Origin: Petrachloros mirabilis ULC683
GTDB lineage: Bacteria; Cyanobacteriota; Cyanobacteriia; Thermosynechococcales; Thermosynechococcaceae
DNA: 64,000 nt
Reading direction: 5' to 3'
Assembly: GCF_009939295.1 (NCBI RefSeq)
Contig: NZ_WVIC01000010.1
Location: 1-64,000, forward strand
The translations under genes and the position numbers were made by a program. This document shows, in pieces, positions 1 through 64,000 of this stretch. The first letter of the stretch is position 1; each line of letters opens with the position of its first letter. The notes beneath the pieces are model-generated. The model saw only the letters and a list, made by a program, of their open reading frames with translations, searched no databases and was not told where the DNA came from.

Positions 1-52
1 GCAAGTCTGGTAACTTAGCACATTTTCTTGATCTTTTTCTTGCGCTTACCCT

Positions 53-110
53 GGGCTAGGGGGGCAAGTGCAGGGATGAATGAGGCTTTTCAGACGGCCT
101 CTTAACAGCC
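53..110. repeat. Partial C-rich palindromic dispersed element
   Basis: The stretch matches one end of the element at 19515-19700 in reverse complement: a G-run followed by the same AGTGCAGGGATGAATGAGGC-like arm and the GACGGCCTCTTAA end. The other arm is absent, so this is a truncated copy. It lies in the 343-base leader upstream of the porin gene, where I see no other gene. Confidence 0.6.
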
Positions 111-343
111 TCAAGGCACCACCGCTCTGAGACAAATGCAATTTCAACATTTTTTTGATGCGAAAAACGCTGCTTTACCCTGGCATTTGTGAGCAGGGAT
201 ACAATTTCCCCTAGCGATCTCTCCCTAGACTCAGGTAAATTTTTCGCCAGCTTTGCCCCCAGAGACTTTCAGTTTACTCGCTGATCAGCGGGTGACCTTG
301 ACATGCGAATAATTTGTTCCCTGTATTTTGTGTGAGGAGATCC

Positions 344-2062
344 ATGAATTTATCTAGACCGCTCTGGCTTCGGCTTCTAGGAGCCACGCTGATCAGCCTC
401 GCCCCTATCCCCATGGCAGTGGCTACGGAAACGACATTTGCCTCCTTCCCACCCGCACATCTAGAGAGGCAAACAGATCAGCCCTTCCTTAATGCTGCCG
501 ATCCCAGCTTGCATGACTTTGAGCTGATCGATGAACTTAGCCAGGTCACCTCTGTCTCGCAACTGTCGGATGTGCAACCCACCGACTGGGCTTTTCAAGC
601 CTTGCAATCTCTAGTGGAGCGCTATGGCTGCATTGCAGGCTACCCCGATGCTACCTTTCGCGGCAATCGCGCCACCACTCGCTACGAACTGGCCGCTGCC
701 CTCAACGCCTGCTTAGACAACATCAGCGATCGCTTTGCCACCCAGGAAGATCTCGAAGCCCTTCGCGCCCTCCAAGAAGAGTTTGCCGCTGAGTTGGCAA
801 CATTGCGGGGGCGCGTCGATGCTCTCGAAGCCCGCACCGCCACCCTCGAAGCCCAGCAGTTTTCTACCACCACCAAGCTCACCGGTGAAGCCCTTTTTGC
901 CTTTGGCGGTCTTACCGGCAAAGTGGCCGACAATCTGCCAGGCCCCAATGCTGACATTAACGGTCGCGTTTCCTTTACCCAGCGCACCCGTCTCAACTTT
1001 CTCACCAGCTTTACCGGAAAAGATCGCCTGTTTGTGAGGCTACAAACCTCCAACCGCCCGGTCAACTTTCAGAATGCCGCAGGCACGACCATGACCCGGC
1101 TCTCGTTTGATACGGGTAACAATAACAACACTGTGGTGCTAGATCGCCTTGACTATATGTTTCCCATCGGGGATCGGGTCAGATTAACCGCCTTTGCCAA
1201 TGCCGCTTTCCATCATTACTACGCCACCACGATTAATCCTTACTTTGAAGGGTTTGGGGGTTCTAGAGGCTCTATCTCTTTCTTCGGAGAGCGCAATCCC
1301 ATCTATCGGATTGGCACGGCAGGCTATGCAGCCACCGCCGGGCTAGGTGCCACCGTTGATATTACCCCCCAAGTTCGGCTTGATGTTGGCTATCTGGCCG
1401 GACGAGCCGATCGCGCTGTTGCAGGGCCAGCCGTCAATCCTGCCGGTTTTCCCACAGTTGCCACCCAAACGGATGCGGGTCTTTTTTCTGGCAGTTACAG
1501 TGCCCTAGCACAACTCTCCTTTAAGCCCTATACCCAGGGACAAATTGGACTGACTTATGTACGAAACCATGCTCCGGACGGACATTTGCGACACTTTACA
1601 GGCAGTGGTGGAGCCAATGTACCCTTTGTGATCAACGGTGTGGCTCAGCCCCTCAACTCTGATTCTGTCGGACTAGAAGGCTCCTTTGGCATCACCGACC
1701 GATTTGCGGTGGGGGGCTGGGCGGGCTACACTCGCGCCAGCCAGTCCAACGGCAATGCCAACGCCGACATCTTAAACTTTGCGGTCAACCTGGCCTTTCC
1801 CGATTTGCTCAAGGAAGGAGCCCTGGGCGGACTGATTTTTGGCATGCCACCTAAAAAGTTTAATGACTCGCGCTGTGGGGGTGGCGGAGCCTGTCGATTT
1901 GAAGATCCAGACACGGGCTTTCACATTGAGGCACTGTATCAGTTCCCGGTAACTCGCAATATCACGATCACGCCAGGGATCATTTATTTGATCAATCCCA
2001 ATCACAACAACAATAACGGCGATGTTTTTGTGGGAGTTGTGCGTACCACCTTTAGCTTTTAA
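344..2062 (+). CDS. SLH-domain carbohydrate-selective/iron-uptake type porin (OprB family)
   Basis: Outer-membrane porin of the cyanobacterial SLH-OprB type, about 570 residues. An N-terminal signal peptide is followed by one SLH domain (motif LSDVQPTDWAFQALQSLVER, then GYPDATFRGN), which in this family binds peptidoglycan-linked polymer. Next is a short coiled coil rich in Leu/Ala/Glu, and the rest is a beta-barrel with alternating polar and aromatic residues ending in the outer-membrane signature ...RTTFSF. The ATG at 344 is chosen over an upstream TTG at 314 because GAGGAGA sits just before it and the signal peptide then begins normally. Related proteins mediate passive uptake of inorganic ions or small solutes. 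The substrate cannot be read from sequence. It stands alone, with no operon partner. Confidence 0.88.
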   Translation: MNLSRPLWLRLLGATLISLAPIPMAVATETTFASFPPAHLERQTDQPFLNAADPSLHDFELIDELSQVTSVSQLSDVQPTDWAFQALQSLVERYGCIAGYPDATFRGNRATTRYELAAALNACLDNISDRFATQEDLEALRALQEEFAAELATLRGRVDALEARTATLEAQQFSTTTKLTGEALFAFGGLTGKVADNLPGPNADINGRVSFTQRTRLNFLTSFTGKDRLFVRLQTSNRPVNFQNAAGTTMTRLSFDTGNNNNTVVLDRLDYMFPIGDRVRLTAFANAAFHHYYATTINPYFEGFGGSRGSISFFGERNPIYRIGTAGYAATAGLGATVDITPQVRLDVGYLAGRADRAVAGPAVNPAGFPTVATQTDAGLFSGSYSALAQLSFKPYTQGQIGLTYVRNHAPDGHLRHFTGSGGANVPFVINGVAQPLNSDSVGLEGSFGITDRFAVGGWAGYTRASQSNGNANADILNFAVNLAFPDLLKEGALGGLIFGMPPKKFNDSRCGGGGACRFEDPDTGFHIEALYQFPVTRNITITPGIIYLINPNHNNNNGDVFVGVVRTTFSF

Positions 2063-2102
2063 TGACAAATTTGACCCTCACCCCCAACCCCTCTCCCAGA
2101 GC

Positions 2103-2308
2103 GGGCTACCATGTACACACAAGTCTTGAAAAATTCAAAATCTTTGCACTCGCCCCCCCTAGCCCCCCCTCGCGCAGCGTGCCCGCAGGGCGTAATTCTG
2201 GGGGGAACTAGTTCTAACTTTCGGATTTCTCCCCCCAATTTTGGGGGGGTGGGGGGGTTAATGCAGCGTGGAACACGGAGAACTAGAGATGTGTGTACAC
2301 CGTAGCCC
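2103..2308. repeat. C-rich palindromic element with 19-base terminal inverted repeats
   Basis: The ends are inverted repeats: GGGCTACCATGTACACACA at 2103-2121 matches the reverse complement of 2290-2308 at 17 of 19 bases. Inside lie C-run and G-run arms that can pair (CCCCCC...GGGGGG twice). A nested G+C-rich segment (GCGCAGCGTGCCCGCAGGGCG) recurs inverted inside the copy at 19515-19700. The same terminal repeat type occurs at 55463-55630. The element fills most of the 413-base gap between the porin and protease genes. No protein is encoded, so it would need to be mobilised in trans if it moves at all. Confidence 0.75.
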
Positions 2309-2475
2309 AGTGCGGGAGAGGGGAACCGGAGTCTATATCCATTCTTGTTCTCCTTTTCCCACAGGGGAAGAAAGGGCTAGGGGATGAGTTTTGTCAGTCA
2401 GCCAGGGGAGGGGTTTAACATTCCCCCTCAATAGGAAAGAATAGGGAAAGGTTCCTCATTCTCCCGGTCACGCTC

Positions 2476-3939
2476 ATGACTGCGTTAATTTTTTTGGCTG
2501 CTGTTGTCTTCCTTGGCTGGGGCTTCTATCGTTCTCGTGCCCTAGGAAAGCTAGGGATTCTGGCTTGGCTCCAGTCGGTGGTGCTGATGGCTCCTTGGCT
2601 GGGGCTGTTTGGCTTAATTGGTGTGGGCATTGTTCCCAACTTGGCCAGTATTCTTTTGATTTTGGTTCTATCGATTGCGGTCTACATTTTTCTGGGACGG
2701 CAACTCCGAGCTTTAGCAGCTCAAGACTCTGCGGGTCAGGGCATAGCATCAGTTCCTAGGGCGGCAACTGAGGAGATCAACTCACCCAAAGTTGAGTCTG
2801 ACGCTGAGCCAGCAGTGACGGGGACACCCCCCCCGATCCCCGATGCAGAATTGAAAACGATTCAGGGACTTTTAGGAATTGATACTTTTTTTCCCACTGA
2901 GGTGATTCCTTATCAAGATGGGGTGATTTTTAAGGGGAACTTGCGGGGGGAAGCTGCTACAGTGCATGCCCATCTGAGCAAGAAACTGGCGGCTGCGCTA
3001 GGAGATGCTTACCGACTCTTTTTGGTGAACAATCTTGAGGGCAAGCCGGTGGTGATTGTCTTACCTAAGCGGAATGACCCCCAGCCTGCCACTCTGACCC
3101 AAAAGTTGTTTTCCTTAATTTTGGCTGTGGCCACCCTGGCTACTTGCCTGGAAACTGGGGGGCTGATGCTGGAGTTTGATCTGCTGCAAGCGCCCAATCG
3201 CTACCTGGAATCGCTTCCCCTGGGCTTAGGCATCTTTGGCATTCTGATTTTTCATGAGGTTGGGCATCAGGTCTTAGCCCGTCGCCATGGCGTCAAATTT
3301 AGCTTGCCTTTTTTGATACCGGCGTTGCAAATTGGGTCTTTTGGGGCTTTAAATCGATTTGAATCTTTGGTTCCTAATCGTAAGGTGTTGTTTGATGTGG
3401 CGCTGGCAGGGCCAGCAGTAGGAGGCATTGTCTCACTGGTGTTGCTTGTGTTCGGGCTATTGCTTTCTACCTCTGAGAGTTTGTTTCAGGTGCCCACCCT
3501 CTTTTTCCAGAGCTCTATTCTGGTGGGTACGTTATCTCGGGTGGTGTTAGGGGGGGCACTTCAGGAAGAGCTAGTCGCTGTTCATCCCCTGGTGGTGGTG
3601 GGTTGGCTGGGTCTGGTGATTACAGCTATTAATCTCATGCCTGCGGGTCAATTGGATGGTGGGCGAATTGTGCAGGCTATCTATGGTCGTAAGGTGGCCG
3701 GACGTACCACAATTTTTACGCTGATCTTTTTGGCGATCGCAGCTTTAGTCAACCCTCTGTCGCTCTATTGGGCGATTCTGATTTTGTTTCTTCAGCGGGA
3801 CTTGGAGCGTCCCAGCCTGGAAGAAATTACCGAGCCTGATGATGCTCGGGCAGCCTTGGGACTGTTGGCTTTGTTTTTAATGGTGGCAGTTTTGATGCCT
3901 TTGACTCCCAGCTTGGCAGGACGTCTAGGCATCGGCTAG
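2476..3939 (+). CDS. Site-2 type membrane zinc metalloprotease (peptidase M50 family, EGY-like)
   Basis: Intramembrane zinc protease of 487 residues. Two N-terminal membrane segments are followed by a soluble region containing a P-rich linker (TPPPIPDAE). The M50 core comes next, with the zinc-binding HEVGH motif at residues 260-264 and the distal NLMPAGQLDGGR motif at 386-397, whose Asp394 is the third metal ligand. Several further hydrophobic helices follow. The long N-terminal domain and GNLRGEA-type motif resemble plant chloroplast EGY proteins and their cyanobacterial homologues. S2P proteases cut membrane-bound substrates such as anti-sigma factors or assembly factors; the substrate here is unknown. 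The small membrane gene at 3962 follows after 22 bases and is probably co-transcribed. Confidence 0.88.
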   Translation: MTALIFLAAVVFLGWGFYRSRALGKLGILAWLQSVVLMAPWLGLFGLIGVGIVPNLASILLILVLSIAVYIFLGRQLRALAAQDSAGQGIASVPRAATEEINSPKVESDAEPAVTGTPPPIPDAELKTIQGLLGIDTFFPTEVIPYQDGVIFKGNLRGEAATVHAHLSKKLAAALGDAYRLFLVNNLEGKPVVIVLPKRNDPQPATLTQKLFSLILAVATLATCLETGGLMLEFDLLQAPNRYLESLPLGLGIFGILIFHEVGHQVLARRHGVKFSLPFLIPALQIGSFGALNRFESLVPNRKVLFDVALAGPAVGGIVSLVLLVFGLLLSTSESLFQVPTLFFQSSILVGTLSRVVLGGALQEELVAVHPLVVVGWLGLVITAINLMPAGQLDGGRIVQAIYGRKVAGRTTIFTLIFLAIAALVNPLSLYWAILILFLQRDLERPSLEEITEPDDARAALGLLALFLMVAVLMPLTPSLAGRLGIG

Positions 3940-3961
3940 TTGATGAGGAAGCTTTTTTCTG

Positions 3962-4213
3962 ATGGCAGCAACACCCGAAAAAACCTCTGGTTCATTTTGG
4001 CAAAGCACCCTAGGCTTTATCTTTAAGATTTTTCTATTCTCTACGGCAATTTCTGTTGCCATTAAGTTGGGGGGACCCTATATCCACGTTCCGGCAACTG
4101 ATGGTGTGGTTCTGGGTCTGGTCTTAGCCCCCTCATTGTTCTTGGCGATTTTAGTGACATTCTCTCGACGCTCCCCTAACGGGAGAGCGCGGGCTTCCCA
4201 AGATCGCTCTTGA
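3962..4213 (+). CDS. Small two-helix membrane protein, unknown function
   Basis: An 83-residue protein with two predicted membrane helices: one around residues 15-35 (FIFKIFLFSTAISVAIKLGG) and one around 48-66. The C-terminal tail is basic. I do not recognise a named family. It starts with ATG 22 bases after the M50 protease stop, so an operon with that gene is likely and a role as protease partner or neighbour is possible but unproven. The downstream non-coding stretch up to 4717 holds two repeat elements. Confidence 0.65.
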   Translation: MAATPEKTSGSFWQSTLGFIFKIFLFSTAISVAIKLGGPYIHVPATDGVVLGLVLAPSLFLAILVTFSRRSPNGRARASQDRS

Positions 4214-4238
4214 GTATTCCTGCACCACGCTACTTATC

Positions 4239-4372
4239 CAGGGTCATTTCATTCTAGGTTTAGGCAACGAGTTTAGGTAATTCCAGCCACAGATCGATCA
4301 AATTCCTGATACCTATAATGGCGTATTCTCGTAGAGGCATAAAGCTTCAGAATTTAGAATGAAACAGCCCTG
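4239..4372 (+). mobile_element. MITE-like inverted-repeat element, copy 1 (about 134 bp)
   Basis: The left end AGGGTCATTTCATTCTA (4240-4256) and right end TAGAATGAAACAGCCCTG (4355-4372) are imperfect inverted repeats. The element at 9294-9431 is homologous along its whole length when reverse complemented; shared blocks include AGCCACAG near the middle and GCATAAAG-TTCAGAA-TTAGAATGAAACAGCCCTG at the end. It has no coding capacity. It is followed within ten bases by a C-rich palindromic element of a different family, so this intergenic region has collected two insertions. Confidence 0.7.
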
Positions 4373-4380
4373 TCTCATCA

Positions 4381-4512
4381 ACTCTGCATTAGCTCCCCAA
4401 CCCCCCAAATTTGAGGGGAGAAAGGCAAAAACTTTGACTCTATTTCCCCCCAAATTTGGGGGGCTAGGGGGGCGAGTGCAAAATCTAAGCACCCTGCCAA
4501 ACACCCTCTAAG
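4381..4512. repeat. C-rich palindromic dispersed element
   Basis: Two C-run/G-run arms (CCCCCCAAATTTGAGGGG and CCCCCCAAATTTGGGGGG) flank a short spacer. The right part (AGTGCAA, TCTAAGCA, CAAAC) matches the right part of the copy at 19515-19700. The clear terminal inverted repeats of the 2.1 and 55.5 kb copies are not evident here. The 4513-4717 stretch that follows shows no gene and ends in the Shine-Dalgarno of the cytochrome gene. Confidence 0.65.
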
Positions 4513-4717
4513 GTTAAACTGGCGGGTGCTAGGTTTGTTGAGAGAGATCACAGTGATAGGTTGGGGACGGGTACACATGCAGAGTCTGCTGCGTGGCTTT
4601 GTGGATTGTAGATCTAGCAATCTGACACGACGTTGGCACAGAGGGAACAGAAGTTGCTGGCAGGTATTCGAGGTTAACTATCCCTGCCCAACTTCACCGT
4701 GAGAAGGACAATTGTTT

Positions 4718-5269
4718 ATGCTTTTTTTTCGTCGTTTTCGTCGTTTTCGTCGCCGTCGCCCGCCTATTTGGGGGGTACTGGTTTTGGTGGTGCTGTGGAG
4801 TGGTCTGCTGGGCTGGGGGTTAGCCCAAATCCAACCGGCGCACTCTGCCGACCAGATTACTCAGGCAAATCGCACCCTGCCAGTAGGCGATGAAATGCCC
4901 GCTAATGTAGACCTTGGACGCGATCTCTATTTGGAGTCTTGTGCCACCTGTCACCTGGCTGTGCCCCCGGAGGTGCTGCCTACGGAAACCTGGGGCATTT
5001 TACTCAGCGATTCCAATCACTATGGGGTGACTTTGAGCCCGTTGGTGAATCCAGAGCGGGCACTGATTTGGCGCTATATTCAGACCTTTTCTCGCTCCTT
5101 GAACCCAGACGAGCAAACCCCCTATCGCCTAGAGCGCTCGCGCTATTTTCGGATTTTGCATCCTGATGTGGACTTTACGGAGCCAATTCGTATGGGGTCT
5201 TGTGTGACCTGTCATCCTAGCGCCAGTAATTTTGATTTCCGCACGCTTTCAGCAGAGTGGCAAGACTAG
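4718..5269 (+). CDS. Diheme cytochrome c, membrane-anchored
   Basis: A 183-residue c-type cytochrome with two heme-attachment sites: CATCH at residues 75-79 and CVTCH at 162-166. The N-terminus is strikingly arginine-rich (RRFRRFRRRR) and then forms one membrane helix around residues 18-37, so the heme domain faces the lumen or periplasm. The ATG at 4718 lies ten bases after GAGAAGGA and is preferred to a TTG two codons earlier. Cyanobacterial diheme cytochromes of this size are common and little characterised; electron transfer is the family-level inference. Its last four bases overlap the convergent ubiX-like gene. Confidence 0.85.
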   Translation: MLFFRRFRRFRRRRPPIWGVLVLVVLWSGLLGWGLAQIQPAHSADQITQANRTLPVGDEMPANVDLGRDLYLESCATCHLAVPPEVLPTETWGILLSDSNHYGVTLSPLVNPERALIWRYIQTFSRSLNPDEQTPYRLERSRYFRILHPDVDFTEPIRMGSCVTCHPSASNFDFRTLSAEWQD

Positions 5270-5901
5270 TCGGGGTGCTCGTCAACTCCTTGCCAGCGCT
5301 GTAAGGGGACGCAATCAATCTCAAATTGATCCAGGGCGCGTGCAACCACAAAATCAACCAGGTCTTCTATGGTTTGGGGATGGTGGTACCAGGCGGGAAT
5401 AGCTGGCACAATGCGCGCGCCAGCTTCTGCTAGGGCTGTGAGGTTGCGCAGATGAATGAGGCTGAAGGGCGTTTCGCGGGGCACCAGCACTAAGCGGCGG
5501 CCTTCTTTGAGCTGCACATCGGCTGAGCGCTCCAGCAAATCAGCACTCAATCCAGCGGCAACTTTGGCGACGGTGCTCATGCTGCACGGCATAATCAACA
5601 TGCCCAAGGTGCGAAAGGAGCCGCTGGCGATGTTAGCCCCAACGTTGGAGGCAGGATGACAGATGAGCTGACCGCCATATTCATCGGCCTGTTCGCGCCA
5701 GAAGTGTTCTTGCTTAGCGGGTTCCGGCGGCATCCGGATGCCCTGCTCGGCTTGCCAGACTTGGTAGGTAGCTTTGGAGGCGACCAACTCAACGGCATAG
5801 TTGGCTCGGAGTAAAAATTTGAGGGCTCGGACGGCGTAGATGAGTCCAGAAGCACCGGAGACGCCCAAAATTAGGGGGCGAGAAGCATGAAGTTCAGGCA
5901 A
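5266..5901 (-). CDS. ubiX: UbiX-type flavin prenyltransferase
   Basis: A 211-residue flavoprotein of the UbiX/Pad1 family, which attaches a dimethylallyl group to FMN to make the prenyl-FMN cofactor used by UbiD-type decarboxylases. The N-terminal Rossmann-like motif GVSGASG (residues 14-20) and the family block LIMPCSMSTVAKVAAG are present. So are the ERSADVQLKEGRRLVLVPRE stretch and a final PAWYHHP motif. Start is a TTG, with no in-frame ATG nearby. No ubiD gene is next to it; in cyanobacteria the pathway feeds plastoquinone synthesis. The gene converges on the cytochrome gene with a four-base overlap. Confidence 0.88.
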   Translation of the reverse strand: MPELHASRPLILGVSGASGLIYAVRALKFLLRANYAVELVASKATYQVWQAEQGIRMPPEPAKQEHFWREQADEYGGQLICHPASNVGANIASGSFRTLGMLIMPCSMSTVAKVAAGLSADLLERSADVQLKEGRRLVLVPRETPFSLIHLRNLTALAEAGARIVPAIPAWYHHPQTIEDLVDFVVARALDQFEIDCVPLQRWQGVDEHPD

Positions 5902-6014
5902 GGGATCGGTTCAAGTGAGGGTGATTGGGCCGTTTTATTATAGCGAGAACACCCTCAGGGGCTATTTGAAGTGCCGAGACTCCGGGGCATGGGGCGCTAG
6001 CTTTTCAAGAGGGA

Positions 6015-6761
6015 GTGGCATCGACTACAGTGAAGGGCATTGCTGTTGCGATCGCACCCCCCTTGCCTGACTTGGCCACCCCGTTCGGAACCCTGTCTTT
6101 ACCGCTGCAACTCTCTGTGGTGGGGGCTTGGCTGGGGTTAGTGGTGGTGGTTGCCGAAGGATTGAAGCGCTGGCAGCCTGAGATTACCGAAGCCCCCCGC
6201 AAAGTGGTGCATATTGGCGTGGGCAATGTGATTTTATTGGCCTGGTGGTTTCAAATGCCCGCAGCCCTGGGCATTGGAGCCTCAGTTCTATTTAGTATTT
6301 TGACCCTGGTGTCCTATCGCTACCCCATTTTGGCCAGCGTCAGCGAGGTAGGCCGCCAAAGTTTAGGAACTTTTTTCTATGCTGTGAGTATTGGAGTCCT
6401 GATCGCCATATTTTGGCTCCTAGGACTCCCTCAATACGCCGTGATTGGCATTTTGGTCATGACTTGGGGCGACGGCTTGGCAGCACTGGTCGGCCAAACT
6501 TGGGGTCGGCATCCCTTTTATGTGTGGGGCATGACCAAAAGCTGGGAAGGGTCTCTGGCTATGGCGGTGGTCAGTTTTCTGGTGATTGCGGGCGTGCTAC
6601 TAGCAGTGCAGGGTTGGCAAGGGTCGGTGATCGGGGTTGCGATCGCCACAGCTCTGACGGCCACCGCCCTGGAGTCTTTTTCCAAGCTTGGCATTGATAA
6701 CCTAACGGTTCCTCTCGGGAGTGCCGCCACCTGTTACCTGCTCAATGAATTGTGGTTTTAG
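6015..6761 (+). CDS. Phytol/polyprenol kinase-like membrane protein (phosphatidate cytidylyltransferase superfamily)
   Basis: A 248-residue multi-pass membrane protein beginning at GTG 6015. Around residue 55 it carries the family motif EAPRKVVHIGVGN. Later come TWGDGLAALVGQTWGRHP and TKSWEGSLAM, the conserved blocks of the dolichol/phytol kinase (VTE5-like) group. In cyanobacteria and plastids such kinases phosphorylate phytol released from chlorophyll for tocopherol or chlorophyll re-synthesis. That substrate assignment is from the family, not from residues I can test. It is monocistronic here. Confidence 0.75.
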   Translation: MASTTVKGIAVAIAPPLPDLATPFGTLSLPLQLSVVGAWLGLVVVVAEGLKRWQPEITEAPRKVVHIGVGNVILLAWWFQMPAALGIGASVLFSILTLVSYRYPILASVSEVGRQSLGTFFYAVSIGVLIAIFWLLGLPQYAVIGILVMTWGDGLAALVGQTWGRHPFYVWGMTKSWEGSLAMAVVSFLVIAGVLLAVQGWQGSVIGVAIATALTATALESFSKLGIDNLTVPLGSAATCYLLNELWF

Positions 6762-6826
6762 GCATCAGAAGCTGGCCTTAGGCAACATTCAAATTTTGGA
6801 CGCGCAAACGTAGCCTTTCTTTAAGC

Positions 6827-7378
6827 TCATTGCATCACGGCTTCCCACCAGCAGAGTAAAGGATGTTGGCGATGTGGCATGTAGCGCCCTCTGGTTCGTA
6901 TGGCGGTAAGTGCAGATCGTAAAGTAGGAGCAGAAATATTCCCTATCTCTGACCAGTTTTTGACGATTGCTAAAGTTGACAGAATTTGTAAGTGCGGTGC
7001 TTCCCTTTGACAAAAGGAAATTGCCTTCTTATCATCGGTAGCAATAGCCCACTCTCGATGAACTGCGATCGCACAGGTTGCTGATTCACCATCATCTCCT
7101 AGCTCAAAAACATAATTTACGAATGTTTCCTCCTCATGTTCAGAATTGAAATCTACAAACGAGAGGAATCCCTTTTCAATAGCCACTTCAAACTGATTGA
7201 CATCCTCGTTATGCTCGTCTGCCAAGCGTTGGAGAGTCAGTAACTCTCTTTCTCTAACAACTTCAGTAACGACAACTTGAGCAGGTATAGACTGCATAAT
7301 CTCGATCAAATGCCCGGAAGCACAGAAGTTCAAGACACAACAGGCGTCAAGAATGACATGGGAGTGTTTTATTTCCAT
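6827..7378 (-). CDS. PIN-like ribonuclease toxin candidate
   Basis: A 183-residue protein with the spaced acidic residues of a PIN nuclease: Asp11 in HVILDACCVLN, Glu39, then GDDGESAT (Asp95/Asp96, Glu98) and TDDKKA (Asp115/Asp116). The GxGE and TDDK pairs are typical of PIN folds that bind Mg and cut RNA. It lies 18 bases downstream of the XRE/peptidase-like gene on the same strand and has its own GGGGAGA ribosome site, so the two form an operon. By analogy with XRE-COG2856 toxin-antitoxin pairs it would be the toxin. No frameshift is seen. Confidence 0.7.
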   Translation of the reverse strand: MEIKHSHVILDACCVLNFCASGHLIEIMQSIPAQVVVTEVVRERELLTLQRLADEHNEDVNQFEVAIEKGFLSFVDFNSEHEEETFVNYVFELGDDGESATCAIAVHREWAIATDDKKAISFCQREAPHLQILSTLAIVKNWSEIGNISAPTLRSALTAIRTRGRYMPHRQHPLLCWWEAVMQ

Positions 7379-7396
7379 AGCCTATCTCCCCATGCC

Positions 7397-8590
7397 TTAC
7401 GCCTGGCGCAAATCTAGATAAGCAGATTCTGCCAGCATCCCACTGGAGTGTTCGCGCAATGTTTCTGCGATGTGTCGAGCTTCTAGGCGATCAACACCCA
7501 GGAAATCTGCAAAGCGTCCTTCGGTGATTAGTCCTTGCTCCAAAGCTTCAATGGCAAGGTGCTGATAATGGATAGGGAGTCTGTCAACCCGCTGATCGAT
7601 CTCTTCTAAACCCAGTTCTTGTTGTACCCTCTTAACCTTTAATCCTCGATCTCGCAAACGATCCCAAGTTCCTGACGGAAGAAGTTTCATATCTTCTAAC
7701 CGATAAACAAGGGCTTCTATAGACACCCCATAATAATGAGCAAGAGTAAACAAATTCGTTGGCGTAAACTTTCCATGAGTCCGATACATATCGTTAAATC
7801 GACTCAGCAAGCCACTTGTGGGCATTAGAAAATACTTTGGAAAAGTTTCGGCTAATCGTTCACTCTCTGGAATTCTTTTGTATTGCCCCTCAAAATCCAC
7901 AACGGGCTTTCGTCTATGAGCAAGAAAATGGAGATAGCCATGAGCCATAGACCAACGCCGCCGTTCCTCGTAGTGACTCAGGTTTATTGCTATACAGCCA
8001 CCGAGTTGTTCATCATAGCTGTAAATTTCTGAATATTTTGCTGGCATATTTAGGTAAAACACCCTAATTCCTACACTTTGTTCCAAGATGTCTCGAAGCA
8101 GTGGAATTGGGCCATCTCCTAGTCCAAGCCGTTGACGCTCTGCGATCGCAATACTTTCTGCCGCTGCTTCTATCGGCATATTGTTCACGCTATATTCCTG
8201 AGGATAGTTACGAGCAATTGGAGCATCCATGATCTTCTCAAGCTCCAAGTAGTTTCGGCACAGTTCCTCAAGGCGCTGGATAATTGGGTTTATTTTTGCT
8301 TCTTCCTGTTCATTTCGTTGATAAGCAGCGCGAAACTGAACCTCAAATGGCTCAGTAATAGGGGTAGAGCGAACGAAATCGCTGATAGCTCGCCCGTAAG
8401 CACGAGCTAATTTGATTAGCTCATTTGGCTTGAGACGCCGCTCTCCCTTTTCAAGGGCAACAATGGTAGTTCGTGCAGCGTCGATGACTTTAGCAGCATC
8501 TGCTTGGGTCATCCCACTCTTCTTCCGTGCTTGCTGTAAAAGTTCTCCTAATTTTCGTAAATCAATAGTTTCAAGAATATTGGGAGCCAT
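7397..8590 (-). CDS. XRE regulator fused to ImmA/IrrE-type peptidase domain with altered active site
   Basis: A 397-residue protein. Residues 10-75 form a helix-turn-helix of the XRE class (GMTQADAAKVIDAARTTIVA). Residues 140-270 are an ImmA/IrrE (COG2856) metallopeptidase domain. The family motif is normally HExxH; here it reads HGYLH at residues 217-221, so both histidines remain while the catalytic glutamate is glycine (GGC codon). The downstream AETFPKYFLMP block, with the third ligand Glu247, is kept. The rest of the frame is intact, so loss of protease activity may be functional rather than decay. Likely the DNA-binding antitoxin or autorepressor of the PIN gene that follows. Confidence 0.8.
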   Translation of the reverse strand: MAPNILETIDLRKLGELLQQARKKSGMTQADAAKVIDAARTTIVALEKGERRLKPNELIKLARAYGRAISDFVRSTPITEPFEVQFRAAYQRNEQEEAKINPIIQRLEELCRNYLELEKIMDAPIARNYPQEYSVNNMPIEAAAESIAIAERQRLGLGDGPIPLLRDILEQSVGIRVFYLNMPAKYSEIYSYDEQLGGCIAINLSHYEERRRWSMAHGYLHFLAHRRKPVVDFEGQYKRIPESERLAETFPKYFLMPTSGLLSRFNDMYRTHGKFTPTNLFTLAHYYGVSIEALVYRLEDMKLLPSGTWDRLRDRGLKVKRVQQELGLEEIDQRVDRLPIHYQHLAIEALEQGLITEGRFADFLGVDRLEARHIAETLREHSSGMLAESAYLDLRQA

Positions 8591-8602
8591 AGCATGTCCC
8601 TT

Positions 8603-8746
8603 TCACCCTGATTGAATGGCTTGCATGAGTTTCTCTAGCAGAGCCCGCGTACATTCATCACTACTTGCAGTGCCTTCGCAAAGCCACTTGTACGGTTTTT
8701 GATAACGCCGCCGCAGTCTGCTGTGGACAATATCCCCATCTGGCAT
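8603..8746 (-). CDS. Possible 47-residue small protein leading the XRE-PIN operon
   Basis: A short frame starting MPDGDIVHSRLRRRYQKPYK, preceded by a strong GGAGG five bases upstream of the ATG. It ends 12 bases before the XRE gene start on the same strand. The product is basic in its first half and ends in a helix-forming stretch (RALLEKLMQAIQSG). I do not recognise a family. It may be a real third member of the operon or the tail of a decayed gene, since the same frame stays open for 13 codons upstream of the ATG. Confidence 0.45.
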   Translation of the reverse strand: MPDGDIVHSRLRRRYQKPYKWLCEGTASSDECTRALLEKLMQAIQSG

Positions 8747-8799
8747 AGCAACCTCCGCCTCTCGGAGTTCTTTGATATCCCAAGGCTAATCCACAATCC

Positions 8800-8843
8800 T
8801 GACATTGTCAACTTTTTTATGGTTTTTGTCACATAAATGTCAA
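8800..8843 (-). promoter_or_regulatory. Candidate promoter/operator of the XRE-PIN operon
   Basis: The pentamer TGTCA occurs at 8806, 8827 and 8838, spaced 21 and 11 bases (close to whole helical turns), and the inverted TGACA at 8800 makes an 11-base palindrome with the first. On the minus strand, 8838-8843 reads TTGACA and an A+T-rich -10-like TAAAAA lies about 18 bases on. This fits an autoregulated XRE promoter. It is a pattern match only. Confidence 0.4.
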
Positions 8844-8941
8844 ATTGTGGCATCGATGAACGTCTGAACAGCTTAACTGGAAAGGAAGTAATACACGACT
8901 TGGAAGGTTGACAGAGTTGTCCAGCATGAGACAATAATGAA

Positions 8942-9275
8942 ATGGTATTTGGAACATCCACCCTAATCTATTGGCCATTAGTAGGCATTGGCACAACTGT
9001 GCAACAATTTATGGCCGCGTACCGAAAGGTCTTCTGTCGAGATGCAGGGCTTGAGCATGTCAGCCGCTATATCAATGGGCTACTTTTGAGTGCGAATAAG
9101 AATCTACGCCCAAAAAATTATGTGGCCTGAAGGCAAGCAAGTGAGCCCTCGAACCATGCATGAATCAGTGTTTGAATCCGGATGGAGTCGCGATACCCTG
9201 ATGCCATGTCACCGGCGAACGGTTGTAGCAAAACCGCATCGAGTGGATGGGGTTAGTGCGCCAATTCAAATCTGA
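8942..9275 (+). pseudogene. IS701-type transposase remnant (frameshifted N-terminal part)
   Basis: Two adjacent frames carry consecutive pieces of an IS701-family transposase. The first gives YRKVFCRDAGLEHVSRYING and LLSANKNL. After a frameshift near 9100 the second continues IYAQKIMWPEGKQVS, then MHESVFESGWS and CHRRTVVAKPHR. The catalytic DDE region is absent; homology stops by about 9250, just before an inverted-repeat element at 9294. No terminal repeats of a full IS701 copy are visible, so this is a dead relic. Confidence 0.72.
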
Positions 9276-9293
9276 AGTGCAACAGCCCAGCTA

Positions 9294-9431
9294 CCCCAGG
9301 GCTGTTTCATTCTAAGTTCTGACACTTTATGCACATACAGAAATACGCTGTTACAGGCATCGAGGATTTGTCGCTCTGTGGCTGAAATCATCTAAGCTCG
9401 CCGCCTCAATCTAGAATGAAACAACCCTGGG
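9294..9431 (-). mobile_element. MITE-like inverted-repeat element, copy 2 (about 138 bp)
   Basis: The ends CCCAGGGCTGTTTCATTCTA (9295-9314) and CTAGAATGAAACAACCCTGGG (9411-9431) are near-perfect inverted repeats, about 18 of 20 paired. The body is homologous to 4239-4372 in the opposite orientation. There is no open frame. It lies exactly between the transposase relic and the point where a PIN-toxin reading frame begins part-way through, so it may have caused or marked that truncation. I could not identify a clear target-site duplication. Confidence 0.75.
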
Positions 9432-9432
9432 T

Positions 9433-9678
9433 GATAACCAGTTTTCAACAGATGTTCGGGATGCAATTTGTGATCCAGACAATGAGGTTTATCTGAGCGC
9501 AATCTCAGTCTGGGAAGCAATTGTCAAGTACCAGTTGGGCAAGTCACCTCTGCCGGAGCATCCCGAAACCTATTTACCCAAACAGCACGATTTACATCAA
9601 ATTGCCAGTCTTGTCCTTGATGAAATTAGTGTGGTTCAACTGGCTCAAATTGAGCTGACTGGCCTGATTGCGTTTTAG
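9433..9678 (+). pseudogene. Truncated VapC-like PIN toxin gene (3' part only)
   Basis: An open frame without a start codon encodes 81 residues of the PIN family found in cyanobacterial type II toxins: RDAICDPDNEVYLSAISVWE, then IVKYQLGKSPLPEHP and LHQIASLVLDEISVVQLAQI. The VWE motif with its conserved acidic residue is present. The N-terminal strand with the first Asp is missing upstream, and the usual DPFDR segment near the end is lost. The frame begins at the edge of the inverted-repeat element and stops within the 3' end of the M23 peptidase gene. No antitoxin gene is visible beside it. Confidence 0.7.
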
Positions 9679-10289
9679 AAAGATTGTTGAGAGAGAGTAG
9701 TACCCTGACGCTGGGCTGCATACATCGCCCGCAATACCACAGCCGGATCCACTAGCTTGCCTTCGTAGCGAAGGGTCCAGTGTAGGTGTGGACCCGTGGT
9801 GCGTCCAGTCATTCCCACCCGGCCAATGCGCTGACCTGAGTCAATCGTTTGCCCCTGGCGAATTTGGAGACCGCTGCCTCGATCGTCAATGTAGGATCCC
9901 TGAGCATCGCGGGCGACCCGACCCCGCAGGTGACAGTAGATGTGGATCCAAGAGCCAGATTGAACCCGGACGGTAGTGCCACAGGCAGTGTGGTCAGACA
10001 CTTCAATGACTCGGCCTGACCACCAACTGCGAATATAGCTGCCATCGGGAGCAGCAAAGTCGAGGCCGCTGTGAAATTCGGTGGTGTAGCCACCTGTGGG
10101 CGAAACCCGGTAGCCAAAGGGAGAGGTATAGCCTTGAAAGTTTTCGACGGGAAAAGAGCCATTTACCCAAATAGTGGCTGGCCCTGTGGCGACAACAGTC
10201 TGATCTTCAAAGGCTCTGCCGAGCTGTGGAGCTAAGCCCAGTACGAGCAAACTTGCACCCAGTAGGGTTGACCAATGGTTTATTTTCAT
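9675..10289 (-). CDS. M23-family zinc peptidase (peptidoglycan hydrolase-like), exported
   Basis: About 204 residues with an N-terminal signal peptide (hydrophobic stretch ending near GRA). The lysostaphin-type M23 domain includes FGYRVSPTGG, HSGLDFAAPDG (first His and Asp ligands), IHIYCHL and GPHLHWTLRY (HxH ligand/catalytic pair). All zinc ligands of the family appear present. The ATG at 10289 follows GAGGAG by seven bases and is preferred to a GTG six codons upstream. Such enzymes cleave peptide cross-links in the cell wall. A good promoter lies about 95 bases upstream. Its stop overlaps the end of the PIN relic on the other strand. Confidence 0.87.
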   Translation of the reverse strand: MKINHWSTLLGASLLVLGLAPQLGRAFEDQTVVATGPATIWVNGSFPVENFQGYTSPFGYRVSPTGGYTTEFHSGLDFAAPDGSYIRSWWSGRVIEVSDHTACGTTVRVQSGSWIHIYCHLRGRVARDAQGSYIDDRGSGLQIRQGQTIDSGQRIGRVGMTGRTTGPHLHWTLRYEGKLVDPAVVLRAMYAAQRQGTTLSQQSF

Positions 10290-10307
10290 CAATGGACTCC
10301 TCAACAC

Positions 10308-10681
10308 ACAGAGTTTAGGGACAGCGACCTCCCCAAAATTGAGACAGAGAGTGACGCAAATGATTCAGGAAACATGCACTTTCTTATAAACTTGTCAGTC
10401 TGCTTTGTCAATTGTTGTCAAGCGGTTGTGACAATTTCCGGCTGAGCGATAGAGAGTTTTACTCACTCAACGTGAGTTCGACAGAGTGGGTACCCAGACG
10501 TAACAGGGGTGCTTCGGGTTTCCGGCTAGGGGTATTTGGGGGAGGTTTGCCCCCCAAGGCATGGAATTGCCTCTAGTATGGGCCTGACAAGCCGTAGATA
10601 GATCAAGCGGGCTCCCAGATTTTAAGTGGGGGTGTAAGAAATGGGAGAAGATGGTCACGGTGACCCTGAAGGCAGAAATCC
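10308..10681. other. Divergent intergenic region with hairpins, no gene seen
   Basis: This 374-base stretch separates the M23 gene and the PPOX gene. It holds the minus-strand promoter at 10383-10411 and a direct TTGTCAA repeat close to it. It also holds an ACTCAC...GTGAGT hairpin near 10460 and a TTGGGGGA...GCCCCCCAA hairpin near 10539-10560. I see no coding frame with support. Confidence 0.5.
10383..10411 (-). promoter_or_regulatory. Sigma-70 type promoter of the M23 peptidase gene
   Basis: On the minus strand TTGACA (10411-10406), a 17-base spacer and TATAAG (10388-10383) make a near-consensus housekeeping promoter. It would start transcription about 85 bases upstream of the chosen ATG. 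Confidence 0.6.
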
Positions 10682-11227
10682 ATGGCTAAGTTTTATCCCC
10701 AGATCACCGAGTCGCTCCAGTCCTTTATCCAACAGCAGCATCTTTTCTTTACGGCTACCGCACCGGTTCAAGGCCGGGTGAATCTGTCTCCTAAGGGGAT
10801 GGATACGTTTCGTTGTCTTAGTCCCCAAGAAGTGGCCTATTTAGATTTGACCGGTAGCGGCAATGAAACCAGCGCCCATCTGGTTGAGAGTGGTCGGCTA
10901 ACCATTATGTTTTGTAGCTTTACTGCTGAGCCACTGATTTTGCGGTTGTATGGTCAGGGGCAGGTGATTCGACCCCGCGATCGCACCTGGTCTCTCTATG
11001 CCCCCCACTTTGAGCTGCTGCCCGGCACCCGCCAAATTATTGCCATGGCCATAGACAGCGTCCAGACCTCCTGTGGGTATGCCGTCCCCCTCTATGAGTA
11101 CCAAGGCGAACGGGACAAGCTAAAGCGCTGGGCCGAAGCCAAGGGTGACGTGGGGCTGGCGCAATACTGGCAGGACAAAAACCAAGTCAGCATTGATGGC
11201 CTGCCGACAGGACTTCTGGTGGACTAG
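10682..11227 (+). CDS. Pyridoxamine 5'-phosphate oxidase-family protein (PPOX split barrel)
   Basis: A 181-residue protein of the PPOX/FMN-binding split-barrel class. The pattern LFFTATAPVQGRVNLSPKGMD, then AYLDLTGSGNETSAHLVESG and LILRLYGQGQVI, is typical of this family. Members bind FMN, heme or F420, and many have unknown substrates; true PNPOx residues are not evident, so it should not be named pdxH. The gene is 21 bases upstream of a four-carbon acid sugar kinase, suggesting co-transcription. Confidence 0.82.
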   Translation: MAKFYPQITESLQSFIQQQHLFFTATAPVQGRVNLSPKGMDTFRCLSPQEVAYLDLTGSGNETSAHLVESGRLTIMFCSFTAEPLILRLYGQGQVIRPRDRTWSLYAPHFELLPGTRQIIAMAIDSVQTSCGYAVPLYEYQGERDKLKRWAEAKGDVGLAQYWQDKNQVSIDGLPTGLLVD

Positions 11228-11248
11228 GCATAACGGAAGGAAGAACAG

Positions 11249-12571
11249 ATGGAAAGTCAACCGAAAATTATTGTCCTGGATGATGACCCCACCGGCTCGC
11301 AGACGGTTCATAGCTGTTTGCTGCTGACCCGCTGGGATGTAGACACCCTGGTCTTGGGTTTGCAGGATCAAAGCCCGATTTTTTTTGTGCTTACCAATAC
11401 GCGATCGCTGCCCCCCGCCGAAGCTGAGAGCCGCACCCGGGAGGTGTGTCAAAACCTGAAGCAGGCCCTTGCCCAAGTGGGCGTCTCTGAGTTTTTAGTG
11501 GTCAGCCGCTCGGATTCCACCCTGCGGGGGCACTACCCCATCGAAACCGATGCCATCACCGCCGAACTTGGCCCTTTTGACGCCCATTTTCTAGTGCCCG
11601 CCTTTTTTGAAGGGGGGCGCTTCACCCGGGATAGCATTCACTACCTGGTGATTGAGGGTGAGCCAACGCCGGTTCACAAAACCGAGTTTGCTCAAGATTC
11701 AGTGTTTGGCTACCACCACAGCTACTTACCAGACTATGTGGCCGAAAAAACGGCGGGGCAGATTGGGGCTGACCAGGTGGAGCGGTTTGTCCTGGCCGAT
11801 GTGCGGGGAGGCTGCCTGGAGAGGCTGCTGGGTTTGCAAGAGAACTGCTGTGGGGTTGTGGATGCTGAAACCCAAGCCGATCTCGATCACTTTGCCCAGG
11901 ATGTGTTGAGTGCGGCCAGCCAAGGTAAACGGTTTTTGTTCCGCAGTGCCGCCAGTTTGCTCACCGCCCTAGCCAAGTTGCCCCCGCAACCTGTGGCGGC
12001 CACGGAGATGGGGCAGTACGTGCGCCAGGGTCAGTTGGGGGCATTTTTGGTGGGGTCTCATGTGCAAAAGACCACGACGCAGTTGGAGCCGCTGCTGACT
12101 GCTGAGGGCACCGCTGGCATTGAGGTGGTGCTGGCAGAGCTGGTGACGCAGCCAGAGGTCTACGGCGCGCTTCGAGATCAGGTTTTAGCGCAGGTGTACC
12201 AGGTCTATGAGGCGGGCAAAACGCCAGTGATCTATACCAGTCGCCAAGAGTTGACCTTTGCAGATACCGAGACGCGCCTTCAATTTGGGCTGACCGTTTC
12301 GGCGCTGCTGATGGAGATTGTCCAGGGGCTACCGCCGACCCTAGGGTATCTGGTCAGCAAGGGAGGGATTACCTCCAATGATGTGCTCAGTACGGGCTTA
12401 AATCTGAGGGCGGCGCGCCTGCTGGGGCAAATTTTGCCGGGCTGCTCGGTGGTGCGCACCCCTAGGAACCATCCCCGATTTCCGGATCTGCCGGTGGTGC
12501 TGTTTCCTGGCAATGTGGGCGATCGAGAGGCGTTGGTGATGACCTATCGGCGGTTGAGCGCTCTGCATTGA
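11249..12571 (+). CDS. Four-carbon acid sugar kinase family protein (OtnK/DUF1537-like)
   Basis: A 440-residue protein with the N-terminal DDDPTGSQTVHS motif (residues 10-21) that marks this kinase family and a glycine-rich nucleotide-binding end (LVSKGGITSNDV, then PGNVGD). Characterised members phosphorylate four-carbon acid sugars such as L-threonate or erythronate. No matching aldolase, isomerase or dehydrogenase lies beside it, so the cyanobacterial substrate is open. It forms a pair with the PPOX-family gene just upstream. Confidence 0.85.
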   Translation: MESQPKIIVLDDDPTGSQTVHSCLLLTRWDVDTLVLGLQDQSPIFFVLTNTRSLPPAEAESRTREVCQNLKQALAQVGVSEFLVVSRSDSTLRGHYPIETDAITAELGPFDAHFLVPAFFEGGRFTRDSIHYLVIEGEPTPVHKTEFAQDSVFGYHHSYLPDYVAEKTAGQIGADQVERFVLADVRGGCLERLLGLQENCCGVVDAETQADLDHFAQDVLSAASQGKRFLFRSAASLLTALAKLPPQPVAATEMGQYVRQGQLGAFLVGSHVQKTTTQLEPLLTAEGTAGIEVVLAELVTQPEVYGALRDQVLAQVYQVYEAGKTPVIYTSRQELTFADTETRLQFGLTVSALLMEIVQGLPPTLGYLVSKGGITSNDVLSTGLNLRAARLLGQILPGCSVVRTPRNHPRFPDLPVVLFPGNVGDREALVMTYRRLSALH

Positions 12572-12634
12572 CTAGAACCAACACATGTAGGTGTGGGTAT
12601 GCAGTACCGTTAGAAAGGTTCATATCTTGTTGCT

Positions 12635-13687
12635 ATGCCCCCTACGATTCCTGCTGAGGCTGATCTGACTGAAGCCCTGACCCAAATCCCCACCGATTTT
12701 ACCTTGGAGCTCCCTGATCCGGAAGATGAGCAAATCTCCGAACCGGAGTTTCAGCACCAGATCGAGATGGCTTGGCAGGTCTGCGATCGCTTTGATCTGC
12801 AAACCGATATTTGGCGGGGGCGACTGATGCGCACGGTGCGCGATCGCGAGAAACGCAATGGAGAAGGCCGGGGGATGGGCTTCCTCAACTGGCTGCAAGA
12901 ACATGACATCAGCAAGAGCCAAGCCTATAGCTGGATTGAGCTGGCCAACAGTGCCGATCAACTCCTCAGCTCCGGGCAACTCGAACCAGGCACCTTTGAG
13001 CAGTTTAGTAAACGCGCCTTTGTCGAAACCGCCCAGGCGGCTCCGGAAGTGCAGCAGTTGGTGAGCGAGGCCGCCCGTCAAGGGGAGCGCATTACCCGCA
13101 GAGAGGTGCGTCAGCTCTCCGATGAGTGGACGGCCATGTCCTCAGATTTGCTGCCAGAAGAAGTCAAAACCAAAGCGGCGGCCAACACGATTCCGCCTCG
13201 CTATCTAGCGCCCCTGGTGCGGGAACTAGAGAAGCTGCCGGAACCCCATCAGGCCATCCTGCACAAAGAAATGGTGGCCAGCCCCGAACTGGATACCCTC
13301 AAAGAGGTCACCAATGAAGCCCGACAGTTGGCCAAGTACCTCAATGCCACCACCCATGTGCAAGCCCTGGCCGATCAAAACTTGCATCTAGAGCAAGCCC
13401 TAGCCGAAGCCCTGCGCTTGGGCTGCTTGAACAGCGCTGCTGACCTGGTTAGCCAGGCGGCCCAACTAGAGCAAAGCATGGCCAAGCTGTTTGCCACCTG
13501 GAAGCGGCTGCGGCGGCTCTCAGAGCGGGTGTATCTAGAAAGCGGGGCCAGTACTCCCCACCTGCGATCGCTGCTGCAAGCCCTAGATAGCCTCTGCGGC
13601 GAAACCCTGCACCTGGAACTGGGTCAGGCTCAAGGCACCCCCCAGCAGGTGTCCGTGACCCTGGCCACGGAGCCTCATGACCCTTAA
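12635..13687 (+). CDS. Uncharacterised protein with HTH-like N-terminal half
   Basis: A 350-residue soluble protein that I do not assign to a function. Residues 30-120 contain WQVCDRFDLQTDIWRGRLMR and a helix-turn-helix-like block (WLQEHDISKSQAYSWIELAN) resembling DUF3102/ParB-type DNA-binding segments. The rest is helical, with long charged stretches (PPRYLAPLVRELEKLPEPHQ) and few hydrophobics. The gene overlaps the LptF/LptG gene downstream by 11 bases, so they are translated together. A DNA-binding role is inference from the HTH-like segment only. Confidence 0.6.
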   Translation: MPPTIPAEADLTEALTQIPTDFTLELPDPEDEQISEPEFQHQIEMAWQVCDRFDLQTDIWRGRLMRTVRDREKRNGEGRGMGFLNWLQEHDISKSQAYSWIELANSADQLLSSGQLEPGTFEQFSKRAFVETAQAAPEVQQLVSEAARQGERITRREVRQLSDEWTAMSSDLLPEEVKTKAAANTIPPRYLAPLVRELEKLPEPHQAILHKEMVASPELDTLKEVTNEARQLAKYLNATTHVQALADQNLHLEQALAEALRLGCLNSAADLVSQAAQLEQSMAKLFATWKRLRRLSERVYLESGASTPHLRSLLQALDSLCGETLHLELGQAQGTPQQVSVTLATEPHDP

Positions 13688-14837
13688 AGCCCCCGTTTCT
13701 CCCCCCTCCTGGGCTGATCCTGATCGGGTGTGCCTGCGCTGGGGGATCCTGGATCGGTATTTGCTCAAAGCCCTGGTGCCCCCCTTCTGCTTGGGGGTGA
13801 TCACCTTTGCCACCATTGTCCTCAGTATTGGGGCGGTCTCAGACTTTCTGCGCCGGGTCACCGAGCAGGGGATCTCGGTTGCGATCGCACTCCAGATTAT
13901 GGGGCTAGAGTTCCCCAGCTTTCTGGTGCTGACCCTGCCCATGGCCATCTTGCTAGCCTGTTTGATGGCCTACAGTCGTCTGGCTCACCATGGCGAAATC
14001 ATCGCCCTCAACAACTGCGGTGTCAGCGCCTACCGGCTCGCCCTACCCGCCCTCTGCCTCAGCCTGGGGGTAACGCTGCTCACCTTTGTCTTGAGCGAAT
14101 TTGTGGTGCCCACCGCCAACTCTGAGGCCAGCGTCCTCACCACCCAAGCTCGCCAGCAAGGGCATCCCCCCTTTCGAGAGCACAATATCTTCTATCACGA
14201 ATTCCAAGATCAGCGGCTGTCTCGCATCTTTTATGCCCGCCAGTTTGACGGCGAATGGATGCGAGACTTAACCCTGCTGCGCTTCCAGGCTGGTACTCTA
14301 CGGCACATTTTAGTTGCCGAGGCCGCCCGCTGGGATACCCAGCAGTCCAACTGGGAACTCCGCCAGGGCACCCTCTACGCCTTAGCCCCGGATCAAGTCA
14401 CCTACGAGACTATTGAATCCTTTGCCTCTCAGCGCCTCGATTTACCCCGCGCTCCCCTAGATCTGGCTCTGGAAACCCGCGAGCCTGAGGCAATGAATAT
14501 CCTGGAAACCCGACGGTATTTACAACTGCTCGTGGGCAGCGGCGATCGCCAGCAGATTCGCCATTGGCGGATACGACTCCAGGCCAAATATGCCTTTCCC
14601 TGGATTTGCACCGTTTTTGCCCTAGTGGGGACGGGGCTGGGGCTAAAAACCCGACAGCGAGCCACAGCCAAGGGGTTTGGGGTGAGCTTGGCCATTATCT
14701 TTGGCTATTACACCACCACCTTGGTGACCACCTCCCTGGGCGAAGCTGGCTTACTGTCTGCCTTGGTGGCTGCTTGGCTGCCAACTTTACTGGGACTGGG
14801 ACTGGGGGGATGGCTGCTGTACCGCGCCAATGGATAA
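13677..14837 (+). CDS. LptF/LptG-family permease (YjgP/YjgQ)
   Basis: A 386-residue inner-membrane protein with the family's topology: membrane helices in the first ~110 residues, a central periplasmic jellyroll-like region (residues ~130-280), and three helices at the C-terminus. The start LDRYLLKALVPPFCLGVITF is diagnostic, as is FALVGTGLGLKTRQRATAKG near the end. LptF/G with LptB pull lipopolysaccharide from the membrane toward the outer membrane. One gene of this type is usual in cyanobacteria, which may use a homodimer. Overlaps the upstream unknown gene by 11 bases. Confidence 0.87.
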   Translation: MTLKAPVSPPSWADPDRVCLRWGILDRYLLKALVPPFCLGVITFATIVLSIGAVSDFLRRVTEQGISVAIALQIMGLEFPSFLVLTLPMAILLACLMAYSRLAHHGEIIALNNCGVSAYRLALPALCLSLGVTLLTFVLSEFVVPTANSEASVLTTQARQQGHPPFREHNIFYHEFQDQRLSRIFYARQFDGEWMRDLTLLRFQAGTLRHILVAEAARWDTQQSNWELRQGTLYALAPDQVTYETIESFASQRLDLPRAPLDLALETREPEAMNILETRRYLQLLVGSGDRQQIRHWRIRLQAKYAFPWICTVFALVGTGLGLKTRQRATAKGFGVSLAIIFGYYTTTLVTTSLGEAGLLSALVAAWLPTLLGLGLGGWLLYRANG

Positions 14838-15014
14838 GGCCGCTGTGTCATCCCCTGGCTCGCTTCTGTACTCAAGAACAAGATTTCAGCGACGAGGTCA
14901 ATTTTTTTCAAGACCAATCCCGTCAGCCAGGACTATGATTTTTCTGGTGTCGGCTCCGCGCTTCGTTGGCGGCGCAGTCACTACACCTGTGCAGATGGAG
15001 CAGAGAGGTTCTAA

Positions 15015-15548
15015 ATGAAACTTTATCTACTGATGGGAACAGCACTTGCTGGACTGCTGGTTGCCTGTGCTCCACCCACAAACCAGGATGAACTAGCAGC
15101 GAACCCCTCCGCCAGTGAGGCTGAAGCCACACTGAACCGCATGGATGAAGGCACCGCCCATCATCAGATTTATCAGCCCGGAGAGATCGACTGGCAAGAT
15201 GGGCCTGACTTTATTGAGCCAGGAGCTGATATGGCACTCCTAGCAGGTGATCCGGAAGCGGGGGCATTCACGGCTCGGCTGAGACTGCCACCAGGCTACG
15301 ACATCCACTCCCACTATCACACCGGAGCCAAGTACCTGACGGTTGTGTCTGGAGCCATGCATATCGGCTTCGGAGATGCATTGGACAAAACCCAGGGCGT
15401 GGTGGTGCCAGCGGGGTCATTCGTCAAAGTTCCGGCGGGGCACAACCACTACGAGTGGTTCGAGGAAGAGACGGTTCTTCAGGTTCACGTCACCGATCCG
15501 TTCGAGGTCATCTATGTAGACTCGGCACTCGATCCCAGAAATCAGTAA
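15015..15548 (+). CDS. Cupin-domain lipoprotein
   Basis: A 177-residue protein with a lipoprotein signal (GLLVAC, lipidated Cys18). A cupin domain follows: the metal-site block DIHSHYHTGAKYLTVVSGAM carries two His and the second motif PAGHNHYEWF a further one. Cupins of this 'ChrR-like' shape include small-molecule dioxygenases and sensors; no substrate can be named. A good AGAGAGGTT ribosome site precedes the ATG. This and the next gene are G+C-richer than the surroundings, and I see no HIP1 octamer from 14541 to 17936. Confidence 0.78.
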   Translation: MKLYLLMGTALAGLLVACAPPTNQDELAANPSASEAEATLNRMDEGTAHHQIYQPGEIDWQDGPDFIEPGADMALLAGDPEAGAFTARLRLPPGYDIHSHYHTGAKYLTVVSGAMHIGFGDALDKTQGVVVPAGSFVKVPAGHNHYEWFEEETVLQVHVTDPFEVIYVDSALDPRNQ

Positions 15549-15623
15549 TGCAGTGACAAAGGAGCCCATTCGATGCGCATACAAGAGGGTGGCGAAAAGC
15601 TTCACAACAACAAGGGGATATGC

Positions 15624-17570
15624 ATGAACAACCCAGTGGGCAAAGCGTCGATTGTCAACCCGTTCGGGGCACTCCCCAAAATGCTGCTGGGCAGTGTCAC
15701 TTGGTTGATGGTTCTGTTGATGATCCTGTTGATGGCAGCGTGGCCCACGCAGGCTGCCCAGGCACTTGACCTGCTGCCCAGCGATGTCGCCCGGAATCGG
15801 GAGATTATCGCCGCGGCCGACACGCCGGAGGAAGCACTTAACCTGTTGACTGGCGATCCTGCCCGGGATGCCGAGATCGTCGAGAACCAGTTGCTGCGGG
15901 ATGCGGGCACGGAGCCAGCCGTTGTGCCGGAGGGTGCCCAGATCCTACGCGTCGGCGGCGACAACGCCTGCGACTACAGCCGTGTCCAGGACGCCATCAA
16001 CGACGCGCGGTCACTGCCAGCGACGGATGTGATCCGCATCGCCCGCAACGCCGAGTACACGAGCCAGGCGCTCCAGATCAATGATAAGAGCATGATTCTC
16101 GAAGGCGGGTACGCCAGTTGCGCGGCCAGCCAGCCAGATCCGTCGAACACTATCCTGGACGGGACTGGCGGCAGCAACCGTCCGGTGATCCGGATACGCA
16201 ACGAGGACAACTCTCAGGTCATGCGGGTCGAGCTGCGTCGGTTGACCATTCAGGGCGGTACCACGAGCACGAGCCGCATCCTAAGGAGCGCATCCTTGCT
16301 CAACGGTGCTGGCCTCAACATCCGGGGTCGGGTTCAGGCAGACCTGACCAACACCTTGGTACGCAACAACGCCACCAGCAGCCGGAGAGCAAGCTTCCCC
16401 GCCAACAACGGTGGGGGCATCTACATCGATGGCGAAGGCTCTCCGGGGTCTTTCGTGCGGCTCAACGAGGGCAGCTTCGTGCTCAACAACGTGACCAACA
16501 ACGGCCGGGTAAGAACCGCTGCTCATGGTTCTGGCGGTGGCATCTATTGCCAAGCAGGCACCGTCATCCTGTCCGCTCGCTCCGGCGTCCACAGGAATCG
16601 CACTCGCGGCGAGCGTCCGGGCAACGGTGGCGGCGTGTCCCTGAGTTCCGCCTGTACCCTCAACTCGCAAGCCAGCGTTATTAACTCGAACGAATCCGGA
16701 GCAAGCGGGGGTGGCATCTCTGCCGAGGGCTCGACAGTGTTTTTGCTTGACACGCGCATTCTAGGAAACCGAGCCCGAGGCGTAGGCGGGGGAATAAGTA
16801 GCATCAATTCGGAGTTACTGATGCGTCGATTGGACACTCCATGCGCCGGGCTACCGATCCACCTCTGTAGCCGGCTGGAGAACAATCATGCCGACGGCAA
16901 CGGCGGTGCCCTTCACCTGTCAACGCGTGCGGAGGCCGGTAGAGCGGAACTCAGGCAAACCACCATCGCTGGTAACAGCTCCGGCCGCCTGGGCAGCGTC
17001 GCATTGGTCAGCGGTTCTGGCACCGAGTTGCTGATGGAAGGCGTCGCCGTCCACGGCAACCACGGCTCGTCCCGGCTGTTCCAGCTCCAGGATCAATCGC
17101 TCACGAGCCTGGACTGGAGCACCATTGCTGGCAACCAGAACTCAAATGATCCGCCGCTGCAAGTGTTCCGGCTCCTCAACGTCGATCGCAGTCCCCAAAA
17201 CACCCGCCTGCGCGTCCGCGGCAGCATCGTGTGGGAGCCGGGAGCGACTATAGCGAACCGAACCGGCCGGACTTTCACCCCGAGCAACTGCACGATCGGC
17301 CATGCGAGACTCGAAGACAGTGGGCTGTCCGTCGGCAGCCAGTTCTACAGCCGGATCGACCCGCGCCTGAGGAATCTGGAAGACGCTGACCTGCGCTTGC
17401 AGCCGAACTCCCCGGCCATCGACTACTGCGATGACGGCGAGGTCGGCCTAACTCCTCGATTTGACGACCTGTTCGGCAACGCGCGGGGTGTGCGCCACAA
17501 CCAGTCCACGATCACTCCACCGAACCCTGGATCCGGCGACTTCGATCTCGGCGTCCACGAGGTGACCTAG
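15624..17570 (+). CDS. Secreted right-handed beta-helix repeat protein
   Basis: About 648 residues. A hydrophobic export signal (MVLLMILLMAAWPTQAAQA) is followed by a low-complexity region and then repeated Gly-rich turns: GGGIYIDGEG, GGGIYCQAG, GGGVSLSS, GGGISAEG, GGGISSI, GGALHLS. These mark parallel beta-helix or polymorphic outer-membrane-protein-like coils. No catalytic motif is evident. The ATG at 15624 follows AGGGG by six bases and is preferred to 15573. Base composition is markedly G+C-rich with G/C third positions, unlike the flanks, suggesting transfer from another phylum. A surface or adhesion role is likely but inferred. Confidence 0.78.
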   Translation: MNNPVGKASIVNPFGALPKMLLGSVTWLMVLLMILLMAAWPTQAAQALDLLPSDVARNREIIAAADTPEEALNLLTGDPARDAEIVENQLLRDAGTEPAVVPEGAQILRVGGDNACDYSRVQDAINDARSLPATDVIRIARNAEYTSQALQINDKSMILEGGYASCAASQPDPSNTILDGTGGSNRPVIRIRNEDNSQVMRVELRRLTIQGGTTSTSRILRSASLLNGAGLNIRGRVQADLTNTLVRNNATSSRRASFPANNGGGIYIDGEGSPGSFVRLNEGSFVLNNVTNNGRVRTAAHGSGGGIYCQAGTVILSARSGVHRNRTRGERPGNGGGVSLSSACTLNSQASVINSNESGASGGGISAEGSTVFLLDTRILGNRARGVGGGISSINSELLMRRLDTPCAGLPIHLCSRLENNHADGNGGALHLSTRAEAGRAELRQTTIAGNSSGRLGSVALVSGSGTELLMEGVAVHGNHGSSRLFQLQDQSLTSLDWSTIAGNQNSNDPPLQVFRLLNVDRSPQNTRLRVRGSIVWEPGATIANRTGRTFTPSNCTIGHARLEDSGLSVGSQFYSRIDPRLRNLEDADLRLQPNSPAIDYCDDGEVGLTPRFDDLFGNARGVRHNQSTITPPNPGSGDFDLGVHEVT

Positions 17571-17781
17571 GGGACAGAATGGAGGAAGGCCGCCGTTTCG
17601 GCTCGGGTATGGAGATTTCCTCTGAGCCACTGGCCTTCAAGGCCCGTTGCAAACATAGCTTCTCAGGTCGTGAGCACTCCGAGCATTGCTGTACCTAGTA
17701 CATAGAAGAGGCCAACTGAATGAACGGCAAGAGCCATTAAGTGATCGCTTTTGACAAGTTACCCATTAAGAGTTCAATGCC

Positions 17782-18570
17782 ATGCACCACCTCACCTCAC
17801 CCGCTCAGGTCACTGTTTCCTATGACCAGTGTGGCAGTGGCCCCGCTTTGGTTCTCGTCCATGGGAGCTTTAGCGACCACAAGACAAACTGGGCGCTCAT
17901 CAAGCCGCTTTTGGAGCAGCAGTTCACTGTTTATGCGATCGCACGTCGCGGTAGGGGAGAATCAGACGCAACGCAGGGTCACAGCGTCACAGATGAAGGC
18001 CAGGATGTCGCGGCCTTGATCGAATCGATTCATGAGCCAGTTTTTCTACTGGGACACTCTTACGGGGCACAGGTAACCCTTGCTGCGGCGTCTGCAGTTC
18101 CCGAGCGAGTGCGGAAGCTGGTTCTCTACGAGCCGCCCTGGCCGCATATCATCCTCCAAGAGCAGATAGCGCGGTTCGAGGAGCTTGCGAGGGCTGAGGA
18201 TTGGGAGGTCTTCACCACAGAATTTTTACAAGATATTATCGCTGTACAAGTCGAGGAACTTGAGACGCTCCAGGGCACGGAGCACTGGAATGAAATTGTC
18301 TTCAATGCTGAAACATCCCTGAGTGACCTTTGGGCTTTAAGCAAGTACACGTTCAATCCTGCCGATTTTCGGGAGCTTCGGATACCAGTGATGCTCCAGA
18401 TCGGCACTGAAAGTCCTCGCGACCTCTACGTCACTGACGCACTTGCTGCTGTCCTTCCTGATGTTCGTATTGAAGCACTACCGGGTCAGGCGCACGAAGG
18501 CATGAATACAGCACCCAAGATGTATGCGGAGGCGGTGGCTCGCTTTTTTCTGGGATCGTGTGGGCTGTGA
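17782..18570 (+). CDS. Alpha/beta-hydrolase fold protein
   Basis: A 262-residue alpha/beta hydrolase. It has the oxyanion-side motif LVHGSFSDHK, the nucleophile elbow GHSYGAQ (Ser94 within it) and a C-terminal catalytic His in GQAHEGMN. The HIP1 octamer occurs inside it, unlike the G+C-rich gene before it. Substrate cannot be inferred; relatives include esterases and haloperoxidase-like enzymes. A 57-base fragment nearly identical to its 5' end occurs at 21096, 2.5 kb past this gene, showing that a second copy once existed in the area. Confidence 0.85.
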   Translation: MHHLTSPAQVTVSYDQCGSGPALVLVHGSFSDHKTNWALIKPLLEQQFTVYAIARRGRGESDATQGHSVTDEGQDVAALIESIHEPVFLLGHSYGAQVTLAAASAVPERVRKLVLYEPPWPHIILQEQIARFEELARAEDWEVFTTEFLQDIIAVQVEELETLQGTEHWNEIVFNAETSLSDLWALSKYTFNPADFRELRIPVMLQIGTESPRDLYVTDALAAVLPDVRIEALPGQAHEGMNTAPKMYAEAVARFFLGSCGL

Positions 18571-18672
18571 ACCACCAAGCGCTGATGCTGCGTACCGCAC
18601 AGACTGCCATTATCGCTGGGGAGTGCCGTAGATTGGATCCAATTCGGCCTGTTATGGAAGGTAGTCAATTCA

Positions 18673-19509
18673 ATGAAAGACCGCAACCTTTTAAGCATTA
18701 CCGCACAACAGCAGAAGATGTGGGCCACGGGAGACTTCAACCAGATTGGTGCCCGACAGAACGTTCGCATGGCCGAAGCCCTGTGCGAGACTGTCGATCC
18801 TCACGCGGGAGATCGGGTCTTGGATGTGGCCTGTGGGAGTGGAACCGCAGCCCTGATCGCAGCCCGGCGATACTGCGATGTCATCGGGATCGACTACGTA
18901 CCCGCTTTGATCGAACGGGCTAAGATGCGAGCCACGGCTGAGGGGCTAGAGGTGGAGTTCAGGGTTGAGGACGCTCAAGATCTTTCGTTTCCCAATGCCA
19001 GCTTCGATGTCGTGCTCTCGGTATATGGCGTTCACTTTGCCCCTGACCAGGAGAAAGCTGCCCGTGAGATGATGCGGGTCTGCTGTCCGGGGGGAACGAT
19101 CGCCCTGGCCAGCCCGATCCCGGAAGGCTGGAGTGGTGACTTTTTCGCCACGATTGGCAAGTACGTGCCCCGTCCGCCTGGTCTCCAAACGCCCCTGCGT
19201 TGGGGGACAGAGGCTGGTCTTGAGGCGCTACTCGGCTCTGGCACAGGTTCAATTACAAGCGAAAAGCGGAGGACATTGCTGTATTTTCGGTCTATTGAGC
19301 ATGCTACAGACGTTTTCCTCTCGTATTTTGGTCCGGCAATTCGAGCATCTGAGCAAGGACACAGAGAAAGCCTCCAAAACGATCTCAAGGCTGTATTCAG
19401 CCGGTATAACCTTGCATCTGACGGCACAGCAGTGATTGAAAACATGTATCTCCTAACTGTTGCGATTCGAGCAGGCGAGCCAGGCTTAAAAATGAAACCC
19501 CCTGCGTAA
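18673..19509 (+). CDS. Class I SAM-dependent methyltransferase
   Basis: A 278-residue methyltransferase of the UbiE/MenG-like class. Motif I (VLDVACGSGTAAL), the acidic motif II residue in VIGIDYVPALIE, and motif post-II (VEDAQDLSFPNASFDVVLSV) are clear. The acceptor is unknown; the rest of the C-terminal domain does not point to a named enzyme. It is preceded by 102 bases with no other gene and followed by a dispersed repeat. Neighbouring genes appear to be independent imports, so operon-based inference is weak. Confidence 0.83.
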   Translation: MKDRNLLSITAQQQKMWATGDFNQIGARQNVRMAEALCETVDPHAGDRVLDVACGSGTAALIAARRYCDVIGIDYVPALIERAKMRATAEGLEVEFRVEDAQDLSFPNASFDVVLSVYGVHFAPDQEKAAREMMRVCCPGGTIALASPIPEGWSGDFFATIGKYVPRPPGLQTPLRWGTEAGLEALLGSGTGSITSEKRRTLLYFRSIEHATDVFLSYFGPAIRASEQGHRESLQNDLKAVFSRYNLASDGTAVIENMYLLTVAIRAGEPGLKMKPPA

Positions 19510-19514
19510 GTCCT

Positions 19515-19700
19515 GTTTAGAGGCCGTCTAAAAAGCCTCATTCATCCCTGCATTAGCCCCCCCGACCCCCCAATTTTGGGGGGAGAAAGCCAAAAACTCT
19601 GCTCATTACCCCCAAAATTACGCCCTGCGGGCACGCTGCGCGAGGGGGGGCAAGTGCAAGGTCTAAGCAACGTCTCAAACAAGCTCTATCTCTCATTCTT
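19515..19700. repeat. C-rich palindromic element with nested G+C-rich repeat
   Basis: C-run/G-run arms with CCCCCCAATTTTGGGGGG flank a spacer. Within the right arm sits CGCCCTGCGGGCACGCTGCGCGAG, the inverse of a segment in the copy at 2103-2308. The left end TTTAGAGGCCGTCTAAAAAG resembles the ends of the copies at 53-110 and 41223-41366. It fills the gap between the methyltransferase and MddA-like genes. Confidence 0.7.
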
Positions 19701-19735
19701 AAGCATCACTTAGAGAAAATCATCGGAGAAAATTA

Positions 19736-20503
19736 ATGGAAACTCAAGTACCTCAGATAGAAAACAAAAACAAAGTGACTAGAGTGGCTGCATTCATTTA
19801 TGGTTTAGTGTGTTATGTCATCTTTTTTGCTACATTTTTGTATACAATTGGATTTGTGGGTAATCTAGTTGTGCCGAAATCAATTGATTCTGAACCCATC
19901 ATTCCCTTAGGGCAAGCTATTCTAGTTAACGTTGTGTTGCTAGGAATTTTCGGCCTGCAACATAGCGGCATGGCACGACAGGGGTTCAAGAAGTGGTGGA
20001 CTCAAATTGTTCCCAAATCGATCGAGCGCAGTACCTATGTTTTGTTTTCAAGCCTCTGCCTAATCACACTGTTCTACTTCTGGCAACCCCTCGGAATGAC
20101 GGTTTGGAATTTAGAAAATCCCCTGGCTCGTGAGATTCTCTTTTCTTTGTTTGGAGTGGGTTGGCTACTGGTGTTAGTTAGCACTTTTTTGATCAATCAC
20201 TTTGATCTGTTTGGATTACGCCAAGTTTATCTCCATCTACAGGGCAAAGAATATACTCCCCTTCCGTTTGCCACTCCTGCTCTTTACAATTATGTTCGTC
20301 ATCCACTTTACGTTGGTTTTCTCATTGCATTCTGGGCAGCACCCACAATGACAATTGCTCATTTGCTGTTTGCTATTATCACGACTGTTTATATTCTGCT
20401 TGCCATTCAATTAGAAGAACGAGATCTCGTGAGTATTCATGGTCAAGCTTATGCAGACTATCGCCGTCGTGTACCCATGCTAATTCCATTTGGCCGTCGT
20501 TAA
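19736..20503 (+). CDS. mddA: NnrU/isoprenylcysteine-methyltransferase-like membrane protein, probable methanethiol S-methyltransferase
   Basis: A 255-residue protein with about five membrane helices. The C-terminal membrane methyltransferase signature is NYVRHPLYVGFLIAFW, followed by LEERDLVSIHGQAYADYRRR. Its length and HSGMARQGFKKWW block match MddA, which methylates methanethiol with SAM to give dimethyl sulfide in bacteria and some cyanobacteria. The NnrU/ICMT family is broad, so the substrate is family-level inference. A GGAGA ribosome site precedes the ATG. The gene is much more A+T-rich than its neighbours, consistent with transfer. Confidence 0.72.
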   Translation: METQVPQIENKNKVTRVAAFIYGLVCYVIFFATFLYTIGFVGNLVVPKSIDSEPIIPLGQAILVNVVLLGIFGLQHSGMARQGFKKWWTQIVPKSIERSTYVLFSSLCLITLFYFWQPLGMTVWNLENPLAREILFSLFGVGWLLVLVSTFLINHFDLFGLRQVYLHLQGKEYTPLPFATPALYNYVRHPLYVGFLIAFWAAPTMTIAHLLFAIITTVYILLAIQLEERDLVSIHGQAYADYRRRVPMLIPFGRR

Positions 20504-20504
20504 T

Positions 20505-20975
20505 TCATCGGGGATGGGTCAGGACTAATTCACTCGGTTCACCAGGATAAAAGTGGCTATCTAAAATCTCGCTCAAGTGATAGGAACACTCAACCGGAAA
20601 GGTCTGCTCTGGCAGATCAGTTTCTCCCATTGCCAAGTCTTTAGCATTCTCATAGGCTTCTTGCTGGGCATCATCAAGGTAAGGTTGGAGGCTTGGGTTG
20701 TCTTTGAGTAGCCGCAATGTGTCTCGACGCTGAACGCGGATTGTCGCTAACCAACTACGACTACGGTGTTGAGGTTGATATTCCCATTTCAGCAAGTGCC
20801 CAATTAATACACTCAAACGGTTGCGCAGTTCTTGACGTTGCTGCCTCCCCAAAGATTCAAGCTCCTCAATCAAGTTGGGTAAGTCAATATGGCTCCATTG
20901 TTGGCTACGGAGCAACGTTGCTTGTTTCTGTGTCCAAGCATAGAAATCAGCTTCGTAGAGGTTTAGTGCAGACAT
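20505..20975 (-). CDS. DUF29-family protein
   Basis: A 156-residue protein of the DUF29 family, abundant in cyanobacteria. The start YEADFYAWTQKQATLLRSQQ, the LIEELESLGRQQRQELRNRL block and HLLKWEYQPQHRSRSW are diagnostic. All members are helical and no biochemical role is established. It converges on the MddA-like gene with one base between stops. A second DUF29 gene of the same architecture lies at 23103-23525. Confidence 0.85.
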   Translation of the reverse strand: MSALNLYEADFYAWTQKQATLLRSQQWSHIDLPNLIEELESLGRQQRQELRNRLSVLIGHLLKWEYQPQHRSRSWLATIRVQRRDTLRLLKDNPSLQPYLDDAQQEAYENAKDLAMGETDLPEQTFPVECSYHLSEILDSHFYPGEPSELVLTHPR

Positions 20976-21095
20976 TATCTATGCTGTATTTGGGGTTACT
21001 TTAGGCACATGCCTTAGGTTAATCTAACCCTAGTGTGTTCATTGTAAAACTATCCCTAGGGAATATGTGCCGTGGAGCGTATCGCAGTTCAAGCC

Positions 21096-21182
21096 ATGCA
21101 GCATCTCACCTCACCCGCGCAAGTCACACTCTCCTATGACCAATATGGCAGTACCACTCATCATCTGCTACGCGATAGATAA
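21096..21182 (+). pseudogene. 5' fragment of an alpha/beta-hydrolase gene
   Basis: The frame starts MQHLTSPAQVTLSYDQYGS and matches the first 19 codons of the intact hydrolase at 17782 (MHHLTSPAQVTVSYDQCGS), including the bases just upstream of the ATG. Similarity ends abruptly near 21152 and the frame closes at 21182. It is a leftover from a duplicated or deleted copy. The surrounding 20976-21270 interval shows no other gene. Confidence 0.75.
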
Positions 21183-21270
21183 ATGCCTTCCCAGTTAAAA
21201 TTAAGATTGGCAAGCAGAGACTTTCCCCAGTCCTTGCGCCTCAAGTTGGCTGCGATGTATTGATGGAGTT

Positions 21271-22059
21271 TTGCCTGTGGCACATACTGTTGAACTTTTA
21301 GCCCTGATTGAAGAGTTTTCCCACGCCTTTGCAGATCCTGAGGGGCAGCGTGAGGTGTTGCCGGAAGATCCCCTGCCGACTACAGAAACCACTCTATCCT
21401 TAATAACTCTGGCAGAGGAGTTTCCCGAGGCGTTTGCCGATCCCGAACTAGAGATGCCTCAAGAATCCCCAGAGAGTGTGTTGGAGCCAGTAGAGGCTGT
21501 TTCTGCGTCCCCGTCCCAAAGGCTTGCTCCTGGTTACACCCAAGCTTTGCATCGGCAAGTCTCTACTTTTGGCTGGGGACAGGTAGACTTTTATTTCACC
21601 TACGGCAGCACTGGCCTTGAATCTCTATGGATGAGCGTGGGTAAGTCTGGCACTGAGGCTCAGTCGTTGTGCGAAGCGATTGTGCGATTGGTCAATCTAT
21701 TGCTAGCCCGTGGCGTTGCTCCAGTGGAGATTACCCGAGAAATTCGTGGCATTCGCGGGGCAGATTCAGAAGGGCTTGGCCCCCATAAGATTCTGGGGCT
21801 GGCGGATTTGATTGGCAAGGTTTTACAGGAGGCTCCTATGAGGCTGGTGGCGGGCGAGGTTCTGCTCTCGGTTGCCCCGGTGGCGGAAGCACCTGTTCCT
21901 GAAGTTGCGCCTGTTCCTGAAACAGCCAAAGATGAGGGCTGGGTGGCGCTCTCTGATCACGAGGCTTCCCTGTGCCCGGAATGTGGTGCTGAGTTGCAGC
22001 AGGTGAATGGGTGCTCTGGGGGAGCTTGTGTGGTCTGTGGGTATAGTAGCTGTAGCTAG
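21271..22059 (+). CDS. TSCPD-domain and zinc-ribbon protein related to ribonucleotide reductase C-termini
   Basis: A 262-residue protein. Residues 1-75 contain two copies of a short motif (LIEEFSHAFADPE and LAEEFPEAFADPE). Residues 100-195 form a TSCPD-like domain (VDFYFTYGSTGLESLWMSVG, then AIVRLVNLLLARGV), known as the C-terminal domain of class II ribonucleotide reductases. The last 25 residues carry a zinc-ribbon CPECG...CVVCG. No catalytic RNR core is nearby. The start is a TTG and the frame extends upstream without an ATG into the hydrolase relic's border, so the true N-terminus is uncertain. Confidence 0.68.
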   Translation: MPVAHTVELLALIEEFSHAFADPEGQREVLPEDPLPTTETTLSLITLAEEFPEAFADPELEMPQESPESVLEPVEAVSASPSQRLAPGYTQALHRQVSTFGWGQVDFYFTYGSTGLESLWMSVGKSGTEAQSLCEAIVRLVNLLLARGVAPVEITREIRGIRGADSEGLGPHKILGLADLIGKVLQEAPMRLVAGEVLLSVAPVAEAPVPEVAPVPETAKDEGWVALSDHEASLCPECGAELQQVNGCSGGACVVCGYSSCS

Positions 22060-22135
22060 GGATCCAAAGGGATCTCCCAATTTTGTAAAGGCGCATTAAG
22101 ATAGCAGTAGGTTTTGTAAAGCTGCGATCGCACCC

Positions 22136-22351
22136 ATGTTTTTTGACGAACTTTCCCCTCTACTCCAAGAACTGATCCGCAAGCCCGTTGCCTTTTTAGG
22201 TGGGTTTGCCTCTGGTGCCTTACGACTGAGCTTAAATGACGATCCGGTTAAAAGCTGGCTGGATCGAGAATTTGGTGCACCCAGTCCCACTACACCCTCA
22301 GTGGATGAGTCTAATAACGGCAATGGCCCCCAATCGATCATCATTGAGTAG
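22136..22351 (+). CDS. Small conserved-looking protein, unknown function
   Basis: A 71-residue protein starting MFFDELSPLLQELIRKPVAF, with an amphipathic N-terminal half (FLGGFASGALRLSLNDDPVK) and an Asn/Pro-rich tail. I do not recognise a family name, although similar short proteins occur in cyanobacteria. The ATG directly follows a HIP1 octamer. It stands 33 bases upstream of a membrane-protein gene and may be co-transcribed with it. Confidence 0.55.
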   Translation: MFFDELSPLLQELIRKPVAFLGGFASGALRLSLNDDPVKSWLDREFGAPSPTTPSVDESNNGNGPQSIIIE

Positions 22352-22383
22352 CCATACCGAAAGGGTCGCCCCAGAGGGGCTTT

Positions 22384-23067
22384 ATGGTTAGAAAACTCGG
22401 CTTTGCCACGCTCTGGCTGGGGTTTGTCCTCTACGCCTTTTGGCTGGCTCCCCCAGCGCAGCCTGACACCTGGGTCTTGATTCAGCAGCTTTCATCGGGA
22501 GACTGGGCTGGGATCAACCCGCTCGTGGTGGCACTGTTTAACCTGATGGGCATCTGGCCATTGATCTATGGTGCCGTTTTGTTTGTGGACGGCACAGGGC
22601 AGCAGCGCTTGCCAGCCTGGCCCTTTGCTATCGGATCTTTTGCAGTGGGTGCCTTTGCCCTCTTGCCTTACTTAGCCCTGCGAGACACCCACCCTACCTG
22701 CACGGGTGCTCAGTCCCTCTTCCTAAAAATCTGGGACTCACGCGCCCTAGGCATAGCACTCCTGCTGGGCAGCAGTGCCCTGATCATTTATGGGCTGGGC
22801 GGCGACGGGTCAGACTTGATTCAGCAGTGGCAAACCAGTCGCTTTATCCATGTCATGAGTCTCGACTTTTGTCTTTTGAGTCTGCTCTTTCCGGCTTTGC
22901 TAGGGGATGATATGTCTCGCCGTGATATGCCCCGATTTCCCTGGTTTTGGGTTGCCCTGATTCCCCTCATAGGGCCATTACTCTACCTGTCAGTGCGACC
23001 TCGGCTCCCCGAATCTCTGCCTGCGCTAGAAGCAACAGTCCTGTCTGATCAGGTTGGCCAAAAGTAA
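22384..23067 (+). CDS. Multi-pass membrane protein, unknown function
   Basis: A 227-residue protein with six to seven hydrophobic helices, including FATLWLGFVLYAFWLAP, LFNLMGIWPLIYGAVLF, WPFAIGSFAVGAFALLP and a C-terminal FPWFWVALIPLIGPLLY. No transport or enzyme motif is evident. Such membrane proteins are conserved in cyanobacteria and plastid-bearing lineages but have no established role. It is preceded by the 71-residue gene at 22136 and followed convergently by a DUF29 gene. Confidence 0.65.
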   Translation: MVRKLGFATLWLGFVLYAFWLAPPAQPDTWVLIQQLSSGDWAGINPLVVALFNLMGIWPLIYGAVLFVDGTGQQRLPAWPFAIGSFAVGAFALLPYLALRDTHPTCTGAQSLFLKIWDSRALGIALLLGSSALIIYGLGGDGSDLIQQWQTSRFIHVMSLDFCLLSLLFPALLGDDMSRRDMPRFPWFWVALIPLIGPLLYLSVRPRLPESLPALEATVLSDQVGQK

Positions 23068-23102
23068 CCTGTGGCGGTTGCAGGCGTGGTGTTGAGGGAG
23101 CA

Positions 23103-23525
23103 CTACTCCTGCAACACATCAATTTCACTATAGGGACACAGGTTGGGGAACGCCTCTAGGGGCAAGCCGTTTTCGTCTGCGGCCTGTAACCGGGCCACAG
23201 TAAAGCACTGGGGCAGCACCACGGTGAGATCGCTTTTGAGACTGGGGCTATCTTCGAGAATATCTAAAATGCGACGGCGGTGCTCTCGAATCGTGGCGCG
23301 CCAACTCCCCGATCTCTTTTCAGGTTGATAATCCCATTTCAGCAAATGCATCATCAACACGCGCAAGTTGCTTTTGAGGGCTTGTCGCTGCCTTTTGCCC
23401 AAGTCCTCGATCTCCTCTGCTAGATGGACAATATCTACACAGTCAAACCGCCGCTCTCGGAGCAGTTTTGCGGTGTCTGTTGCCCACTGGGTGTAGTCTG
23501 TCTCGTGGGGGGTTGGCCTATTCAT
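23103..23525 (-). CDS. DUF29-family protein
   Basis: A 140-residue DUF29 protein, paralogous to that at 20505-20975: YTQWATDTAKLLRERRFDCV, then LAEEIEDLGKRQRQALKSNL and HLLKWDYQPEKRSGSWRATI. The two differ considerably, so they are not recent duplicates. It lies 37 bases downstream of the DUF3685 gene on the same strand and may share its transcript. Function is unknown. Confidence 0.85.
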   Translation of the reverse strand: MNRPTPHETDYTQWATDTAKLLRERRFDCVDIVHLAEEIEDLGKRQRQALKSNLRVLMMHLLKWDYQPEKRSGSWRATIREHRRRILDILEDSPSLKSDLTVVLPQCFTVARLQAADENGLPLEAFPNLCPYSEIDVLQE

Positions 23526-23562
23526 GGGGATGCCTTCAGTCCATCTGGCGCTACCGAGTTGA

Positions 23563-25443
23563 TTAAAGATCGCTGCGATTGGGGTTGGACACCTGCTTAC
23601 CCGATTGACTTTTGCGGGGGGTGCGTAAATCTTGCCAGGTGTGGCCTACCCCTTGCAAAATGCCGCTCCCAATCAGGCCAATTCCCCGACCGATGACTTG
23701 GGTGAGTAAATATACAACCCCCTGCCCTAAAAAGGTAAACGTGGCGCGGAGGGGGGGCGCGATCGCATCTCTGGCCTCCAGCGCCAGGGTGACCGCAAAG
23801 CCAATCCCTTGCAACGACTCTAACTCGCGATCGCGGGGGGCATAGATGGCCGATTGCTTCAGTCCAGACTCCGTAAACACCAACAGCCCAAACTGACTCT
23901 CAAAAATATCCTGTGGTTCTCCTACCAACCGCCGCAGGCGGTATTTCCAGGACAGAGCATTGCGAAAGCGCTCAATTTCACGGGTCGAGAGCAGCCGTCG
24001 ATCAAAGAACGACTGCCGAATCACCTCCACCGTCGCAAAGTGGTTCAGCAGGGGTTGGAGGACGCCATTGCTCACCTGGACGACAATATTTTCTAATAGC
24101 GCTTCGGCACGACGCACGGCTTCGGGCGACCCCACCGCACAGGCCGCTTCATCTACCATCAGTGGCACCTGAAACAGCAAGTGCTCTAGCAACTCAGTCA
24201 CCAGCGGAATTTTCGCCAGAATATCAGATGCCACCACGACGTGATCCTGGAGAAGCCGCTCCACCAGCTCCACCGATGCTGTGCCTGTTGCAGTATTTAT
24301 TTCAACGGTGCGGTACTTGCCAAAGAAGTCGCAGGTTGTGCTTTCCCACAGGTCTAAAAGTAGGCGTGAGCGCTGCTGCTCTAGGTGCGATCGCGTCACC
24401 TCAGACAGCCGCAGTTCCTCCAACAAATCTTCAAAACGGCGCAGCACCGTCAAAAACAACTCCTGCTTCTTATCAGCCCTGAGAATATCGGTCTCCAAGG
24501 GTTGGCCCGTTTGATTTTGCAAACTAGTGGGCAGCTTCGCCACCACGCCCTCAAAAATCGCCGCTTTCAACATCTGAAATGACTCAACTGGCACTAGCGC
24601 CTCTAAATCAGGGGAACGTGGGATCAAGCGTCCCCCTGGCACCGGTGGGGGCGAGGCAGAGGAAACCGGCTCGGGAACTGCCCGTTCCACCGCAGGGGGC
24701 AAGAGTACCTCTACAAGCCGACGGGCGGCACGAATTTCTCGGCAGCGACCCTCCAACACCAGACGCTCTATAGGCGTGAGGGGCTGCTCTAACAGAGCTT
24801 CCAATTCTGCTAAGGTCTTGGCCATTTGCGCAAAGCCAGACTCCCGCAGCGACTGCCGCAAAAACCCCCAGAGGCTAAGGGGCTGCAAACCCCGAGTGAC
24901 CACCGAGGTTGCACCCATCCCCCGGTCTGGGGATTGAGCAATCTGTTGCCAGTCGGGATGCCAGCATCGCTGGGCTGCTGCCACCTGTCGCAGAATGGGC
25001 AGCAATGCCGATAAGCTTGTCCCTTTTGGCCAGCAGCCTTCAATGCCCACTCGCCACCACTGCTCCAGATCGGCAGGATTCACCTGGGTGGCCAACACCA
25101 GTACCCCAAGGGTCGGATATTGAGCCTTGATCTGTGCTCCCACTGCCGGGGTTAAATCCTCTGAGCCGTTAACCCCCAAAACTACCACAGTTTGTTCTGA
25201 TCGGGTCTCAGATAGGGGACTTTCCATATCCAGGGGTGGTTCAGGCTGGGGACTCCGATCTAGATTGGCCAATGTTTCCCATAGGGTAGCTGCCGTGGCC
25301 ACCTCAGCAATGAGGCTGATTTGGGGCACCTGTGCCAGTCCTGTGCGCAGACCCAACCGAAAAATGGAGTCAGCATCCGCCAGGATCAGATTCAGCCTGG
25401 GGAACTCACTGGGGTTAGGCACAAACTCAGTCTGAAAAGACAT
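23563..25443 (-). CDS. DUF3685-domain protein with receiver-like N-terminus (Ycf55-like)
   Basis: A 626-residue protein. The first ~150 residues resemble a response-regulator fold (NLILADADSIFRLGLRTGLA, then VVVLGVNGSE), but a phospho-acceptor aspartate in the usual place is not convincing. The remainder is the cyanobacterial DUF3685 region, related to the algal plastid Ycf55 protein, with long helices. One motif is SWKYRLRRLVGEPQDIFESQ, and the C-terminus is hydrophobic (FTFLGQGVVYLLTQVIGRGI), suggesting membrane contact. No function is established for the family. A DUF29 gene follows on the same strand. Confidence 0.78.
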   Translation of the reverse strand: MSFQTEFVPNPSEFPRLNLILADADSIFRLGLRTGLAQVPQISLIAEVATAATLWETLANLDRSPQPEPPLDMESPLSETRSEQTVVVLGVNGSEDLTPAVGAQIKAQYPTLGVLVLATQVNPADLEQWWRVGIEGCWPKGTSLSALLPILRQVAAAQRCWHPDWQQIAQSPDRGMGATSVVTRGLQPLSLWGFLRQSLRESGFAQMAKTLAELEALLEQPLTPIERLVLEGRCREIRAARRLVEVLLPPAVERAVPEPVSSASPPPVPGGRLIPRSPDLEALVPVESFQMLKAAIFEGVVAKLPTSLQNQTGQPLETDILRADKKQELFLTVLRRFEDLLEELRLSEVTRSHLEQQRSRLLLDLWESTTCDFFGKYRTVEINTATGTASVELVERLLQDHVVVASDILAKIPLVTELLEHLLFQVPLMVDEAACAVGSPEAVRRAEALLENIVVQVSNGVLQPLLNHFATVEVIRQSFFDRRLLSTREIERFRNALSWKYRLRRLVGEPQDIFESQFGLLVFTESGLKQSAIYAPRDRELESLQGIGFAVTLALEARDAIAPPLRATFTFLGQGVVYLLTQVIGRGIGLIGSGILQGVGHTWQDLRTPRKSQSGKQVSNPNRSDL

Positions 25444-25659
25444 GGTGCTCCAAATCTACGCTGGTCAAGATTCTAGCGGGGATTGACCGATACAGCATCA
25501 AATGTACCGCTGGCAACCCAGAATCTTCAGCAGGTAAGCCAGCCTCCCCAGGCTCAGACTCCTGTTGCTGCCAAAATCCATCTTGGGGATACGGACATTC
25601 ATTTGGCCAGACGATAGGGTACGGTAAGGCTAATCCTTGAAACAGAGACAGGAAATACC

Positions 25660-26373
25660 GTGGTTCCGCTACGCGATAACAACCCCACCCGTACTACCCC
25701 CTACGTCACCTACGTCATTATTGCTCTTAATATTCTCGTCTTTCTGTATGAATTGACCCTTGGCCCTGACCTGGATGATTTTTTTCGCACCTGGGCCGTG
25801 GTTCCCAGTCAGCTCACCGCCAGCTTTCAGGGGGAACCCACCCCCTTGCCTTTCCCGGAATGGATTACCCTGTTCACCTCTCAGTTTTTACATGGAGGCT
25901 TTTTACATATTGCTGGGAATATGCTGTTTCTGTGGATTTTTGGCAATAATGTCGAAGATAAGCTGGGTCATATCAAGTTTGTAATCTTTTACTTGAGCTG
26001 TGGTGCTCTGGCGGCGTTGGCCCAGTGGTTTTTTAGTGCCTACTCCGATGTGCCGTCTCTGGGCGCGAGTGGTGCGATCGCAGGGGTTCTCGGCGCTTAC
26101 ATTTTGCGATTTCCCAAAGCCGAAGTGCTGACCGTTGTTCCCCTGGGCTTTTTGCTGCTGCCCTTGCGCCTGCCAGCCTTTTTCTTTCTCGGATTTTGGT
26201 TTCTCCAACAGGCACTCTATGGCGTTGCCAGCCTGAACACCCCCATGAATGTGGGGATGCAGGGAGGAGGAATCGCCTACTGGGCACATGCTGGAGGATT
26301 TGTGTTTGGCGCAATTCTAGGCCCCCTCATGGGTCTGTTTTCAGATGCCCCCTTCGACAATCGCTTGCCTTAG
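25660..26373 (+). CDS. Rhomboid-family intramembrane serine protease
   Basis: A 237-residue protein starting at GTG, with six membrane helices. The catalytic serine sits in GASGAIAGVLGAY (Ser137) and the paired histidine in YWAHAGGFVFG (His210). The conserved FLHGGFLHIAGNMLFLWIFG block in loop 1/helix 2 is also present. All essential rhomboid residues are there, so activity is expected. Substrates in cyanobacteria are unknown. It stands alone, close to a convergent small gene. Confidence 0.9.
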   Translation: MVPLRDNNPTRTTPYVTYVIIALNILVFLYELTLGPDLDDFFRTWAVVPSQLTASFQGEPTPLPFPEWITLFTSQFLHGGFLHIAGNMLFLWIFGNNVEDKLGHIKFVIFYLSCGALAALAQWFFSAYSDVPSLGASGAIAGVLGAYILRFPKAEVLTVVPLGFLLLPLRLPAFFFLGFWFLQQALYGVASLNTPMNVGMQGGGIAYWAHAGGFVFGAILGPLMGLFSDAPFDNRLP

Positions 26374-26381
26374 ACCCCTCC

Positions 26382-26606
26382 CTACTGGTATTGAAACTGC
26401 CGATCCTGAGCAATGTCACGAATCAACGGGATGCGCACACTGATGTATTGATCTAAATCCTGAACCTCATGAGAGTTAACCATGCTACGACGAGCAAACT
26501 GCTGCACCAGCCACCGGACTAGGCTGGCATCATCAAGCTCTAAGAGGATATTGGTCTGGGTGGCCTCAATCAAGCACCAAAATTCTCGAATTATGTTCGG
26601 TGACAT
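26382..26606 (-). CDS. Small conserved cyanobacterial protein, unknown function
   Basis: A 74-residue soluble helical protein: REFWCLIEATQTNILLELDD, LVRWLVQQFARR, and a C-terminal ISVRIPLIRDIAQDRQFQYQ. Short proteins of this pattern are widespread in cyanobacteria, with no known role. It converges on the rhomboid gene with eight bases between stops, and an A+T-rich region of about 330 bases precedes it. Confidence 0.65.
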   Translation of the reverse strand: MSPNIIREFWCLIEATQTNILLELDDASLVRWLVQQFARRSMVNSHEVQDLDQYISVRIPLIRDIAQDRQFQYQ

Positions 26607-26938
26607 AGAGGTTGCCCTCTTAAGGTTTTCTTTATATTCCTAGCCTACACGTCATTATCTATGACAGATCAAGGTTGATGAAAGATGCAACAAAAGTTAC
26701 AAAACTGATATTTACTTTTGTGTTCAACCTTGGCGAAAAATAAACTTTATGAGTTTTCAGCGGACAAAATTGAGAGGATAAACATAGTCAAAATCCTTTC
26801 CTGCAAAGCCTTTAAGCCTTTCTGAGAGATTCTGTTAACGCTGATACTGACAGGCTGCCTGCCATCTATGCTCATCTTAAATAATCAAAAACTTCGGATT
26901 TTGCAGTCATTGTCAATCCCTACATTAAGATCTTAACC
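26607..26938. other. A+T-rich divergent intergenic region, no gene seen
   Basis: The 332 bases between the small gene at 26382 and the oxidoreductase at 26939 are richer in A+T than the flanking genes. They contain the two-block inverted repeat described separately at 26670-26732. I found no open frame with a ribosome site and no tRNA-like fold. Promoters for both divergent genes must lie here, but no near-consensus pair stands out. Confidence 0.5.
26670..26732. repeat. Two-block long inverted repeat (possible structured RNA or regulator site)
   Basis: CAAGGTTGA at 26670-26678 pairs with TCAACCTTG at 26724-26732, and inside it ACAAAAGT (26690-26697) pairs with ACTTTTGT (26714-26721). The two stems would stack with an 11-base bulge on one side and two bases on the other. 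No U-tract follows, so it is not a standard terminator. Confidence 0.5.
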
Positions 26939-27934
26939 ATGAATGCAATTATCTTTGAAAAACCAGGAAGTCCCGAGGTACTCCGCTGGCAATCCTGGCC
27001 TCAGCCCCAAATCCAGCAAGAGTCCGAGGTGCTCGTAGACTTGCGAGCTGCCGGTGTCAACCCCATCGATGCCAAACTGCGGCAGCGGGGCACCTTCTAC
27101 CCCGAGCAAATGCCCGCCGTATTGGGCTGTGACGGAGCTGGGGTGGTCACTGCTGTGGGGGCTGCCGTGCAATCCTTGCAGCCCGGAGATGAAGTGTATT
27201 TCTGCCAGGGGGGACTAGGACAAGAGCCAGGCACCTACGCCGAATACGCCGTTGTAGATGCGCGATTTGTAGCCCGAAAGCCCAAGTCTCTGAGCTTTGC
27301 AGAAGCAGCGGCAGCCCCCTTAGTGTTGATTACCGCTTGGGAAGCCCTTTATGATCGGGGTCGCCTACAGCCCGACCAAACCGTCTTAGTCCAGGCCGGA
27401 GCTGGCGGAGTTGGGCACGTCGCCATTCAACTCGCCAAGCTACGAGGGGCACGAGTCTGCACCACTGTCAGCTCAGAAGATCAAGCTCTTTTGGCCACCC
27501 AACTGGGTGCCGACCTAGCGATTCGTTACGACCAAACCGATCCCGTCACAGCCATTGCCGCCTGGACTCAAAACCTGGGAGTGGATGTGGCCTTCGATAC
27601 GGTCGGCAAAAGGGTACTCTCCCAATGCTTAGCGGCGACTCGCATCTACGGCGATGTAGTCACCCTTCTGGCTGCTGACGCCGCAACCGACTGGAGCACA
27701 GCCCGCACCCGAAACCTACGCGTCAGCTTCGAGTTGATGCTGACCCCAATGCTGCAAGGACTGGTGGAAGCACGGCTTCATCACGCCAAAATCCTGCGTC
27801 AGTGTGCCCAATGGCTCGATGCCGGACAGATCAAAATCCACCTTGCCCAGACCTTTCCACTTTCCGAAGCAGCAGCAGCCCATCGCTGGCTCGAAACCAA
27901 GGGCAGGTTGGGCAAAGTGGCTTTGACGCCCTAG
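26939..27934 (+). CDS. Quinone oxidoreductase-like medium-chain dehydrogenase (zinc-free MDR)
   Basis: A 331-residue NADPH-dependent reductase of the MDR superfamily. The N-terminal GroES-like half includes AAGVNPIDAKLRQRG and VLGCDGAGVVTAVG. The Rossmann half carries the dinucleotide-binding AGAGGVGHVAIQLAK. The catalytic zinc ligands of alcohol dehydrogenases are replaced, as in quinone oxidoreductases (QOR). The likely role is reduction of quinones or reactive enones; no partner gene narrows this. The next gene begins 59 bases after its stop. Confidence 0.88.
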   Translation: MNAIIFEKPGSPEVLRWQSWPQPQIQQESEVLVDLRAAGVNPIDAKLRQRGTFYPEQMPAVLGCDGAGVVTAVGAAVQSLQPGDEVYFCQGGLGQEPGTYAEYAVVDARFVARKPKSLSFAEAAAAPLVLITAWEALYDRGRLQPDQTVLVQAGAGGVGHVAIQLAKLRGARVCTTVSSEDQALLATQLGADLAIRYDQTDPVTAIAAWTQNLGVDVAFDTVGKRVLSQCLAATRIYGDVVTLLAADAATDWSTARTRNLRVSFELMLTPMLQGLVEARLHHAKILRQCAQWLDAGQIKIHLAQTFPLSEAAAAHRWLETKGRLGKVALTP

Positions 27935-27993
27935 CTGGTAAAATCTACTTAGTTATTGCCATGTTATTGCCATGGTTGCGGGGGACGGTTCCC

Positions 27994-28641
27994 ATGACCC
28001 CTGAACAGCTTACCCATCTGCTCCAAACTGCTTTAGAAGCAGGCATCAAACAATGTGACGCCCTGGGGCAGCCGATCAGTGAAACCCAGCGCCAAGTGCT
28101 GCGTCAAGTGGCAACCAGTCGTCTGCTAGTCGGATTGAGCAACCCCACTGCCCCGGAACCGACCTCCAATCCCCTAGCAGCCCTCACCCCTGACCAACAG
28201 CAAAGCCTGTTTGACTATATCGCCGCCTGCGATGCAGCGGGAGAAAACTGGAAAACCCAGCTCCTCAATGACTGGCTCTACAATCGCAACTCCGGAGCAG
28301 TCCAATTTATTCGGGATCGTTTTGGAGCTGACTGGCTTCAGCAGGTGCAATCTCAACATCTAGCCGCGTACATTGACATCCCCTCCGCCCAACTGCAAGT
28401 TGGAGACCGCATTGAACTGGCCAATCGCTTGTGGGAATGGGTGCCCAGTGAAGGAGCCGAATTAGAATGGCATCCTGGCACAGTGATTCGCCTCTTTGAG
28501 ATCACGGCTGCGGGCAATCCCCTGCTCAGTAGCACCATCCGCATGGACAATGGCTGGGAATTTGATCTCCATGGACTCTATGATTGGAACCGTCCCAACT
28601 GGCGCTGGCCCCAACACCGCGACATCAACGCTTCATCTTAG
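27994..28641 (+). CDS. Conserved cyanobacterial protein, unknown function
   Basis: About 215 residues. A helical N-terminal half (THLLQTALEAGIKQCDALGQ, then LTPDQQQSLFDYIAACDAAG) is followed by a beta-rich C-terminal part, GDRIELANRLWEWVP and MDNGWEFDLHGLYDWNRPNW. I do not recognise a named domain. The ATG at 27994 is preferred because GGGGGA lies about ten bases before it and the product then begins MTPEQLTHLL; frames open from 27802 overlap the reductase gene. It lies upstream of ndhK with 140 bases between. Confidence 0.65.
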   Translation: MTPEQLTHLLQTALEAGIKQCDALGQPISETQRQVLRQVATSRLLVGLSNPTAPEPTSNPLAALTPDQQQSLFDYIAACDAAGENWKTQLLNDWLYNRNSGAVQFIRDRFGADWLQQVQSQHLAAYIDIPSAQLQVGDRIELANRLWEWVPSEGAELEWHPGTVIRLFEITAAGNPLLSSTIRMDNGWEFDLHGLYDWNRPNWRWPQHRDINASS

Positions 28642-28781
28642 GGAGGGGGTGCTCTTAACCCTTGCCCCCACAGCCAGACTGGTCAAATCTTGCTACTCTG
28701 TAAAGAGCCAACAGCAGCACTCTCAAGGCTCGGTTGGTGTTATCCTGCCCCGTAAACCCGTAGAATCCTAACCCCAAGACT

Positions 28782-29495
28782 ATGAGCTTTGCCACCCAAG
28801 AACCCCAAGGGCAAATCATTAATCCCATCGCCAAGCCCGAAGTGCCTCAAGAATTGGCGGAGAATGTGATTCTTTCCTCTATCAACGATCTCTACGATTG
28901 GGCACGACTCTCCAGCCTGTGGCCACTCTTGTATGGCACTGCCTGCTGCTTTATTGAGATTGCAGCTATGATTGGCTCTCGATTTGATTTTGACCGGTTT
29001 GGCTTGGTGCCTCGCTCTAGCCCTCGACAGGCCGATCTCATTATTACGGCTGGCACCGTCACCATGAAAATGGCTCCAGCTTTAGTTCGTCTCTACGAGC
29101 AAATGCCCGATCCTAAATATGTCATTGCCATGGGTGCCTGCACCATTACCGGGGGCATGTTCAGTAGTGATTCTTACTCCGCAGTGCGGGGGGTTGATAA
29201 GTTGATCCCCGTGGATGTGTATTTGCCCGGTTGTCCGCCTCGCCCAGAAGCGGTGATGGATGCCATCATCAAACTGCGCAAGAAAATCTCTAACGAAGAT
29301 ATGCGAGAACGGGGCAACATGGCTCAAACCCATCGCTACTACAGCACCACCCACCAAATGAAAATGGTGCCGCCCATTTTGACCGGTGAATACCTACAGG
29401 CAGACACTCGCCAGGCACCGCCCAAATCTCTCGTTGAGGCCATGGGCATGCCGGTACCACCAGCCCTAAAAGTTTCGGAGCCCGAAGAAGCCTAA
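28782..29495 (+). CDS. ndhK: NDH-1 subunit K (NuoB-type iron-sulfur subunit)
   Basis: A 237-residue peripheral-arm subunit of the NAD(P)H dehydrogenase-like complex, which passes electrons from ferredoxin to plastoquinone in thylakoids. The four ligands of the N2 [4Fe-4S] cluster are present: Cys55 and Cys56 ([10 protein letters not shown]), Cys120 ([10 protein letters not shown]) and Cys151 ([10 protein letters not shown]). The extended C-terminus is usual for cyanobacterial NdhK. In most cyanobacteria the gene lies between ndhC and ndhJ; here neither flanks it. The avtA-like gene begins three bases after the stop and is probably co-transcribed. Confidence 0.95.
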
Positions 29496-29498
29496 GCG

Positions 29499-30785
29499 AT
29501 GGAGCCAGCCCTCACTCAAATTGGCGTGCAGATGTCCCAACTGACTGGGGTGCGCGCCATCATGAAGGACATCATTGCCACCCTGGAAGCTCATCAAGGT
29601 GCGACCTTTATTAACTTGAGTGCCGGCAATCCTGTAATTTTGCCCGAGATTGAGCAGCTCTGGCGAGATTGCACCCTGGATTTGCTCCACAGCTCTGAGT
29701 ATGGCCAAGTGGTCTGTCGGTATGGCATCAGCCAGGGCTATGAGCCGCTGATTGAGGCGGTGATCACAGATTTTGGCCATCGCTATGGTGTTCAGCTCTC
29801 TGGGCGACAAGTCTTAATTACCCCTGGCAGTCAAGCCCTTTACTTTTTGGCGGCCAATGTGTTTGGAGGCTACACCCACGCAGGCCAGCTCAAGGAAATT
29901 GTGCTGCCCCTAAGCCCAGACTATACCGGCTATGGCGGCATTTGCTTGGCTCCCGAAGCCCTAAGAGCCTGCAAACCCTATCTCGAAGTTGACGAGGCTG
30001 GCCATCGCTTTAAGTATCGCCCAGACTTTAGCCAGCTTCAGATTGACGCGGGGACTGGATGTTTGATTTTTTCGCGCCCCTGTAACCCCACGGGAAATGT
30101 CCTCTGCGAAGCTGAGGTTCAGAAAATCACTGATTTGGCCACCCCTTTTTCCATACCCATCTTCGTGGATGCAGCCTATGGCCCTCCCTATCCAGCTCTC
30201 AACTACACCCCGGCAACTCCTTTGTGGGGAGACAACTTGATTCATTGTCTGAGCCTATCCAAGGCGGGCTTGCCCGGTGAGCGCATTGGCATTGCCATTG
30301 GCGACGAACGCGTGATTCAGGTTCTCGAAGCCTTTCAAACCAATGTCTGCATTCACTCTGGTCGCTATGGGCAGGCAATTGCTGCGCGAGCCATCCGCTC
30401 AGGTGCCCTGGCAACCCTCTCGGAGCAGGTGATTCGTCCCTACTATTTCAGGAAGCTGCAACTGCTAGAAACAACCTTGAGCGAGCATCTGCCCGATGAC
30501 CTTCCCTGGTTTCTACATCGGGGTGAGGGTGCTATTTTTGCCTGGCTGTGGCTGCGAGATTTGCCCATCAGCGATTGGGAGCTGTATCAACGGCTGAAGC
30601 AAGTCGGGGTGATTGTGGTGCCCGGCCAGTCTTTCTTCCCAGGGCTGAAAATGGACTGGCCCCACAGCCGTCAATGCCTGCGCATCAGTCTAACGGCTTC
30701 GGATGCTGACATTGAAACAGGGATGGGGCGACTGGCGGCGACGGTCACCGAAATTTATCGAGCCTCCCCACCGGGGGAGGGCTGA
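29499..30785 (+). CDS. avtA: Valine-pyruvate aminotransferase-type class I/II aminotransferase
   Basis: A 428-residue PLP enzyme. The Schiff-base lysine lies in SLSKAGLPGERIG, the AvtA-type signature, and NLSAGNPVILPEI, CNPTGNVL and the final RISLTASDADIE match the same group. AvtA moves the amino group between valine or 2-oxoisovalerate and alanine/pyruvate. The start ATG is three bases after the ndhK stop, an unusual pairing. The gene converges on dnaA with a four-base gap. Confidence 0.85.
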   Translation: MEPALTQIGVQMSQLTGVRAIMKDIIATLEAHQGATFINLSAGNPVILPEIEQLWRDCTLDLLHSSEYGQVVCRYGISQGYEPLIEAVITDFGHRYGVQLSGRQVLITPGSQALYFLAANVFGGYTHAGQLKEIVLPLSPDYTGYGGICLAPEALRACKPYLEVDEAGHRFKYRPDFSQLQIDAGTGCLIFSRPCNPTGNVLCEAEVQKITDLATPFSIPIFVDAAYGPPYPALNYTPATPLWGDNLIHCLSLSKAGLPGERIGIAIGDERVIQVLEAFQTNVCIHSGRYGQAIAARAIRSGALATLSEQVIRPYYFRKLQLLETTLSEHLPDDLPWFLHRGEGAIFAWLWLRDLPISDWELYQRLKQVGVIVVPGQSFFPGLKMDWPHSRQCLRISLTASDADIETGMGRLAATVTEIYRASPPGEG

Positions 30786-30789
30786 CGCA

Positions 30790-32187
30790 TCAGTTTGGGG
30801 GAGAGCTACTGGCCATGTTGATGCGATCGCTAAGTTTCCGCAAGGTTTGGGCTAGTTCGGGATCGCTGCTTTCTAGGTCAGAAACCTTTTCACAACTGTA
30901 CATGACTGTGGTGTGATCTTTGCCGCCAAAAGCTTCGCCAATTTTAGGCAAACTGAGGCTGGTGTGTTGCCGCATCAAATACATGCCGATCTGGCGAGCC
31001 ATGCTAATTTCTCGTCGGCGCGAGTTGCTCATCAAATCTTCCACGGAGATACCAAAGGTTTCAGCAACAGCGGAAATGATGGTTTTTGGGGAAGCTGTCG
31101 CTTTGGGAGTGGTGGGAGTCAGCACAGGGGCAATATTCTCTACGGTCATGGGCAGCCCCGAAATCGAAATATAGGCAACGGCTCGAATGAGTGCGCCTTC
31201 TAGTTCACGAATGTTGGAGGTGTAGCTAGACGCAATATATTCAATCACTTCACGGGGTAAGCGAATCTGTTCGTACTCCGCCTTTTTTTGCAAAATGGCC
31301 ATGCGGGTTTCTAAGTCTGGGGGCTGAATATCGGCGATCAGCCCCATAGAGAAGCGTGAGCAGAGTCGCTCTTGTAGTCGGGGGATTTGGCTGGGGGGAC
31401 GGTCAGAGGCCAGAACGACTTGTTTGCCAGCTTCATGTAGGGTATTAAAGGTGTGAAAAAATTCTTCTTGGGTATATTCTTTGCCTTCAATGAATTGGAT
31501 GTCATCTACTAACATTACATCTACGGCTCGATAATGCTCACGGAAACTCTGCATGCTGTCCTTGCGAATGGCAGCAATGAGATCATTGGTAAATTGCTCG
31601 GTAGAAACGTAGAAAATTTTCGAGTCTGGACGAATTTCTAGGCGGTAGTGGCCAATCGCCTGCATGAGGTGAGTTTTGCCTAATCCAACTCCACCACACA
31701 GAAACAAGGGATTAAACTCACGGCCTGGAGATTCGGCAACTGCCAAACAGGCCGCATGGGCCATGCGATTGTTTGGCCCTACCACGTAGCGAGAAAACAC
31801 ATATTTGGGGTTGAGGTCGCTGGGACGCTGACGCTGGGACTTGGACTGAAATTTTTCGGTTTCTAGAGACTCTTGGCCGTACAGCGGAAATGGTGAGAGC
31901 AAACCGCTACTGTCGCCACTGGCAGCGGAGAGATCGCCCTGGACAATTTCAATTTGAATGTCAACAGGTTTCCCCAAAACGTCATGAACCACTTCGGCAA
32001 TGGTCTTGATGTAATATTTCTGTAGCCAATTGCGGGCAAAGGGGTTGGGCGTCCGGATCACCAGGCAATCGTTTTCTAAGCGCTCGGCACTGGCGGTTTT
32101 GATCCAGGTTTCATAGGTGGGGCGGCTTAGCTGTAGTTGCAAACGCTCTAGAACCTGGCTCCAGAGTGTTTCAAGAGAAGTGTCCAC
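30790..32187 (-). CDS. dnaA: Chromosomal replication initiator protein DnaA
   Basis: A 465-residue initiator ATPase. Domain I ([20 protein letters not shown]) is followed by a linker, the AAA+ core (Walker [12 protein letters not shown], Walker [12 protein letters not shown], sensor [10 protein letters not shown]) and domain IV. Domain IV carries the DnaA signature [20 protein letters not shown] then [15 protein letters not shown], which binds DnaA boxes. It starts at GTG, at the expected MDTSLETLW. The gene faces away from rpmH in the conserved dnaA-rpmH-rnpA-yidC arrangement of bacteria. In the 257-base gap I found no clear cluster of TTATCCACA-type boxes. Confidence 0.96.
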
Positions 32188-32300
32188 AGTTTACCTCAAC
32201 AGCAAGCAGGTTAAAATCAATCAATGGCATCCTGTTGTCTCAGGTAGTCATTTGGGTGAATAGCACATCAGCTTAAGCCCCCATCAGTCATTCTGAGCCC

Positions 32301-32331
32301 TTGACACAAGTTAGGAAAGTGGAACTAGAAT
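32301..32331 (+). promoter_or_regulatory. Probable promoter of the rpmH operon
   Basis: TTGACA at 32301-32306 and TAGAAT at 32326-32331 are separated by 19 bases, slightly longer than ideal. Transcription from here would leave a ~105-base leader before rpmH. The rest of the dnaA-rpmH gap shows no coding frame and no DnaA box cluster. Confidence 0.45.
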
Positions 32332-32444
32332 AAGGGCTTTGCCCAGCACTCGCAAGGGCTAGTGATAAGATTGTAGACGATGTTTTTCAATGACCTGCCT
32401 CGCTCGCCGTGCGGTCTTAGTATCCCGAGTACCCCCATAGAACC

Positions 32445-32582
32445 ATGACAAAACGAACTTTAGAAGGAACCCTCCGCAAGCGTAAGCGCACCTCTGGCTT
32501 CCGGGTCAGAATGCGCACCCGGACAGGACAAAATGTGATTAAAGCCCGTCGCCGTAAAGGGCGCGCTCGGTTGGCTGTCTAG
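32445..32582 (+). CDS. rpmH: 50S ribosomal protein L34
   Basis: A 45-residue, highly basic protein beginning [20 protein letters not shown] and ending [11 protein letters not shown], the L34 signature. It is the first gene of the rpmH-rnpA-PH-yidC-khpB-DUF177 group on the plus strand. Its size is normal for the family. L34 is a structural part of the large ribosomal subunit. Confidence 0.95.
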
Positions 32583-32605
32583 GCGTGACTCTGTAGGCTG
32601 GGGCT

Positions 32606-32986
32606 GTGCTTGCTGATTGCCATCGTCTTAAAAAGTCGCAAGACTTTGGGCGAGTTTACCAACAAGGTATCCGTAGACATCGAGACGCTCTCAGCTTGCG
32701 GGCTTATCGACCAAGTTTCTGGTCTGAGGAACCACACCCAACTCGGATTGGAATTTCTATCAGCCAAAAAGTGAGTAAGCGAGCGGTGATCCGAAATCGC
32801 ATTAAACGGCAGATTCGGGCGGCTTGCTCTAAGTTGCTCCCTGACCTATCTCCGAGTTGGGATATTGTCATTGTGGTGCGGCCACCTGCTGTCCAGTGCG
32901 ATTATCGTCAAATTCTGCAACAATTGAAACAGTTAATGGCAGAAGCGGAGATCCTGAATGGGCATACGAGAGGAAGTCTACTATGA
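32606..32986 (+). CDS. rnpA: Ribonuclease P protein component
   Basis: A 126-residue basic protein, the protein subunit of RNase P, which trims the 5' ends of tRNA precursors with the rnpB RNA. The family block KRAVIRNRIKRQIRAA (RNR motif) is present after RLKKSQDFGRVYQQGIRRHR. It starts at GTG, with 23 bases after rpmH, and its 3' end overlaps the PH-domain gene by 29 bases. rnpB itself is not in the window. Confidence 0.94.
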   Translation: MLADCHRLKKSQDFGRVYQQGIRRHRDALSLRAYRPSFWSEEPHPTRIGISISQKVSKRAVIRNRIKRQIRAACSKLLPDLSPSWDIVIVVRPPAVQCDYRQILQQLKQLMAEAEILNGHTRGSLL

Positions 32987-33347
32987 GGGTGGACCTCACA
33001 TTGGAGATTTAATTCTCAATGTTCTTTTGGCTTTCACGGTGATTTGTATTCCCCTGACTGTGGGGGCGATTGTCCGGGCGCTGTGGCTGCGTTATCGGAT
33101 TACCAATCGTCGGATTACGGTTGAAGGCGGATGGTTGGGACGAGATCGTTCGGATGTCATCTACTCGGAAATTAAGCAGGTGGTGACGGTCGCTAGAGGC
33201 ATTGGTCTCTGGGGCGATATGGTCATTACCCTCAAAGATGGAAATCGCTTGGAACTGAGGGCCGTCCCGAAGTTTAGGGATATTGCGGCCTATATCCAAG
33301 ACAAGATTAAGCTGGCACCACAGGTCGCAAGTACAGCAGCGGACTAA
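32958..33347 (+). CDS. Bacterial PH-domain (bPH2/DUF304) membrane protein
   Basis: A 129-residue protein with one membrane helix near the N-terminus (LILNVLLAFTVICIPLTVGA). The bPH2 domain follows (RITNRRITVEGGWLGRDRSD, then LKDGNRLELRAVPKF). This gene between rnpA and yidC is a typical cyanobacterial arrangement, and co-transcription suggests a role near membrane-protein insertion, though none is shown. It overlaps rnpA by 29 bases in another frame, so translation is probably coupled. Confidence 0.82.
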   Translation: MGIREEVYYEGGPHIGDLILNVLLAFTVICIPLTVGAIVRALWLRYRITNRRITVEGGWLGRDRSDVIYSEIKQVVTVARGIGLWGDMVITLKDGNRLELRAVPKFRDIAAYIQDKIKLAPQVASTAAD

Positions 33348-33504
33348 AGCAACGAGCTTATCGCATTGGGTTTGGAGTAATGCCTCTAAGCCCAAGGCGG
33401 TGCTCGAAGTGTCCAGATGACTGGTGCTCGGGACGATTGGAGAATGCTTGCTCTGGCATTGAGGCCGCGATCGCAACTTATATGTGTGGATGAACTAAAA
33501 ACTG

Positions 33505-34692
33505 ATGGACTTTGGTATTGGCTTTCTCTCAGACAACGTCATGCTGCCGATCCTGGATTTTTTTTACGGGATTGTGCCGAGCTATGGTCTGGCGATTGTG
33601 GCGTTAACCCTGGTCATTCGTCTGGCGTTGTACCCACTCAATGCAGGTCAGATTCGCAACATGCGCAAAATGCGGGTCGTTCAGCCTCTGATGCAAAAGC
33701 GTCAGCAAGAAATCCGAGAACGCTATAAAAATGATCCGGCTAAATTGCAAGAAGAGCAGGCCAAGCTGATTCAAGAGTTTGGCAATCCCCTGGCCGGATG
33801 CTTGCCGTTGTTGATTCAGATGCCAATTCTCTTTGCCCTCTTTGCCACCCTGCGGGGATCGCCCTTTTCTGACATTAACTACTCCATCAATTTACAAATT
33901 CTGCCTCGTGACCAGATCGAGCAGATTCAACCTCAACCCTTTGCCAGCAAAGCCCAAAATATTTACGTTGCCGATGGCGTTCACTATCCCGTAGCGGCTC
34001 TGGCTCCAACGGGTACCCGTCTGGTGGTTGGGCAGAGCACTGATTTGGCCTTCCAAACTGCGGATGGCAAGCCCTTAGAGAAGCTGGTCACCGAGCAGGG
34101 CACACCCCCCGCTCAACTGCAACCTCGCTGGCGAGTCACCAAAGGGGCAGAGCGTGTTCAGGTCGATGCAGGACAGATTACGGCCTTACAGCCTGGAGAT
34201 GTAACCCTCCAGGGCACTGTACCGGGAATTGCTGCTCAAAAAGGTTTCTTATTTATTAGCGCCCTAGGTCGTGTGGGCGTGGTGGATGATGATCTGATGA
34301 GCGCCGAAGGCAACGGCATTAACCTCAACGCCATCCATTGGGATATTTTGATCATGGTGTTGGGCTTCGGAATTAGCCTCTATGTCAACCAGTTGCTCTC
34401 AGGACAGGGGGGCGGCTCCAATGATCAGCAGCAAGCCATCAATAAGTTTTTGCCCATTATTTTTTCAGGGATGTTTCTGTTTTTCCCCCTGCCTGCCGGG
34501 GTGCTGCTCTACATGCTGATTGCCAATATTTTTCAAACAGCTCAGAGCTTCATTCTCTATAAAGAGCCCCTGCCAGAAAACCTGCAAAAAATTGTGGACA
34601 CCGAGCAGAAAAAGACAAGCACCGATGGCCGCTCAACCTTGCCCTTTGAGCCCAAGCGCGCCAAGAAAAAAGCTTCCCCTAGCGAAAAATGA
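33505..34692 (+). CDS. yidC: Membrane protein insertase YidC/Oxa1
   Basis: A 395-residue insertase that places proteins into the plasma and thylakoid membranes. The N-terminal helix leads into the conserved cytoplasmic hairpin ([20 protein letters not shown]), and the core helix block [20 protein letters not shown] follows. The cyanobacterial form has a lumen-side insert in the middle (residues ~145-260). The last helices end at [15 protein letters not shown]. The basic tail fits ribosome contact. The gene overlaps khpB by four bases (ATGA), so the two are translationally coupled. Confidence 0.95.
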
Positions 34693-35204
34693 ACGCTGAA
34701 TCAATCCAACGTGCCCAGACTTGGCTCACGGATCTTCTGAGCCTGATGGGGTATCCTACAACCATTTCAGTTGAGCAACCTGCCTTTGCCCAAGAGCGAC
34801 TCAATCACTTTGGGGGCTGTTGGCTCACGGTTGAGCCAGACAAGCTGAAGACAGCACAGATTAACGCGCTCACCACCGCCGATGGCGAAGCATTGGATGC
34901 CATTCAGTACTTGCTGAATGTCACCCTCAACTTGGGGCAGTCGGCGGAAACCCAAGAAGCCTATACCGTTGAGTTAAACCAGTGTCGTGAGCACCACTAT
35001 AGCCGCCTCATCGATCTGGCCGAAGAAGCTGCGGCCACTGCCCGCCAAACTCAGTCAGAGTTTGAAATGCCTCCCCTCACGGCGGCTGAACGTCGCTTGG
35101 TGCATACGCTTCTGGTATCAGAGCCTAATCTCGAAACCTTTAGCCAAGGGGAGGGCGCACAGCGGCGACTGATTGTGCGCTATGTCTCTGGGCAGGACTC
35201 TTAG
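34689..35204 (+). CDS. khpB: Jag/KhpB-type R3H-domain RNA-binding protein
   Basis: A 171-residue protein. An N-terminal region and a KH-like middle part ([20 protein letters not shown]) precede an R3H-type domain near the end with [10 protein letters not shown], in which Arg and His are separated by three residues. KhpB partners with KhpA in RNA binding and affects cell shape and gene regulation in other bacteria. It directly follows yidC with a four-base overlap, as in many genomes. A khpA gene is not in the window. Confidence 0.85.
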
Positions 35205-35219
35205 AGAAGGTACAGTCCC

Positions 35220-35717
35220 ATGGAGCCAATCTACCTCCCCCAGCTTGCCAAAGCCTGGCAAAAAACTGAAACTCAAACCATCCAAACCTATTTGCCGACC
35301 CTAGCGACCTTGACCCCCGTACAAGGGGTCTTGAAGGCCGTTCACCAAGGCAATTACCTACAGGTTTCAACCGAGCTGGAGACGATTGTCACCTTGAGCT
35401 GCGATCGCTGCCTCCAGCAATACAATCAGCGCCTCAGCATTCAGCCCACCGAGTTAATTTGGCTGACCGAAGCTGAGGATTTACTGCCGGAACCAAACAC
35501 CTGCGAAGACAGCGATTTGCTAGAAGCGCTCCCCAGCCATGGTTATTTTGACCCCGAGGACTGGGTTTACCAGCAGCTTTGTCTGGCACTCCCCCAGCAG
35601 CAGATCTGTATGGAAACCTGTACTGGAATAGCCCCTCAGTACGCTACAGACCCCTCTAGTAGCCTGGATCGGCGTTGGGCTGCCCTAGCCGATCTACGCC
35701 ATCAGTTGGAGTCTTAG
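35220..35717 (+). CDS. DUF177/YceD-family protein
   Basis: A 165-residue acidic protein with the YceD pattern: a CDRCLQQYNQRL block, an acidic middle stretch (LTEAEDLLPEPNTCEDSDLL) and GYFDPEDWVYQQLCLALPQQ. Plant and bacterial relatives influence 23S rRNA processing and ribosome assembly, and the gene often stands beside rpmF in other phyla. Here it ends the yidC group, 15 bases after khpB. Confidence 0.85.
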   Translation: MEPIYLPQLAKAWQKTETQTIQTYLPTLATLTPVQGVLKAVHQGNYLQVSTELETIVTLSCDRCLQQYNQRLSIQPTELIWLTEAEDLLPEPNTCEDSDLLEALPSHGYFDPEDWVYQQLCLALPQQQICMETCTGIAPQYATDPSSSLDRRWAALADLRHQLES

Positions 35718-35887
35718 GAGCCTGTCAGCTTTGATTTGAGGCATAGGCTCTCCAACATTTTCCGGAGGGAACACTAGCTTTTTTCCAGGGTGAATCGGCC
35801 ACCCTACTTGGATCAATATGGCATTTTTTTGCCATGAATGTGGGTTTCATACTAGAATTAATGATTGTGTTCAATCTGAGCTTAGCC

Positions 35888-36085
35888 ATGCCCAAACTTA
35901 AAACTCGGCGCTCTGCTGCCAAGCGATTCCAAAAAAGTGGCAGTGGCAAATTTATGCGGCGCAAAGCCTTTAAAAATCACCTGCTAGAGCATAAATCCAC
36001 CAGTCGCAAAAGCCGTCTTTCCCAAAAAACAACGGCCAGTGAAGCCAACGCGGATAATATTCGCCTGATGCTTCCCTACGCATAA
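35888..36085 (+). CDS. rpmI: 50S ribosomal protein L35
   Basis: A 65-residue basic protein starting [20 protein letters not shown], the L35 signature, of normal length. The ATG at 35888 is used although the frame stays open 18 codons upstream. Before the gene, a short inverted repeat (ATGGCATTTTTTTGCCAT near 35818) might form part of a leader that controls the rpmI-rplT operon; that is speculative. rplT follows after 26 bases. Confidence 0.95.
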
Positions 36086-36111
36086 GTATAAGTAGACAAG
36101 GACTCCAACCT

Positions 36112-36471
36112 ATGACTCGTGTCAAGCGCGGTAATGTTGCCCGCAAACGCCGCAAAAAAGTTCTCAAACTCGCCCAGGGCTTCCGAGGATCTCACTCACG
36201 CCTGTTTCGCATCGCCAATCAACAGGTGATGAAGGCATTGCGGAATGCCTACCGCGATCGCAGGAAGCGCAAGCGTGACTTCCGGCGTCTCTGGATTGCC
36301 AGAATTAATGCCGCAGCTCGACAACAGGGCATGAGTTATAGCCAACTGATTGGAGCGCTCAAAAAAGCAAACATCCAACTCAACCGCAAAATGCTGGCTC
36401 AATTGGCCTTCATGGATCCTGATGCCTTTGGGGAAGTGGTCACTCTGGCAAGTCAAGCCAAATCTGCGTAG
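36112..36471 (+). CDS. rplT: 50S ribosomal protein L20
   Basis: A 119-residue L20 with the typical start [20 protein letters not shown] and the later block [21 protein letters not shown]20 is needed early in large-subunit assembly and often represses its own operon by binding the mRNA. It pairs with rpmI; infC, which precedes them in many bacteria, is absent here. Confidence 0.96.
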
Positions 36472-36836
36472 TGGCACCAGCCTCGGGGGAGACGAGGGTC
36501 TGTTGCGAAGTAAAAGTAAAACCATTGATGACCCAGCCCAAACTGATTCTCAGCAGTCTTGCCAAGAGTCTGGGTTGGGTCTTTTGGTGAGACGCAATAG
36601 GAGTTGCCACACTGCCAAGGAGATTTTGCGGGGATTGGCGTCCTAGGATACTATATCTGGATAAGTCACTCTATCGTCTGTTTGCAACTTCCTTTTGCTC
36701 GCCCAACGACAAGTTCCCAGAGCCGTGCTGAGGGGCAATGTAGGGGTAAACCTTAGTTGGGGATGAGCCGGGTTTTCCCGACTCAATTGTGGGCAAGGGT
36801 TCTCTCAATTTTGAACCCATTTTGGGGTTTTTCCTC
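36472..36836. other. Intergenic region with a weak hairpin, no gene seen
   Basis: Ten bases after rplT a CCTCG...CGAGG hairpin (36481-36497) may end the ribosomal transcript, but no U-run follows. The rest of the 365-base gap lacks a supported reading frame; a GTG at 36789 would lengthen the next gene but has no ribosome site. Confidence 0.4.
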
Positions 36837-38756
36837 ATGACTGGAGAAAAAATAACCGACGGCGGCTCCTCGGCCATTGAGCCTCAGCAGATCCCCGAGA
36901 CACCAGATGTCCAGAGTGCTGAATCTCAGCCAGCTCCAAAACAGCGGTGGTTTCAGCGGGTAACGGGACGCGGGGGGGCATGGCTATTGCCCCTCGCCTT
37001 GTCGGGTGTCACTGGCTGGGCAGCCTTGCAGTGGGTTGCGGGGCTACCGCCGTTGCCCGAGTGTCAAAATCCTGTGCAACTTACTGATGCCTCCCGCTTA
37101 TATTGTGCAGATCGCTCCGCCCAAAGTGGCGAATCAGATGACTTGATCGCTGCTCTAGCCTTGGTCTCTGATTGGGGGGAAAGTCATCCACTCCATGGTC
37201 AGACCCAACGGCTAATGGATGGGTGGTCTCAGTCCTTGCTGGGCAATGCCCGAGCTGAGGTTGAGTCGGGGAACTTAGAATCGGCCATTGAATTGGCGGA
37301 GCAGGTGCCCGAGGGCAGTAGCTTTTACCCAGAGGCTCAAGAGTTTATTCAGGACTGGCAGCAGAACTGGGATAAGGGGGCAGATATTGTTCAGGCTGGG
37401 CGCGATGCCATTGCAGCTCAAGATTGGGGAACCGCTCATACCCACGTGCGGGAACTGGTGGAGCTAGGCAGCGATCACTGGCAGGAGCAGGCCAATCGAC
37501 TCACGGCTGAGATTACCGTGGAGCAAGCCGCCTTTCGAGAGCTTAATGCCGCAGGAGACATTGCCGCCTATGGGAGGGTTGAGGACTTGACGGAAGCCAT
37601 TTATCGTGCCAATAAAATTGCTCCGGAGCGGTTGGCGCGTCAGGCCGTTGAGCGCCGAATTGATGAGTGGAGTCAAGAACTGCTGGAGATCGCTGAGTAT
37701 TTTCAGGCAATTGGGGAACAAAACCGTGCGATCGCAGCTGCTGAGCAGATTCCCCCAGATACTTCAGTCTATGCCAAAGCCCAAGCCTATGTGCAGCATA
37801 GCCGCGCCCAATCTGCTGCTGAACCAGGACAATTCTGGTCCTACGTGCAAGCCTGGGCCTTAGCGTCACAAGTTGAAGCAGAATCAACCCTGAAGCCAGA
37901 GGCGCAAACCCAGGTTCAAGAATGGCAGCAGGCCATTCAAAATTTAGGTCAAATTCAACTGGCTAAATGGTTTGCTGGATTTGACCAAATCTTTGCCTAT
38001 CGGTTAGCCATGGATCATGTGGCCCTAGTCACCCCAGAGCAGCCCCGTCGAATTGAAGCTCAAACCTTGCTGGCCAATTGGCGCAACCAAGTGGATGCCT
38101 TTACCGATCGCCAATTCATTGCCCGAGGTCAACAGTTTGCCTCAATGAATACCCTGGCAGGTCTAAAAGCAGCCCTGATCGAAGTGAGCAAAATTGCTCA
38201 AGGTCGTCCACTGAGATCCCAGGCTCGCAATCTCTTGGCTGAGTGGCAAGCCGCCATTGAGCGCATTGAAGATCAGCCCATTTTAGATCAGGCCAGACGC
38301 CTAGCAGAATCTGGAGACCTCGATGCAGCCATTCAGGTGGCCGAGCGTATTTCCTTTGGACGGTCACTCTATGGAGATGCCCAAGCCGAGATTGGCGGCT
38401 GGGTGGCTCAAATTCAAACCGTCACCGATCGACCCCTATTGCAGGAAGCTGATGCTCTAGCCAATCAAGGACGCTTATCTGAAGCCATTGCGGTCGCCTC
38501 CGAAATTTCCTTTGGTCGTGCCCTTTACTTTGATGCCCAGGATCGGATTGCCCAGTGGGCCTCGGAGCGCGATCGCATCCTAGCAGCCCAACGCCCAGAA
38601 CCAGAAACCACCCAGCCCAGCACCCTGGAGGTCGAGACTGAACCCACTTTCAGTGAAGTCTTGCCCCCAGAACCGCCCAGCACCAGTGAGTCCCTTCCGA
38701 CAGAGCCCCCATTGGAAAATAGCACCAGCCCTGGGTCCGAAGCCGAAAACTTCTAA
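36837..38756 (+). CDS. Membrane-anchored helical-repeat protein, unknown function
   Basis: About 639 residues: a polar N-terminus, one membrane helix (GAWLLPLALSGVTGWAALQW), and an extended region of helical-hairpin repeats of about 65 residues. The repeated phrase is A-I-x-V-A-x-x-I-S-F-G-R-x-L-Y-x-D-A-Q near residues 495 and 560, with weaker copies earlier (LAEQVPEGSSFYPEAQEFIQ, AAEQIPPDTSVYAKAQAYVQ). The tail is Pro/Glu-rich. This TPR-like architecture suggests a scaffold in the periplasm or lumen. I do not recognise a specific family. Confidence 0.65.
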   Translation: MTGEKITDGGSSAIEPQQIPETPDVQSAESQPAPKQRWFQRVTGRGGAWLLPLALSGVTGWAALQWVAGLPPLPECQNPVQLTDASRLYCADRSAQSGESDDLIAALALVSDWGESHPLHGQTQRLMDGWSQSLLGNARAEVESGNLESAIELAEQVPEGSSFYPEAQEFIQDWQQNWDKGADIVQAGRDAIAAQDWGTAHTHVRELVELGSDHWQEQANRLTAEITVEQAAFRELNAAGDIAAYGRVEDLTEAIYRANKIAPERLARQAVERRIDEWSQELLEIAEYFQAIGEQNRAIAAAEQIPPDTSVYAKAQAYVQHSRAQSAAEPGQFWSYVQAWALASQVEAESTLKPEAQTQVQEWQQAIQNLGQIQLAKWFAGFDQIFAYRLAMDHVALVTPEQPRRIEAQTLLANWRNQVDAFTDRQFIARGQQFASMNTLAGLKAALIEVSKIAQGRPLRSQARNLLAEWQAAIERIEDQPILDQARRLAESGDLDAAIQVAERISFGRSLYGDAQAEIGGWVAQIQTVTDRPLLQEADALANQGRLSEAIAVASEISFGRALYFDAQDRIAQWASERDRILAAQRPEPETTQPSTLEVETEPTFSEVLPPEPPSTSESLPTEPPLENSTSPGSEAENF

Positions 38757-38907
38757 CCCCCTGCGTGATAGGATCAACTCCTAGGTTTATTGCCTGTCGC
38801 GGGTTGGCGGGGGCCAATCTCTTTGACGTACCCTCACTTCACAGGATGACTTGGGCTTTAGCCTTCACAGGATGGCTAGGTTTTTCGTTGGCACTAAATG
38901 TACGTCT

Positions 38908-40269
38908 ATGCAGTTTTCTAAAATTCTGATTGCCAATCGTGGCGAAATTGCCCTGAGAATCCTGCGAACCTGTGAAGAAATGGGCATTGCCACCGTTGCA
39001 GTTCACTCCACAGTGGATCGCCACGCCCTCCATGTGCAATTGGCAGATGAAGCCGTCTGCATTGGTGAAGCCATTAGCAGTAAGAGCTATCTGAATATTC
39101 CCAACATCATTGCCGCAGCATTAACCCGTAATGCCACAGCGATTCATCCTGGCTATGGATTTTTGGCTGAAAATGCCCGCTTTGCCGAGATCTGTGCCGA
39201 TCATAAAATTCACTTCATTGGTCCGACCCCCGCAGCCATGCTGGCCATGGGGGACAAATCCACGGCCAAGGCGACCATGCAGCAAGCTGGCGTACCGACT
39301 ATCCCCGGCAGCAAGGGTCTGGTCACTGACGAAGCCGAAGCCCAGCAAATAGCCAATCGGATTGGCTACCCTGTGATGATTAAAGCCACGGCGGGGGGAG
39401 GTGGCCGGGGAATGCGCTTGGTGAGAAATCCAGATGACCTAGGTAAGCTCTTTTGGGCAGCCCAAGGAGAAGCCGAGGCCGCCTTTGGCAACCCAGGGGT
39501 GTATTTAGAAAAATTTGTCGATCAGCCCCGACACATTGAGTTTCAGATTTTAGCCGATGCCCACGGCCAAGTCATTCACCTGGGAGAGCGGGACTGCTCC
39601 ATTCAACGCCGTCACCAAAAGCTTTTGGAAGAAGCCCCAAGCATGGCGCTGAATCCGATACTCCGCCAGCAAATGGGTGAGGCAGCGGTGCGGGCAGCTC
39701 AATCGATTCACTATGTGGGGGCAGGCACCGTTGAGTTTCTGCTGGCTCCCTCCGGGGACTTCTACTTTATGGAGATGAATACCCGGATCCAGGTTGAGCA
39801 TCCGGTCACGGAAATGATTACGGGCTTAGATCTGATTGCGGAACAAATTCGAGTCGCCCAAGGCGAGAAACTGAGCCTCAGCCAAGATCAGGTCAGCCTC
39901 CAAGGTCATGCCATTGAGTGCCGCATTAATGCCGAAGATCCAGAGCATAATTTTCGACCCCATCCCGGTCGCATCAGCGCCTATTTACCGCCTGGCGGGC
40001 CAGGGGTGCGGATTGACTCCCATGTCTATACAGACTACGAGATCCCCCCTTACTACGATTCGTTGATTGGCAAGCTCATTGTCTGGGGGCCAGATCGCGA
40101 CGCCGCCATCAAGCGCATGAAACGTGCCCTCCGCGAATGTGCGATTACCGGACTGCCAACCACGATCAGCTTTCACCAGAAAATTTTGGAAAACTCGGCC
40201 TTTCTTGACGGCAAGGTTTACACCGATTTCGTGGAAAAAATGATGCAGCCTAAACCGCAAGACCCTTAA
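38908..40269 (+). CDS. accC: Biotin carboxylase subunit of acetyl-CoA carboxylase
   Basis: A 453-residue ATP-grasp enzyme that carboxylates biotin on the carrier protein, the first step of fatty-acid synthesis. It begins [20 protein letters not shown]. The ATP-grasp glycine loop [10 protein letters not shown], the active-site [18 protein letters not shown] and the catalytic [14 protein letters not shown] segment are intact. The ATG at 38908 fits the family N-terminus better than the upstream 38851. accB is not adjacent; cyanobacterial acc genes are often scattered. Confidence 0.95.
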
Positions 40270-40388
40270 GGAGTCTCTTCACTTTGTCTGGAGCGATGGC
40301 TGAGTCCCCAGAAGTGGATGGGGGTTAAATTCTCAGGGTCTGCGCCCCCTCAAAATTTTCCTGACGGAACCCTGAGTGCCCTTTCGCT

Positions 40389-41204
40389 TTATTCCTTCAC
40401 CTGCAAGGTCTGCTGGGTGGCTGTCACAACCCCTAGGGGATCTGGGGGGGTGTCTTGACTTGGTTCCATGTGCAGCCATAGCAAAAACTCCAAATTGCCT
40501 GCTGGCCCAGCCAGGGGAGAACCCGTTAACCCCCGAAGGTGCCAGCCCTGCACTGTGGCGGCTGCTAGGACGGTTGCGATCGCATCAACTTGAGCCTGAG
40601 GATCGCGCACGACCCCTTTTTTGCCAATTCGGTCTTTGCCCACTTCAAACTGGGGCTTGACCAGCAGCACCGCTTCCCGAGGCGGCTGAAGCAGGTGCCA
40701 AAAGGAACTGAGCACCTTGGTTAAGGAAATAAACGACACATCCATGACCCCCAAGTCTGGCCAGGGGACATCGGGTGGATACAGGTCTTCTGGGGTGAGA
40801 TAGCGTAAATTGGTGCGCTCTCGCAGCGCCACGCGGGGGTCAGTTCGTAGACTCCAGGCCACCTGCCCATAGCCTACATCGACGCCATAAACCTGACGGG
40901 CTCCCGCTTGCAGCAGACAGTCTGTAAACCCACCTGTAGAAATGCCACCATCTAGGCAGATGCGATCGCGCACCCCAATCGGAAAAGTTGTCAGAGCTTT
41001 GGCCAGCTTTTCGCCCCCCCGGGACACATAGGGGGACTTCGCCTTGACCTGGATGGTGGCTGCCGTAGACACCTCAGTGCCGGGTTTATCCACCACCTGC
41101 TGATTGACCTGCACCTCACCAGCGCGAATCACACGTTGTGCCTGCTGCCGAGAAGGACAGAGACTCCGTTCCACCAATAGAAGATCCAAGCGCTGCTTGC
41201 TCAA
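40389..41204 (-). CDS. tlyA: TlyA-family rRNA 2'-O-methyltransferase
   Basis: A 271-residue protein with an S4 RNA-binding domain (residues 1-60, RLDLLLVERSLCPSRQQAQR) followed by an FtsJ/TlyA methyltransferase domain with SAM motif LDGGISTGGFTDCLL. It also has the catalytic-region blocks DVSFISLTKVLSSFWHLLQP and LLVKPQFEVGKDRIG. TlyA homologues methylate ribosomal RNA at C1409/C1920; older names call it hemolysin. It starts at TTG. The CheA-type gene and a repeat element lie upstream. Confidence 0.88.
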   Translation of the reverse strand: MSKQRLDLLLVERSLCPSRQQAQRVIRAGEVQVNQQVVDKPGTEVSTAATIQVKAKSPYVSRGGEKLAKALTTFPIGVRDRICLDGGISTGGFTDCLLQAGARQVYGVDVGYGQVAWSLRTDPRVALRERTNLRYLTPEDLYPPDVPWPDLGVMDVSFISLTKVLSSFWHLLQPPREAVLLVKPQFEVGKDRIGKKGVVRDPQAQVDAIATVLAAATVQGWHLRGLTGSPLAGPAGNLEFLLWLHMEPSQDTPPDPLGVVTATQQTLQVKE

Positions 41205-41222
41205 AACTTTACAGGCATGTAA

Positions 41223-41366
41223 GAGCTGGTTTAAAAACTTTCTAACGCCTTGCTCCGCCCCCTAAATCCCCCATTTTGGGGGACTTAAGAGTGATCAAAG
41301 CCCCCCAGAATGGGGGGTTGGGGGGCGAATGTAGAGCATGGGAGGATTTTAAAGACAGCCTCTAAA
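41223..41366. repeat. C-rich palindromic dispersed element
   Basis: Paired C-run/G-run arms (CCCCCTAAATCCCCCATTTTGGGGG and CCCCCCAGAATGGGGGGTTG) are flanked by imperfect terminal repeats: GAGCTGGTTTAAAAACT on the left and, reverse-complemented, GAGGCTGTCTTTAAAATC on the right. This end type also appears at 53-110 and 19515-19700, and differs from the 2.1 and 55.5 kb copies. It occupies the gap between tlyA and the CheA operon. Confidence 0.65.
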
Positions 41367-41392
41367 CACCCCACTAGGAGGGCTGATCACTA

Positions 41393-44300
41393 TTATGCCT
41401 CAGTACCTAGCGGCACAGGCTCCGGGGCACAATACTGCTGCACCCTTTGAATCAGCTCAGCCGTCGAGAACCCTTTGTTCAAGTAATCATTGGCACCCAG
41501 GCGTTTAGCCTCATGACCCCACTCTTCAGAGAGCCGCGAAGACACCACCAGAATCGGCATGGTGAATTGCGCCTGACGACAGCGATCAATCAGGGTGAAG
41601 CCATCCATATTCGGCATCTCCACATCTGTAATCACCAGATCTGGCATCCGATTAGACTGAAGCCATTGCCATGCCTCTGCCCCATCTTGACAGGCATGGG
41701 TAGTAAAGCCATAGGTATTAAGGCTGCTTTCGAGACGACGGCGCATCAGTGCAGCGTCATCCACGACCAGAATGGTAATAGTATTAGACCCTACAGCCGA
41801 TTCAGGTTCATCCGGGCGGTGGGTGAGCGCAGGGGTTTGCTGAATCACCTGCACCAGTGCTTCTGGATCCAAAACAGAAATGAGCCGACCATCTGCCTGC
41901 AAACTCACCCCCATCATGCCAGCAGGAGGCACCAGCGGACTCGGAAGCGGTTGAATGAGCAGTTCTGCCTGCTCTAGCAGATCATCGGCAATCAGCCAAT
42001 AGTCTGCACCGCCAACGCGAGTGCGCAGTCCAATGGCTGTCTCGGGCCAAAGGTGATCACCGGGCTGCCAATAGGAGAGTAATTCAAAGCCAGGTGCTGT
42101 ACCGCGCTCGGTGGTCACCGTCCACGAACACGCAGTGGCAGAAGCATTATTGCGCTTGACCTGGACGCTGCTGAGCAACACGGTTTCTTGAATATCTTCA
42201 GTGGGAACAGCCACCGTCCGATCATTGACTTGCAGCAAAATGCAGGGCACTAGCAACTGGGGTGCCGGAATTTCGATCTGGAACGTGGTGCCCCGTCCGG
42301 GCTGGGTGGTGAGGCTGAGGCGTCCTCCCATGCGGGCAATTTGGGCAGCCACCACATCCATGCCAACCCCGCGCCCCGAGACTTCACTCACGGCAGCGCG
42401 AGAGCTAAAGCCAGGTTGGCACAGCACCGCTAACAGATTAGCAGGGGTAGAGGTTTGGGTGAGTGGAAACCCTCCGGCCTCGGCAAGGCGTTGTACAGTT
42501 TCGGCATCAATGCCACGGCCATCATCTTGCAGGCTCAACCGGTAGAGATTGCCCCGTCGCTGCACACTTAAGTGCACCAGTCCTTGGACGGGTTTCCCTT
42601 GATTCAGGCGCTCATCCACCGCTTCTAGGCCATGGTCATAGGCGTTACGCAACAGATGCAGCAGGGCGGGTTCCAGTTGCTGGACGACCCCAGCATCCAG
42701 TTCCACCTGCTCGCCTTCGACCACTAGCTGCGCTGGTTTGCCATAGCGGTTGGTCAGGTCGCGGACAATGGCACGGGCGCGCAAACTCAGGTTGCGGAAA
42801 GGAACCAGGCGGCTCGATTCAATGCCATCCTTGAGGCGGATAATGTCTCGATCCAGTTGGCTAAATCCATGCACGGCTTGCTGAGTCATGCCTTCGAGTT
42901 CACTGCCCAACTCGGACATGCGCAGAATATTTTCCAGCAGACGGTTAATGGTGGCGTATCCCTGGCGATAGCGCTCTAGGGTCAGACCGTTGGGGGCTTC
43001 TTGTTCATCGCTGAGGCTGCGGAGTAGGGCATAGTCGTCTTGGAGTTGACGCAGGTGGGTAATGGACTGGGCACTCTCGCGGGTCAGTGTGGTCATCTGA
43101 GCCATGTGTGCTTGGAGTGTCCGGGATAGAGTCAAAGCAGAACGAGCCGTGAGCAAGGCTGCCACCATACGTTGAGAGGACTGATCTAACCGAGCCAGCG
43201 GCACCGGGATTTGAACGCCCGCCTTCTCACTTGACTTGGGCATGGACTGGGACGGAGCTGGCAAAAGAGGCTCTGCTGCCTCGGACTGGTGGGGAAACAG
43301 TCCCATCTCAGCGTCCATGGGGGTGGATGACGGAGCAGCCAGGGACTCAGGAAGCGAACGGCTTTCTGGAAGGGTCAGCTCCTCCGGTGCGGATGTCAGA
43401 TCCTGAGCTAGGGTAGCGGGCAAATCGAAATCAAAGTCGCGGGTTAGCCCTTCGCTGAGGCTAGCCAGGGCAGAGGCTTCCATCTCCTCAGCCCCATTGA
43501 GGTGGGTTTGAGGATGATTCATCTCCAGATTGAGGTCGGCCAGCCCAAAGGCATCGAGGAAGGAGGGGGTGCTGTCTAGATCTGGGGAGATGGCAAGGGC
43601 GTCTAGATCAAGCGAGAAGTCTGGTTCCAAATTGAAATCAAAGGAGCTGGCCATCTCAGTGTCTAGCTCAGCACTTAAGCCTGGCATCCAGTCCTCGTCT
43701 GCTGCCGGGATAGCCAGATCAGCCAATTCCAGCTCCAATGCCATGGGGTCTGGACGCTCAAGCGTGGGCAACGATATGCCCTCTGAAGGGGAGGCGATCT
43801 CGGGCACATACTCTGGGGGCAACGCTGACTCTAGGGCTGGGGTTAAATGCCCACCACCCTTAGCGCAGTCTTTGAGCACCTGAAGATAGATGGGCCACTG
43901 CTGTTGCCACGGTGCCCCCTGGGATGCGCCCAAAAGAGATTCACTGCGGGCAATCAAAGCAGTCCACCCTGAGGCAAGCTGAAGATCTTGGCCGATGCTG
44001 CGCAGATGAGCTAAGGTTTGATGGGCTGTGGCTTGGGCTTCTTGGGGAATGGGGGCTGAAGCTGTAAGGCTGCTCAGAGCCATTTCTAGCTCTAGAACCA
44101 CTAAGTCAAAGCCCTGTTCGGCAAATTCTTGATGAACTTGGGACAGTTCGCTCCAATTGGGCAGATACCGCTGGCGGATCAACTCATGGAGGGTTTTGAC
44201 GCGCTCGACAGTGGGCTGCACCTGTGCGATCGCAGCCTCCCCTCCATCGGTAATTTCTAAACTGCTGCCCAAGAGTTCGCCCGCCTCCATGAGCATCTGG

Positions 44301-44617
44301 ATAAGATGGCCATCTGCCAGGGGAGGGGCAGGATCTTGATAGCGCAGATCAGAAAGTAAGTCTTCTAGCACCATGGCAGTTTGGAGCATGGCATCGGCCT
44401 CGACGGTAACCGCCCCCCCTTTTATCGTGTGCACTGCACGATAGATGTCTTGGATGTCCTCACGCCAGGTCTCAGCACTAAGTTGTTGCACCAAGGTGGC
44501 ATAAGCCTGCAAATGTTGCTGAGTATCTACGGCAAACATAGCTTGCAGCTCTGCCTGAAGCTGAGCTTCTGCCGCCTCAATAGCAGCAGAATCGGAGGAA
44601 AAAGGAGGGACTGTCAT
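41393..44617 (-). CDS. CheA-type hybrid histidine kinase with C-terminal receiver (PixL/PilL-like)
   Basis: About 1,074 residues. The Hpt domain carries the phospho-accepting His63 (YRAVHTIKGGA). A long acidic, Asp/Glu/Leu/Ser-rich linker (residues ~290-450) follows. Then come the dimerisation and HATPase domains (N-box LLRNAYDHGLEAV, G1 DDGRGID, G2 GRGVGMDVV) and a CheW-like domain (LLQVNDRTVAVPTEDIQETV). A C-terminal receiver has TILVVDDAALMRRRLES and the phospho-acceptor in VITDVEMPNMDGF. It ends a six-gene operon and would signal from both MCPs to the CheY and PatA-type outputs. The ATG at 44617 is chosen over a TTG at 44635; neither has a strong ribosome site. Confidence 0.9.
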   Translation of the reverse strand: MTVPPFSSDSAAIEAAEAQLQAELQAMFAVDTQQHLQAYATLVQQLSAETWREDIQDIYRAVHTIKGGAVTVEADAMLQTAMVLEDLLSDLRYQDPAPPLADGHLIQMLMEAGELLGSSLEITDGGEAAIAQVQPTVERVKTLHELIRQRYLPNWSELSQVHQEFAEQGFDLVVLELEMALSSLTASAPIPQEAQATAHQTLAHLRSIGQDLQLASGWTALIARSESLLGASQGAPWQQQWPIYLQVLKDCAKGGGHLTPALESALPPEYVPEIASPSEGISLPTLERPDPMALELELADLAIPAADEDWMPGLSAELDTEMASSFDFNLEPDFSLDLDALAISPDLDSTPSFLDAFGLADLNLEMNHPQTHLNGAEEMEASALASLSEGLTRDFDFDLPATLAQDLTSAPEELTLPESRSLPESLAAPSSTPMDAEMGLFPHQSEAAEPLLPAPSQSMPKSSEKAGVQIPVPLARLDQSSQRMVAALLTARSALTLSRTLQAHMAQMTTLTRESAQSITHLRQLQDDYALLRSLSDEQEAPNGLTLERYRQGYATINRLLENILRMSELGSELEGMTQQAVHGFSQLDRDIIRLKDGIESSRLVPFRNLSLRARAIVRDLTNRYGKPAQLVVEGEQVELDAGVVQQLEPALLHLLRNAYDHGLEAVDERLNQGKPVQGLVHLSVQRRGNLYRLSLQDDGRGIDAETVQRLAEAGGFPLTQTSTPANLLAVLCQPGFSSRAAVSEVSGRGVGMDVVAAQIARMGGRLSLTTQPGRGTTFQIEIPAPQLLVPCILLQVNDRTVAVPTEDIQETVLLSSVQVKRNNASATACSWTVTTERGTAPGFELLSYWQPGDHLWPETAIGLRTRVGGADYWLIADDLLEQAELLIQPLPSPLVPPAGMMGVSLQADGRLISVLDPEALVQVIQQTPALTHRPDEPESAVGSNTITILVVDDAALMRRRLESSLNTYGFTTHACQDGAEAWQWLQSNRMPDLVITDVEMPNMDGFTLIDRCRQAQFTMPILVVSSRLSEEWGHEAKRLGANDYLNKGFSTAELIQRVQQYCAPEPVPLGTEA

Positions 44618-44680
44618 AGGATCAGGAAGACGCAACGACGTAGATAAACAGCAGAGTATGCTTGCAGTTTGCCCTGATTA

Positions 44681-46663
44681 CTAAGGGGCAACCGCTAAGG
44701 CGGGCTGAGAGGAATTGTCAGAAGGCGATGGGGCTGAGCTGTTGACGTGGAAAAATTCCACCATTTCCAATAAGGTGCGAGCCAAACTGCCCATGGCCTC
44801 TGCTTGTTGTTGGGTGATACTGGCTTTGGTGTCGGTATCTGCGGCCAACTGAGCAATTTCTTGGGTTGCGCCTAGGGTTTGTTGCACCACCGCCACAATG
44901 TCGTTACTAGAGTGACTCACCTGTTGCCCCACCTGTGCCAAGCGCCCGGTCACCGATTGGATGTTGTTAAAAGCCTGTCGAGATTTGCCCACCTCACCCG
45001 TGAATTTTTGCACCAGTTGACTGAGGTCAGACACATCCTGGTTTAGCCCAGAGGTCACAGTCTGAATTTGGTCGGTACGCTGCTGCAACTGCATCAGGCT
45101 TTGGTTGGTTTCTGCGGCGAGTCCATTCACCTGCCGCGCCACGGCTTCAAATTCGTGGGCAATGCTGGTGAACTGCTCGGGGTCTTGTTCTTTGAGGGCG
45201 CGCGAGGCCAGCATAGAGGCATTCAGCGCCAGCACCCGGGTGAGCGAGGCCACCCGCTTTTGATCCTTGGAGAACTGAGCCGCCAGTCCCACAAAGTCGT
45301 TGAGAAGCTGGGTTCGCTTCACCATTTGATCGGTGCCCTGCTCCAGGGTGGTAATGCCTTCACCCATGGCGGTCATTTCCTGTTGACCTTCTTGGATGGC
45401 AGTCGTGGCCTGTTGCACCGCCTCGTCAGTGGCTAGGGCTTGTTCGCGAGAATGAGCCGTGAGGGTATTGACAGTTTCCATCAGCGATCGCACCGCATTG
45501 ACCGAGCGAGTCTGAGCCTGGGCTCGATCCGCTGTTTCCACGGCCAGACCTTCTAACTGCTCAGCATTGTCGGTGACTTGCTGTGCTGTGGAAATCACCA
45601 CGGATACAATCCGGTTCAGTGACTCAATCAAGCGGTTTAAGGTATCAGACACCAGCCCAGTAGCCCGCTCGGTGACCTCAGCTTCAATGGTGAGGTTGCC
45701 CTCCTCCAGGGACGTCACCACATCCAAAATATGCGCTACGTCAGTTTGCAAAAGCTCACTTTCAGTGCGGATGCTTTCTTCTTGGGTGGCTCGCTGTTGA
45801 ACTTCCTGCGTGAGTTGCTGGGTCAATGCCAACAGATTGGTTTGGGTCGCTTCCAAAGAAGTTTGAGCCTTGCGCCGGTCTTCAATGTAACGACGGACTG
45901 CAACCAGCACGATATACCAGGTAAGCGCCAACAGCACGAGGCTACCAACGGCAAAGGTCACAGACCAGGCTAACCGTTGTCGATAGCTGCTCAATTGATT
46001 GTCAACATTTGTCCGTAAGGTTTCCAGGGTGCCTTGAATCCCCTCGCTATAGATAGCCTTTTGTTGCTCATAGTCTGGCCCCAGCAAAAGCTGAAGGGCT
46101 TCATTGGCTCGACCGTTACGCACTTTTTCAAAGGCCTGGGTTTCGTAGTCTACTAAGAGTTGGTTGGCGGCGTTGGTCTGCTCTGGATTCAACTGCTCTG
46201 ATATAGGGATTTCAGCCAACAGCGTCTCAATGGCCGCATCTAACTGGGGCACATAGTCGTTGTAGCGATCTTCCCAGCGGGTGTCTCCGGTACTGGCACC
46301 CATGCGGGCGGACATGGTTAGCACTTCATCTAGGTAAATGATGTCACTGCTCAGGTCTTGAATTTCAAACTGCTTGGCGACTGTTGTTTGCAGCCCTCGA
46401 TAGATCCCCCAGATGTTCCAAGTCGAGGTTCCAGTCAGCGCCAGACTCAGGAGCACCGATGCCGAAATTGTCCCGACCAAATGTTTTTGCAGCCCTTGTT
46501 GGCAGCGCCCCAGCCAGGAGGTGGGCGTTGAGCTAGGGTCTAAGACTGGCGGCTGATCTCTAAGGGGAGCATCCCGCCAGCTCAGGTTTTCTAGAGAGGA
46601 AGCGACCACAGGGAGCTGCGGAGCAGAATTGTTATCAGCAGTTGGAAATGATCCAGAGGTCAT
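44681..46663 (-). CDS. Methyl-accepting chemotaxis protein, second copy (PilJ/PixJ-like)
   Basis: About 660 residues: a membrane helix near residues 75-100, an external four-helix-bundle-like sensor (DLSSDIIYLDEVLTMSARMG, then DYETQAFEKVRNGRANEALQ), a second helix (SVTFAVGSLVLLALTWYIVL), and a long helical signalling domain. No GAF or other chromophore domain is present. The signalling tip reads RVLALNASMLASRALKEQDP, differing from the enterobacterial NAAIEAARAGE pattern. The start at 46663 is preferred to 46765 by comparison with the neighbouring paralogue; neither has a clear ribosome site. It is a tandem paralogue of the gene at 46813. Confidence 0.85.
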   Translation of the reverse strand: MTSGSFPTADNNSAPQLPVVASSLENLSWRDAPLRDQPPVLDPSSTPTSWLGRCQQGLQKHLVGTISASVLLSLALTGTSTWNIWGIYRGLQTTVAKQFEIQDLSSDIIYLDEVLTMSARMGASTGDTRWEDRYNDYVPQLDAAIETLLAEIPISEQLNPEQTNAANQLLVDYETQAFEKVRNGRANEALQLLLGPDYEQQKAIYSEGIQGTLETLRTNVDNQLSSYRQRLAWSVTFAVGSLVLLALTWYIVLVAVRRYIEDRRKAQTSLEATQTNLLALTQQLTQEVQQRATQEESIRTESELLQTDVAHILDVVTSLEEGNLTIEAEVTERATGLVSDTLNRLIESLNRIVSVVISTAQQVTDNAEQLEGLAVETADRAQAQTRSVNAVRSLMETVNTLTAHSREQALATDEAVQQATTAIQEGQQEMTAMGEGITTLEQGTDQMVKRTQLLNDFVGLAAQFSKDQKRVASLTRVLALNASMLASRALKEQDPEQFTSIAHEFEAVARQVNGLAAETNQSLMQLQQRTDQIQTVTSGLNQDVSDLSQLVQKFTGEVGKSRQAFNNIQSVTGRLAQVGQQVSHSSNDIVAVVQQTLGATQEIAQLAADTDTKASITQQQAEAMGSLARTLLEMVEFFHVNSSAPSPSDNSSQPALAVAP

Positions 46664-46812
46664 CGTAATGTACCTAATGCGGGGTAAACAAATGTCAAAG
46701 TGAACCCAGGTCTCCTGGTGGTTCGTAGGATAGATTTGGGGGCTCCTCAAACCTACAAAACCCATTTTTAGGAGGTTCTGAAGGTTTTCAATCCATCAAA
46801 ACTGACAGACTG

Positions 46813-48744
46813 CTAGACTTCCACAGCCAGTGCTGGCAGAGTAAAATTCTTGCCTGGATGCGCTTTTGGCGCATTGAGTTGTAAGGTCGTCAGTGTATCC
46901 GTGAAGCCTGAGGGCAATTGAAAGACCTGCACCTTCTGGAGCAAATGATCAGAGAGCTGGGTCATGGTGTCAGCGAGAAAGCGAGCTTCTTGGGCTTGCC
47001 CTGCAATTTGACTAGAGAGTTGAGCAATGGCCTGCATGGCACCAGCCGTCTCGGCAGCAGTTTGAACAATTTCTTGACTGGTGGCAGTGACGGTTTCACC
47101 AGCCGCCATGGCATCTCCGGTCACAGCCTGCACGGTTTGGAAGATCTCGCGGGTTTGTTTTACCCCCTGGGTAAAGCCCCCGACTAATCCCCCTAGGCGC
47201 TGAACGTCGGTATCGACATCCGACACCACGCGATGGATCTGGTTGTTGCGTTGCTCTAGAAGGGCTAAGCCTTCATTGGTCTGCTGAGCTAGGTGGCTCA
47301 CTTGATTGGCGATGGATGCAAATTCTTGGGCCACAGCGGCAAATTGCTGTGGGTCTCGTTGCTCAGCAGCACGAGCGGCAACCAAGGAGGCATTGAGGGC
47401 TAGCATTTGGGTTTGCTCAGCGATGTCGCCTTGGTTGTGGACGAACTGGTCGGCTAGTCCGACAAACTCACCCAGGGTTTTCATGCGCTGGACGATGCGA
47501 TCGCTCCCCTGCTGCAACACAGAAATCTCCTGGTCGAGGGTGTTCACCTCTAGCTGACCGTTAGCAACAGCCGCCTGTAGTTCTTGGAGGGAGTGATTGG
47601 TGTGGTCAAGTTGTTGGGCGGCACTGTGGGCAAATTGGCGCACCCGATCGGTGAGCTGAAGCACCTGATCAACGGCATTTACCTGCTGATCTGTGTCTTT
47701 GGCGACAGCAGCGGCGATGGTGCGCTGCTGTTTGCTGCTGGTGGAGACCTGTTGGCTGGTGGTTGACACCTGACAGACAATGCGGGCGAGTTCTTCGATC
47801 AGACGGTTGAGAGTGTCTCCCACCAGTCCGGTGGCTCGTTCATTGACGATGGCTTGGGTGGTGAGATCTCCCTGCTCGATGGAGCACACTACATCCAGAA
47901 TATGATCTACATCCTCTAAAAGCTGCTCCCCTTCTTCTCGCACTTGATCTTCCTGGTGCTTCCGGGTTTCAATTTCGTGCTGGAGCTGGGTGTTGAGACC
48001 CATTAGGTTTTGCTGGGACTGTTGCAGCGAGTCTTGGGCAGTTTTGCGATCGCGGATATAGTCGCGCACGGCTGAGAGCACCAAAATCCAGGCTCCTAAC
48101 AAGATTGGGAAGGTGGCAGCGGCAAATCCGATAGAGACCTGTAGCTGCTGGCGATAGGCTTGCAACTGTTGGGCAATCAAGACCTCAACTTGCTCTAGGA
48201 CGCGGTTAATCCCTTGGGAATAGATGTCTTTTTGTTCAGTGTAGTCTGCGCCTAGCAACAGGTTGAGAGCGGCGTCAGCTTGACCGTTACGCACCAACTC
48301 AAAGGCTTGGGTTTCATACTCAATGAGGAGTTGATTGGCGGTGTCGGTTTGGCTGGCTTCGACGCGAATGGCATCGGTGACGCCATTTAGGGTTTGCTGA
48401 ATAGCCTGATCGAGCTGGGGTTCAAATTGGTTGTAGCGTTCCTCCCAGGCTAGGTCGCCTGTGCTGGCAGCCATGCGAGCGGACATGGTCAACACTTCGT
48501 CTAGATGTACAATCTTGCCACTCAGCTTTTGCATCTCGAACTGGCGCGTCACTGTGGTACGGAAACCCCGATAGACATTCCAGGTATTCCACATGGAGCC
48601 CCCAAAGAGAATCAGGCTGCCCGCAATGGTGACGGAGATAGTCCCCACCAGATTTTCACGCACAAACTGTTGCAGCCGTGCCGCTAATGTCGGAGCGTCT
48701 GGAGTTGAGAGGGGCATTGACCGGGAAGATTGAATAGAGTTCAT
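46813..48744 (-). CDS. Methyl-accepting chemotaxis protein, first copy (PilJ/PixJ-like)
   Basis: A 643-residue receptor with the same architecture as its downstream neighbour: membrane helix ~38-60 (VGTISVTIAGSLILF), external helical sensor with the nearly identical block KIVHLDEVLTMSARMAASTG, second helix (SIGFAAATFPILLGAWILVL), coiled coil and signalling hairpin (QMLALNASLVAARAAEQRDP). The two proteins are clearly a tandem duplication that has diverged most in the signalling tail. The operon position after CheW matches PixJ/PilJ. Ligand unknown; without photoreceptor domains, a mechanical or chemical signal is more likely than light. Confidence 0.87.
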   Translation of the reverse strand: MNSIQSSRSMPLSTPDAPTLAARLQQFVRENLVGTISVTIAGSLILFGGSMWNTWNVYRGFRTTVTRQFEMQKLSGKIVHLDEVLTMSARMAASTGDLAWEERYNQFEPQLDQAIQQTLNGVTDAIRVEASQTDTANQLLIEYETQAFELVRNGQADAALNLLLGADYTEQKDIYSQGINRVLEQVEVLIAQQLQAYRQQLQVSIGFAAATFPILLGAWILVLSAVRDYIRDRKTAQDSLQQSQQNLMGLNTQLQHEIETRKHQEDQVREEGEQLLEDVDHILDVVCSIEQGDLTTQAIVNERATGLVGDTLNRLIEELARIVCQVSTTSQQVSTSSKQQRTIAAAVAKDTDQQVNAVDQVLQLTDRVRQFAHSAAQQLDHTNHSLQELQAAVANGQLEVNTLDQEISVLQQGSDRIVQRMKTLGEFVGLADQFVHNQGDIAEQTQMLALNASLVAARAAEQRDPQQFAAVAQEFASIANQVSHLAQQTNEGLALLEQRNNQIHRVVSDVDTDVQRLGGLVGGFTQGVKQTREIFQTVQAVTGDAMAAGETVTATSQEIVQTAAETAGAMQAIAQLSSQIAGQAQEARFLADTMTQLSDHLLQKVQVFQLPSGFTDTLTTLQLNAPKAHPGKNFTLPALAVEV

Positions 48745-48841
48745 AACACAAACCAGTTTGAGGGAGCCAAATAAAACAAGGCAGCAGCAGCAAGCCTCCA
48801 GAGGATGAGTTGAGAACTAGGAGTTCAGTTACTCCTGGTTC

Positions 48842-49348
48842 TTAGGGTGAAACCTTGGCGTCCTCGGAAGGGTTGGGGGTCATAGTGCCCCATTGACGAG
48901 GCTGCCACATGTCTTGGGGCAACCAGTGCGGATGCAGTAAAACCTGAGTATGGGGTAGGGGAGGGGTGCCAACTGTGGGAGTCCAGGAGGTCATCGCACT
49001 TGGGGTGTTGGCAGTTCCCCCAAGGAGTTGATCCACTACGAGGCCGACATGAGCCAAGTTGGCGACGGTGGCATTGAGAGAAACGACGATAGAGGTTTCT
49101 CTGAGACCTGTTTCTGGCAATTGCAGAAGGCGATGCCCCGATACCAGGGGCAAAATAGCGCCGCTGTGGTGGATGACGCCCAGAAACAACGGCGAATAGA
49201 AGGGCAAATCTAAAAGCTGCGATCGCGACACCCGGATAATCTCAGCCACCCAGTCTGAGGGAATGCCCACATTGACGGCACCCACTCGGGTGAAAATCAA
49301 TTGCTGCGAGGTAGAAGGCGGTCGCTCAGGAGAAAGCACCATGGACAT
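48842..49348 (-). CDS. CheW-like adaptor (PixI/PilI-type)
   Basis: A 168-residue protein with a CheW fold (TRVGAVNVGIPSDWVAEIIR, YSPLFLGVIHHSGAILPLVS), which links receptors to the CheA kinase. The C-terminal tail is Pro/Thr-rich and unusual. It lies between the CheY gene (upstream, 11 bases away) and the first MCP gene, as in the Synechocystis pix/pil operons. The start ATG (MSMVLSP) is used. Confidence 0.85.
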   Translation of the reverse strand: MSMVLSPERPPSTSQQLIFTRVGAVNVGIPSDWVAEIIRVSRSQLLDLPFYSPLFLGVIHHSGAILPLVSGHRLLQLPETGLRETSIVVSLNATVANLAHVGLVVDQLLGGTANTPSAMTSWTPTVGTPPLPHTQVLLHPHWLPQDMWQPRQWGTMTPNPSEDAKVSP

Positions 49349-49359
49349 ACTGAGTTCCT

Positions 49360-49722
49360 TTAGGCTGCCACCCGCTCTAGGACTTGAGTTACATTTTCCT
49401 GGGTGACTGGCTTCACGAGATAATCATCGGCTCCAGCTCGTTTAATGCCATAGTTCACCTCCAGCGGTGTTTTCTTGCCAGAGTAGAGAACTACATATTG
49501 ATTCGTGGTCTTGGGGTTAAGTCGCAGCGATCTCAGGAACTTGTATCCATCTTGTTCTGGCATCACCACATCTAAAAACACCAGGTCATAGCGGTCTGAT
49601 TCTAGATGGGTGAGGGCATCTGCGGTATTGTCGCACTGTTCAACCTCATGCCCGAGCATGGTTAAGAGGCTGGCCAGGGAGTGTCGATCGACAGAGCTGT
49701 CATCAATAATAAGAAATCGCAT
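49360..49722 (-). CDS. CheY-type single-domain response regulator (PixH/PilH-like)
   Basis: A 120-residue receiver with the acidic pair in LIIDDSSVDRHS, the phospho-acceptor Asp in DLVFLDVVMPEQDGY, the conserved Ser in VVLYSGKK and the Lys in YLVKPVT. It has no output domain. In related operons such a protein either signals to the pilus motor or drains phosphate from CheA. It is the second gene of the operon, 32 bases after the PatA-type regulator. Confidence 0.92.
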   Translation of the reverse strand: MRFLIIDDSSVDRHSLASLLTMLGHEVEQCDNTADALTHLESDRYDLVFLDVVMPEQDGYKFLRSLRLNPKTTNQYVVLYSGKKTPLEVNYGIKRAGADDYLVKPVTQENVTQVLERVAA

Positions 49723-49754
49723 CTTCTAAGAACTCCATTAAGGGTTGACAAAAC

Positions 49755-50996
49755 TTATGCGCTGAGCTTCTGTGCTTCTCTGGGGGAATCGGGAGCCGTA
49801 ATCAGGGTTTGAATCAGCTCTTGTAAATTGGTTTGAAACCGATCAATTTCACTCATGGCCATGGGCTTGGTCAAAAATTCACAACCACTCCACTGCGCCC
49901 GCCACTTATTCGATAATTTTTGCTCTCCCGTGAGGATGACTAGGGGTGTTCCTGAGAGCATGGGCTGCTGTCGTACCTGTTTGACCAGTTCAAATCCGGT
50001 AATGCCAGGCATGTTGATATCGACAAAGGCTACCGCAGGCTTGATCTGAGCCATCATAGCTAGGGCTTGCTCTGCCTGCTGACAGACCACGACGGGATAC
50101 CCCAGTGCCGTCACCAAGCTTTGGAACTGAGACAGCACCAAGGCTGAATCATCAATGATCATGACGGTTGAGGGGGTTGCCTGAGTAGGCTGCTCAAGTG
50201 ACACCAGCCCCGCATTGACTAATTTGGCGAAGAACTTGGCAATTTCTAAAGAGTCTTTGGCTAGAGCCGTTGCAATTTGATGCAAGGAGCTGCCGTTTTT
50301 CGATACGGTCTGAATCCATTGACGCTGGGCTTCAGGCAACTGACTGCGTTGGATGGCTTCAAGATTCAGCATCGGAACCATGCCCATGGAGGGCACATAG
50401 GGTTTGAGCTGTTGCCAGAGCATCTGCCGCTGCTGTGCCTCATACAATAGCTCTGAAACTTTATATCCCGCAATCGGCAGTTGGGCGGGCAAGTTAGGGT
50501 CGTCGATAAAAACGGCTTCCCCTTCACCCAGGAGCAGGTAAATATCAAAATTGTTGAGCACTTTGAGACGTAACGCCTCTTGGACTTGGGATAAAGTGAC
50601 AATCCCCATTGCCTGCATTTGCGCAATTAATGTGGCAGGAGCAACGGCCTGAGATTTGATGCTCTGTTGTTGCCGTGCAAAATAAGGCTTAATGGATTCA
50701 TGGCGCGTCTGGGGAATATAGCGCTGCACAATCTTGAGTAGGTTTTCACTATTCCATTGCTGGGTACCTGCGTAGCAGAGTTGCCCTCGAACTAGCCCTA
50801 GATGTGCACAATGTTGCTGTTTAGCACGCCGCAAACGAGTGAAGCGCAGTTGCCAATAGCCATTTTGGACGTTTTCAGAGCACGCGATCAGTTGGGGCAC
50901 TAATTCCTGACCCCGAAAAGCAAACTGGTGCGCTTGAACAAAATTCTGTATCATATCCGGAACAACAGTAGCAGTGAATACCGTCTGGGCGTTCAA
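49755..50996 (-). CDS. PatA-type response regulator (PATAN-REC; PixG/PilG-like)
   Basis: A 413-residue protein with a PATAN-like N-terminal region containing LRFTRLRRAKQQHCAHLGLV and GYKVSELLYEAQQRQMLWQQ, then a receiver (TVMIIDDSALVLSQFQSLVT). The phospho-acceptor is in VAFVDINMPGITGFELV. In cyanobacteria such proteins bind pilus ATPases and set the direction of type IV pilus activity. It is the first gene of the chemotaxis operon. The frame opens at TTG 50996, one base after a purine-rich stretch; a later ATG (MIQNF) is possible. Confidence 0.85.
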   Translation of the reverse strand: MNAQTVFTATVVPDMIQNFVQAHQFAFRGQELVPQLIACSENVQNGYWQLRFTRLRRAKQQHCAHLGLVRGQLCYAGTQQWNSENLLKIVQRYIPQTRHESIKPYFARQQQSIKSQAVAPATLIAQMQAMGIVTLSQVQEALRLKVLNNFDIYLLLGEGEAVFIDDPNLPAQLPIAGYKVSELLYEAQQRQMLWQQLKPYVPSMGMVPMLNLEAIQRSQLPEAQRQWIQTVSKNGSSLHQIATALAKDSLEIAKFFAKLVNAGLVSLEQPTQATPSTVMIIDDSALVLSQFQSLVTALGYPVVVCQQAEQALAMMAQIKPAVAFVDINMPGITGFELVKQVRQQPMLSGTPLVILTGEQKLSNKWRAQWSGCEFLTKPMAMSEIDRFQTNLQELIQTLITAPDSPREAQKLSA

Positions 50997-51151
50997 ACTC
51001 TCTCAACATTTGAGCTAGTCTCAGTATTCCCTGGCTATGTGAAGACATGACACGGCTGGGTTATTTTTTCTTTTGCAAAATTTTGATGCCCCCACCCAGA
51101 TGTGGAGGGTTACGCTTGACCTGTCTCAAGATGAGCTGTGTTTTTTGGATT

Positions 51152-53092
51152 TCAACCCCGCTCTGTGCTTCCGCTAGCAACCACTGGGGGAGACTGCTCT
51201 CGAAGTACCAGGGTTTCTAGGTACACCAACAGAGCATTGATGTCAGATGGGTTCACCCCACCAATGCGGGTGGCTTGGCCAAGGGTGAGGGGTTGGACTT
51301 TGAGGAGTTTTTCTCGGGCTTCCATGGAGAGGGTTTGGATCTGCGCATAGTCCAAATTGGCTGGGAGTTTGCGCTGGGCTTGACGGCTAACCTGTTCGAT
51401 TTGGCGCGTTTGCCGTTTGATGTAGCCCTCATATTTAATCTCGATTTCTACCCCGGCTTGTTCAGCTTCGGTTAACTTAGATGTGCCCAAGCCATGCCCT
51501 AACAAATGCTCATAGTGAAAACCGGGGCGGCGGAGGAGTTCGGCTAGGGTAATGGCTCCGTTGATACGCTGTTGGGTTTGGGTTGCGATCGCCACCCCCA
51601 CTGGCTCTTTTTCTTTAATTCGGGTTTTCTGGAGGCGAGTTTGTTCGGCAGCCATATTGGCCTGCTTCTGGGTAAACAAGTGCCAGCGGCGCTCATCAAT
51701 CAGCCCCACCTCTCGACCCAGAGGTGTCAGGCGTTGATCGGCATTGTCTGAGCGTAGGATCAGCCGATATTCCGAGCGACTGGTGAGCATTCGATAGGGC
51801 TCTCGCAAATCCTTGGTACAGAGGTCATCAATCAGGGTGCCGATATAGCTCTGCTCCCGGGGAAAGACAATCATCTCTTGATGGCGCACAAACCGGGCAG
51901 CGTTGATGCCCGCCACAATCCCTTGGGCAGCCGCTTCTTCGTAGCCTGTGGTGCCATTGATTTGGCCAGCACAAAACAGCCCCTCGATCTGTTTGGTCAT
52001 CAGGGTTGCATAGCACTGGGTGGCCGGGAGGTAGTCATATTCCACGGCATAGGCGGGTCTGAGCATTTGGCAGTGCTCTAGGCCGGGGAGCGATCGCAGC
52101 AATTGCAGTTGCAACGTCTCCGGTAGCCCCGTGGAAAATCCTTGAATATACAGCTCTGGAATATCCCGCCCTTCTGGTTCAATGAAAATCTGGTGGCTGT
52201 CCTTGTCAGCAAAGCGAACAATTTTGTCCTCAATGCTAGGGCAATAGCGAGGCCCCTTGGCATCCACCCAGCCCCCATAGACCGGGGACAGGTGCAGATT
52301 TTGCCGGATCAGGCGATGGGTTTGCGCCGTGGTGCGGGTGATGTAGCAGTTCATTTGCTGCCGCTCCACCCAAACCTCCGGGTCAAAGCTGAACCAGCGC
52401 ACCTGTTCATCGGGGGGCTGGGGCTCCATTTGGGTGTAATCGACCGAGCGTTTGTCCACCCGCGCTGGCGTCCCCGTCTTTAGGCGTCCCGTTTCAAAGC
52501 CCAGGCGAGCTAGAGTGTGGGTCAAGCCTTCGGCGGCAAACTCGCCGGCGCGGCCCGCCGCCATGGAGCGATTGCCCACCCAAATGCGGCCGCCCAGGAA
52601 GGTGCCCGTGGTCAAGATTACTGTTTTACAAGCAAAGGCCACCCCAAAATAGGTCTGTAGGCCGACCACCTCTTGATTAGGCCCCAACACCAAATCAGTC
52701 ACCATCCCCTCCCGCAGGGTTAGGTTGGACTGATTTTCGACAATGCCCTTCATGACGGCGGCATATTCCCGCTTGTCCGTCTGGGCGCGCAGTGCCCACA
52801 CCGCTGGCCCTCGGGAGTGATTGAGCAGCCGCTTTTGCAGATAGGTGCGATCGGCCATTTTACCAATTTCGCCCCCTAGGGCATCCACCTCATGGGTGAG
52901 TTGGGACTTGGCCGGGGCACCCACCGCCGGATTGCAGGGCTGCCAGGCAATTTTGTCCAGATTCAGCGTCAGCAATAGAGTACGGCAGCCCAAGCGAGCC
53001 GTGGCGAGGGCAGCTTCGCAACCCGCATGGCCAGCCCCCACCACCACCACATCAAAGGCATCGATAAACTCCACTGTCGGCTGCATAGTCAT
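51152..53092 (-). CDS. mnmG: tRNA U34 carboxymethylaminomethyl-modifying enzyme MnmG (GidA)
   Basis: A 646-residue FAD enzyme that with MnmE modifies the wobble uridine of several tRNAs. The FAD-binding motif [20 protein letters not shown] at the start is followed by [20 protein letters not shown], the conserved [16 protein letters not shown] and, near the end, the GidA C-terminal domain (DIDYAQIQ-like [18 protein letters not shown], then [17 protein letters not shown]). mnmE is not in the window. The gene is monocistronic. Confidence 0.96.
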
Positions 53093-53227
53093 GGGATAAA
53101 GCGACTCAATGCAATGTCTTGATTGTAGCGATTGCTGCCCTAGACTCTCCTTAGCTGAGCGTTGCAGCCAGATGGCTGCTTTATACTATCGTAAGAATGC
53201 CTCCTCTTCAGTTTTTGCCGCGATCAC

Positions 53228-53773
53228 ATGGGTTTTTGGAAAAGTCTGTTTAATGGGTCAGGTTCTGCGTCCTCGCAGGCCGTTATCTCGGCAAATGGCT
53301 TGGGGTATCAGGTTGAAGATGCAACTTCTAACTCACAAAGCGGTGTTAAGTCTCGAATCCTGTTTAGTAAAGAGCGTGAACTGGATCTCTACGAACTCGA
53401 AGAACTCTGTGATGCGGTGGGTTGGTCTCGGCGTCCCCTAAGAAAAGTTCGGAAAGCCATCCAGCACAGCTTTTTGGTGATCTCTATGTGGGAGCAGCGC
53501 GGCAACTATCGCCGGTTGATTGGCTTTTCGCGGGCGACTTCTGACCATGCCTTTAATGCCACCATCTGGGATGTGGTGGTGCATCCTGACTTTCAGGGGC
53601 GGGGTTTAGGCAGAGCGCTGATGAAAGAAATTATTCGAGAACTCCGCAACCAAGACATCAGCAACATCACCCTGTTTGCCGATCCCCATGTGGTCAATTT
53701 TTATCGGGATTTGGGGTTTTCCCCCGATCCAGAAGGCATCAAGGGGATGTTTTGGTATCCTAATTCCCGCTGA
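53228..53773 (+). CDS. GNAT-family N-acetyltransferase (Ycf52-like)
   Basis: A 181-residue acetyltransferase. The acetyl-CoA binding motif A is [20 protein letters not shown], followed by the C-terminal [20 protein letters not shown]. The middle block [20 protein letters not shown] and overall length match the plastid-encoded Ycf52 group. Plant relatives include chloroplast acetyltransferases reported to act on proteins and on serotonin; the substrate of this one cannot be read from sequence. It is divergent from mnmG. Confidence 0.85.
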
Positions 53774-53923
53774 ACCGCTAGGTAAGTTGGGCTCTACCGG
53801 CTCTGACCTGCTGCAAGTTCAGCGACGAAATCAAAACAATTGACTTGTAAGAGTTTCAGAATTTTTGAAGTGTGACTAGCATGCTGAATCCCAGAAGAGC
53901 CATGGATGTTCGCTACCCCTCAG

Positions 53924-54539
53924 TTAGTCTTGATAGGTCTGCTGTAGCTCAGCAATTGCAGAAGCGGTGCGGATGGCACCTCGAATAGCTCTCAGAGTTT
54001 CCAAATCCTCGATTTGGGAAATTGCAGACATGAGTGCTAATCCCTCATGGCCAAACTTGAGTTCTAGCCCTAGCTCAATGGCCTCTAGAGTAGCTGTTCT
54101 TAGGCCTTCTTGTCGTCCTCGTTCCTCAGCGTTGCGCTCAATGCTCGTGACGTAAGGCATCTGCATGTCCCTCTCGAAAGATTCCAACTCATCCTGGAAC
54201 TGTTCTTCTAGCGCCCTGGGTAACATCAATACCCAATCAATAAATCGGAACAGATTGAGAATATCTTTGCGCTCAAATCCCCGCTCATACAAGCGACGCG
54301 TGAGGTTAAATTTCCAGTCTTTACGCTGCCCCGGATTGCCACGCGTCTCCAACGCCTTGAGATGGGCCATCACCACCGTCGCGAAAGGATTTCGGTCGCC
54401 CTCCAGAATATTCCAGTTCTGTTCGTAGTCTAGCAACTTCACCATTGGGAATCGAAAGTCGATCTCGCAGCCCCAGACCTCTGTATGAAAGGATGATGTC
54501 CTTCCAGGGACTGTCGAAATTTGCGTGTTCCGCGTCCAT
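53924..54539 (-). pseudogene. Rpn-family (PD-(D/E)XK) nuclease/transposase-like gene with large internal deletion
   Basis: The start codon region (GGAGGGGGCATG, then MDAEHANFDSPWKDIILSY) matches the N-terminus of the Rpn-like proteins common in cyanobacteria. After about 18 codons the sequence jumps, in another frame, to the C-terminal half: EVWGCEIDFRFPMVKLLDYE, NPFATVVMAHLKALETR, KFNLTRRLYERGFERKDILN, RFIDWVLMLP and MPYVTSIER. The nuclease core of roughly 120 residues is missing, so the protein cannot be active. The C-terminal reading frame remains open to 53924. Confidence 0.78.
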
Positions 54540-54550
54540 GCCCCCTCCAT

Positions 54551-55091
54551 TTATTGATTCTAGTTACGACACCTTATTAGCTGGCATTTTCCTGTCGTGG
54601 TTGGATAATAAACTCGGTAGAGCTGTAAATCTTGCAATTTACAGTGAGCCAATGCTTAGAAATACTTGATTGAGGCAAGATCAGACAGTCCGCCGACTCA
54701 TTACATGTCCTGAGAAATTCTGAGGCCATCCCTATAGACGACTGCGGTGCGATCGCAGATGCTAAGCCCATAGTCTATTTGAGTTCTAAAAGGATCTGAA
54801 CTGTCCCTTCAAGCTAAGGAAGGTAGGACAGAGAACATTCAAAGTTTGAGGCCGATGCCCAAAAAGGGAAAGTAAAATTTTACTTAACTTATTCGCCCTG
54901 TCAGCAAAATTAAGATACTCTTATAAGAATAAGAACTTCAATCCGACAAAAAATATCAAATTAGCAAGAAAGGTCGTATTTAAAAATTCTCAACAATTTC
55001 TTTGGTCATTTAATTTAATTGATTAAAGGTGACCATCTTCAAAAAAAGCATTTGTAGTCTTCGGAAAACTTGATTTTTGGAGGTTTTGAGA
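54551..55091. other. A+T-rich intergenic region with palindromes, no gene seen
   Basis: The 541 bases hold a TGTAAAT...ATTTACA hairpin (54620s-54640s), one HIP1 octamer near 54750 and a perfect 16-base palindrome AAGTAAAATTTTACTT (54870-54885). The right half is A+T-rich and precedes the small gene at 55092; promoters are likely but I cannot single one out. Confidence 0.45.
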
Positions 55092-55439
55092 ATGGCGGGT
55101 GTAGATTCATTACCAGTCAGGGAAAAAATTGCCTTTCGGAGAAAATCTATTCGAGTCATGGGAGATCTAGTTAATCTGTCTCTGTTGATGGTGCGCGCAG
55201 AAGATTATCAACGGGCAAGGGATAACTTTTTCGCATCGGGACGAAGAATCTGGTTCATGTTTGGCGGCACGGTGAAACGCCTAGATGCAGATCTGGGTAA
55301 CAAAATTGAAGCAAAATTCAACTCAATCAATACAATGCTGGATCAGCAGGCTCCAACAAAAAATGCCCTAGTCTCAGACTTGACGGAATTAGATCGGCTG
55401 ATGCAGATTGCTGTAAAAACAAGCGATGAAGGCATTTAA
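55092..55439 (+). CDS. Small soluble helical protein, unknown function
   Basis: A 115-residue protein (MAGVDSLPVREKIAFRRKSI...) that is predicted helical and basic in its first third, with RRIWFMFGGTVKRLDADLGN in the middle. I do not recognise a family. The ATG at 55092 follows GGAGG by nine bases, a convincing ribosome site, so the gene is probably real. It precedes the catalase-lipoxygenase fusion by about 300 bases, separated by a dispersed repeat. Confidence 0.6.
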   Translation: MAGVDSLPVREKIAFRRKSIRVMGDLVNLSLLMVRAEDYQRARDNFFASGRRIWFMFGGTVKRLDADLGNKIEAKFNSINTMLDQQAPTKNALVSDLTELDRLMQIAVKTSDEGI

Positions 55440-55462
55440 CGTTTATCGCACCCCTCAATCAG

Positions 55463-55630
55463 AGGCTACTAAGTACACACATCTCTAAGTCGAACCCAAA
55501 ATGCTGCATTCGCCCCCCTAGCTTTGCCATTTTGGGGGGAGGCAGATCGTCAAAGTCCCCCAGAATGGGGGATTTAGGGGGCTAGACAGGATGGATAATA
55601 CAACGAAAACTTGGGTGTACTTCGTAGCCT
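55463..55630. repeat. C-rich palindromic element with terminal inverted repeats
   Basis: The left end AGGCTACTAAGTACACACA (55463-55481) matches the reverse complement of the right end (55612-55630), AGGCTACGAAGTACACCCA, at 17 of 19 bases. This end type is shared with the copy at 2103-2308. Internal C-run/G-run arms (CCATTTTGGGGGG and CCCCCAGAATGGGGG) are present. It lies in the 298-base gap between the small gene and the fusion gene. Confidence 0.75.
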
Positions 55631-55737
55631 GATCAACAGGCCACTACAGGGGGGTAGCGCAAGGTCTGTCAATTTACAAATCATTGTGGATTGCTAGGCA
55701 GAAATCAGCACATGAGTAGTGACGTGGTGACGTGACA

Positions 55738-58191
55738 ATGGATGATTCTTTAGGCTCTACTGCCGCATTAGGCAATTTAGAAAGTGACCCCCGGACACAA
55801 CAGATTGACCCTGCATTCAAAAAGCTGATTTCAAGCATTGCTCAAGCCTTTGGCCGCACAGCTCAAGTCAGGGGTCGGCGAGCCACCCATTCCTATGGAA
55901 CCGTGGCGAAAGGGGTATTAACGGTTTTAGATGACCTGGATATTCCCCCACACAATATCTTTTGTCCCAGCAAGCAATATCCAGTCCTGCTCCGTCATGC
56001 GAATATTAAAGGATTTCGAGATGATGGGATTCGAGATGGACGGGGTGCTACGGTCAGAATCCTCCAGGGCGATGCCCAGGTCTCCCTCTCTGAACTGAAT
56101 TTAGACCAGGGGATTGTAGATATCCTCATGAGTACCGGACGCTCATTTTTCTTGGCAGAGGCACAGTCTTTTGCCCGCTGGGTGGCCGGATCGATGAAGG
56201 TGCGAGAGGCCATGCTTCAGGAGTTTCCCCGAATCACTCCTATTTTTGAGGAAATCATCCGGGATCCTGACTCCTATACCCAACTGCATTACTATTCTGA
56301 AACCACCTACAACTTCACCAGCCTCAACCAAGCATCTTTTTTCCTTAGATATCGCCTGGTCAATGACGACCACCCCACTGCGGATACCGGATGGATTAAT
56401 CCTCAGTTTGTGAAGCTACCCCTAGATTACCTACCCCGCCATGCCAGTGATACGCGACCTGAAACCTATTTGCAGGATGACTTTCGGCAGCGGGTTCTGA
56501 GGGAGGGTGTCCGTTACCGCTTGCAAATTCAACTCCAGCCTGTTTCTGCTGATCCTGAGGTGAATGAACGGGCTAAAGACTGCACGATTCCCTGGGAGGA
56601 AGCGGATTATCCTTTCCACAATGTGGCGGTGCTGGCGTTGGATTGTATTTTGCCAGATGAACTGGCCGAGCCGTTGGAATTTAATCCCTATCATGCGCCC
56701 CCAGAGTTGGGGCTGATCCTAGCTCACTCTGCCACTGAAACGGCTTCTGTGAACCATTTACGCTCTGTTGTTTACCAAATTTCCGCCAATATGCGCAAAT
56801 ATCAAACCCCCAGCTCCAGCCTGGTTGATTGGGGTAGCGGCGGCCAGCCCCCCCTGGCCGAGCAGTACCCCTACGGAGCCGCAGCAACACCCAGGTTTGA
56901 CGAGACCAAGCCACTGCCCGCCAGGGTTCAGCCGAAGCCGCGCTTCTGGGCCAATTTTGGTCTGAAGCTGATTCCCAATCAAGTTTTAGATCCGGCACTA
57001 CCAGAGTTGGGAATTGCTGGGGTTCTGGAGGTGATGGGGCCGAGTGTGGTCAGCCATATGCCACCGAATTTGACCCGAACTCGCCCGGATAAATTCAGTG
57101 ATGATTTTTTTGTCGAGCGCCGTTTGAATGGCTTTAATCCGGGGAAACTCAACCGGGTCTACCATCAGCCCTGGCAATATCAGGTGCGCTATGACTGTAG
57201 TCAGTACGGTGTCGAGCCTGCTGGGATTCTGCCATCACTAATTACGGCGCGCTTTACCTTTAGCGGCCAGTACCTGCATGCTCACTCCATTGAGTTCACC
57301 CTGGATGGAAAAACTGAAACTCAGTGTCCGGGTGACGGGGATTGGGAGTGGAGCAAACGCCTCTTTCGCTGCTCTGAGTTTGTGTTTCAAGAGATTCAAT
57401 CTCACCTGGGTCGCGCCCACATGAACCTGGATCAGTATGCCATGGCCTACTACCGCAATGTGGTGAACAATCCCATTCACCTGTTGTTAGAACCCCATTT
57501 AGATGGGCTTTTGAACGTCAATAAGCTGGGGGCTAGTCTGATCGCTGGCCCCACGGGCTTTATTCCAGAGGCATCGGCGCTGACCCCTGAGGAGGTTGAT
57601 GGGGTGCTTAAGGATGAAATTAGCTGTCTGAGCTATCACTGGCGTCCCCATGTCCAGGCGTTGCCAGATTTGATCCTCAATCATCACTTTGACCGGGCTG
57701 CGATCGCAATGTGGACTCTCCTAGAAGAGTACGTCAGCGGGTTCTTTGCCGAACATCAGGGGGGGATTGATACCCATTGGTCAGAAATTGAGGGCATGTC
57801 TGCGGATCTAGTTGCCCACTCTATTCTAAAACCAGAGCTGGGGACACTGGCCATTCAAAGCAGTGCCGATCTTCAGCAGCTCTGTGTCTATGTGATCTAT
57901 CTCAGTACCTTCTTCCACTCCTGGGTCAATAACAAGCAGTACGAAGATGGCGGCGATGTCAGCTATGGCACCATCGGCCTGTGGAATAGCCATGATCCAG
58001 CCTACAATCCCCAGCTTGTTGCCCAGAGAGAAGCCAGACAGGTAATGCTCCTGTGGACCCTATCCCATGTCCGCTATAACCCCATTATGGATGTCGGGCC
58101 TGCCGTTCTCAAGGACTTGATCTGGCAACGGCGGCAACAGATTGAGCCAGGGATTCCCCTCGCCAATCTGATGATGAGTACCAATATTTAA
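55738..58191 (+). CDS. Catalase-like heme domain fused to lipoxygenase (cAOS/LOX-type fusion)
   Basis: An 817-residue two-domain enzyme. The first ~370 residues are a catalase-related heme domain. The distal His51 is preceded by Thr50 (RRATHSYG), as in allene-oxide-synthase-type members, not the Val-His of true catalases, and the proximal RxxxY is RSVVY (Tyr346). Residues ~395-817 are a lipoxygenase with HxxxxH (His556, His561), a third His727 with Asn731 (FHSWVNN), and the C-terminal Ile817, which completes the iron site. Gly597 aligns with the Coffa position, associated with R-type products in many LOXs. Known relatives oxygenate fatty acids and convert the hydroperoxides to allene oxides or bicyclobutanes. 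No ribosome site decides between GTG 55732 and ATG 55738. Confidence 0.88.
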   Translation: MDDSLGSTAALGNLESDPRTQQIDPAFKKLISSIAQAFGRTAQVRGRRATHSYGTVAKGVLTVLDDLDIPPHNIFCPSKQYPVLLRHANIKGFRDDGIRDGRGATVRILQGDAQVSLSELNLDQGIVDILMSTGRSFFLAEAQSFARWVAGSMKVREAMLQEFPRITPIFEEIIRDPDSYTQLHYYSETTYNFTSLNQASFFLRYRLVNDDHPTADTGWINPQFVKLPLDYLPRHASDTRPETYLQDDFRQRVLREGVRYRLQIQLQPVSADPEVNERAKDCTIPWEEADYPFHNVAVLALDCILPDELAEPLEFNPYHAPPELGLILAHSATETASVNHLRSVVYQISANMRKYQTPSSSLVDWGSGGQPPLAEQYPYGAAATPRFDETKPLPARVQPKPRFWANFGLKLIPNQVLDPALPELGIAGVLEVMGPSVVSHMPPNLTRTRPDKFSDDFFVERRLNGFNPGKLNRVYHQPWQYQVRYDCSQYGVEPAGILPSLITARFTFSGQYLHAHSIEFTLDGKTETQCPGDGDWEWSKRLFRCSEFVFQEIQSHLGRAHMNLDQYAMAYYRNVVNNPIHLLLEPHLDGLLNVNKLGASLIAGPTGFIPEASALTPEEVDGVLKDEISCLSYHWRPHVQALPDLILNHHFDRAAIAMWTLLEEYVSGFFAEHQGGIDTHWSEIEGMSADLVAHSILKPELGTLAIQSSADLQQLCVYVIYLSTFFHSWVNNKQYEDGGDVSYGTIGLWNSHDPAYNPQLVAQREARQVMLLWTLSHVRYNPIMDVGPAVLKDLIWQRRQQIEPGIPLANLMMSTNI

Positions 58192-58266
58192 GATGTCCAT
58201 TCGTCTGATTCATTTGTGCCTCTTGCCTCAATCTCAGCAGATTGATATAGAATAGTGGAGCTATGC

Positions 58267-58340
58267 CGGGATGTAGCGCAGCTTGGTAGCGCGCCTGCTT
58301 TGGGAGCAGGATGTCGCAGGTTCAAATCCTGTCATCCCGA
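58267..58340 (+). tRNA. tRNA-Pro (anticodon TGG)
   Basis: A 74-base cloverleaf. The acceptor stem CGGGATG pairs with CATCCCG, with discriminator A. The D-arm is GCGCAGCTTGGTAGCGC, the anticodon stem CCTGC/GCAGG holds loop TTTGGGA, and the T-arm is GCAGGTTCAAATCCTGT. The 3' CCA is not encoded, as is usual in cyanobacteria. It lies between the fusion gene and an oppositely oriented binding-protein gene. Confidence 0.95.
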
Positions 58341-58359
58341 TTTCGATTAGGATTTAAGG

Positions 58360-59670
58360 TCATTCCCTGGTGACACTCTCCACCAGGATCTGGTCTTTGA
58401 TTTGCAGTGTTCCACTCTCGTCAATTTCCCAGACATCATAACTGCCGGTGACATCACCGTCTTCGTTGAGGTCAACAGTGCCGCTTGCCCCTTGGTAGTT
58501 AATCTCTTCGCCTCGACTCAGTAAGGACAGCCCCTCGCAGACATCGGTGACTTCGGTGCCAGGGGGATTGGCAACAGACTGGATGTGGTTGCGAATATCC
58601 TGACTCTCGATCGACTGGGCTGCTTCTGCGGCCAACACCATTAGCGCTGCCGCATCCCAAGTATTGGGGTCAAACACAGACGGCTCACGGTTATTATAGG
58701 CCGTCAGATAGCGTTCCCGAAAAGCCTCTAGTGCCGGGCCACCGGCACTGGGTGCTGTGCCAATCATGCCAGCGGCAATGTAGCCCCCCTGAGGATTACG
58801 CCCCACCAAATTAGCAAGATCAAAATCTTTAAGGCCATCAGTGGCGATGATCTGAGTTTGACCGTTCAAAGCCCCAGACTCATAGGCAGTCTTTAGGATT
58901 AAGCTCCCCGTTTCTGGATAGGACACCAGCAGCACCGCATCTGGGCTGCCGCTAAATGCCCGGGCCACCTCGGCGTCGAAGGTGGCTGCGCCGGGGTCAT
59001 AGCGAGTGGGATTGTTCCGATTGGTAACCGTGCCGCCGCTGGCTTCAAAAGCTGGCAGAAAAGATTGCACCAGACCGTTACCGTAATCGTTATTAATCGA
59101 CAACACACCTACGGTTTGAAATCCTTGCTGCTGTGCCAGTTGTACCAGTGCTTCCCCTTGAAAGGTATCGGGGGGTGCAGTGCGTGCCCAGTACCCATTA
59201 AAGTCTCCCCGGCGGGCTCGCTCCGTAAACGTAGGGCTGGTGCTAGCGGGTGAAACCAGCATTACCTGATTGCGTACAGCAATATCCACAGCAGCACTGG
59301 ACACTGCACTGGAGGCAGCCCCAATCACCCCTGCCACTTGATCCACTTCCGCCAGTTTGGCCATGGCCTGGGCACCCACAGCAGGCTCAGTCTGATCATC
59401 TTCATTGACTAAGGTGACGGTTTGGCCTAAGACCCCTCCACAGGCATTGACGGTATTGACCAGAAGGCGGGCGCTGTCCTGCATCGGGCCACCAAATTGT
59501 GCCAGGTCGCCCGTGATGGGTAACAAAGTACCCAGTTTCAGCCCTTCGCCATTCCCTGCTAGGGGAGCCTGACATCCTGCTGCCAGGAGGCCAAAGAGGG
59601 CTATTCCGCAAACTCCAGGCTTAAATCGGTTCGGAAGTTTCATCAGCATCACAGATTGGCTTATTTTCAT
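58360..59670 (-). CDS. Extracellular substrate-binding protein, branched-chain amino acid/urea type lipoprotein
   Basis: About 436 residues. A lipoprotein signal (LFGLLAAGC, Cys lipidated) leads into the periplasmic binding-protein fold of the LivJ/LivK or UrtA group: GTLLPITGDLAQFGGPMQDS, VNEDDQTEPAVGAQAMAKLA, and GVIGAASSAVSSAAVDIAVR. Ligand specificity cannot be told. No permease or ATPase genes lie nearby, so it is an orphan that must work with a transporter elsewhere or as a sensor. Several ATGs (59670, 59649, 59643) could start it; none has a strong ribosome site, and all keep the signal peptide. Confidence 0.83.
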   Translation of the reverse strand: MKISQSVMLMKLPNRFKPGVCGIALFGLLAAGCQAPLAGNGEGLKLGTLLPITGDLAQFGGPMQDSARLLVNTVNACGGVLGQTVTLVNEDDQTEPAVGAQAMAKLAEVDQVAGVIGAASSAVSSAAVDIAVRNQVMLVSPASTSPTFTERARRGDFNGYWARTAPPDTFQGEALVQLAQQQGFQTVGVLSINNDYGNGLVQSFLPAFEASGGTVTNRNNPTRYDPGAATFDAEVARAFSGSPDAVLLVSYPETGSLILKTAYESGALNGQTQIIATDGLKDFDLANLVGRNPQGGYIAAGMIGTAPSAGGPALEAFRERYLTAYNNREPSVFDPNTWDAAALMVLAAEAAQSIESQDIRNHIQSVANPPGTEVTDVCEGLSLLSRGEEINYQGASGTVDLNEDGDVTGSYDVWEIDESGTLQIKDQILVESVTRE

Positions 59671-59904
59671 GCTGCGAAAGCAGTCGGGAAACCAAGCGTC
59701 AACGCTCTCCTTCATCGCTTGTTGACATACCCGCTAATGGATGATTAGTGTGCCACAAACCTTTGATCTTGCCAAGCCAGGCTTTGCCAAGCAGGCTTAA
59801 TGAGTATCAGTGACGCAGACGGTTGCGCAGCTCGCGCAGCATTTTGCTTGTACCGCTTTGCATCGCTGCCTGCACCCACACTGGAATCTGCTCAATGAGG
59901 ATTG

Positions 59905-62148
59905 CTATGCCTTCAACTTACAAAGTGTATTCCAGGCATTCGGAATATCTATAGAGCAACTGGCATAGTTCCAACACAGTAAATCTTCATTAAGAAAGTG
60001 ATCGTATTTCTCTATCGACTTGTTTTGCACGAGTGCAGCTAGATGCAGAGAATCGGGTGGTTCACTAGCCATCAATGATTGTAGGTGATTTATTACTTCG
60101 CTGGGGGATAGGTCTTGAAGTGCGATCGCAACCCCATCTCCCGCAACTTTCAGTCCACGACTATGGAGAAGCAACTGAATCGTATTGGACACGACACTTC
60201 CCATCCAGGGGAAGAGGAGAGTCTGATTTCCGTAACTTAAAATCTGGGTTCTATTGAGATTGAAACGCAGAAAATTTTCACGAGCTTCCTGGAGTAAGTT
60301 TTGTGCCATTTGATCTAAAAAAATTGGAATCTCTTCAGAGTTGTAAATGCCATACATTTCCTGTCGTATCTGGTCATGAATTGAGCCGCCATTGCCGCTA
60401 AACCTCGGAACTCGTCCTGCGGATGACCTTTTGACATCAGCAACCTTGCGTTCAATATCCACTGAAAGCACTTGCCAGCGGCGTCCTGCCAAAATAATCA
60501 ACATGCCCTCCACCAGTGGAAAATCAATGGGCAAGGTGCCCAGGGCTTTGCCGCTGGTGACAATCCGATACTCTTCTGGCGTTTGAAAGGCAGTGTAAAA
60601 ACTGTAGTGGTTGACCAGACGCTCTCCCTTGAGACCAAGAATCAAAAGTCCATCATGAGTTTGCTGAATCAAGTCCTGCTTAGCAATCTGACGTAAAAGC
60701 TCAATAAATAGACTCTGCCCTACCTGACCAAAAGGGCCTGTCTCACAGAGTACCTGCCATAACTGGGCAGCGTTAATGCCCCCATACTGGGCAATCAAGG
60801 ACAAGATCTGCTGAATCAAGGTGGAGAGGTGCATTTTGTTGATCAAAGGCGGCTCACACCATCTCTGAAACACCATTAAATTGATGATGGCAATTGTCTG
60901 AATTAGAGCCGGATGTAGGGTGTCTTGAGGAGCAGTCTGAGGCGTAACTTCAGGCTCAGAAATATAGAATCGAATGATCGCCGGATCTCCCTCCGTGCGG
61001 CCAGAGCGTCCGAGGCGCTGGCGCGTACTAGAGACAGAAAAGGGGGCACCCACTTGGGCAATTGACTTTACAGAGCCAATATCTATTCCCATTTCCAGCG
61101 TTGTTGTGCAAACCACATTGGCAGGTTTGTTATTTTTCAGTGCCTTTTCTGCCTCTTCTCGAATATCCTTAGACAGGCTGCCGTGGTGAGGCCAGAACTC
61201 ATTGGGGACACGCTGTATTTCACAAAAGCGGCGAAGTTGATCCGCATAGGCTTCCACCTCAGATCGACTGTTGATAAAGATGAGATTTGTCTCTCCTCGC
61301 AGGACTTTAAATAGATGAGCTGCAATATCCATCTTGTCCTGAGCGTGATCAGATCCCTCAGACTCATGCTCTAAATCAAGTTCCTTCTCTAAGATGGGGG
61401 GAACCTGGCGGTAGCCTCGCACCTGAATGCGAATTTCTCGCCCATCATCTTCACCAGATTCAATAATTCTCACATGCGGGGCTTTTCCGGTTCTCAAGAA
61501 CTCGGCAGCCAGCCCCATATCACCTAAGGTCGCACTCAGACCAATTCGAGGGACTTTACGGCGAACAACCTGTTCAACCCGGTGCATTAATGATTGCAGT
61601 TGTTTACCTCGCTCTGACCCAATAAAAGCATGGAGTTCATCTACAATCAGATAGTTGAGATTCTGAAATATCGTTGCCAGATCAGAGCCATGACGGATGA
61701 AAAGTGCCTCCAGCGACTCAGGGGTAATAATTAAGATTCCAGTAGGCTGCTTCAATAGCCGTTGCTTACGCCCGGCATCAACGTCCCCATGCCAAGGCGT
61801 AACGGCAATATCGAGATCTTCTCCTATTCCTGAAAGCCGACGGTACTGATCGTTAATCAGAGCTTTTAAGGGGCTGATGCACAACGTCCGGATGCCAACA
61901 CCCGGATCTTCCATGAGTCGAGAGAAGATGGGTAAAAAAGCAGCTTCAGTTTTGCCCCCAGCCGTTGCAGCAGAAATAATCAGATCAGTTTCACCCTCCA
62001 AAATCCATGGAATAGCTTCTTCTTGGATAGGGCGTAGCGATGGCCACTTCTGCTGCCAAATCCAGCGCTGAACACCAGAATGTAAACGGTTAAACCCAGT
62101 GGAGACTTGTGAATTGAAATTAGAGTTTGAAGGAGGCAAGGTTGTCAT
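59905..62148 (-). CDS. Lhr-like superfamily 2 DNA helicase (BrxHI-like)
   Basis: A 747-residue helicase of the Lhr/BrxHI type. Motifs in order are LRPIQEEAIPWIL (Q), Walker A SAATAGGKTEAA (Lys67-Thr68), LCISPLKALINDQ (Ia), VDELHAF (DExH at 170-173), GLSATLGD (III) and RQRLGRSGR (VI). A C-terminal winged-helix/Lhr-type region follows. All ATPase residues appear intact. The gene overlaps the ATPase gene upstream by 29 bases, so the two proteins are probably made in fixed ratio. In type 2 BREX phage-defence clusters brxD and brxHI occur together; this pair is similar, but other BREX genes are not seen in the window. Confidence 0.85.
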   Translation of the reverse strand: MTTLPPSNSNFNSQVSTGFNRLHSGVQRWIWQQKWPSLRPIQEEAIPWILEGETDLIISAATAGGKTEAAFLPIFSRLMEDPGVGIRTLCISPLKALINDQYRRLSGIGEDLDIAVTPWHGDVDAGRKQRLLKQPTGILIITPESLEALFIRHGSDLATIFQNLNYLIVDELHAFIGSERGKQLQSLMHRVEQVVRRKVPRIGLSATLGDMGLAAEFLRTGKAPHVRIIESGEDDGREIRIQVRGYRQVPPILEKELDLEHESEGSDHAQDKMDIAAHLFKVLRGETNLIFINSRSEVEAYADQLRRFCEIQRVPNEFWPHHGSLSKDIREEAEKALKNNKPANVVCTTTLEMGIDIGSVKSIAQVGAPFSVSSTRQRLGRSGRTEGDPAIIRFYISEPEVTPQTAPQDTLHPALIQTIAIINLMVFQRWCEPPLINKMHLSTLIQQILSLIAQYGGINAAQLWQVLCETGPFGQVGQSLFIELLRQIAKQDLIQQTHDGLLILGLKGERLVNHYSFYTAFQTPEEYRIVTSGKALGTLPIDFPLVEGMLIILAGRRWQVLSVDIERKVADVKRSSAGRVPRFSGNGGSIHDQIRQEMYGIYNSEEIPIFLDQMAQNLLQEARENFLRFNLNRTQILSYGNQTLLFPWMGSVVSNTIQLLLHSRGLKVAGDGVAIALQDLSPSEVINHLQSLMASEPPDSLHLAALVQNKSIEKYDHFLNEDLLCWNYASCSIDIPNAWNTLCKLKA

Positions 62149-63487
62149 AATCCTCCTTTTCTGTGTCTACAAGCATTTCTGGCAATGTTCCAGCATTATT
62201 GTTTGTAACTTCCCCCTCTTCAAGGGGCAATAGATCAGGATTCACCTCTTGCTGGATTGTAATCTTGCCAATTAAGTCTTCAATAGCAACATTGGGATTC
62301 TGTTCTAACACTGCCAGCAAGTTAATAAAAGCAGTGATGGTACTTCTCGGTGTCCGAAAATAGGCTTCTCCCACTTTCTGAAAACAATGCTGCATAAATT
62401 TCTGAATCCCGAGATCAGAAATGAGATACTTTTCGGGTTCTCCTCCGGCAAAGACATGTCGGATCTTAGTCAGAAGGACGTAAAGATCTTCCTGGCTTAG
62501 ATTGGCTAGACGAATAACCGGATGGCTAAAGTCCACAATGCCGTTACCCGCAAAGGTATTTTCAGCCAATCGAGATTGAAGGGCTTCGTAGCTATACAAC
62601 CCTCTGCGGGTATCCATCAGAAACTCGGGAGTTCCCCCCAGAACAAAACCCAGTCCTTCGGAGATTCCCTGAAGACTGTCATTGAGGATGCGGAGGATTT
62701 GCTCATAATTACTTTTGCGAGCCTGAGTATTGGATAACTTATACAAATTAACCAGTTCATCCAGACAGATTACCAAGCCTTCGTATCCAGCCAATTTCAC
62801 AAATCGAGCAAACAGCTTGAGCTGATCGTAAAAGTTTGTGTCATCAATAATCGTGCGAACTCCCAGAGCTTTTTTGGCATCGGTCTTCGTACTGAACTCT
62901 CCTCTTAACCAACGCACTGAACTCGATTTAAGTAAGTCATTGCCGGTATCATGACCGCGCCAATAGGCAGCAATAACTTCAGCAAAGTCATAGCCACCAA
63001 CCATCTCAGACAGATTTTCGAGGCGTTCTTGAATAATGACTTCTGGGGTTACATTCTGAGTGCGTCCTGCCATCATCGTAGAGCTAACGAACTTCTCAAC
63101 AATGCTGGCTAGTGCCCCACCCTCAGGTTTTGATCGAGTTGCCAGATTTCTCATTAACTCTGCGTAAAGAGAACGAGTCTGACCTTTAGAGGCATGAAGC
63201 CGACGATCTGGGGTGAGATCGGCATGGGCGCTCACCAGTTTCTTCTTAAGTGCGATCGCTCTGACCAGAGAGAGGAAAAAGGTTTTGCCTGAACCATATT
63301 CACCAATGACAAACCGAATACCAGAGCCACCATCAGCAATTCGCTCAAGATCTTGGATCAGAGCTTCCAGCTCCCGGACTCGTCCAACCTGAATTAAATG
63401 CTGACCGCTGCGAGGAACCACACCTGCCCGAAGGGACTGAATGACAGCATCACGGTCTTTAGGTTTGATTTGAACTTTGTTACTCAT
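62120..63487 (-). CDS. DUF2791/BrxD-like P-loop ATPase
   Basis: A 455-residue AAA-like ATPase. After an N-terminal RDAVIQSLRAGVVPRSG come Walker A GEYGSGKTFFLS (Lys68-Thr69) and Walker B LVICLDELVNLYKL (Asp243-Glu244). A sensor-like LGGTPEFLMDTRRGLYSYEA and a C-terminal helical region with RTPRSTITAFINLL follow. This layout is the DUF2791 family, found as BrxD and in TerB-linked operons. It starts with an ATGA overlap with the TerB_C-like gene and overlaps the helicase by 29 bases. DNA processing or surveillance is a family-level inference. Confidence 0.85.
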   Translation of the reverse strand: MSNKVQIKPKDRDAVIQSLRAGVVPRSGQHLIQVGRVRELEALIQDLERIADGGSGIRFVIGEYGSGKTFFLSLVRAIALKKKLVSAHADLTPDRRLHASKGQTRSLYAELMRNLATRSKPEGGALASIVEKFVSSTMMAGRTQNVTPEVIIQERLENLSEMVGGYDFAEVIAAYWRGHDTGNDLLKSSSVRWLRGEFSTKTDAKKALGVRTIIDDTNFYDQLKLFARFVKLAGYEGLVICLDELVNLYKLSNTQARKSNYEQILRILNDSLQGISEGLGFVLGGTPEFLMDTRRGLYSYEALQSRLAENTFAGNGIVDFSHPVIRLANLSQEDLYVLLTKIRHVFAGGEPEKYLISDLGIQKFMQHCFQKVGEAYFRTPRSTITAFINLLAVLEQNPNVAIEDLIGKITIQQEVNPDLLPLEEGEVTNNNAGTLPEMLVDTEKEDYDNLASFKL

Positions 63488-64000
63488 GATGACAGCAATT
63501 GTTCCAGGACTTCAGCATTAATTTTGATCAGGTCTTCTCCATCCGTTAAAGATTCATCACAAATCTCAAAAGCAACATCATTGATGACTTCTAATGCCCC
63601 ATCTAGCATTAATTCTAAATTACTGGCCTGGATTTCTAAATGATCTCGGCTCCAACTTTCTTGTTGTGCCATGACTTGCAGAAGTTGTGAGTGAAGTGTG
63701 TCAAGACCAGCAATTGACTCAAAGTCTGTCTCCAGTTCTAGAGATAGTGATTGTGCTTCCTCTTCTGCAAAAATATCTCCTAACAAACTGGCAACTCTGG
63801 CTGACTCCCTTTGTTTTTGCCGAATAGTTTCTAAGTTCAAGGTAAATTCTGAGGTCTCTTTCTTTGACTTTATGCGGGCGTTTTTTGTCTCCTCGTCTAA
63901 GGGTATGGGAATTGCGTAGCCACTGCTTGTTACCGTTGCAGGTTTAACCGTAACTGGGTCGGTAGATGTAACTTGTCGATCAGTACTAAAGTTGTGAATG
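63484..64000 (-). CDS. TerB_C-like domain protein, C-terminal part (continues beyond the window)
   Basis: The frame is open from the window edge to the stop at 63484, so only the last ~170 residues are visible. The C-terminal 110 residues (RQKQRESARVASLLGDIFAE, then AGLDTLHSQLLQVMAQQESW and LEIQASNLELMLDGALEVIN, ending INAEVLEQLLSS) match the TerB_C domain linked to tellurite-resistance-type TerB proteins. A low-complexity Thr/Val/Pro linker precedes it. The stop overlaps the DUF2791 ATPase start by four bases. The N-terminal TerB and TerB-N domains, if present, lie outside the window. Confidence 0.75.
   Translation of the reverse strand, partial: IHNFSTDRQVTSTDPVTVKPATVTSSGYAIPIPLDEETKNARIKSKKETSEFTLNLETIRQKQRESARVASLLGDIFAEEEAQSLSLELETDFESIAGLDTLHSQLLQVMAQQESWSRDHLEIQASNLELMLDGALEVINDVAFEICDESLTDGEDLIKINAEVLEQLLSS

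Follow-up and report, generated by a model that had tools for sequence, protein, structure and literature searches.

A catalase-related heme domain–lipoxygenase fusion with serine at the distal asparagine position in Petrachloros mirabilis

The first 64,000 nucleotides of contig NZ_WVIC01000010.1 of the cyanobacterium Petrachloros mirabilis ULC683 (hereafter the window) carry an open reading frame in which a catalase-related heme domain precedes a lipoxygenase (LOX). A first-pass annotation compared this protein with the fusions of coral, Anabaena and Acaryochloris, and suggested that an altered distal residue in its heme pocket may give a different product. The locus raises the question of what such a fusion makes and how much of the answer hangs on that one residue. 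The features discussed below are listed in Table 1.

Table 1. Coordinates of the fusion, its domains and key residues, the neighbouring features and the decayed heme domain of a relative
Feature	Position	Strand	Evidence or remark
Fusion ORF, 817 aa (P0001)	55738..58191	+	Catalase-related heme domain + mini-lipoxygenase; ORF translation, Pfam, PDB sequence match, AlphaFold model
Catalase-related heme domain, residues 1 to about 365	55738..56832	+	Alignment to cAOS residues 60-365
Mini-lipoxygenase domain, residues about 376-817	56863..58188	+	Pfam PF00305; 5ek8 match
Thr50-His51, distal pair (= cAOS Thr66-His67)	55885..55890	+	Residue check, alignment to cAOS
Ser132 (AGT), position of cAOS distal Asn137	56131..56133	+	Alignments
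Arg342-Ser-Val-Val-Tyr346, proximal heme ligand motif	56761..56775	+	Residue check, alignment to cAOS
His556 and His561, LOX iron ligands	57403..57420	+	Residue check, alignment
Gly598, Coffa position	57529..57531	+	Residue check, alignment
His727 and Asn731, LOX iron ligands	57916..57930	+	Residue check, alignment
Ile817, C-terminal carboxylate ligand	58186..58188	+	Residue check, alignment
Small upstream gene; product of 120 aa (115 aa if it starts at ATG 55092), predicted to fold as a four-helix bundle	55077..55439	+	Conserved directly upstream of fusion
G+C-rich genome-wide repeat copy	55557..55581	+	Between small gene and fusion
Decayed heme domain, Anabaena lutea	L051 5959-6470; L081 1343-1854		Internal deletion + stops

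The frame opens with an ATG at 55738 and is free of internal stops through 58191 on the + strand, with stops interrupting the opposite strand over the same interval. That it encodes a complete LOX preceded by a catalase-related heme domain, as first annotated, is borne out by family, sequence and fold matches. In Pfam, the protein matches Lipoxygenase (PF00305) at 5e-9 and Catalase (PF00199) at 3e-5, the latter slightly below the curated cut-off; NCBIfam assigns it no family. In a PDB sequence search, residues 45-358 match the coral cAOS-LOX (3dy5/1u5u) and the C-terminal part matches Cyanothece 9R-LOX (5ek8) and other LOX. An AlphaFold model (mean pLDDT 74; 17 sequences in the alignment) finds 3dy5 as its best fold match (E 4.7e-30), followed by 5ek8 and 1u5u, and it compares with 1u5u at a TM of 0.75 by target length (Foldseek), the model being weakly confident around residues 46-52 and 90-101, near the heme pocket. 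Five other genomes of the window's family encode full-length orthologs (72-82% identity), as do a Crocosphaera MAG (73%) and several Nostocaceae (63-65%). Retention of all key residues by these orthologs, across a range of 63-82% identity, indicates that the fusion is real and not a chance arrangement.

Alignment of the heme domain to coral cAOS pairs R48, R86 and K91 of the window protein with R64, R102 and K107, and R342, Y346 and R353 with R349, Y353 and R360, so that the proximal Tyr ligand and the propionate/proximal Arg set of catalase-related AOS are present. The aligned Lys107 contacts the substrate carboxylate in cAOS (PMC5617202). Residue checks also find Thr50-His51, previously read in place of Val-His, and the proximal RSVVY motif from Arg342 to Tyr346, and Phe145 stands at the position of cAOS Leu150. 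The assignment of Ser132 to the distal Asn position was upheld: it falls in the column of cAOS Asn137 in four MAFFT modes, an alignment placing Asn there did not appear, and pairwise BLASTP with cAOS, L080, L063, L052 and L056 agrees. The paired motifs DILMSTG (window) and DIVMNTG make the match unambiguous at this position. For L064 the pairwise BLAST slipped by one column, giving Ser for Asn, and the multiple alignments give Asn; in two other catalase-like proteins (L024, L065) the distal site is not reliably alignable. A true (H2O2) catalase is ruled out by Thr-His instead of Val-His and by Ser132 instead of the distal Asn.

The LOX domain is equally complete. The iron ligands His556, His561, His727 and Asn731 and the terminal Ile817 were all confirmed by residue check and are invariant among 28 aligned sequences. 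The Coffa glycine was also correctly recognised but misnumbered by one, as residue 597 is Leu and the glycine is Gly598. This R-type residue is Gly in all LOX compared, except for Ala in the Anabaena PCC 7120-type protein (L080). By its iron ligands and its Coffa Gly, the window LOX fits a predicted R-specific lipoxygenase.

Judged by sequence, the CHARACTERISED enzyme nearest to the window protein is the Acaryochloris fusion, not the Anabaena bicyclobutane-maker. The catalase-related AOS / R-LOX fusion of Acaryochloris marina (Gao 2009, 2010) has an architecture identical to that of the window protein and belongs to a different genus of the same family. Its congeneric orthologs L003 and L042, the second from a named Acaryochloris MAG, match the window protein at 80-82% identity from end to end and likewise have Ser132 and Gly598, and in the LOX tree the window LOX groups with L002, L003 and L004 (98/94). 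Through these Acaryochloris congeners, we infer orthology between the window protein and the characterised protein of A. marina MBIC11017. The second Acaryochloris genome with an ortholog at 80-82%, G019, is placed in that genus because its contig matches the plasmids of A. marina MBIC10699 and 'Moss Beach' at 90-95%; with a profile covering both heme-domain clades, only one such gene was found in it. Two genes lie downstream of this fusion and convergent to it, one of the animal-haem-peroxidase family (PF03098) and the other for a second LOX (L069, 7516-11193). A search of a plasmid collection returned no cyanobacterial fusion, only rhizobial relatives.

The coral cAOS-LOX of Plexaura homomalla (3dy5, 1u5u) resembles the window protein in domain order, the pocket Arg residues, Thr-His, Tyr, the Lys107 equivalent and the Coffa Gly. 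However, the heme domains are only 30% identical, Ser132 and Phe145 replace Asn137 and Leu150 of cAOS, a ten-residue insert distinguishes the two before the distal strand, and the window protein has 817 aa against the 1066-residue coral chain.

Quite probably, the fusion is the ortholog of its Acaryochloris counterpart and acts as a bifunctional oxylipin synthase, one of the cyanobacterial catalase-LOX enzymes. The substrates, regiochemistry, products and heme occupancy that we infer for it follow the literature on A. marina, whose catalase-LOX converts linoleate to 9R-HpODE and alpha-linolenate to 12R-HpOTrE (PMC11719350; PMC10454662). By its title, the Gao 2009 study (cited in PMC10813956) describes the heme domain of that enzyme as a catalase-related AOS that works through an ionic intermediate. 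On this model, the C-terminal iron LOX would dioxygenate C18 polyunsaturated fatty acids, turning linoleate into the 9R- and alpha-linolenate into the 12R-hydroperoxide, and hand the product on to the heme domain. The ferric heme, with Tyr346 as its ligand, would then act together with Thr50-His51 to open the O-O bond to give an epoxy-allylic cation, and loss of a proton would convert this cation into an allene oxide, with perhaps some epoxyalcohol formed by water capture. Ser132, at the distal Asn position, would probably tune the rate of this reaction and not its chemistry. A genome search found no other LOX in the window's genome, which contains five fatty-acid-desaturase-family ORFs that could supply polyunsaturated substrate, some members of that family being carotenoid enzymes. 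Allene oxide cyclase (PF06351) was not found in this genome in a search run without a positive control.

The same cation might instead be cleaved to aldehydes or trapped by water without being deprotonated, which would make the heme domain a hydroperoxide lyase (HPL) or mainly an epoxyalcohol synthase. The A. marina enzyme reportedly gives much epoxyalcohol from linoleate 9R-hydroperoxide, in keeping with the second of these. A lyase would agree with Phe145, since the reported switches from coral HPL to AOS are F150L and YS176-177NL (PMC5617202), and the window residue matches Phe150 of coral HPL and not Leu150 of cAOS. However, Phe is usual at this position in bacterial members, including coral-like ones that keep the distal Asn, and is hence not diagnostic of HPL. 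The second switch site is no guide either, as the equivalent of cAOS 176-177 could not be reliably placed in the window protein and Asn-Leu was counted at cAOS 175-176, one off the published numbers, so the site was left unused. A heme domain of this kind is therefore unlikely, and allene oxide synthesis is the preferred reading.

The distal residue bears on a further alternative, in which replacing Asn by Ser would alter the product throughout the clade or leave it with a peroxidase-like heme domain that works much more slowly. All other full-length clade members (Acaryochloris and its kin, the Crocosphaera MAG and several Nostocaceae) have Ser132, always encoded as AGT or AGC, except for a single Anabaena branch (L048/L077) with Gly (GGT). 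The distal Asn is retained in coral and in the coral-like cyanobacterial proteins (L052, L056, L057, L059, L062, L064); L063, encoded on a rhizobial plasmid, and the fusion of the Anabaena PCC 7120 type have it too. These codons are compatible with a one-step path AAY -> AGY -> GGY, and the change may well have run in that direction. Independent genomes and the four alignment modes rule out a sequencing error or a chance alignment behind Ser132, which is common to the other full-length fusions of the clade and so is no oddity of one protein; on these comparisons it is a fixed lineage signature and not an idiosyncratic change in the window protein. Such fixation, broken only by the Gly branch, is what a distinct product might lead one to expect. 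Additionally, in A. lutea (L051/L081), which belongs to the Gly branch, the LOX frame is open but the heme domain has decayed through an internal deletion and stop codons, as though this branch could do without the heme step. However, the remaining pocket residues are strongly conserved in the Ser clade, which argues for a working enzyme. Moreover, mutants at Asn137 of cAOS and at the equivalent residue of human catalase are reported, in the title of reference 25 of PMC5617202, to alter rate and not chemistry, so that by this title the residue is non-essential and its absence does not disqualify a catalase-related AOS. A new product from Ser132, as proposed in the first-pass annotation, is consequently not expected, and this alternative is decidedly improbable. 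The Ser clade is a natural, lineage-wide Asn-to-Ser version of a residue studied by mutation in the coral and human enzymes, and lets its role be examined where evolution chose Ser.

Of the three models originally named, Acaryochloris stands on orthologs at 80-82%, whereas the Anabaena PCC 7120 type proved remote. The Anabaena / Nostoc PCC 7120 fusion (773 aa, WP_010994078.1) is represented here by L080, which is identified as this type by its length from Met of 773 aa, equal to that of the published protein (PMC10177866), and by the published Ana-rLOX residues N130, G260, S437, V421 and V40 (PMC6148764), all five of which fit it at one offset. Like the window protein, it joins a catalase-related domain with Thr-His to a mini-LOX, but the two are only 32.5% identical in the heme domain and 35.6% in the LOX, and L080 has the distal Asn and a Coffa Ala where the window protein has Ser132 and Gly598. 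Identity with this bicyclobutane synthase is ruled out at 33-36%, and a bicyclobutane or allylic epoxide synthase of its kind, for which the common domain order and reaction class might speak, is for the same reasons very improbable.

LOX and heme functions can also be encoded as separate genes in an operon (review, PMC11507377), and the relatives of the window LOX include examples of both arrangements. In four loci (L056, L057, L059, L062) a coral-like heme gene lies separately downstream of a LOX gene, and in L052 a coral-like heme domain is fused at the N terminus of the LOX. The LOX domains of L056 and L052 are 58-61% identical to that of the window, whereas their heme partners are 44-47% identical to coral cAOS, only 30-32% to the window heme domain, and keep the Asn. 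All five loci thus resemble the window in having a related LOX and differ from it in the heme partner. The coupling of related LOX to different heme proteins, together with a LOX tree that joins the L056/L052-type LOX with the window subfamily, apart from other LOX, shows one LOX lineage paired with two heme partners, a case of partner exchange. In the heme-domain tree, L063, L064 and L080 sit on long branches, and their deep placement was not used. Ser-type and coral-like partners on LOX this closely related provide a clean system for the contribution of the heme domain. Similarly, LOX-only ORFs of Brasilonema and Scytonema (L054, L055) nest within the Nostocaceae fusions in the LOX tree (100/98), which suggests that their heme domain was lost; no heme-domain remnant was found when looked for at these two loci. 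Other architectures occur in the same LOX subfamily: a 1366-aa protein of Phormidesmis combines Lipase_3, jacalin and laminin G with LOX (L060, 3496-7593), and a 926-aa protein of Nostocaceae combines laminin G with LOX (L068, 1568-4345), each beside another LOX gene.

A small and rare gene directly upstream of the fusion appears to be linked to it. In each of the five other fusion-bearing genomes of the family a homolog (48-63% identity) immediately precedes the fusion, and a homolog at 56% does so in the Crocosphaera MAG. At a threshold of at least 40% identity, a homolog is present in 6/6 fusion-bearing family genomes and in 1/23 fusion-less ones (n=29; Fisher p = 1.5e-5, with kinship ignored); in the lone exception it lies near LOX, alpha/beta hydrolase and P450 genes. 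A search of 386 cyanobacterial genomes yielded one other with a homolog, not adjoining a LOX. Structure prediction gives its product as a four-helix bundle (pLDDT 85, pTM 0.77), which has no significant Pfam or PDB fold match and no NCBIfam family. Judged by eye, some homologs appear to begin with a signal peptide or a lipoprotein signal. The gene is a concrete candidate for a new component of cyanobacterial oxylipin metabolism. The copy of the repeat CCCCCAGAATGGGGGATTTAGGGGG that lies between the two genes probably explains the wider gap separating them in the window; this repeat has 176 sites in the genome at up to 3 mismatches and none in a reversed-pattern control.

A bolder proposal would have the Ser132 clade be a functionally distinct oxylipin synthase whose partner is the upstream four-helix-bundle protein; this protein might, for example, carry or regulate the lipid substrate or the unstable epoxide in the periplasm or at the membrane edge. 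The proposal would also have the LOX lineage swap Ser-type and coral-like Asn-type heme partners to change product. We regard this combination as speculative and doubtful.

Several other loci were noted in passing. In L096 (G007:C38, 2485-7365), genes for a LOX, an alpha/beta hydrolase, a cytochrome P450 and a homolog of the small protein lie on one strand, a possible oxylipin operon, and lipoprotein-like relatives of the small protein (weakly DUF4363-like) occur in G007, G008 and G023. On the symbiosis plasmid pNGR234a of Sinorhizobium fredii (L063, 4985-11038), two catalase-related ORFs are adjacent, the second apparently annotated too short, and a di-heme cytochrome c peroxidase and a patatin-like phospholipase in the same region may form an oxylipin cluster with them. 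Towards the end of the window itself (59905-63487, - strand), PADLOC matches to SngC (8e-278) and SngB (8e-180) reveal part of a Shango anti-phage defence system.
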